Origin: a virus
Length of the DNA stretch: 26,714 bases
Strand: one strand, 5' to 3'
IMG/VR virus record: IMGVR_UViG_3300034283_003137
Location: 1 to 26,714 of that record
The translations under genes and the position numbers were made by a program. Under the pieces are notes generated by a model. It was given only the letters and a program-made list of their open reading frames with translations, searched no databases and had not been told where the DNA came from. Positions 1 through 26,714 of this stretch are shown here, piece by piece (positions within the stretch are counted from its first letter, which is position 1; each line of letters opens with the position of its first letter).

Positions 1-1
1 C

Positions 2-559
2 GAAGAGCTGAAGGCCTTCACGTCTGAGGTCAGCCGTGTGCTCGACAGCGGACTGGGCATTAAGGGCGCATCCGTGCAGGTCTCTGGCGAGGCTCTCCCG
101 GTTACGGGCATCGACCACGGGGTGGGCGGCCCTGCCCCGGCCGGATCGGTCGACAAGCCTGCGGCGGATGCCGCTCCGAAGCGCACTCGCCGCACCAAGG
201 CCCAGATCGAGGCCGACGAAGCGGCGGCCAAGGCTGCTGCTACGAACGGGGCCCCGGTCGACGGCCCGATCACGTTGTACACCACCGAGCCCGCTGTTGG
301 CGCTGCGCCTGAAACGGCGCCGCCTGCCGCTGACCCGGCCGGCGACGTGGGCCTCGGCTTCCTCGACGAGGACCCCGCTCCGACGGCCCCTGCCAAGGTC
401 TACACCCTGGCCGAGATCCGCGCTGTCCTCACCGAGTACGGTCAGAAGAACGGCCAGGAAAAGGCCCGGGGCGTTATGCGTGAGCACGGCAAGGCTGAGA
501 AACTCTCCGAGATCCCGGCCGCCAACTATGCCGCCATCGCTGCGGCTTGCGGGGCCTGA
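2..559 (+). CDS. C-terminal part of a Lys/Ala-rich phage protein of unknown function
   Basis: The reading frame is open from the left edge, so the N-terminus lies outside the window; a GTG at 38 is internal to the same frame and need not be the start. The 185 visible residues have three parts: a short N-terminal piece; a low-complexity Ala/Pro/Lys stretch with a basic KRTRRTKAQIEADEAAAK segment; and a compact C-terminal helical module of about 50 residues (YTLAEIRAVLTEYGQKNG to the end) that ends on the pattern KLSEIPAANYAAIAAAC. C-terminal modules of this kind recur in phage early proteins that are often annotated as hypothetical or recombination-associated. I do not know a biochemical role. 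It lies two bases upstream of the next gene and is probably the first visible member of the early operon. Confidence 0.75.
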   Translation, partial: EELKAFTSEVSRVLDSGLGIKGASVQVSGEALPVTGIDHGVGGPAPAGSVDKPAADAAPKRTRRTKAQIEADEAAAKAAATNGAPVDGPITLYTTEPAVGAAPETAPPAADPAGDVGLGFLDEDPAPTAPAKVYTLAEIRAVLTEYGQKNGQEKARGVMREHGKAEKLSEIPAANYAAIAAACGA

Positions 560-561
560 CC

Positions 562-744
562 ATGGGCCGCAACTCCCGCGAACTGGTCGCCGGCATCCTG
601 AAAACCGGAGCCACCATCCTGGCTCTGCCGGTGATCATTGTCTATGCCGTCGGCGAACTGGTCAAAGACGACATCTTCGGGCCCCTGGGAAGGCTGCTGG
701 ACAACTGGGTGGACTCCGCCCCTGACGCAGATAAGGAATCCTGA
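562..744 (+). CDS. Small single-pass membrane protein, unknown
   Basis: This encodes 60 aa from the ATG at 562, two bases after the preceding stop. A TTG at 547 in the same frame would add five residues, but the ATG gives the tighter junction. One hydrophobic helix is visible around residues 19-36 (TILALPVIIVYAVGELV), with a short basic N-terminus (MGRNSRE) and an acidic C-terminus (DSAPDADKES). That is the layout of a small inner-membrane protein. Small membrane proteins in phage early regions can be host-takeover or exclusion factors, but nothing here identifies a function. Being a single helix far from the virion genes, it is not an obvious holin. Confidence 0.6.
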   Translation: MGRNSRELVAGILKTGATILALPVIIVYAVGELVKDDIFGPLGRLLDNWVDSAPDADKES

Positions 745-747
745 CCT

Positions 748-936
748 ATGAGCCTCGTCCCCATGGTCCATATCATCGCTGTTCGCCGCGGTGATGACCC
801 CGAGATCAAGGAGCGGCAGATCCCCGAGGCGGAAGCCTTGGGGGTCATCGCCGGACTCCAGAAAACCTTTGAGACCGTCTTCGTCCACCGCCGCTGGCTT
901 GCGGCCCCGATCCGGGCGGTGGCCCATGTCGGCTGA
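748..936 (+). CDS. Small hypothetical protein (62 aa)
   Basis: The ATG at 748 has a good upstream AAGGA (about 732-736) and lies three bases after the preceding stop. The 62-aa product begins MSLVPMVHIIAVRRGDD and has an acidic middle and a basic, aromatic end (VFVHRRWLAAPIRAVAHVG). I recognise no domain. Its last 11 bases overlap the start of the DUF2800 gene, which suggests coupled translation within the replication operon. The tight packing and ribosome-binding site support a real gene; the function is unknown. Confidence 0.6.
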   Translation: MSLVPMVHIIAVRRGDDPEIKERQIPEAEALGVIAGLQKTFETVFVHRRWLAAPIRAVAHVG

Positions 937-2107
937 AGCACACTCCAAGGTGGGCGCCCACCGCTGGCTCGAATGCACGGCCAGCGTCAAGGCCAGCGAG
1001 GGCATCGTCCGGGTCGGCTCCGAGTACGCTGCGGAGGGCACCTGCGCCCACTCCCTGGCTGAGATCTGCCTGCGCCAGGACCTCGATGCGGATCACTTCC
1101 TCTTCGAGACCCTGACCGCCGAGGTGGACGGCAAGCCGACCGACTACGAGGTCACTGAGGACATGGCCACTGCGGTCCAGGTCTACCTGGACTACGTCCG
1201 CAAGGTGCGCGACGCACTGGACGGGTCCACGCTGCACGTCGAGCATCGGTTCGACCTGCAGCACATCCACCAGGGCATGTTCGGCACCTGCGATGCGGTG
1301 ATCACCCAGCCCTTCGGCAAGATCGTCGTCATCGACTACAAGCACGGGGCTGGCAAGCCCGTGGAGGTCGATGACAATCCGCAGCTGAAATACTATGGGG
1401 TCGGGGCTCTCACCCTCCCCGAGGCCATGTGCTGCGAGGACGTCGAACTCGTCGTCGTGCAGCCCCGGGCGCCCCACAAGCGGGGGCCTGTGCGCTGCTG
1501 GTCAGTCCCCGGCGGGCCCCAGTCGCTCGTGGACTGGAGCGAAGGCCCCCTACGGGCCGCCGTGGCCGAAGCACTCGGGCCGAACCCGAAGTACAAGGCC
1601 GGCGAGCACTGCAAGTGGTGCCCCGCTGCCGCTGCGTGCCCGAAGTTCAGAGACCACGCCACGGGGAACATCCCCGGCACCTTCTCGCCCACGGTCCAGG
1701 TGCATAAGCCCCCCACTCCGAAGCCAATCCACGACCTCACCCCCGACGAGATGGCTCGGGTGCTGAAGTTCGCCGACATCTTCAGCAACTGGGTGGGCGA
1801 AGTGCAATCCTACGCCCGGGCCAAGCTCGAGCGTGGCGAAGAAGTGCCCGGCTGGAAGCTCGCAAATGGGCGGGCCACCCGGAAGTGGGCAGACGACAAA
1901 CAGGTTGTTGACACGTTGCCCGCTGATGTTATCTATGAGCGCAAGATGAGGTCACCTGCTGGGGTCGAGAAGGAGCTCAAGGCCCGCAAGCAGGACCCCT
2001 CGATCATCAAGGACCTCATCGTCACCACCGTCGGCATCAGCATGGTGCCCGCCGATGATCCCCGGCCAGCGGTCAGCAAGATCCCGGCCTTCACCCCTCT
2101 GGCCTGA
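926..2107 (+). CDS. DUF2800 family PD-(D/E)XK (Cas4/RecB-like) nuclease
   Basis: This 393-aa protein starts at the ATG at 926, giving MSAEAHSKVGAHRWLEC, the usual family N-terminus. The frame is open further upstream, but that part would overlap the preceding gene and lacks similarity. The nuclease core is visible: an EGxxxH motif (E37-H42), GTCD with D123, the IDYK strand (D137, K139) and a following QLKYY helix (Q153). Cysteines C229, C232 and C238 in CKWCPAAAAC, possibly with C17 of the WLEC motif, match the Fe-S cluster arrangement of Cas4/AddB-type nucleases. The C-terminal half (PGWKLANGR..RKW) is typical of DUF2800. Phages commonly pair it with DUF2815 and a PolA-type polymerase, as here, which points to processing of DNA ends in replication or recombination. 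Iron-sulphur binding and exonuclease polarity are inferred, not shown. Confidence 0.9.
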   Translation: MSAEAHSKVGAHRWLECTASVKASEGIVRVGSEYAAEGTCAHSLAEICLRQDLDADHFLFETLTAEVDGKPTDYEVTEDMATAVQVYLDYVRKVRDALDGSTLHVEHRFDLQHIHQGMFGTCDAVITQPFGKIVVIDYKHGAGKPVEVDDNPQLKYYGVGALTLPEAMCCEDVELVVVQPRAPHKRGPVRCWSVPGGPQSLVDWSEGPLRAAVAEALGPNPKYKAGEHCKWCPAAAACPKFRDHATGNIPGTFSPTVQVHKPPTPKPIHDLTPDEMARVLKFADIFSNWVGEVQSYARAKLERGEEVPGWKLANGRATRKWADDKQVVDTLPADVIYERKMRSPAGVEKELKARKQDPSIIKDLIVTTVGISMVPADDPRPAVSKIPAFTPLA

Positions 2108-2121
2108 GAGCAGAAAGAACT

Positions 2122-2292
2122 ATGCCCGCACCCGTCAAACCCCTCGACAGCCAGAGTATCGCCAAGGCCTACAAGCGTGGCGATACTCTGAAGGAGATCG
2201 CCGAGCAGCACAGCTCCGATCCGCGCACCATCCGCCGAGTCCTCGTCGAGGCCGGCGTCACCATCCGTCCCCGATTCAACCAGTCCGCTTAA
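2122..2292 (+). CDS. Small helix-turn-helix protein (56 aa)
   Basis: A short gene fills the gap between the DUF2800 and DUF2815 genes. It runs from the ATG at 2122 to a TAA at 2290-2292, with a weak purine-rich AGAAAG upstream. The product begins MPAPVKPLDSQSIAKAYKRG. Residues about 12-50 fit a helix-turn-helix: a helix with AKAYKRGDTLKEIAEQH, then a DPRTIRRVLVEAG recognition helix and a basic VTIRPRFN tail. Such folds occur in resolvase-like and small regulatory DNA-binding proteins. Its place inside the replication operon suggests a regulator or a DNA-binding accessory factor. The fold assignment is moderately secure; the function is inference. Confidence 0.65.
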   Translation: MPAPVKPLDSQSIAKAYKRGDTLKEIAEQHSSDPRTIRRVLVEAGVTIRPRFNQSA

Positions 2293-2303
2293 CAACCGCC
2301 CCC

Positions 2304-2316
2304 GATCCAAAGGATC
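2304..2316 (+). promoter_or_regulatory. Small inverted repeat covering the ribosome-binding site of the DUF2815 gene
   Basis: GATCC (2304-2308), AAA (2309-2311) and GGATC (2312-2316) form a perfect 5-bp hairpin. The AAAGGA that looks like the Shine-Dalgarno sequence lies in its loop and 3' arm, 8-14 bases before the ATG at 2324. Folding could mask the site and tune output of the ssDNA-binding protein. The stem is short, so this is tentative. Confidence 0.3.
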
Positions 2317-2323
2317 ACCGATC

Positions 2324-2908
2324 ATGGCTAACTTCAGCACCGAATACATCATCACCCCCAAGGTCCGGCTCGCCTTCCCAAATCTGGTCACCGGCAAGGC
2401 CAACAAGCAGGGCAAAGTCAAGTACGGCTGCGTCCTGCTCGCCGACAAGAAGGAGTGCGACATCAAGGCTCTGAAGGAGTTGGTGAAGCAGGTCGTCGCC
2501 AACGAGTTCGGAGGCAAGCCTGTCCCTCCCAGCTTCAAGCTCGGCATCAAGGATGGCGACGTGCCCAACGGCAACGGCAACATCCCGAACGGCTACAAAG
2601 GCTGCTGGGTCATCAACTGCAGCAGCAACTACCCCGTCGGCCTCGTCGACGAGAAGGTTCAGCGTGTGCTGGACGAGAAGAAGTTCTACCCTGGCTGTTA
2701 TGTGGTCGCCCAGGTGAATGCCTTCCCGTTCAACACCGATGGCAACCGCGGCTGCGGCTTCGGCGTGGCCAACATCCAGTTCGCCGGCGACGGCGAGCGA
2801 CTGGGCGGCGGGGCTCCTGATCCGACGACTGCCTTCGCTCCGGTGCCCGGCTCCGCTGCGGCTTCCGGCGGCAACGGAGACTCCCCGGACGACTTTCTCA
2901 ACGGCTGA
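2324..2908 (+). CDS. DUF2815 family single-stranded DNA-binding protein
   Basis: This encodes 194 aa starting at MANFSTEYIITPKVRLAFPN, the usual beginning of this family. The body (residues about 1-160) has a beta-rich OB-like pattern, with KYGCVLLADKK, GCWVINCSSNYP and FYPGCYVVAQVNAFPF. The tail, after about residue 160, is Gly/Ala/Pro-rich and ends in an acidic DSPDDFLNG. An acidic, flexible C-terminus of that type is a hallmark of replication SSBs such as T7 gp2.5 and bacterial SSB, which use it to contact partners. DUF2815 proteins are considered phage ssDNA-binding proteins. It would coat ssDNA at the fork beside the polymerase and the DUF2800 nuclease encoded around it. It is followed by the hairpin-rich non-coding block. 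Confidence 0.88.
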   Translation: MANFSTEYIITPKVRLAFPNLVTGKANKQGKVKYGCVLLADKKECDIKALKELVKQVVANEFGGKPVPPSFKLGIKDGDVPNGNGNIPNGYKGCWVINCSSNYPVGLVDEKVQRVLDEKKFYPGCYVVAQVNAFPFNTDGNRGCGFGVANIQFAGDGERLGGGAPDPTTAFAPVPGSAAASGGNGDSPDDFLNG

Positions 2909-2969
2909 CGAATGGTTCGTCCTCGTCGAGGACTGATTGCGCGTGGCCCCGGCGATACGGGGCAAACAT

Positions 2970-3042
2970 CGCACGCGGCCCTCGACATTGAGGGGATGGC
3001 AGCCGTGAAAGGCGTAACGGGGTTCGATTCCCCGGCGTGCGG
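2970..3042 (+). tRNA. tRNA-like element, degenerate (possible tRNA pseudogene)
   Basis: The 73-nt element has a perfect 7-bp acceptor stem, CGCACGC (2970-2976) with GCGTGCG (3035-3041), and a canonical T arm: CGGGG/CCCCG around the 7-base loop TTCGATT (3018-3034). The 41 bases between them are the length expected for a class I tRNA. The second arm, CCCTC/GAGGG (2979-2983/2990-2994), sits where the D arm belongs but lacks the loop GG. The expected anticodon arm does not form; only GCC/GGC around GTGAAA (3002-3013) pairs. Position 8 is G rather than U, and the 3' end reads GCCG, not CCA. It is therefore either a decayed tRNA or a tRNA mimic rather than a normal elongator; no anticodon is assigned. 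Confidence 0.45.
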
Positions 3043-3048
3043 CCGGTC

Positions 3049-3067
3049 GCTGATGCCGGCCATCAGC
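3049..3067 (+). other. Perfect 7-bp hairpin just downstream of the tRNA-like element
   Basis: GCTGATG (3049-3055) and CATCAGC (3061-3067) pair fully around CCGGC. It starts seven bases after the tRNA-like acceptor stem. It could be a processing signal or a stabilising 3' structure; no T tract follows, so it is not a standard terminator. Confidence 0.5.
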
Positions 3068-3073
3068 CCCATA

Positions 3074-3102
3074 CCCTCCCGGCGTCGTGCCGTGGAGGGT
3101 TT
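3074..3102 (+). terminator. Strong hairpin with short T tail, possible weak terminator
   Basis: CCCTCC plus CGGC (3074-3083) pairs with GCCG, a bulged T, then GGAGGG (3089-3099), around a GTCGT loop: ten base pairs, mostly G-C. Only three T follow (3100-3102), so termination would be weak, and the next gene starts at 3145 without a visible promoter. It may instead be part of a structured leader. Confidence 0.35.
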
Positions 3103-3144
3103 CGGGGTCAACCGCCCTACGGGGCATACCCAGAAAGACTGATC

Positions 3145-3546
3145 ATGGCTCCTGCCTCCCTCGCCGATGTGCCCCGCTGGGTTCATTCCGACGTCATCAA
3201 GCACCGCCCTGTGGGCAGTTCCAACATACCCGGCGTCCAGGCCAATGACCGAGACCTGCTGCTGCTCGTGAACGACCGGCTGGACTTCGTCAATACCTGC
3301 GTCGAAGAGTTCGGGTGGACTTACGAGTGCGGCAAAGACCCCGGGGACAAATACCCAGCCGCCGACGGGTCCACGTTCTCTTCGCTGCGGAAAGGGCAGG
3401 TGAACCTGATCGTCACCAGCCTCCCGCATTTTTACCGGGGGTTCAGCATCGGCGCGGCTATCTGCGAGTTCTTTCGCGTCTCTCGCCGGCCGGTGCGGGT
3501 GTTCATTCACAAGGTGACGATCGCCTTGTGGAGCCCGGTCCTGTGA
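3145..3546 (+). CDS. Conserved phage protein of unknown function, possibly nucleotidyltransferase-like
   Basis: This encodes 133 aa from the ATG at 3145 (MAPASLADVPRWVHSD); the frame is open upstream but runs into the structured RNA block. The central and C-terminal part carries a pattern I associate with small phage proteins encoded near replication genes: a helix with LLLLVNDRLDFVNTCVEE, then FSSLRKGQVNLIVTS, FYRGFSIGAAICEFF and a basic RRPVRVFIHKV strand. The KGxVNLIVT strand followed by a helix resembles a reduced nucleotidyltransferase-type fold, but I see no catalytic aspartate pair, so that is only a guess. Its TGA overlaps the GTG start of the exonuclease gene (GTGA at 3543-3546), which suggests coupled translation. 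Confidence 0.7.
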   Translation: MAPASLADVPRWVHSDVIKHRPVGSSNIPGVQANDRDLLLLVNDRLDFVNTCVEEFGWTYECGKDPGDKYPAADGSTFSSLRKGQVNLIVTSLPHFYRGFSIGAAICEFFRVSRRPVRVFIHKVTIALWSPVL

Positions 3547-4445
3547 ATCTGACCATCGACTTTGAAACACGGAGCCGGGCAGATCTCAAAAAGACCGGCC
3601 CCTGGGTCTATGGGTCGCACTCGTCCACGCAGGTCCTATGCTTGTCGGTCAAGGTCGGCAAGGAGCCCTCGTGCCTGTGGCTGCCCAGCTTCACCTACGG
3701 GTGGCTGCCCATGGGCCACGGGCTGCCGATCATGACCGCCGACAGGCTGGTCGAGATCATCTCCGAAGCCGAGGAGGTCGAGGCCCATTCCGCCGAGTTC
3801 GAGCAGGCCATCTGGCACCACGTCATGGTGCGCCGGCACGCCTTCCCAGAGATCCCGCTCAACAAGTGGCGCTGCAGCGCGGCCCGTGCAGCCATGTGCT
3901 CGCTGCCCCGCAGCCTGGGCGAGGCGTGTTCGGTTCTGGGCCTCGCCACCCAGAAGGACATGGAGGGCAAGCGCATCATGATGAAGATGTGCAAGCCCCA
4001 GAAGAGCAAGAAGACCGTGATGCACGAGGGCCAGAAGGCCAGCGTCACCTCGGAGCACTGGCACGAAGACCCCGCTGACTTCGTGAAGCTCTGCCGCTAC
4101 TGCCTGCAGGACACCGAGGCCGAGCACGATCTGTCCCGGGCCTTGCCGCCCCTGCCGCCAAACGAGCTGGCCATCTGGCGGGTTGATCAGTTGATCAACC
4201 GTCGGGGCCTGCTTGTCGATGTGGACTCGGCCCAGGCCATGGTCCGAGCCATTGCGGACTACGAGGTCAAACTCCTAGCCGAGTTCCGCGGCATCACGCA
4301 GGGCAAGCTCTCCAGCCCGAAGAAGATCCAGGCTTTCCTGGAGTACCTGAAGACCGAGTTCGGAGTGGAGCTCGACGACCTGCGGAAAAACACCGTGGTT
4401 GATGCATTGAAGGACTTGGAAGACGAGGACGAAGAAGGCTCTTGA
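3543..4445 (+). CDS. Family A DNA polymerase, N-terminal half: 3'-5' proofreading exonuclease plus start of thumb
   Basis: This 300-aa protein starts at the GTG at 3543, with GGAG at 3530-3533. It begins MNLTIDFETRS, the ExoI motif (D6, E8). ExoII is AHSAEFEQAIW at 81-91, with Ser where family members often have Asn and E87 at the metal-ligand position. ExoIII is YCLQD (Y186, D190), so this is a DEDDy proofreading exonuclease. Residues about 205-290 continue into the polymerase module (NELAIWRVDQLINRRGLLVD, then LSSPKKIQAFLEYL), which matches the first part of the Pol I thumb. The protein then ends in an acidic DLEDEDEEGS. Phage relatives usually continue directly into LEIRQELSK-type sequence; here that continuation is a separate gene at 5176. 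The two products probably associate to give a proofreading polymerase. Confidence 0.88.
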   Translation: MNLTIDFETRSRADLKKTGPWVYGSHSSTQVLCLSVKVGKEPSCLWLPSFTYGWLPMGHGLPIMTADRLVEIISEAEEVEAHSAEFEQAIWHHVMVRRHAFPEIPLNKWRCSAARAAMCSLPRSLGEACSVLGLATQKDMEGKRIMMKMCKPQKSKKTVMHEGQKASVTSEHWHEDPADFVKLCRYCLQDTEAEHDLSRALPPLPPNELAIWRVDQLINRRGLLVDVDSAQAMVRAIADYEVKLLAEFRGITQGKLSSPKKIQAFLEYLKTEFGVELDDLRKNTVVDALKDLEDEDEEGS

Positions 4446-4468
4446 CACGTTCGCCACCAGCGTACAGT
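4442..4468 (+). promoter_or_regulatory. Candidate sigma-70-type promoter between the polymerase halves
   Basis: TTGACA (4442-4447) overlaps the stop codon of the exonuclease gene. TACAGT (4463-4468) follows after 15 bases, one or two shorter than ideal. It would start transcription about 40-45 bases before the ATG at 4519, in an otherwise GC-rich region. A perfect -35 hexamer just ahead of a small gene with its own terminator supports it; the short spacer and imperfect -10 weaken it. Confidence 0.4.
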
Positions 4469-4518
4469 CAGCCCCACAACCAGGGCATCCGCCCTACAAC
4501 CCCAAGGAGAACATCACC

Positions 4519-4734
4519 ATGTTCGGACGTCTCACTACCCCCAACCTCCCCTCTGCCGCCGACGAGGTTTCCCACTGGACCGAGGTCAAGCGCAATGCCG
4601 TGAAGTCCGGCGATACCGCCCTGGCCGAACGCGCCAAGGCCAACATCGCCGAGGCCCAGGGCCGCAAGGCCAAGCAGCTGGCCACCACCCGGGTCATCGA
4701 CCGGCGCGGCCTCCGCAAGACCGTCGCAGCCTGA
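4519..4734 (+). CDS. Small basic helical protein inserted between the polymerase halves (moron-like cargo)
   Basis: This encodes 71 aa from the ATG at 4519, with a strong AAGGAGA (4503-4509). The sequence MFGRLTTPNLPSAADEVSHW leads into a long charged helix (residues about 15-58, rich in Ala, Lys, Glu and Arg) and a basic tail (RVIDRRGLRKTVAA). The net charge is positive, so nucleic-acid binding is possible, but I recognise no family. It has its own candidate promoter upstream and an excellent terminator seven bases after its stop, so it looks like an independent expression unit placed inside the polymerase locus. That arrangement is how phage morons are defined. Confidence 0.7.
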   Translation: MFGRLTTPNLPSAADEVSHWTEVKRNAVKSGDTALAERAKANIAEAQGRKAKQLATTRVIDRRGLRKTVAA

Positions 4735-4740
4735 TCACCA

Positions 4741-4769
4741 GCCCGGCGGAAACCCCGCCGGGCCTTTTT
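4741..4769 (+). terminator. Strong rho-independent terminator inside the polymerase locus
   Basis: GCCCGGCGG (4741-4749) pairs perfectly with CCGCCGGGC (4755-4763) around AAACC, followed by CTTTTTGTT (T5 at 4765-4769). Nine G-C-rich pairs plus a T tract make this a textbook terminator. It follows the 71-aa gene and precedes the polymerase half, so transcription from upstream must read through it or restart downstream. Confidence 0.88.
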
Positions 4770-4786
4770 GTTGAGGAGATACACCG

Positions 4787-4960
4787 ATGACTGTCAATGA
4801 ACTGATCGACCATCTGCAGGTTATCCAGTCTTCCGGCCATGGCGCGAAGGTCGTCGCCATCCCCGACATTCAGGGCGCGACGTACCAGGACGCCCAGGAC
4901 GTGAAGATCTGCGCCCGTGGCCTTGGGAGCCGTCGAGAGGAGGTGGTCCTTGTCTACTGA
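4787..4960 (+). CDS. Small phage protein of the MTVxELI type (57 aa), unknown function
   Basis: The ATG at 4787 follows GAGGAG (4773-4778), and the frame closes with TGA at 4958-4960. The product begins MTVNELIDHLQVIQSSGHGA and ends REEVVLVY. The layout, an N-terminal helix MTVxELIxxL, a beta hairpin with KVVAIPDIQG and a final beta strand, is that of a common family of tiny phage proteins that lie among early genes and have no assigned role. It is the second of three small genes between the polymerase halves, just after the terminator. Its last 11 bases overlap the next gene. Confidence 0.65.
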   Translation: MTVNELIDHLQVIQSSGHGAKVVAIPDIQGATYQDAQDVKICARGLGSRREEVVLVY

Positions 4961-5186
4961 ACTCCCGCCCCTGGTCGAACTCCGCAAGCCCGGGCGGCCC
5001 TTTGCTCCGTTCATGATTGTCGAGATCCGCATGGCCACACCTCTCGGTGACGTAGCCGGCAACCAGATCGTGCGCGACTGGGGCCACGAGCCAGCCACGG
5101 AACTGGACATCCGCATCGCCGTTGACCGCCTGATCCGCACCATGCGCCGCTTCGTCTGGAAGCAGGGTCTCCAGTATGTCATCTGA
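4950..5186 (+). CDS. Small hypothetical protein overlapping the polymerase gene start (78 aa)
   Basis: I chose the TTG at 4950 because a good GAGGAGG (4936-4942) lies seven bases upstream; a GTG at 4917 in the same frame would extend it by 11 residues but lies deep in the preceding gene. The product begins MSTELPPLVELRKPGRPFAP and contains a beta segment (FMIVEIRMATPLGDVAGNQIV) and a basic helix (IAVDRLIRTMRRFVWKQG). No domain is recognised. It overlaps the upstream gene by 11 bases and the polymerase gene by 11 bases (5176-5186), so translation of the polymerase half is probably coupled to it. Confidence 0.6.
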   Translation: MSTELPPLVELRKPGRPFAPFMIVEIRMATPLGDVAGNQIVRDWGHEPATELDIRIAVDRLIRTMRRFVWKQGLQYVI

Positions 5187-6459
5187 CTGGCAAGAATCAG
5201 CCCCCGAGATGGGTATAGGCACCTACGGGGATATGCAGACGCCGCCAAAGGCGGATAAGCCGGCCCCCCGAAAGAGCGATCCCCAGGTAAAGCGCCTCCT
5301 CGAGATCCGCCAGGAACTCTCGAAGGCGTCTACGGCCAAGTACAAGGCCCTGATCAACGGGCTCGATGGGGTGGACCACATCCGGTCATTGCTCATGTAC
5401 CATGGTGCGGGCACCGGGCGCTGGACTGCGAAGCGGTTCCAGCCTCAGAACCTCCCCAGCCGCGGGCTTGCCGTCGATGCGGAGGGCGTCGATGGCGCCA
5501 TTGCCGCAGCCAAGGTGGGCCTGCTCGAGGAGCTCTACAGCGACGTCATGGGTGTGGCCTCTGCGTGCATCAGAGGCATGCTCATCGCCTCGCCTGGGCA
5601 CCGCTTCATCTCTGCGGACTTCTCGGCCATTGAGGGCCGGGTGCTGGCGTGGATGGCCGGCGAAGAGCATGTCCTCCAGGCCTACGTCGAAGGCAAGCGC
5701 CTCTACTGCGTGGCCGCCGCTGGCATCTACAAGGTGCCCTACGAAGAGATCAACGAGGGCCGGAAGCACGACCCGAAGTACAAGAAGATGGACTCCATCG
5801 GCAAGGTCATCGAGCTGGCCTGCGGATACCAGGGCAGTGTCGGCGCTTTCAAGGCCATGGCCGAGGGCTATGGCGTCGAGGTGCCGGAGGACGAGGCGAA
5901 GGAAGCCATCTACGCATGGCGCGAATCCAGGCCCCTCACGGTGGCTCTGTGGCGAGGCATGGAGCAGGCGGCCATCGAGGCCGTGATGAGCCCCGGCACC
6001 GTCACGACCTACCAGATGGTCAAGTTCAAAGTCATCGGCAAGTACCTGCTGATGAAGCTGCCCAGCGGGCGGTTCCTCTACTACTTCAACCCCAACGTCG
6101 AAGAGAAAGAGATGCCCTGGAAGGACGACCAGGGCAACCCCTGCTACAAGGATTGCGTGTCATACTGGGCCGTCGATTCCTACACCAAGAAGTGGTCGAA
6201 GTGCTGGGGGTATGGAGGGCTGTGGACGGAGAACGCAGTCCAGGCTGTGGCCCGGGACCTGATGGCCTCGGCCATGCTCCGCGTCGAAGCAGCCGGATAC
6301 CCCGTGGTATTGACAGTCCATGACGAACTCGTAAGCGAAGCCCCTGTAGACCACGGTTCCGTGGAAGACTACGTCAAAATCATGTGCGACAGTCCGGCTT
6401 GGGCGGCCGGGTGCCCTGTCGCCGCAGAGGGCTGGTCCGGTCCTCGTTACAGGAAGTAG
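5176..6459 (+). CDS. Family A DNA polymerase, C-terminal half: rest of thumb, palm and fingers
   Basis: This encodes 427 aa from the ATG at 5176. Residues 1-35 (Pro/Lys-rich) look like an added linker; similarity to PolA begins at VKRLLEIRQELSKASTAKYK (38-57), the second part of the thumb. TGRW (80-83) and QNLP follow. Motif A is DFSAIEGR (D148, E153), the O helix is GKVIELACGYQG (K210, Y218), QAVARD is at 356-361, and motif C is VHDE (H382, D383, E384). The catalytic aspartates D148 and D383 are both present, so polymerase activity is expected. One oddity: the arginine four residues before the O-helix lysine, part of RxxxK in Pol I and T7 polymerase, is Asp206 here. There is no exonuclease domain; it is encoded separately at 3543-4445. 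An HNH endonuclease gene follows two bases later. Confidence 0.92.
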   Translation: MSSDWQESAPEMGIGTYGDMQTPPKADKPAPRKSDPQVKRLLEIRQELSKASTAKYKALINGLDGVDHIRSLLMYHGAGTGRWTAKRFQPQNLPSRGLAVDAEGVDGAIAAAKVGLLEELYSDVMGVASACIRGMLIASPGHRFISADFSAIEGRVLAWMAGEEHVLQAYVEGKRLYCVAAAGIYKVPYEEINEGRKHDPKYKKMDSIGKVIELACGYQGSVGAFKAMAEGYGVEVPEDEAKEAIYAWRESRPLTVALWRGMEQAAIEAVMSPGTVTTYQMVKFKVIGKYLLMKLPSGRFLYYFNPNVEEKEMPWKDDQGNPCYKDCVSYWAVDSYTKKWSKCWGYGGLWTENAVQAVARDLMASAMLRVEAAGYPVVLTVHDELVSEAPVDHGSVEDYVKIMCDSPAWAAGCPVAAEGWSGPRYRK

Positions 6460-6461
6460 TT

Positions 6462-7004
6462 ATGTCCAAGGTCTGGAAACCAATACCTGGGTGGGCCGGC
6501 TTTTACGAGGTGAGCGACGGCGGCGACGTTCGCTCGGTCGATCGTAACTTTGAGGTGCTGGCGCCCGGCCGCGCCCGGCATTTGAGATACCTGCGAGGAC
6601 GGCTTCTGGCCGCTACGGAATCACCCAACGGGTACTCACTCGTGGTGCTGAGTCGGCCTCGCTGCGCGGCAGTGCATAGGTATATCCACCGCCTCGTCCT
6701 GCTCGCTTTCCAAGGCCCTTGCCCCGAGGGTATGGAGGTGTGCCACAACAACGGAATACGGGCAGACAATCGGCTTGAAAACCTCAGGTATGACACGAGA
6801 GCGGCCAATGCTCGGGACCGGGTGGCCCACGGCACAGCGGCCTCGCTCAAGGGCGAGAACAACCCTTCTTCGAAATTGACCGACGCAGATGTGCGGATGA
6901 TCCGCACGTCTAAAGAGTCCGCACGATCCATAGGCCGGCGCCTTGGAGTCTCACACAACATCGTGGCTGCCGCTCGCCGGGGCACAGCCTGGGCCCACAT
7001 CTAG
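6462..7004 (+). CDS. NUMOD4-HNH homing-type endonuclease with C-terminal HTH
   Basis: This 180-aa protein starts at the ATG at 6462, two bases after the polymerase stop, with AGGAAG upstream. Residues about 5-48 match NUMOD4 (WKPIPGWAGFYEVSDGGDVRSV). The HNH core is about 74-112: HRLVLLAFQG with H76, then VCHNNGIRADNRLENLRY with H95, N103 and N107. Residues about 138-176 (LTDADVRMIRTS..SIGRRLGVSHNIV) are a helix-turn-helix that probably helps target recognition. Free-standing enzymes of this class cut at or near their insertion site in gene-empty relatives and are copied in by repair. Placement against a split DNA polymerase fits a homing element that targets the polymerase gene. The extra upstream frame (from 6384) only overlaps the polymerase coding sequence and was not used. 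Confidence 0.9.
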   Translation: MSKVWKPIPGWAGFYEVSDGGDVRSVDRNFEVLAPGRARHLRYLRGRLLAATESPNGYSLVVLSRPRCAAVHRYIHRLVLLAFQGPCPEGMEVCHNNGIRADNRLENLRYDTRAANARDRVAHGTAASLKGENNPSSKLTDADVRMIRTSKESARSIGRRLGVSHNIVAAARRGTAWAHI

Positions 7005-7013
7005 GAACCCGAA

Positions 7014-7583
7014 GTGAATTACAAAAACATCAGCCACATCTACCTGGACATGGATGGCGTCCTCGCCAACTTTGTGCAGGCCTGCATCGACCTGACAGGC
7101 GCCAGGGTCACGCACGACCAAGTGTCGTCGTGGAACCTCGGAGACCACCTGGGTGTGCCCATGGCCGAGCTCTGGCGCCAGATCGACCGGGAGGGTCACC
7201 TCTTCTGGAAGAACCTCAAGGGCTACCCGTGGACTACGGAGCTCGCCATGCTGTGCGGGTCGTCGGCGCCCAGGTGCTCGATCCTCACGGCAACCAGCGA
7301 CCGCCCGCATGCTGTGGCTGGCAAGGCGCTCTGGCTCGACGGCCGGACCTACGGAGGATTCCCGGTCACTTACGTCGGGAACTCGAGGCACAAGGCCATG
7401 TTCGCCCGCACCCGTGGCGACGTGCTCATCGACGACAGCAACGAGAACTGCGAGGACTGGGCCCGCTGCGGCGGCACGGCCATCTGTTTCCCGCAGCCCT
7501 GGAATCGCCAATCCCACATCACCACCCACGCTGGCAAGATGGCCTACGTCATCGATCAGCTCTCCTCCGTACCCAAGGAATAG
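7014..7583 (+). CDS. HAD-superfamily 5'-nucleotidase (deoxyribonucleotidase-like)
   Basis: This 189-aa protein starts at the GTG at 7014, with TAGGAA just upstream. HAD motif I is YLDMDGVLANF (nucleophile D12, acid D14), motif II is ILTATSDRP (T94/S95), motif III uses K127 in SRHKAMF, and motif IV is VLIDDSNENC (D140, D141). The cap between motifs I and II contains WNLGDHLG and FWKNLKGYPWT. This fits the 5'(3')-deoxyribonucleotidase (NT5C) type, which dephosphorylates deoxynucleoside monophosphates. In phages such enzymes help adjust nucleotide pools, and a dNMP kinase gene lies two genes away. Substrate choice is inferred. An alternative is a general HAD phosphatase, for example one acting on nucleic-acid ends. 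Confidence 0.85.
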   Translation: MNYKNISHIYLDMDGVLANFVQACIDLTGARVTHDQVSSWNLGDHLGVPMAELWRQIDREGHLFWKNLKGYPWTTELAMLCGSSAPRCSILTATSDRPHAVAGKALWLDGRTYGGFPVTYVGNSRHKAMFARTRGDVLIDDSNENCEDWARCGGTAICFPQPWNRQSHITTHAGKMAYVIDQLSSVPKE

Positions 7584-7586
7584 CCC

Positions 7587-7763
7587 ATGGCTACTGCATC
7601 TATCACCATCACCGACACGGCTAAGGGCGTCGATATCAAAATCGAATCGGACCCCCCGTTCCCGGGGCCCGCCGCTGAAGATCAAACGCTGACCAACGCG
7701 CAGGGGGCCGTCATTCACCTGCTCGGAGTCTTGCAAGGATTGTCCGAACCCCAGGAAGGCTGA
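7587..7763 (+). CDS. Small phage protein of unknown function (58 aa)
   Basis: The ATG at 7587 lies three bases after the nucleotidase stop, with AAGGAA upstream, and the frame ends with TGA at 7761-7763, three bases before the kinase gene. The product begins MATASITITDTAKGVDIKIE, then a Pro-rich FPGPAAEDQT and a helix (AQGAVIHLLGVLQGLSEPQ). This strand-linker-helix pattern recurs in tiny phage early proteins with no known role. Tight spacing on both sides and good ribosome-binding sites support expression in the same operon. Confidence 0.65.
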   Translation: MATASITITDTAKGVDIKIESDPPFPGPAAEDQTLTNAQGAVIHLLGVLQGLSEPQEG

Positions 7764-7766
7764 ATC

Positions 7767-8321
7767 ATGATCATCGCCCTCTACTCCCCCAAACCCCAGT
7801 CTGGCAAGACGACCGTCGCCCGCTACCTGCAGGAGTGCCACGGCTTCCGCCGGGTGCCCTTCGCCGGCACGCTGAAGGCCATGATGCGACCGATGCTCAT
7901 GGACATCGGCTACGACCTCGTCGAGATCGAGCGCCTCGAGAACGGCGACAAGACCCAGGTGATCCCCGGTACCGAGCGCACCCTGCGCCACCTGTACCAG
8001 ACCCTGGGGACCGAGTGGGGCCGCAACGCCGTGGATCCGAACCTGTGGGTCAACGTCTGGCAGCAGAAGGTCGCCCTGATGGAGCGCACCTTCCGCAACA
8101 TCGTCGTCGATGACATGCGATTCCCGAACGAGCTCGATGTCGTCCTGGCCCTGGGCGGAGAGGCCTGGGCGATCGATCGGACCTCGGCCCAGGCTGTGGA
8201 AGGCCACGCCAGCGAGGGGGCCCTGAACTCCTATCTGTTCCCGGTGATCCTCGAGAACAACGGGTCTCTCGAGGACCTCTACGCTGGCGTGGACGCAGCG
8301 ATTCTCGGCGCCGCGGCCTGA
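7767..8321 (+). CDS. Deoxynucleoside monophosphate kinase
   Basis: This encodes 184 aa from the ATG at 7767, with AGGAAGG (7752-7758). The N-terminal P-loop reads SPKPQSGKTT (residues 7-16); the first Walker A glycine is Ser, while GKT is kept. FAGTLKAMMRPML (32-44) and RHLYQTLGTEWGRNAVDPNLWV (74-95) follow the T4 gp1-like dNMP kinase pattern. VVDDMRFPNE (113-122) is the usual second conserved block. It would phosphorylate dNMPs to dNDPs to feed replication, together with the nucleotidase two genes upstream. It is the last plus-strand gene and is followed at once by the convergence terminator. Confidence 0.88.
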   Translation: MIIALYSPKPQSGKTTVARYLQECHGFRRVPFAGTLKAMMRPMLMDIGYDLVEIERLENGDKTQVIPGTERTLRHLYQTLGTEWGRNAVDPNLWVNVWQQKVALMERTFRNIVVDDMRFPNELDVVLALGGEAWAIDRTSAQAVEGHASEGALNSYLFPVILENNGSLEDLYAGVDAAILGAAA

Positions 8322-8336
8322 CAGCGCACGCCAATG

Positions 8337-8390
8337 AAAAACCCCAGGCCACTCGGCCCGGGGTTTTTTTTTTTTTTTTTTTTTTTTTTT
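8337..8390. terminator. Bidirectional terminator at the convergence of the two gene arms
   Basis: CCCC-A-GGCC (8342-8350) pairs with GGCC-C-GGGG (8355-8363) around ACTC, with one A/C mismatch. On the plus strand the hairpin is followed by a long T run (8364-8390). On the minus strand the same hairpin is followed by five T, from A8337-A8341. It therefore can end the early operon from the left and the virion operon from the right. Confidence 0.9.
8364..8390 (+). repeat. Homopolymer run of 27 T
   Basis: An unbroken T27 follows the terminator hairpin in DNA that is otherwise strongly GC-rich. Normal terminators have 5-9 T. It may be a real expanded tract or a sequencing or assembly artefact; the given length should not be trusted to the base. 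Confidence 0.9.
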
Positions 8391-8399
8391 GTTTGCGGA

Positions 8400-8669
8400 T
8401 CAGCTCGCCGCGTATCGGTAACTTGCCCAGGCTCCGCTGTGGTACACCCGGTAGATCAGGTTTCCTGCCGTGCCGTAGCCTGTACCGCCCACCGTGGCGG
8501 TCCCGTTCCGCACCAAAACGGTGAAGTGCGCCCCCTGGTGGGGGCTCGGGTCGGTGATGGTGGCAGTCGCCGTGACGACGTGGAAGGCCCCCTCGATCGC
8601 CGTTGTCGATGAAGAGACCTCAACTCCGTTGCCGCCTTGGAGGATTGGAGGAATGGTGGTCGTTGGCAT
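8400..8669 (-). CDS. Small beta-rich protein, probable tail-tip or fibre-associated protein
   Basis: This encodes 89 aa from the ATG ending at 8669, 35 bases after the tailspike stop, and is last in the virion operon. The sequence MPTTTIPPILQGGNGVEVSS opens a Thr/Gly/Val-rich, beta-strand pattern (FHVVTATATITDPS, FTVLVRNGTATVGG). It ends in an aromatic YRVYHSGAWASYRYAAS. Ends of this type occur at the C-termini of phage tail-fibre proteins, so this may be a separately made distal domain or an accessory to the tailspike. No catalytic motif is visible. The role is inferred mainly from position and composition. Confidence 0.65.
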   Translation of the reverse strand: MPTTTIPPILQGGNGVEVSSSTTAIEGAFHVVTATATITDPSPHQGAHFTVLVRNGTATVGGTGYGTAGNLIYRVYHSGAWASYRYAAS

Positions 8670-8704
8670 GGCTTACGTTTCCCAGAGTGGTATTGGGCTG
8701 GAGT

Positions 8705-10966
8705 TCAGTCCGCGAACGCGGTCACCGAGGGCGCGGACGAATACGTTACCGCAAAGGTCTCCCCAGGGCCGATGCGGAGGTGCCCAGAGGACATGCCGCT
8801 GATGTTGGTGCCGTTCTTAGCGATCCCTGAGACCGTCCCTCCATGGATGTGGACGGAAAGCCAGTAGGGGAGCACATTAGTGTAGGCCACTGTAGACGCA
8901 GGAAGCGTGAGGGCCACGGGCCCGACCGGCTGAAAGCCGATGTTGTTGGCCACGATGCGGTTTTTGCTGCCTGCGGCGTGCGCCACTGCGCTGAACCCGC
9001 TCGTGGTTCCGACAAGACGGTTGCCCGTGATGGAGTACTTGGTCACGTCGGATGCGACAGTCACCCCGTGGGTCGCGGTGTACGTCGGCAGCGCGATATC
9101 GACATCCCCGAGGGTGTTGCCGCTGATGGTCACGTCGTCAGCGCCGTTCAACCGGATGGCCGGAGTTCCGAGGGCGAGGCCGTTGCACGAAGTGATTTGG
9201 CACCCGCTGACCAAGACTTGAGTTACCCCAGCGCCCAGTTCGATGCCGCACAGCCCAGCCAGAAGCACTCGGGATTGCCCGAACTGGAGAAGCTGCACCG
9301 CGCCGCTACTCACGGCGACAGTCTCCACGGCGTGATTGAGGCTCGCGGTGAGCCAGCACCCGGTGACGTGGACGCGCAGCACCAGAGACCCGACTCCGTT
9401 CGCGGCCATGTAGACCGACTGATTGCGGGTGAAGTCGAAGATGTTCTGGTTAAACCAGATGTTCTGGAGAACCTTACCCCCCGCAGCAGAGATAACCGCT
9501 CCCTGGTAGAACCGTTGAAAGATAGAATTGCTGACCACCAGTGTATCCAGGTGGTCGTTCTGGACCGAGATTCCGCCCCCGCCGATCGCGCTGCTGGTGC
9601 CGGAGGACCCCGTGCCAGAGGCAATGCAGTCGGCATCGTTGATGTAGATGCCGGCTGCTCGGTGGATGTCGAAGACATAACCGCCGACGTTCGCCATGGC
9701 CGAGGAGAAGTTATCGCAGAATACCAAGTTGCAGCCGACGGTGGACCCCGTGAAAATGACCCCTCCCCCACCATTCTCGAGATGGATGTTGTTGATGAAC
9801 CCCCGGGCCAGTCCTTCGCAGGCGATAGCATAGTGCCCGTTGGACGGGGTGCCGACGACTTCGAACCCGATGTCCTCGATACCCGCGTTTGACGTCCCGA
9901 CAGCCCCGCTTCCGATAGTGACGAAAGTCCCATTCCCAGAACGGACGAGCGTCGATAGGCGAGGCCCCGCGCCGCGGACGACGGAGAAGTTGGAGGTCAC
10001 CGCGAAAGTCCCGGAGACGACGTACCGCCCTGCGGGGAAATAGAGCACCGCTCCAGTGGCCCGGCCATTGACCACAGAGGCCGCATTCTGGATAGATGCT
10101 GTGTCATCGGTGACCCCGTCCCCCTTGGCCCCGAAATCTTTGACGTTTACGACATCAGCGAAACGCTCGGACAGCCGACGAGGGGTGTCGGTTCCGGTGG
10201 CGACGATGTTCCCGTCAGGGACTCCGGTCGGCAGCGTCTTCGGGATACGAACCTCGACCTCGGCCACTCCGACAGGGATGGGCGACGTGAGGATGAGGTA
10301 CAGCGTCGAAACCCCGTAAGTCGCACGATGCTGAACCACCCCGTCGAAAGTGACCAGGATCGACTGGGCCGAGGCCGGCGCCTCGGAGAGCGTCAGCGCC
10401 GTCGTCACACCCCCGGTGAAACTGACGCCGGACAGGAAGCGGTCGACGACCCAGTTGCCAGCAATGGCGTCTGAGGCAGAGACGGTCTCGATGTTGGTAA
10501 ACGACTCCCCGTCGGTGCTGCCGAGGAGATACCCGGCGCGGGGAACGGGCAGCTCCAGGACTCCGCCGAACGAAGCCGGGACACGCAACGCCCGCCCGAC
10601 CCGCTCGTCCAGTTGCTGGGCGGCCATGGTCAGTTTGTCGTAGGCTGCCTCGTGCGCGTCAGGGAACCAGCCGCCGCTGTTGTCCAGGTCCAGTTCCTGC
10701 GTGATCTCGACCTCACGGAGGATAGTGACCTCGTAGCCCGATGGCAGCGTGGTAGCCGACGTGATGCTGCCGCCTGCGGTGCCCGCGGTGAACGACACCG
10801 AGTAGTCCGTCGTCAGGGTGAGTAGCACCTCCTGCGAAGTCACCGTGTCGAGCCGATAGACCTTGAGATCCTCGGCCGCAGTGATCGGAAAGGAGAACGG
10901 GAAGACCGTGGTGGCCCCGTTCGTGGCGAACGGGCCGGCGCGATTGCTGTCGGTAGGAACGGTCAT
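8705..10966 (-). CDS. Tailspike with phage-tail N-terminal domain and pectate-lyase-like beta-helix
   Basis: This 753-aa protein has an ATG whose first bases overlap the giant gene's TGA (ATGA). Residues 1-130 resemble the N-terminal attachment domain of T7-type tail fibres: VFPFSFPITAAEDLKVYRLD, a TTDYSVSF strand, GYEVTILREV, and a helix with AAYDKLTMAAQQLDERVGRAL. Around 270-300 the sequence VKDFGAKGDGVTDD is the signature that opens pectate_lyase_3 right-handed beta-helices. A long Gly/Asn/Val-rich solenoid follows to about residue 650, then a beta-rich C-terminal part. It should bind the tail by its N-terminus and recognise or cleave a surface polysaccharide with the helix. The order after the gp16-like protein matches T7 gene 17. 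The glycan and catalytic residues cannot be told from sequence. Confidence 0.9.
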   Translation of the reverse strand: MTVPTDSNRAGPFATNGATTVFPFSFPITAAEDLKVYRLDTVTSQEVLLTLTTDYSVSFTAGTAGGSITSATTLPSGYEVTILREVEITQELDLDNSGGWFPDAHEAAYDKLTMAAQQLDERVGRALRVPASFGGVLELPVPRAGYLLGSTDGESFTNIETVSASDAIAGNWVVDRFLSGVSFTGGVTTALTLSEAPASAQSILVTFDGVVQHRATYGVSTLYLILTSPIPVGVAEVEVRIPKTLPTGVPDGNIVATGTDTPRRLSERFADVVNVKDFGAKGDGVTDDTASIQNAASVVNGRATGAVLYFPAGRYVVSGTFAVTSNFSVVRGAGPRLSTLVRSGNGTFVTIGSGAVGTSNAGIEDIGFEVVGTPSNGHYAIACEGLARGFINNIHLENGGGGVIFTGSTVGCNLVFCDNFSSAMANVGGYVFDIHRAAGIYINDADCIASGTGSSGTSSAIGGGGISVQNDHLDTLVVSNSIFQRFYQGAVISAAGGKVLQNIWFNQNIFDFTRNQSVYMAANGVGSLVLRVHVTGCWLTASLNHAVETVAVSSGAVQLLQFGQSRVLLAGLCGIELGAGVTQVLVSGCQITSCNGLALGTPAIRLNGADDVTISGNTLGDVDIALPTYTATHGVTVASDVTKYSITGNRLVGTTSGFSAVAHAAGSKNRIVANNIGFQPVGPVALTLPASTVAYTNVLPYWLSVHIHGGTVSGIAKNGTNISGMSSGHLRIGPGETFAVTYSSAPSVTAFAD

Positions 10967-13900
10967 TTCTGGCCTCGCTTGTCAGGGTCCGGGATGAGGA
11001 TGGTGAAGGCGTCGTTGAGTTCGTTGAGCCACTTGTCGTCGTCGTTGAAAGCCTCCGCCTGACGGATGCCCTCATAGGATCTCTCGAAGACCCGGCTCGC
11101 AGGGACGCGAGTGACGAACGATACCAGATCGGCGACTGCCCACAAGGCACGCTGGGTCTTCTTCTCGTCGGGGTCGGACAGGTCCTCTGCCAGCTTGGCC
11201 ATCGACCGCACGCCTCCGACCAACATGTCCAGACCGCTGAAGGTCGGGATGGATTCGCCGAACTTCCGGGGCTGATCGGACAGCGAGAGGTTGACCACCT
11301 CTCGCAGGATCGGCATGCCGACGAACTGGTAGGCGCCGAGTTCCAGCCAGTACTTCTTGGCCTTCTCTTCCTCGGGCGGCCAGTTGCCCCACAGGAGGTC
11401 CATCATGGCCAGGGTGGCCATCGGTGCGACCATGCCTTCGACGAAGATCTTGTAGCCGTACTGGGCCGGGTTGATGGCGCCCTCGCGGACAGCGTGCATG
11501 TAGAACCGCTGGCGGCTTCCGAAGTGGAAGGTCGATGTGCTGAAGCTGGTGAGCAGGCGCATCCACCCACGCTTGTCCCGCTGCAGAGCGGAGAGGTCGA
11601 GAGGGCGGGTGTTGCCCGGCACCGTCGCGGCGATGGCCTTGTCGGCTTCGTTGGCCGCATCGGCGGGGGACATGCCGTCGCGGAGGCGGCGAGTGTAGGA
11701 CCCGTACCACATCGGCCGAGCGAGCAGCGAGTCCATGATGCGGATCGGGTAGAACATGGCCTGCTGCACCTTCCGCAGGCGCGGCTTGTCCAGCCAGTTC
11801 ACCATCTTCAGAGCGTCGGCTACGTCCCGGTCGGCAGCCATCTCGCGTTCAGCCATGAACGGGGACAGTTCCCGGATGTCCTTGGTGACCGAGATCGGCG
11901 CCGCCGCGAAGCCCTTCAGCCCCAGGGCGAGGTTGGTCCAGCCCTCGTCGCTGGCGTAGTTGAAGATGGCCGGGATCTGCTTGACCACGGTGCCGAAGTT
12001 CAGGCCCAACATCCAGGCAGTGGCCGCCCCGCGCATGTTGTCCAGGGCCCGGTCCCACTGGTCGATCATGCCGGCCTCGGGGAGGCCGATCTCGGCGAGC
12101 ATCTTGCGGATGTTCTGGTAGGCATCCTTGCCGAACTTCTGGACGAAGAGCTGCTTGAAGGCCGGGTCGCGCACGATGCGGTAGACGTCCACCACGGTCT
12201 CCGAATAGGAGACGTACTGGACGGTGTCGCGCAGGTGCGAAGTCAGGCTGCCGAGCGACAGCGACAGGGGCTTGCCGCCCGTGTTCGTGCGCTTGATGGT
12301 CATGCCCTTCTTGGTGCCCACGAGGGGGAACATGGCCCCGGCAGCGTTGGCCAGCTCCTCCGCTTCGGACTGCTCGGCGGCCCGGTCGGACAGAGCCGTG
12401 TCGAACTTCACCGGGTAATAGCCCCCCTTGACCTGGATCTGCTTGCCGTCGGCAGTGATGACCTCGAACGGGTCAGCCTCCACCTTGGCCAGGGGGAACC
12501 CGTTGCGCCGTTCGAATACGGAGGCGAGGTCGGGCCAGAGGCTGTTGACCGTGTCCCAGATGTTCTGGACCTGGGCCCAGTCCTCTTCGGTCATGATCTT
12601 GGTGATGCTCTGCAGGCGGGCCACGTCAGGCTCGCCCTCGGTAACCATCCCCAGTCCGCGGGCCATGGCCTCGGCGTTGTAGATGTTGCCCGAGTTCAGA
12701 GCCACGACCAGGATGTTTTCGAAGGTCCACCCGACCCGGCCGTTCTTCCGCATGTCCTCGGTGACCGGCACGCCAATGTCGACATACTTGGGGTAGTCGC
12801 GCATCCGCTTCTGGAAGTGGGCCATGGGCCCGCCGATGGAGGCCATCAGCTTCTCGAAGCGGACGTACCGCTCGTTGGACTTCTCGTGCAGAGGGTCGTA
12901 GAGGTACTTCTCAGCGGGGCCTGCCCGGCCCTCGGGCGAAATGTTCTTGAACCCGTCCATGGCCCGCACGCGGAACAGCCACAGGTTCAGGGCAGCGAGG
13001 TACCCGTCGGTGAACTTCGTCGCACGCTGGCCAACGCTGCCCTCCTCGAAGACCTTCTTGTCGGTCAGCCGGGAAGCCACGGTCATGATCTCGGCCGCAG
13101 CGTCCTCGGCCTTCACCTTACCCCCCAGGATCTTGTCGCTCACCATCTGCCGACCCCGGGTCTCGAGGAAGCGCATCAGGTGATCCAACTCGGTGAGCTG
13201 GTCGATCGTCAGGGACTTCCAGTGCAGAGCCTTGCCGTCGTTGTCCAGCCAGCGCCCGTCGATCACTTCGTCGCTGAACCCGGCGAGCACGTCCATCGCC
13301 GGCTCGTAGAGTTCGCTGTCGGGGTCCTTCTGCGCCGTCAGCAGCGAGCGGAGCGCCGGAACCTTCTCGATGCCCGGCAGAGCCAGCACGCGGATCGGCA
13401 GCAACTGGTGGCGCACGGCCAGCACCAGCGCATTGATGTGGAAGTTGAAGTCCACGGAGCCGGCCTTGGCCTGGGACATCTTGTTGACCCGGGCCTCGAT
13501 GGCCTCGACGTCGTCTTTCATGCCCCGGGCGATGCGGGCCGCCTCGAGGTGAACCCGTGACTGCCTGTTGCGGGCCAGTGCCTCGTCGAAGTTGCCCTTC
13601 ACCGCTGCGGCCCGCTCCTGGCGCTGCAGCTTGGCCATGGTCTGGAGGAACCGATCGACCTTGACGGCCTCTCCGACGGGGAGGTTGGCGAGCATGCGCT
13701 CGGCCTCGGCGCGGACGCCCTTCTGGTCGGAGGACTTCCGGCCCAGGGACTGGGCGAAGTACTCACCGGACGCGGCCAAGACCTCCTGGTATTCAGGGGT
13801 CTCGGCCATGGCGTCGGCTGCGGTGTAGGAGGACCACTCCGCGTCGGCCTTGCCCTTCACCACGCGCCGGATGGCGTAAGGCAGGGAGGGCGTGTCGCGC

Positions 13901-16900
13901 AGGAGATCGACGAGCGACTTGCCGCTGTCGAATCCGAACTCGGCGGCCACCGTGTCGGGGTCGGTGCCCAGCCCGTCGGCCGCAGCCAACCCCTTCGACT
14001 GCAGCAGCGAGGAGACCCTCTTGCCGTAGCGGTCGATCAGCGTGGCGACATCCAGGGGAGCAGACTTCAGGTACTCGGCGGCCTTGTAAATCGGGAGGTC
14101 CTTGAGATCCTTCTCGGCCTGGGCCTTCCAGCCCTCCAGCTTCTCGGAGATGGCCGCCGCACGCCGGGCGTAGAGGCGGTCCTCGAGCTTCTGGCGGGCC
14201 GAATCCATCAGGTCAGAGATACGGGTCCGTTGGGCCTTGAACTTGTCGTCCTCTCCCTTGGCGCCCGGCGGAATGGCCAGCTCCAGGTCCATCTCGTTCA
14301 GCTGCGATTCGGATTCCAAGGTCAGCAAGCGATCGAAGACCTCGATCACCTCGGGGGTGAGGTTGACCTTGGCTCCGCCGACCTGCTCGAGGCCGGCCCG
14401 GGCGTCGCCCGTCACGACCTTCTCGTAGATGCGGGTCAGCCACCGGCGGAAGGTGCCGAAGGCCTCGGACAGCGACTTCGTGGGAGCCTTGCCGCGGAGC
14501 AGGTAGGCCTCGAAGTTCACCGCGAACGTCTCGTGCTGATTGCGGGTGATCGCTTCGCCCTCGTTGCCCAGCCAGCCCATCAGGGTGTTGTAGTCCTCGA
14601 TGGTGCGGGGGCCGGCGTAGCCATTGGCCACGACGTTGTGCATCTCCTCGAGGAAGATGTGCCCGGTCTCGTGGAGCACGGTCGAAAGGTCGGCCCCGTC
14701 GAACAGGGAGACGATGTACTTGTCGTCGACGATCTTCAGCGAGCCACGGGCTTCGCCGTTGCCGGTCTGCCGGTACTCGCGGATCGGAACGTCCTGGAAT
14801 ATGACGTAGTTGTAGTAGTCGCCGTTGCCCTCGTCGCCGAGATACCGATTCCCGACGATGCCCTCGGCGGCGAGAGCATCGCTCACTGCCTTGTCACGGT
14901 TGAAGTCCAGCCCGTGGGCCTGTCCGGCCATGGACGACATGAGCTTATACGCCTCTCGGCCGGTAAGCGATTCCACCCGGTCGCGGACGACTCCATCGGG
15001 CGGGTTGCCTCCCGACTTCCGGCCGAGGAACATCCACATGCCCGGATGGTTCCGACCTTTTTCCGGCATCCCTTCGATGAGGCGATCCACCGCCCGTTGG
15101 ACCGCCGCGAGAACACGGGGGTGCTTTTTGAGAGGCCTGTTCCAGTCCAGGTAGTTGTCGCCCGTGTCGTCGGGGATGTCGACGGTGTAGACCCGGCCAG
15201 CCACGCGAGGCTGGCGGTCTTCCACATCTGCGGCGTCCACAGCTGCGGATAGTTTGGCCAAGGTTTCGGCGTAGCCGTTGGCCAGGGCCCACTTGCTGGC
15301 GTCGATGATCTGCCGGTACAGGAGCGTAGAGGGCAGCTCCTCGAGGCTGGCCGTGTTCTGGCGCAGGTATTCCTCAGTCACCCCTCCGCCCACCAAGTCG
15401 AGCATCTCGAGGAGCACAGCCTTGTTGGGCTTCTCTCCCCGCGCACGAGCAGCCTCGGCCGAGGCTTCGACCGCAGCGCGAGCCAGTGCGTCGATCTCGG
15501 CTTCGGCGTCCTGCTTGGCCTGCTGAACCGGAGACGCCTTGGCGATGCCCGCCGAGTTCTGGTCGCGGTACCATTCGGCGACGCCCTTCTCGGTGGTGAC
15601 GTAAAGCCCCCAGCCCTCGAACTGCGTGCCCTCGCCGCCTTCACCCCCGACAGCGTCGTAGGACAGCTTGTCATACACCTCGGAGTTGCCCGTCCCGTGA
15701 TAGGCCGACTGGAAGAACTCCCGCCGGCTGTCGAAGGTGTTGCCCAGGCTCTCGGCGCCCACGGTCTGGATGGCCGACTGCTTCAGGTAGGTGGCCCTCT
15801 CAGCGTCCGTCGGGGCCGGCATCTCAGGTCTCACGAGACCTTTACCGACAGGATCGTCAATCTGTTTGACGGAAACCCGGTCGAGGCTGTAGAGCACGGG
15901 GAACCAGGGGCCCTCCTTGCTCGAGTAGAAGAACTTGAAACCCGCCTTGCGGCCCTGGTCGTCGGCCCAGTTCCGGCGCTTCACAGCGTCCGAAGGGAAC
16001 TTCTCGGACGCACGGGCGCGGATGCCGAGCGGGTCCTCGTAAATGTCGTAGACTTCTTCGGGGTCAACCGTCACCTCGTAGGCCGCAGTGGCCGGGACCA
16101 TCGACTCCAGCCGGTACCGGCCCATCAGACCGAAGTTCAGGCGCTTCTTCAGCCCCTGCTTGTAGAGCGCAGCCTCCTGGCCGGCCCCTGCGGTGCCCGC
16201 GAACTTCGGGTCCAAGGACTTCAGCCCGGGCGTGCTCGACCAGTGGATCAGTTTGAAGGGCTTGCCGATCTCGACAGCCTCCTTGACCGTGCGGGGCAGT
16301 TCACCCTTCTTGGGCTTCGACTGCTGCAGTTCCTTGGCGGGCTTGAAGCGTGCGTTGAAGTCCAACTTCACGCTGAAGGCCCGGCCATCGGGCAGCACCG
16401 AGTGGAAGGCCTCGGCCTTCGCAGCCTCACCAATCTTCACCCCTCCAGCGGGCACGACGGACCCGTCGTTGTAGGTCAGGCCGGCGTTGGTGAGCACCGA
16501 TTCCTGACGGTACTTGGCGCCCAGCTTCTCAGCGGCGGGCAGATCGGACAGGATCAGGAAGGAAGCGCCCTGGTCGGCGCCTTCGTAGACGCCCTTGACC
16601 TTGAGGAACTCGACGCCCTTGCCGATCAGCTCGGCCTCGAGGTCGGCGTTGGCCTGCACATTGGCCGCTACGGTGGCGTCGCCCAGGGCTTCCTGGGTCG
16701 CGGTGATGACGGACCAGCCCGGGCGGAGCAGAGCCCCTGCCAGATCGGTCGTGAAGTCGGCGAGCTCAACAGCCTCGTCGATGCCCGCGGAGGCGTCTTC
16801 CGGGCCATCCTCGACACCTTCGTTCATCACCCACTCAGGCAGAAGGCCGACCTTCTGGTCCGCGTAGACGGTGGCCTTCTGATTGGCCCGGTTGGCTTCC

Positions 16901-19056
16901 CCGTGGGGCCCGAAGTTCACCCAGCTGTTCTGCCCACGGGTCTCGGTCGTAGCGGCCCGGGCTGCCAGCGGCGAGTACATCCGCATGTGGGACTGCCAAG
17001 TGTTCTCCTCGCCAGAGGGCCCGAAGCCGACGCCTTCCTTGCCGTGGCCGAACACGTCATGGACGATGCGGAACACGTCATTGGCGAGCAGACGCTGGCC
17101 GTCGATGTACTCATCCGTGGGGGCGAGCAGGGGGTTATCCTGAATAGCGCCGTCGCCGAAACCCGACTCGGTCGGGTAGAGCCGCAGGTGCCCCTTGCGG
17201 AGGTCGTCGAGGACCTGCTTCGGGCCCTCGGGGTACGGGTCGGCCATGCCGGACTTGATGATCTCGACCTTCAGGCCCAACTCCTTCACCGACTGGTACT
17301 GGGCCAGGGTCTCGTCGATCAGGGCCTTGTAGGCCGCCTTGACGTCGGGGCTCTGAGGGTCGTGCTTCATCGCCTCGAAGGCCTTAGCAATGCGGGCACC
17401 CCGGGCCGGATCAGCCTTCACAAAGGCTTTCTGCCGGCGAACCGGGAGGCCGGCCTTCACCACGTACTTCTTGGCCGCCTCGACGATAGACCGAACAGGC
17501 CCGGGACTGGACTCGGGCAGACCGGCCAAGGGGGTCATGTCGCTGACCGTCACTCGCGGGTCGCCCATGGGCGCCACCGGGTTCATCTCCTCTTCGCCAA
17601 TCGGCGTGCGGTCCTGCTCGGCGGGCAGAGGGCGGTTCAAACGCTCCGAGACCACGCGTGCGGCGGCCTCCTCGTAGGACACGTCGGCGGAATCCCGGGC
17701 GCCCATCTCTCCGTAGAGGCGCTTCTCGAAATACCAGAGGATGGCCTGGATGTCGGCCACCGAGGTGTTGAACCCGCGGCGCTTGAGGTTGGACTTCGCC
17801 TTGGCCACGGTGCCGAGCATGAAGGTCCGGTCCTTCGAATTGTCCGGGATATCCCGGAGATTCACGAAGGCTGCCTTGTAGAGCGTGTTGGCCGCCTTCT
17901 CGATCTCGGTGCCGTTCTTGAAACCCTTGGCCGAATAGGCCTCCGTCGGGGAGACCGTCTCAGCCAAGGCCTCGTCGTCGCTGATCTCGGGCTTGCCGAG
18001 CAGACCCTTGAACCGCTCGAGGCCGGCCTTGGTGGGGGCGCCCAGCAGCACGCCACGGTAGCGGTTGAAGGTGCGAGACCACCAGCGGTCCATGGTCAGG
18101 TATCCATCGGCGCCCATCAGGTTGGCGTAGAATGCGCCGAGCTTCGGGCCCAGGATGACGGCGCCCATCGGCAGAACGATGTCCACCTGATAGTCCGTAG
18201 AGAAGTCGAGCTCCTGCTCGGCCGCGATCTGCTTCAGTTCCTTCACCGTCTTCTGCTGCATCAGGAACTTCGACATCTCGGCCGCCCCCATGCGGTCGTA
18301 GAGGTCCTGAAGGCGCTGCAGGTGAATGGCCGTCTCGCCCTCACGCTGACTGCCCCGGCTCATCTCGAAGCGCCCGGTGTCCTTGAAGGCCTTGTAGATG
18401 TCAGCCGCATTGGTGAAGTTCGTGAAGACCTTCTCGCCGTTGCTGGTGATAGCCACCAGAGCGGTGAACACGTCGCGGCTGTTCTTGTCGAAAGCGAGTT
18501 CGGGGAACTCCTCGGCGAAGATGTCGAGGGCCCTCTGAAACTTCACCCCGTACCAGCCAGCGCCGGACTTCTCGGGGTTCTGCATCTCGAACTCGACCTC
18601 GTCAGCCATCCACTTGGCGATCTTGGCCTGGGCCTCGGGGCTCCGGTCCTTCGGGTCGATGCTCCCCCACTTGGCCCGCTGGCGGGCCTCTAGGGCCGCA
18701 GCCACCTGACGGGTGGTGTAGGTGCCGCCGGGCTTGAGACCGTACTTCTTCAGGGTCTCGCTGCCCTTGCGGAGCGTGACAGCCTGGAATAGCTCGTCGA
18801 TGTGTGCGTCCAGCAGCTGCGATGCGCCGGCCGAGGCCACGTCCGCAGAAGGGATGTCCACCGGGCCGGGGGCGCCGATCTGGCCACGAATGTCCTCGGC
18901 CTGGGCGCTGACCCGGTCGGAGAACTCCTTCGCCGCCTGCAGTTCCGCAGCGTCCTGGGCAGTGCCCGATGCGACCAACTCCGCAGCCCGGGCCTTGAGT
19001 GCCTCGGCTTCCTTCGGGTCGAGGTCAACTTTGGCGAGGCAGTCGGCGAGGGGCAT
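10963..19056 (-). CDS. Giant polyvalent internal virion protein (2697 aa) with ART, zincin-like and other enzyme-like domains
   Basis: One uninterrupted frame with GGAG ahead of its ATG. Residues about 160-340 form a helical module (GWYGVKFQRALDIF..TALVAITSNG). About 555-770 is a conserved domain with HDVFGH (666-671) and TETRGQNSW, an enzyme-like pattern I cannot name. About 930-1060 (LIHWSSTPGLKSLDP..VYDIYED) may be ART-like. About 1118-1420 matches the polyvalent-protein ADP-ribosyltransferase type: YHGTG with H1120, GEGTQ at 1141-1145, GWGLYVT, then YNYVIF. HETGH at 1462-1466, followed by HETFAVNFEAYL, resembles a zinc metallopeptidase. After a long helical region, residues about 2335-2690 (MLGLNFGTVVKQIPA..) resemble the conserved C-terminus of large phage polyvalent proteins. 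Its position equals T7 gene 16, so it is probably packaged and ejected with DNA, where its enzymes could alter host proteins. Enzyme activities are predictions. Confidence 0.85.
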   Translation of the reverse strand: MPLADCLAKVDLDPKEAEALKARAAELVASGTAQDAAELQAAKEFSDRVSAQAEDIRGQIGAPGPVDIPSADVASAGASQLLDAHIDELFQAVTLRKGSETLKKYGLKPGGTYTTRQVAAALEARQRAKWGSIDPKDRSPEAQAKIAKWMADEVEFEMQNPEKSGAGWYGVKFQRALDIFAEEFPELAFDKNSRDVFTALVAITSNGEKVFTNFTNAADIYKAFKDTGRFEMSRGSQREGETAIHLQRLQDLYDRMGAAEMSKFLMQQKTVKELKQIAAEQELDFSTDYQVDIVLPMGAVILGPKLGAFYANLMGADGYLTMDRWWSRTFNRYRGVLLGAPTKAGLERFKGLLGKPEISDDEALAETVSPTEAYSAKGFKNGTEIEKAANTLYKAAFVNLRDIPDNSKDRTFMLGTVAKAKSNLKRRGFNTSVADIQAILWYFEKRLYGEMGARDSADVSYEEAAARVVSERLNRPLPAEQDRTPIGEEEMNPVAPMGDPRVTVSDMTPLAGLPESSPGPVRSIVEAAKKYVVKAGLPVRRQKAFVKADPARGARIAKAFEAMKHDPQSPDVKAAYKALIDETLAQYQSVKELGLKVEIIKSGMADPYPEGPKQVLDDLRKGHLRLYPTESGFGDGAIQDNPLLAPTDEYIDGQRLLANDVFRIVHDVFGHGKEGVGFGPSGEENTWQSHMRMYSPLAARAATTETRGQNSWVNFGPHGEANRANQKATVYADQKVGLLPEWVMNEGVEDGPEDASAGIDEAVELADFTTDLAGALLRPGWSVITATQEALGDATVAANVQANADLEAELIGKGVEFLKVKGVYEGADQGASFLILSDLPAAEKLGAKYRQESVLTNAGLTYNDGSVVPAGGVKIGEAAKAEAFHSVLPDGRAFSVKLDFNARFKPAKELQQSKPKKGELPRTVKEAVEIGKPFKLIHWSSTPGLKSLDPKFAGTAGAGQEAALYKQGLKKRLNFGLMGRYRLESMVPATAAYEVTVDPEEVYDIYEDPLGIRARASEKFPSDAVKRRNWADDQGRKAGFKFFYSSKEGPWFPVLYSLDRVSVKQIDDPVGKGLVRPEMPAPTDAERATYLKQSAIQTVGAESLGNTFDSRREFFQSAYHGTGNSEVYDKLSYDAVGGEGGEGTQFEGWGLYVTTEKGVAEWYRDQNSAGIAKASPVQQAKQDAEAEIDALARAAVEASAEAARARGEKPNKAVLLEMLDLVGGGVTEEYLRQNTASLEELPSTLLYRQIIDASKWALANGYAETLAKLSAAVDAADVEDRQPRVAGRVYTVDIPDDTGDNYLDWNRPLKKHPRVLAAVQRAVDRLIEGMPEKGRNHPGMWMFLGRKSGGNPPDGVVRDRVESLTGREAYKLMSSMAGQAHGLDFNRDKAVSDALAAEGIVGNRYLGDEGNGDYYNYVIFQDVPIREYRQTGNGEARGSLKIVDDKYIVSLFDGADLSTVLHETGHIFLEEMHNVVANGYAGPRTIEDYNTLMGWLGNEGEAITRNQHETFAVNFEAYLLRGKAPTKSLSEAFGTFRRWLTRIYEKVVTGDARAGLEQVGGAKVNLTPEVIEVFDRLLTLESESQLNEMDLELAIPPGAKGEDDKFKAQRTRISDLMDSARQKLEDRLYARRAAAISEKLEGWKAQAEKDLKDLPIYKAAEYLKSAPLDVATLIDRYGKRVSSLLQSKGLAAADGLGTDPDTVAAEFGFDSGKSLVDLLRDTPSLPYAIRRVVKGKADAEWSSYTAADAMAETPEYQEVLAASGEYFAQSLGRKSSDQKGVRAEAERMLANLPVGEAVKVDRFLQTMAKLQRQERAAAVKGNFDEALARNRQSRVHLEAARIARGMKDDVEAIEARVNKMSQAKAGSVDFNFHINALVLAVRHQLLPIRVLALPGIEKVPALRSLLTAQKDPDSELYEPAMDVLAGFSDEVIDGRWLDNDGKALHWKSLTIDQLTELDHLMRFLETRGRQMVSDKILGGKVKAEDAAAEIMTVASRLTDKKVFEEGSVGQRATKFTDGYLAALNLWLFRVRAMDGFKNISPEGRAGPAEKYLYDPLHEKSNERYVRFEKLMASIGGPMAHFQKRMRDYPKYVDIGVPVTEDMRKNGRVGWTFENILVVALNSGNIYNAEAMARGLGMVTEGEPDVARLQSITKIMTEEDWAQVQNIWDTVNSLWPDLASVFERRNGFPLAKVEADPFEVITADGKQIQVKGGYYPVKFDTALSDRAAEQSEAEELANAAGAMFPLVGTKKGMTIKRTNTGGKPLSLSLGSLTSHLRDTVQYVSYSETVVDVYRIVRDPAFKQLFVQKFGKDAYQNIRKMLAEIGLPEAGMIDQWDRALDNMRGAATAWMLGLNFGTVVKQIPAIFNYASDEGWTNLALGLKGFAAAPISVTKDIRELSPFMAEREMAADRDVADALKMVNWLDKPRLRKVQQAMFYPIRIMDSLLARPMWYGSYTRRLRDGMSPADAANEADKAIAATVPGNTRPLDLSALQRDKRGWMRLLTSFSTSTFHFGSRQRFYMHAVREGAINPAQYGYKIFVEGMVAPMATLAMMDLLWGNWPPEEEKAKKYWLELGAYQFVGMPILREVVNLSLSDQPRKFGESIPTFSGLDMLVGGVRSMAKLAEDLSDPDEKKTQRALWAVADLVSFVTRVPASRVFERSYEGIRQAEAFNDDDKWLNELNDAFTILIPDPDKRGQK

Positions 19057-19057
19057 A

Positions 19058-21151
19058 TCAGCTCCGGGTAAGGCAGTCCATCAAACGCTGGGCCTTGCTG
19101 GCCCGCTCGCGCAGCGTAGCGACCGCCTGCTCGGCGTCCACCTCGGAGCCCTCTCCGGTCTTGACCTTCTTGCCCTGGAGGTCCAGCCGGGGGACAGCCC
19201 GGATCTGGGCGAGCACGCCATCGATGGCGCCGACAGCCTGGGCCGCCTGGGGGTTGACCGTGGTCAGCCCGGTCAGGACGTCCACCCGAGCAGCGGCACC
19301 ATTCGGGAGGTCGGCAAAGCTGATGCGTGCCAGGGCCGTCTTGCCCTGGGGGCCCGCCGAATCGACGATCTGCTGGCGGATCTTGGCCAGGGTCTCCTGG
19401 GCAGCGCCGGCATCCCCAGCCTTGAAGCTGATCTTCTTCAGCAGCGAGGTGGGGTCGGCTCCGGGGTTGTTCATGAACAGGCTACGGGCGCCGCGGAACA
19501 GGGGCAGCAGCGAGGTGCGGGCGGTCTCGTCATCCAGCTTGGCTGCGGTCTTGAACTCCTTCAGGATCCGGGATTCCTCGGCCTTGATGACCCGGGCAGC
19601 CTTCTTCGACGAGGCCTCCTCGCTCGGGCCGTCGCCTTCGGTCTTGACCTTGTCGGCCTCGTCGACGTTCATCGCGCCGGGGCTCTGCCGGACAAACGGC
19701 AGGATCTGATCGCGCACGCTGGCGGGCAGGTCGGTGACCAGTTTGGCCATCGAGATCTCGACGGTCGACCCGGCCGCCGCAGCCTGCTGGATCTGGGACT
19801 TGGTGACGCCGGCGGCCTCCAGAGCCTGGGCAGCGCGGATGTCCTGGATGACCGGCATCAGCGATTCGCCATCGACAAAGACGCTGGCCTTGGCCATTTC
19901 CGGGGAAGCGGACTGCAGGAACGACTGCATGACCGTCTTCGACCGCTCGGTGGTCTTGGCCGCGTCGATCTGCGAGATCAAGGTCTGGGTAGCCTGGGCA
20001 AAGTCGGAGGCCTGGGTAGCCTTGGCCACGATGGCTGCCTGCCTCGCTTCGCCGATGCCCACGCCGCCGCCGACGATGCCACCGATCAGGCCTGCCTGGA
20101 TGCCATCGGCGAGCGAATCCTGCAGGCTCATCCCCTTGACAAGAAACGACTGCAGGAACTGGTCGAGGCCTTCTTCCGTGGCTTCGCCCGCAGCGGTCTT
20201 GCCGACGCTCTGGGACAAGATGGCCCGGGTGGTCGCCCGGGGGTCCTTAGCCGCCGTGAGGAGGCGGCCCAGGGCCTTGTCGGCGTTGGGGCCCAGGTAC
20301 CGGGTCAGGGCGCCGGTGATGACGCCCGAGAGCACTGCCTTGGCGCCGGCCTCACCGCCGGACATGCCGTCAGCCCGGAGGTCGGCGTAAGTGCCGCCCG
20401 TGGACTGCGCCGCGCCGGCCGCTGCGAATGCCCAGGCTCCGCCGCCCGTCAGCAGTCCAGCCATAACGCCGGGGGCCAGGGATGTGACCGCAGAGCTGAT
20501 CTCGGCGAGACCGACCCGGCGGCCCAGGATCGTCGTGGCGAGGTAGCTGTCCCGGTCGAGTTTGGCCTGGGCATCGGCCGCCTGCTGGGGCGAAGCGCCC
20601 GTAACGATCTGATCCAGGGAGGCGTTGATGTCTCCGAGGACCTTGGCGCGGAAGGCCATGTCCGCAGCCACCCCGTCGGCGCCAACAGCCTCGGCGCCCA
20701 TCTGCACGATCCCGGTCCCGGCTCGGCCAATGGCACCGACGCCTGAGGAGAGCCCCCGGGGGACCTCGAGCAGAGAGGCCTTGATCTTCTCGCCCACGGT
20801 CGCGCCGGCGGTGAAGGACCTGTGCCATGCGTCCGAGGATTCCGTGATGCGATCCAGCGCGTCGGTGTCGTCGTGCGAGATCGAGGCGTAATTCGGGTTC
20901 TCGGCCATCCACCGGGCGACCCGCTCGTTCTTGTCGAGCACGCGCACGCGGGTGTCTCGCTCGAGCAGGTCGCTGACGTCCGTGGCGGGGGCCCCACGGA
21001 TCGTCTCGACGGGCATGCCAGAGCGGCGGGAGAGGTCGAGCAGCCGGCCCTCTTCGTCCGGCTTTACCCCAAGCGACAGCCCCTGCCGGACCGCGTCATC
21101 GGCAGCCTGGACGTCGCCGTCGTGAAGAATCTGGCTGATGTCGTCGGGCAT
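19058..21151 (-). CDS. Internal virion protein, glycine-rich and membrane-active (697 aa)
   Basis: This starts at the ATG ending at 21151, one base after the preceding stop, and ends one base before the giant gene. The N-terminal 100 residues are helical and acidic (MPDDISQILHDGDVQAADDA). Residues about 112-370 contain Gly/Ala hydrophobic stretches: SSAVTSLAPGVMAGLLTGGG (219-238), KAVLSGVITGALTRYLG (271-287) and AGLIGGIVGGGVGIG (353-367). The motif GEATEEGLDQFLQS (322-335) also occurs in large polyvalent phage proteins. The rest is helical and charged. I find no lysozyme or lytic transglycosylase motif, unlike the N-terminus of T7 gp16. It probably helps form the ejection channel across the host envelope, beside the giant protein. 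The function is inferred from position and hydrophobic pattern. Confidence 0.75.
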   Translation of the reverse strand: MPDDISQILHDGDVQAADDAVRQGLSLGVKPDEEGRLLDLSRRSGMPVETIRGAPATDVSDLLERDTRVRVLDKNERVARWMAENPNYASISHDDTDALDRITESSDAWHRSFTAGATVGEKIKASLLEVPRGLSSGVGAIGRAGTGIVQMGAEAVGADGVAADMAFRAKVLGDINASLDQIVTGASPQQAADAQAKLDRDSYLATTILGRRVGLAEISSAVTSLAPGVMAGLLTGGGAWAFAAAGAAQSTGGTYADLRADGMSGGEAGAKAVLSGVITGALTRYLGPNADKALGRLLTAAKDPRATTRAILSQSVGKTAAGEATEEGLDQFLQSFLVKGMSLQDSLADGIQAGLIGGIVGGGVGIGEARQAAIVAKATQASDFAQATQTLISQIDAAKTTERSKTVMQSFLQSASPEMAKASVFVDGESLMPVIQDIRAAQALEAAGVTKSQIQQAAAAGSTVEISMAKLVTDLPASVRDQILPFVRQSPGAMNVDEADKVKTEGDGPSEEASSKKAARVIKAEESRILKEFKTAAKLDDETARTSLLPLFRGARSLFMNNPGADPTSLLKKISFKAGDAGAAQETLAKIRQQIVDSAGPQGKTALARISFADLPNGAAARVDVLTGLTTVNPQAAQAVGAIDGVLAQIRAVPRLDLQGKKVKTGEGSEVDAEQAVATLRERASKAQRLMDCLTRS

Positions 21152-21152
21152 G

Positions 21153-23444
21153 TTAGCGGACCACGTTGGTGATGACGTTCTCGGCCGCCGTGCGGATCAG
21201 CCGGCGCGGATCATCGCTCTTTTTCAGTTCAGCCGTGAAGGCGTCGTACTGGCCGTTGTCCTGCAGGTAGGTGGACAGCCATTTCGGCAGCGAACTCTGC
21301 GACAGCGCAGAATCCAGCTGGACGCGCATGGCCGCCTCGCCGAACTTATCGCCGACCCGGGCCTCGTTGACAGCGATACGCAGGGCTTTCTCAGCCGCAA
21401 GCTGACGGGCGTTGCTGGCCGCCTGGGCCTGCTTGGCCTGGGCGAACGCTGCGGCTCGGGTAGCCACGAAGGTGTCCCGATCGACGAGTACACGCTCGCC
21501 TTCGTTGCCGACGGGGAACAAGCCCCCGACGCGCTTGGCCAGGATGTAACGGGCCTCCCGCTCTTCGGGGGCATTTTCGGCCGACACGGTGCTCGTGCTG
21601 GACGTCGTCATGTCCTCGAAGATGAACGAGTTCCCAGACCACAGCGGGCGGCCGTCGGGCCCCCGCTTGATCTGCTTCTTGGTCGTCTCTTCGGTGACCT
21701 GCTTCGTCGGGGAAGGGTCCAGGGCGGCGATCTGCCGCTCGATGTCGGCCCGGCGCTTCGGGTCCTTGGTCTTGTCGAGATCGGCCTTGAGCCGGTTCTG
21801 CTCGGCGACCATCTCGGCCCCGACGGCCTTGATGTCGTCCTCTTCCCAGGAGGCCCGGTCAACCGCCGGGCCGGGGATGAACGAGGCTTCCTTGCCCGTG
21901 GCGATGGCATTGATGAACGAGCCTTCGTCATCCCCGTAGCGACCCTGCCAGAGGAACTTCTGCAGCTCCTCGCGGATCGTGATCTGGTTCGGAGTGGTGT
22001 CGGCGGGCCACCGCTTCGACATCTCGCTGAAGATCGCCCAGGTGAGGTTCTGATCCTTCTCGTTCTTCGGATCCCACTTCTGGCCCAGGGTCCGACCTGC
22101 AGCGAAGACATCCTCCTGAGTGAGCCCGTTGATGGCCCCCTTGCCGTCGAACATCTTGACCAGCTTTTCGACCGACGCCGACGGCAGCCCCGCCTGGGCC
22201 GCGTCGGTGACCAGAGATTCCTTGTTCTGATAGGCCCCGTCGCGGATGCCCTGGGCAAAGACCGACTCGCTCGCGTTGATGCGGACGGGGTCCTTCAGGG
22301 TCACGCGATCTTTGGTGTCCTTGTCGCCGAAAGCCTGGATGGCCCGAGCCCGAAGGCCCATCCGCAGGTATTCCGGGGCCTCCTCGATGGCCCTCTCCGC
22401 AGCGGTCAGAGTTCCCGCACCGGCCACGGCAGTGGACCAGCGGACCTCCTCGGCAGCGAGTTCCGAGGACCTCTGACGACGAAAGTCGGACACGCGGGCC
22501 TGGAAGCGGTTCTCACGCCGGCGGCCCTCCTCGGCCGAGATCGTGCCGGCCTCCACTTCCGCCCGGATCTGCGCGGTGCCGTCAAACTCCATGCGGTTGA
22601 CCTCTTCGAGGTTCACCTGCTGGGTCTTCGGGGCCACGGTCTTGATCACGCCGTTGACGTAGTTCTCGTCGTCGGCCACCTGGGACTTGGCCTTGATCCG
22701 CCCGTCTAGTTCCGTGGCCGCCTCGGGGGTGAGCATGCCGGACTTCTGGGCCTGGGCGAAGTAGGCCTTGGCCTTCTCGAGTTCACCCCGGCCGATGAGG
22801 GTGTTGACGCCAGTTCCGACAGCCTGGGTGGTGAAGCTCAAGCGAGCCAGCTTGCGCTGCTCCTCCGAGAGATCCCCGTCGCTGTCGATCAGCGTCAGTC
22901 CACGGACCATCTCACTCTTGGCCAACTCCGTCTCGGGATTGGCGCCAACGGCCAGGGCCGCAGAAGTGATGCTGGCCTTGCGGGTCTCGATCTGGACGAC
23001 CCGGTTCTGGTCAACCCAGTGCTTGTCAGCGTCGAGGGTGTTCGCCCGGGTGGCGTTGCGGGCCAGGGGCTGATACAGTTCTGCGGCCCCAGCGGTGAGC
23101 GCCGAGCCGGACTTGTCGAAGGTGTCCTGGGCGAACTTGTTGAAGTCCTCCAGATCTTTCGGAGTGAGCTGTGCGCCCCTCTTGGCCATGAACTGGTTGC
23201 GGGCCAGCCCGACCTGGGTAGCCGCGTCGTTGAAGGCCTTCTCGGCTTCCTGCTGGTGGGCCTTCTTCTGCTCACGCAGCATCACCTCGGCGAGGTTGAC
23301 AGCCGACGAGGCGACCTGCTTCCCAGCCCCGGCCAGGGCCTGACTCGGGGCGGCCAGAGAATCGGCACTGACTCGGGCCCGGGACGATCCGTCGGCCAGG
23401 GGTGCGGGGGCTACACGCGCACGGGCGAGCGGGACTTCAGGCAT
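21153..23444 (-). CDS. Internal virion protein, long helical (T7 gp15-like position)
   Basis: This 763-aa protein has its ATG ending at 23444 and GAGGAA upstream, and begins MPEVPLARARVAPAPLADGS. After a Pro/Ala-rich N-terminus almost all of it is predicted helix, rich in Ala, Glu, Lys and Gln with many AxxA and heptad-like stretches (for example LREQKKAHQQEAEKAFNDAA and EEQRKLARLSFTTQAVGTGV). No signal peptide, membrane segment or catalytic motif is apparent. Its size, composition and place between the gp14-like gene and the larger internal proteins match T7 gp15, an internal core protein ejected into the cell during DNA entry. Similarity to gp15 itself is not visible by eye, so the assignment rests on synteny. 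Confidence 0.75.
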   Translation of the reverse strand: MPEVPLARARVAPAPLADGSSRARVSADSLAAPSQALAGAGKQVASSAVNLAEVMLREQKKAHQQEAEKAFNDAATQVGLARNQFMAKRGAQLTPKDLEDFNKFAQDTFDKSGSALTAGAAELYQPLARNATRANTLDADKHWVDQNRVVQIETRKASITSAALAVGANPETELAKSEMVRGLTLIDSDGDLSEEQRKLARLSFTTQAVGTGVNTLIGRGELEKAKAYFAQAQKSGMLTPEAATELDGRIKAKSQVADDENYVNGVIKTVAPKTQQVNLEEVNRMEFDGTAQIRAEVEAGTISAEEGRRRENRFQARVSDFRRQRSSELAAEEVRWSTAVAGAGTLTAAERAIEEAPEYLRMGLRARAIQAFGDKDTKDRVTLKDPVRINASESVFAQGIRDGAYQNKESLVTDAAQAGLPSASVEKLVKMFDGKGAINGLTQEDVFAAGRTLGQKWDPKNEKDQNLTWAIFSEMSKRWPADTTPNQITIREELQKFLWQGRYGDDEGSFINAIATGKEASFIPGPAVDRASWEEDDIKAVGAEMVAEQNRLKADLDKTKDPKRRADIERQIAALDPSPTKQVTEETTKKQIKRGPDGRPLWSGNSFIFEDMTTSSTSTVSAENAPEEREARYILAKRVGGLFPVGNEGERVLVDRDTFVATRAAAFAQAKQAQAASNARQLAAEKALRIAVNEARVGDKFGEAAMRVQLDSALSQSSLPKWLSTYLQDNGQYDAFTAELKKSDDPRRLIRTAAENVITNVVR

Positions 23445-23450
23445 GGTTCC

Positions 23451-23960
23451 TCACGAGAAGGTCTTGTAAGCCGTGGCAGACTGCCCGGCTCCCGAAAGCA
23501 GGCTACCCACCGCGCCGATCTCGCCAGCCCTCTTGGCCTGCTTACCCTCGAACCGGGTGATCTTGGCCTGACTGCGGGCATTCCAGGCATCCGTGCGGAA
23601 CCCGTAGGCTTCCATCTGGGTGTTGTACTTCGTCATGCCCACGTCGCCGGCGACGGTGTTGGCCGTGTCCAGCTCGGCGAAAACCGGCGTGCCCGTGGAG
23701 AGATCCACGTTCCCTGCGGCGAACCCGGTGCGCTGCTCCGCCTGGAGGTCAGCCCCCTGGCGGCGGATCTTGTCCACCTCGAAGCCGCCACGGAACAGAG
23801 CGTCATTGGCCCGGTTGTCAGCGACCCGGGCGTTCTGCTCCAACTGCTGGGCATTGAAGCGGGCGGCAGAGTTGGCTGCCTGCCCGGCCTGATACTGCCC
23901 GTAGGCCTGCGTGGCTGCGCCGCCAGCGGTAATCGCAGCCATGGTGATCGGCTCGCACAT
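23451..23960 (-). CDS. Internal virion protein, T7 gp14-like
   Basis: This 169-aa protein has its ATG at 23960-23958, sharing one base with the TGA of the upstream gene, and AAGGGGG before it. A longer open frame exists upstream but lies wholly inside the GNAT-like gene. It begins MCEPITMAAITAGGAATQAY. The MCxP opening, a short Ala/Gly hydrophobic stretch (residues about 6-20), then a long Ala/Gln/Asn/Arg helical body (QYQAGQAANSAARFNAQQ..) are the features of gp14-type internal proteins. In T7 this protein is ejected and inserts in the outer membrane. The end (LLSGAGQSATAYKTFS) is a second mildly hydrophobic stretch. Confidence 0.82.
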   Translation of the reverse strand: MCEPITMAAITAGGAATQAYGQYQAGQAANSAARFNAQQLEQNARVADNRANDALFRGGFEVDKIRRQGADLQAEQRTGFAAGNVDLSTGTPVFAELDTANTVAGDVGMTKYNTQMEAYGFRTDAWNARSQAKITRFEGKQAKRAGEIGAVGSLLSGAGQSATAYKTFS

Positions 23961-24424
23961 CAGAGACCCCCTTTCATCCAGAAGCGGTGGAACATCGCGC
24001 CCTGGGCGCCGAATGGGGCGGCAGGCTCGAGCGTGAATCCACACGCCTTCAACCACCGCACCGAAACCACGTTATCCGCATGGACCCAGTTTTCCAGCAG
24101 CGAGAAACGGGCCGACATCATCTGGACCATCGGCCGGGACAGCCGGGCCAATTCCCGCCGGTAGTCCCCCAGGCGCTCGTGGCCGAGCAGCCAGGGGCTG
24201 CCTTTGACCGCCAGGGGCCGGCCGCCGACGCCGAAAGCGCACAGGGGCCGGCCATCGTCGACGGCGACGTAGCAAACCAGCGGAGACGATCTCACGGAGG
24301 CCTCCAGCGCGGCGAGCGGGCTGTGCCCGTGGGAGAGGCGCACTTCTTCCACGTCAGCGGGACGCATGCCGTCAGCGATCTCCTCCAGGAGTTCGATATA
24401 GGGTTTTACGAACTCAACCGCCAA
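23960..24424 (-). CDS. GNAT-like protein, counterpart of T7 gp13
   Basis: This 154-aa protein has TTG as the start (24424-24422); GAGGTG lies seven bases upstream and no better start exists in frame. It overlaps the tail protein gene by 11 bases. The sequence shows the acetyltransferase-like fold order: an N-terminal helix (FVKPYIELLEEIADGM), strand VCYVAVDDGRPL, strand FGVGGRP, helix DYRRELARLSRPMVQMM, then ENWVHADNVVSVRWLKACGF, a typical GNAT C-terminal half, and a last strand FHRFWMKG. Phage gp13-type proteins keep this fold, often without proven acetylation. It lies between the gp12-like and gp14-like genes exactly as in T7, so virion assembly is the likely role. Acetyl-CoA binding is uncertain. 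Confidence 0.8.
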   Translation of the reverse strand: MAVEFVKPYIELLEEIADGMRPADVEEVRLSHGHSPLAALEASVRSSPLVCYVAVDDGRPLCAFGVGGRPLAVKGSPWLLGHERLGDYRRELARLSRPMVQMMSARFSLLENWVHADNVVSVRWLKACGFTLEPAAPFGAQGAMFHRFWMKGGL

Positions 24425-26714
24425 CGGACACCTCGGGGATAATGGCCAGGATCGTCATGGGCAAGGGGGCCGTCTGCTTGATGTAGACCTTGGCGCTGCG
24501 GCCCCAGGCAGGGGAGACCGAGATCTCCTTATCGCCGGTGAAAACCTGCGTCGGCGCGTTGTACCCTTCGAATGCGCGGAAGGGGATCTCGTAGGCATTG
24601 TCCTCGTCGGGGCCCACGAATACCCCACCCCGGCTCTCGCGGAAGCGGACGACCACGCCAGACACCTTCTGCCGGCGGCCCTGATTGGAATCCTGCCCCG
24701 GCAGGTCGAGGTCCAGGGTCTCGACTTCCGGCGTGTAGGGCAGCCCGACGTGAATGGCGCTCGCCGCCCGGGGCAGCGTGATCTGCCCGCTGGCCACGGT
24801 CAGCCCCCGAACGACGTTCTTGTCCGCGAGGACGACGACTTCCTTGCCGTTCAGGTGGGAAAGCCCCGTGCAGACCGTGATGGGCGCACCGGAGTAGGAG
24901 ACCGCCGAGTCCATGAACACGCCTCCGTCGGCCACGCGGGGAGCGAGCTTCTCGATGTAGTACTTGGCCGCGCCGCCGATGGTGCGCTGGACGACGAAGT
25001 AGACCGTGCTCGAAGTGCCCTCCGGGATCGAAGCCGTGGCCTTCACGAGGCCGTCGGTGTCGTGCCTCGTCCAGGCGAAGACCTGATGCTCGCGCAGGTA
25101 GGTGAACCCCAGGAGGGCCCCGTCGGAGCGCACGCACCACACGACCCCGTCAGGGTCAGCGGCATAGGCCCAGTCGGCGATCGTCGCGGTCTCGGTCAGG
25201 TGCGAGGCCATCACACTCATGTCGTTGCCGGCGTACCCGTCAAACTCGAGCTGGAACAGGAAGTCCCGCACCTTGCGCCCGGCTCTGTCCAGGAACAGCA
25301 CCGACTTGCCGACCACGAGCGGGGCCACGTCCGAACTGCCGTAATAGGACTGGAACTTGAACTCGACGTTCGAGGCCTTCAGAGACCCGTCGGATCCGGC
25401 CATCGTGAACTCGCCGCCGGCAGTGAAGACCAGCAGTGCGTCCAGGGGGACGAGGTGCTTGATCTCGTCGCCCCGGCCCGAGGCCGGCCGAGCGGAGATC
25501 GGGTCGTCCACGCGCAGGGGATCGGACAGCGAGAAGTCCGACAGGCTGCCCGTGCGGCTCGCCCAGACGTTGGAGGGCTCGTCGTTCGTGCGGGCGAGGC
25601 ACAGGCGCTGCTGGTAGAGCGCCACGGCTCCCGGGTAATTGTCGGCCGAATCGAACTCGTTGATCGGCTCTTTGCGGAGCCCGTAGGAGACGTCGGGGTC
25701 GATGTTGTCATCGACGAACGAGGTGCTGGTCGTCGACCCGATCCAGCCCCACTGCCCGCGAGAGTTCTTGTAGACGTTGTATTCCAGGGCGCCCGTGGCT
25801 GCAGACCAGGAAAGCACAACCCGAGAACCGGCAGTCCAGGGGTCAGGCATCTGCGCGATGACCTCGGACGACGGGTAGGACTCGTCGCCGTTCACCTGGG
25901 AAACGCAGTAGGTGTAGTCCCGGTAGCCGGTGGGCGGGATGTAGGTGGCCGTCACATTGGCCGGGGCCGTGACTGCGGCCGAGGCGTACCCAGGGTCCAC
26001 CCCGGGCGAGTTCGTGTCGGTCCAGGTCGTGACCGCCACCTCGGCCTGGAAAGCGTAGGCCCCTGCGCCCTTCTTGCGGTAAATCAGGTAGCTGGTGGCG
26101 CCGCCAACGGCGGCCCAGGTCAGCGCCACCGAGCCGGACCAAGTGTCCGGGGCAGTCACCGAGATCTGGGCAGACCCCGTGGCCCCGACGTTGGTGCCGT
26201 CGTAGGTGAAGACCTGATAGGTGTAATTCGCCTGGGCCCCGTAGGCCGGCGAAGCCGCCAGCCCCGTGGGCGCGGGGATGCCGGGCACCACCGTCTGCAG
26301 GCTGAAGGTCCACTCGTGGTGGTCGGTACGGGTCAGCAGCCGAGGCTGGTAGCTGGGGTGGGCCAGGAAAAGCGTGTCGAACGACTGGGTGAACCGCAAC
26401 TGGGCCAAATCGGCAAAGGCGTAGGGGGAGGCGATGACAACCACGTCGCCCTCGTCCGGGTGCCCGGGCGGGTAGACCACGAAGCCTCCGTCCTTGAGAA
26501 TCCGCATCTCGTTCTCACTGAACACCAGGACGTAGGCCTGGGTCACCGAGAACTCGAACGGGATCAGTCGGGCATTGCCCGGGATCTCGTAGACGAACTG
26601 CGTCCCAGGCCGATTGCTCGCGCCGCCGTGAGGATGGACGATCATGTTCCGCAGCGTGCGGGCGCCGATGCGGTACTTGGCGAGATCGACCCGGGCCCAG
26701 AGGCTGGGGGACAG
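24414..26714 (-). CDS. Tail tubular (nozzle) protein, T7 gp12-like, N-terminus outside the window
   Basis: The frame is open to the right edge; translated from there it reads LSPSLWARVDLAKYRIGART before the internal Met at 26645. The motif RVDLAKYRIG..LRNMIVHPHGGASNRPGT is the standard opening of gp12-type tubular proteins, so the gene is partial and that Met is not the start. About 767 residues are visible. A beta-rich body follows (RLIPFEFSVTQAYVLVF, a DALLVFTAGGEFTM block further on). In the first third lie repeated fibronectin III-like segments: ALTWAAVGGATSYLIYRKK and VLSWSAATGALEYNVYKN, each with a T-x-x-TDTN or TSFVDDN strand. These probably decorate the tail surface. The protein would form the tail tube end through which DNA and internal proteins leave. 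Confidence 0.9.
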   Translation of the reverse strand: MSPSLWARVDLAKYRIGARTLRNMIVHPHGGASNRPGTQFVYEIPGNARLIPFEFSVTQAYVLVFSENEMRILKDGGFVVYPPGHPDEGDVVVIASPYAFADLAQLRFTQSFDTLFLAHPSYQPRLLTRTDHHEWTFSLQTVVPGIPAPTGLAASPAYGAQANYTYQVFTYDGTNVGATGSAQISVTAPDTWSGSVALTWAAVGGATSYLIYRKKGAGAYAFQAEVAVTTWTDTNSPGVDPGYASAAVTAPANVTATYIPPTGYRDYTYCVSQVNGDESYPSSEVIAQMPDPWTAGSRVVLSWSAATGALEYNVYKNSRGQWGWIGSTTSTSFVDDNIDPDVSYGLRKEPINEFDSADNYPGAVALYQQRLCLARTNDEPSNVWASRTGSLSDFSLSDPLRVDDPISARPASGRGDEIKHLVPLDALLVFTAGGEFTMAGSDGSLKASNVEFKFQSYYGSSDVAPLVVGKSVLFLDRAGRKVRDFLFQLEFDGYAGNDMSVMASHLTETATIADWAYAADPDGVVWCVRSDGALLGFTYLREHQVFAWTRHDTDGLVKATASIPEGTSSTVYFVVQRTIGGAAKYYIEKLAPRVADGGVFMDSAVSYSGAPITVCTGLSHLNGKEVVVLADKNVVRGLTVASGQITLPRAASAIHVGLPYTPEVETLDLDLPGQDSNQGRRQKVSGVVVRFRESRGGVFVGPDEDNAYEIPFRAFEGYNAPTQVFTGDKEISVSPAWGRSAKVYIKQTAPLPMTILAIIPEVSVGG

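What the first reader, a model, noticed from the sequence alone, without database searches (positions are those of the whole stretch)
3543..6459. Family A DNA polymerase split within the thumb by about 730 bp carrying three small genes
The 300-aa exonuclease protein ends just after the first thumb segment (LSSPKKIQAFLEYL..VVDALK). The 427-aa protein resumes at the next conserved thumb segment (LLEIRQELSKASTAKYK). Phage relatives normally hold both on one chain. All exonuclease and polymerase catalytic acids are kept, so the halves are probably both functional and reassemble. The first half gained an acidic tail and the second a Pro/Lys-rich head, which could be docking elements. A proofreading polymerase broken at the thumb with cargo genes between is uncommon.
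Basis: partly seen in the sequence, partly recalled or inferred. Interest (0 to 1): 0.75.

Follow-up and report, generated by a model that had tools for sequence, protein, structure and literature searches.

The report
Phage DNA polymerase split in thumb
A bacterial virus makes its DNA-copying enzyme as two separate proteins, cut within the part that grips DNA and with small unrelated genes in the gap; two other viruses have the same cut with different genes in it, so it looks like a working, inherited two-piece enzyme and not an error.

Summary
A phage family A DNA polymerase is encoded as an exonuclease plus thumb-base chain (3543-4445) and a thumb/palm/fingers chain (5176-6459). They lie 730 bp apart with three small ORFs between. 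Nothing conserved is lost: the break sits in a naturally variable loop between thumb helices H2 and I.

In a survey of 297 distinct relatives nearly all are single chains, but two other IMG/VR contigs have the same break. L171 shares the order of neighbouring genes (59% identity in the second chain) and has other cargo between the halves: an HNH endonuclease, an RNA ligase and two small ORFs. L262 (43.8 kb record) has one 63-aa ORF between and no second polymerase. Substitution ratios (dN/dS about 0.24 and 0.26 between the window and L171) indicate constraint on both chains. Intron, intein and assembly error are disfavoured.

The proposed docking tails are not supported: both relatives lack them. 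The insert holds a strong transcription terminator, and an HNH endonuclease gene abuts the second chain.

Split phage family A polymerases were already reported (MEP401), broken elsewhere. This is a new, probably recurrent breakpoint of a known kind. Assembly of the chains is inferred, not shown.

The parts
3543..4445 (+). First polymerase chain: 3'-5' exonuclease domain plus thumb base (to the end of helix H2); GTG start overlaps the stop of the preceding ORF
   Evidence: PHROG_17 profile 673-926; AlphaFold2 pLDDT 94.7, top PDB fold matches phage G20c Pol I, T7 DNA polymerase, E. coli Pol I; exonuclease acids kept
4417..4442 (+). Acidic C-terminal tail of the first chain (..EDEDEEGS); unconserved
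   Evidence: absent from L171 and L262
4519..4734 (+). Small ORF s1 (71 aa), unknown; SD-like AAGGAG upstream
   Evidence: coding-like GC by codon position; no homologue in Pfam, PHROGs or the 377 loci, and only an insignificant match (E 0.9) in phage records
4741..4772 (+). Intrinsic terminator-like hairpin (9 G-C pairs, then CTTTTTG) between the two polymerase chains
   Evidence: z -4.43, 0 of 200 shuffles as stable
4787..4960 (+). Small ORF s2 (57 aa), unknown; SD-like GAGGAGA upstream
4950..5186 (+). Small ORF s3 (78 aa, TTG start, SD-like GAGGAGGTGG), unknown; overlaps s2 and the start of the second chain
   Evidence: Pfam and PHROGs scans, used the longer GTG 4917 form
5176..6459 (+). 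Second polymerase chain: thumb helix I, palm, fingers
   Evidence: PHROG_17 903-1232, Pfam DNA_pol_A; AlphaFold2 pLDDT 86.3, first helix at residue 36; PDB fold matches to Pol I enzymes, E 2e-14
5176..5274 (+). Extra Pro/Lys-rich head of the second chain (33 aa), predicted disordered over residues 1-25; unconserved
   Evidence: absent from L171 and L262
5764..5799 (+). Insertion in motif B (..GRKHDPKYKKMDSIGK..), shared only with L171 among relatives compared
6462..7004 (+). NUMOD4 + HNH_3 endonuclease (180 aa), starting 2 nt after the second chain; candidate source of the break

Best explanation
The polymerase gene of an ancestor of this phage was broken by insertion of foreign genes at a loop of the thumb that tolerates insertions (between helices H2 and I). 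The phage now makes its replicative proofreading polymerase as two proteins: exonuclease plus helices H, H1, H2, and helix I plus palm plus fingers. They most likely refold into one enzyme without a covalent link, through the exonuclease-palm contact and by re-pairing of the thumb helices. The insertion was probably started by a free-standing HNH endonuclease of the kind still found between the halves in L171 and just behind the second chain here; the cargo was then exchanged, so each split phage holds different genes in the gap. Shown here: the split, its exact place, its presence in two other contigs with other cargo, and constraint on both chains. Inferred: that the chains bind each other and polymerise and proofread together; that an HNH gene made the break; that the terminator in the gap lowers or separates expression of the second chain.
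For: Break with no loss of conserved core. Same break in L171, with stacked start/stop overlaps from the first chain through four cargo genes to the second, and in L262, with one 63-aa ORF between and a strong ribosome site before the second chain. L262 lies in a 43.8 kb record with a terminase match and no other family A match and no family B or C match. L171 and the window share gene order DUF2800-SSB-first chain-second chain-dNMP kinase and form a clade with support 100/99. dN/dS is about 0.24 (first chain) and 0.26 (second chain) between them, against 0.51 for dNMP kinase. Each chain models confidently on its own and matches family A polymerase folds. Precedent: split gp43A/gp43B of phage 25 co-purify and are active, and split NrdA of phage Aeh1 is fully active (PMC2988022).
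Against: No direct test of binding or activity. The window differs at two otherwise nearly invariant places (Exo II N to S, interrupted motif B), though L171 shares the second. In the window the HNH gene is behind the second chain, not in the gap. HNH genes of this kind lie within 700 bp of the polymerase in 14 of 297 relatives, so adjacency is only suggestive. dS is near saturation, so the ratios are rough.
Confidence: 0.8

Rival explanations
1. The halves act separately: the first chain is a free nuclease, the second a polymerase without proofreading, and they do not form one enzyme.
For: L028 and L078 carry a palm-fingers chain with no exonuclease or thumb found in the record; the window's exonuclease has N83S.
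Against: Both chains end inside the thumb, so neither is a complete domain set; the thumb base stays with the exonuclease in all three split cases, and both chains are kept under constraint. L028 and L078 are fragments (5.3 and 29.8 kb).
Confidence: 0.1
2. The polymerase is decaying and another polymerase (host or elsewhere in the genome) does the work.
For: Two unusual active-site positions; the window record is incomplete.
Against: Full open frames, dN/dS about 0.25 in both chains, the motif-B change shared with L171, and no second polymerase in the 43.8 kb L262 record.
Confidence: 0.06
3. The gap is a self-splicing intron and a single chain is made after splicing.
For: Introns interrupt DNA polymerase genes in other phages, and the MEP401 authors raised the idea for their split (PMC10580990).
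Against: No group I or II intron match at E up to 1 over the window, and none among nine weak chance matches at E up to 10 in the gap. In L262 the gap is about 150 nt and filled by one overlapping ORF; in L171 all six genes are stacked by overlapping start and stop codons.
Confidence: 0.02
4. A split intein joins the halves after translation.
For: A relative, L252, has just that at another place of the same gene.
Against: The first chain has only about 8-10 residues after conserved sequence, and the second chain has no His-Asn/Cys-Ser junction in its head; L171 and L262 have no head at all.
Confidence: 0.01
5. Assembly or sequencing artefact.
For: Single metagenomic contig with no near-identical copy found.
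Against: The same break in two other contigs of different length and sequence; clean start, stop and ribosome sites; codon-position GC typical of genes on both sides and in the gap.
Confidence: 0.01

Closest known systems
Split family A DNA polymerase of Methylophilales phages MEP401/MEP402 and most group I relatives (PMC10580990)
   Same: Phage family A polymerase in two chains, exonuclease on the first, with a small unknown ORF between
   Different: Their break lies after the thumb, right before motif A ('..TLFLSRYGE | MILNADAKALEW..'); here it is inside the thumb between helices H2 and I. Different polymerase lineage and cargo.
gp43A/gp43B of Aeromonas phages 25 and 44RR (family B), and NrdA split by mobE in phage Aeh1 (reviewed in PMC2988022)
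   Same: Replication gene broken into two open frames with a homing endonuclease or other insert; the split products are shown active, and 43A/43B co-purify
   Different: Family B polymerase or ribonucleotide reductase. In the window the HNH gene lies behind the second chain; in L171 it lies between.
Split PolB with split intein and HNH gene in jumbo phage MIJ3 (PMC6892783); here also L252
   Same: Polymerase gene fractured with an endonuclease between the parts
   Different: Those halves carry intein parts for trans-splicing; the window's do not.
DpoZ of vibriophage phiVC8 (PMC8599892)
   Same: Phage PolA with an insertion interrupting motif B; there the dNTP-binding Arg stays in place
   Different: Single chain, and 2-aminoadenine-specific. 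Whether the window's Arg is kept is not shown.

Membership tests
Family A DNA polymerase (PHROG_17, Pfam DNA_pol_A) | Sequence and fold match over exonuclease, thumb, palm and fingers | tested here: met
   the two chains cover adjoining profile stretches
Family A DNA polymerase (PHROG_17, Pfam DNA_pol_A) | Catalytic acids of motifs A and C and of the exonuclease | tested here: met
   D148, H382-D383-E384, D6, E8, E87, D190
Family A DNA polymerase (PHROG_17, Pfam DNA_pol_A) | Motif B Arg and Lys on helix O | tested here: inconclusive
   Lys210 kept; D206 where 83 of 87 have Arg, with a nine-residue insertion; another alignment places an Arg before the insertion
MEP401-type split family A polymerase | Break between thumb and motif A | tested here: not met
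   the window's break is in the thumb. Relative L341 does have a thumb|palm break
Gene split by a free-standing homing endonuclease (Aeh1 nrdA / mobE type) | Endonuclease gene lying between the two parts | tested here: not met
   In the window the HNH gene follows the second chain (6462-7004); the feature is met in L171
Gene split by a free-standing homing endonuclease (Aeh1 nrdA / mobE type) | Split products reassemble into an active enzyme | not testable with these tools
   no wet test and no two-chain structure prediction available
Group I or II intron | Conserved catalytic core in the gap | tested here: not met
Split intein | N- and C-intein parts at the junction | tested here: not met
   too little sequence and no junction residues; contrast L252
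Moron-type cassette | Own promoter and terminator around an added gene | tested here: inconclusive
   strong terminator after s1; no promoter passes the scan; base composition of s1 is not clearly foreign

The most novel reading that the evidence does not exclude
The loop between thumb helices H2 and I is a recurrent, tolerated fission site of phage family A polymerases, where cargo genes settle without cost, and the terminator placed between the halves lets the phage set the ratio of proofreading to polymerising chain.
Probability: 0.12. Interest if true: 0.7.

Novelty: new variant of a known kind. Interest (0 to 1): 0.52.

Why it matters
If the two chains assemble, a proofreading replicative polymerase tolerates a permanent break in the subdomain that grips the DNA. 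That gives natural split pairs, with and without extensions, to test how thumb movement, processivity and primer transfer to the exonuclease work, and ready-made parts for split-polymerase tools. The same break with three different cargoes also shows how phage genes split and then serve as docking points for mobile genes.

Tried and rejected
Single-protein scans of IMG/VR with the window's own second chain and a structural protein found no near relative. The first survey of about 87 relatives showed no other thumb split, and I took the break for unique until a scan with a first-chain alignment brought in L171. Alignments of the half chains with full-length relatives misplaced the tails, so the structure predictions used trimmed rows. 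D206 first looked like the loss of an essential Arg and a sign of decay; the shared insertion in L171 and the alternative alignment argue against that. A first tree used L262's second chain in a wrong frame and gave a false long branch; it was redone. L154 (Cohnella prophage) looked like a fourth case, but it is a one-base frame change in the same loop with no usable start before helix I, so I treat it as a frameshift. L127 is a truncated remnant. Intron, intein and artefact were considered and rejected as stated. Homology searches for the three small ORFs gave nothing usable. A complex of the two chains could not be predicted with the tools at hand.
Full report
What is there. The window is an IMG/VR virus record of 26,714 bases, part of a podovirus-like phage with a replication block on the + strand (DUF2800/exonuclease, Enc34-type single-strand binding protein, polymerase, 5'-nucleotidase-like protein, dNMP kinase) and tail/ejection genes on the - strand. 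No terminase was found, so the record is incomplete. The polymerase is in two open frames, 3543-4445 and 5176-6459. They match adjoining parts of the same phage polymerase family. Against intact relatives nothing conserved is missing at the junction.

Where the break lies. The first chain ends after the equivalent of Taq '..STSAAVLEAL' and the second begins before '..REAHPIVEKILQYRELTK' (alignments). By established knowledge of family A structures this is the loop between thumb helices H2 and I. The loop varies in length in single-chain relatives and is long and acidic in some (L012, L224, L250). AlphaFold2 gives confident models of each chain alone: mean pLDDT 94.7 for the first, 86.3 for the second with residues 1-25 disordered. 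Both match family A polymerase folds in the PDB.

The gap. It holds s1 (4519-4734), a strong terminator-like hairpin (4741-4772; z -4.43; the best stem of 13 hits in 10 kb), s2 (4787-4960) and s3 (4950-5186). s3 overlaps the second chain's start by 11 nt, so that chain may be translated by coupling. All three ORFs have the codon-position GC pattern of genes. None has a usable homologue in Pfam, PHROGs, the phage records or the loci fetched; the one phage match was insignificant. Directly behind the second chain is a NUMOD4-HNH_3 endonuclease gene, 6462-7004.

Relatives. I surveyed 376 polymerase loci, 297 distinct polymerase sequences. The great majority are single chains. Two clean cases have the window's break. 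L171 (IMGVR_UViG_3300049856_000235): first chain 6001-6942, then a 75-aa ORF, an HNH endonuclease, an RNA ligase and a 73-aa ORF, then the second chain 8362-9555, all stacked by overlapping start and stop codons. It shares the window's gene order, 49% and 59% identity in the two chains, the motif-B insertion, and a clade with support 100/99. L262 (IMGVR_UViG_3300024520_004058): first chain to 7885, a 63-aa ORF 7851-8042, and the second chain from the ATG at 8035 with a strong ribosome site. It lies in a 43.8 kb record with a terminase match and no other polymerase found. L262 does not group with the other two in the tree, but a single origin is not rejected (AU p 0.297).

A second fission point exists in the same family, between thumb and palm. 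L341 has both halves around a small ORF, and L028 and L078 show only the palm-fingers chain. The published MEP401 split is also there, immediately before motif A. Other relatives carry inteins, and L252 a split intein with a GIY-YIG endonuclease between the parts. This polymerase gene is thus a repeated target of insertions.

Function. Between the window and L171 dN/dS is about 0.24 for the first chain and 0.26 for the second, against 0.51 for the neighbouring dNMP kinase (dS is near saturation, so these are rough). Since the break is shared by both, this constraint acted at least largely on two separate chains. In the 43.8 kb L262 record no other polymerase was found. A working two-chain enzyme is therefore the best reading. 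It is supported by analogy with split gp43A/43B, which co-purify and are active, and split NrdA, which is active (PMC2988022). Direct binding and activity remain untested.

The acidic tail and Pro/Lys head are absent from L171 and L262, so they are not required docking elements. The catalytic acids are kept, but the exonuclease II Asn is Ser83 and motif B is interrupted; the latter is shared with L171 and recalls the motif-B insertion of DpoZ, in which the Arg stays in place (PMC8599892). The break is rare but of a known kind.

Origin. An HNH gene lies in the gap in L171, abuts the second chain in the window, and follows the palm-fingers chain in L078. Genes of this kind lie within 700 bp of the polymerase in only 14 of 297 relatives. 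That fits an endonuclease-started break, as in T4-like phages, but the events are few and the window was picked for its split; I hold this part at about 0.4.

Verdict. Observation confirmed; interpretation partly supported; new variant of a known kind, strengthened by two further natural examples.

Noticed in passing
L252:4633-7972: Same polymerase family broken after 'TGRW' by a split intein with a GIY-YIG endonuclease ORF (6033-6932) between the intein parts: a fractured gene of another type.
   Followed up: partly
L341:4140-6283; L028:230-1276; L078:5974-6924: A second fission point between thumb and palm. L341 has both halves around a small ORF; L028 and L078 show only a palm-fingers chain of about 310-350 aa, matching the short family PHROG_10285.
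   Followed up: partly
window:5764-5799; L171:8362-9555: Motif-B insertion shared by the window and L171, reminiscent of insertion 2 of the 2-aminoadenine polymerase DpoZ; effect on dNTP choice unknown.
   Followed up: partly
L005:2610-5558, L253, L267: Inteins inside the polymerase gene of Caulobacter phage GB2A and two IMG/VR contigs, at different places.
   Followed up: no
L154:5186-7167: Cohnella cholangitidis prophage: reading frame changes by one base in the very same thumb loop; frameshift, programmed shift or sequencing error not decided.
   Followed up: partly
window:10963-19056: A single 2697-aa protein on the - strand, distantly related to large proteins of Microcystis phage Mel-JY33 and Bordetella phage BPP-1; probably a virion/ejection protein.
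   Followed up: no
window:8364-8390: A run of about 27 T between the two convergent gene blocks (read as nine Phe in a mechanical ORF); possibly a terminator region or an assembly homopolymer.
   Followed up: no
L021, L033, L043, L091: Exonuclease domain divided between two overlapping frames; frameshift or true split not decided.
   Followed up: no
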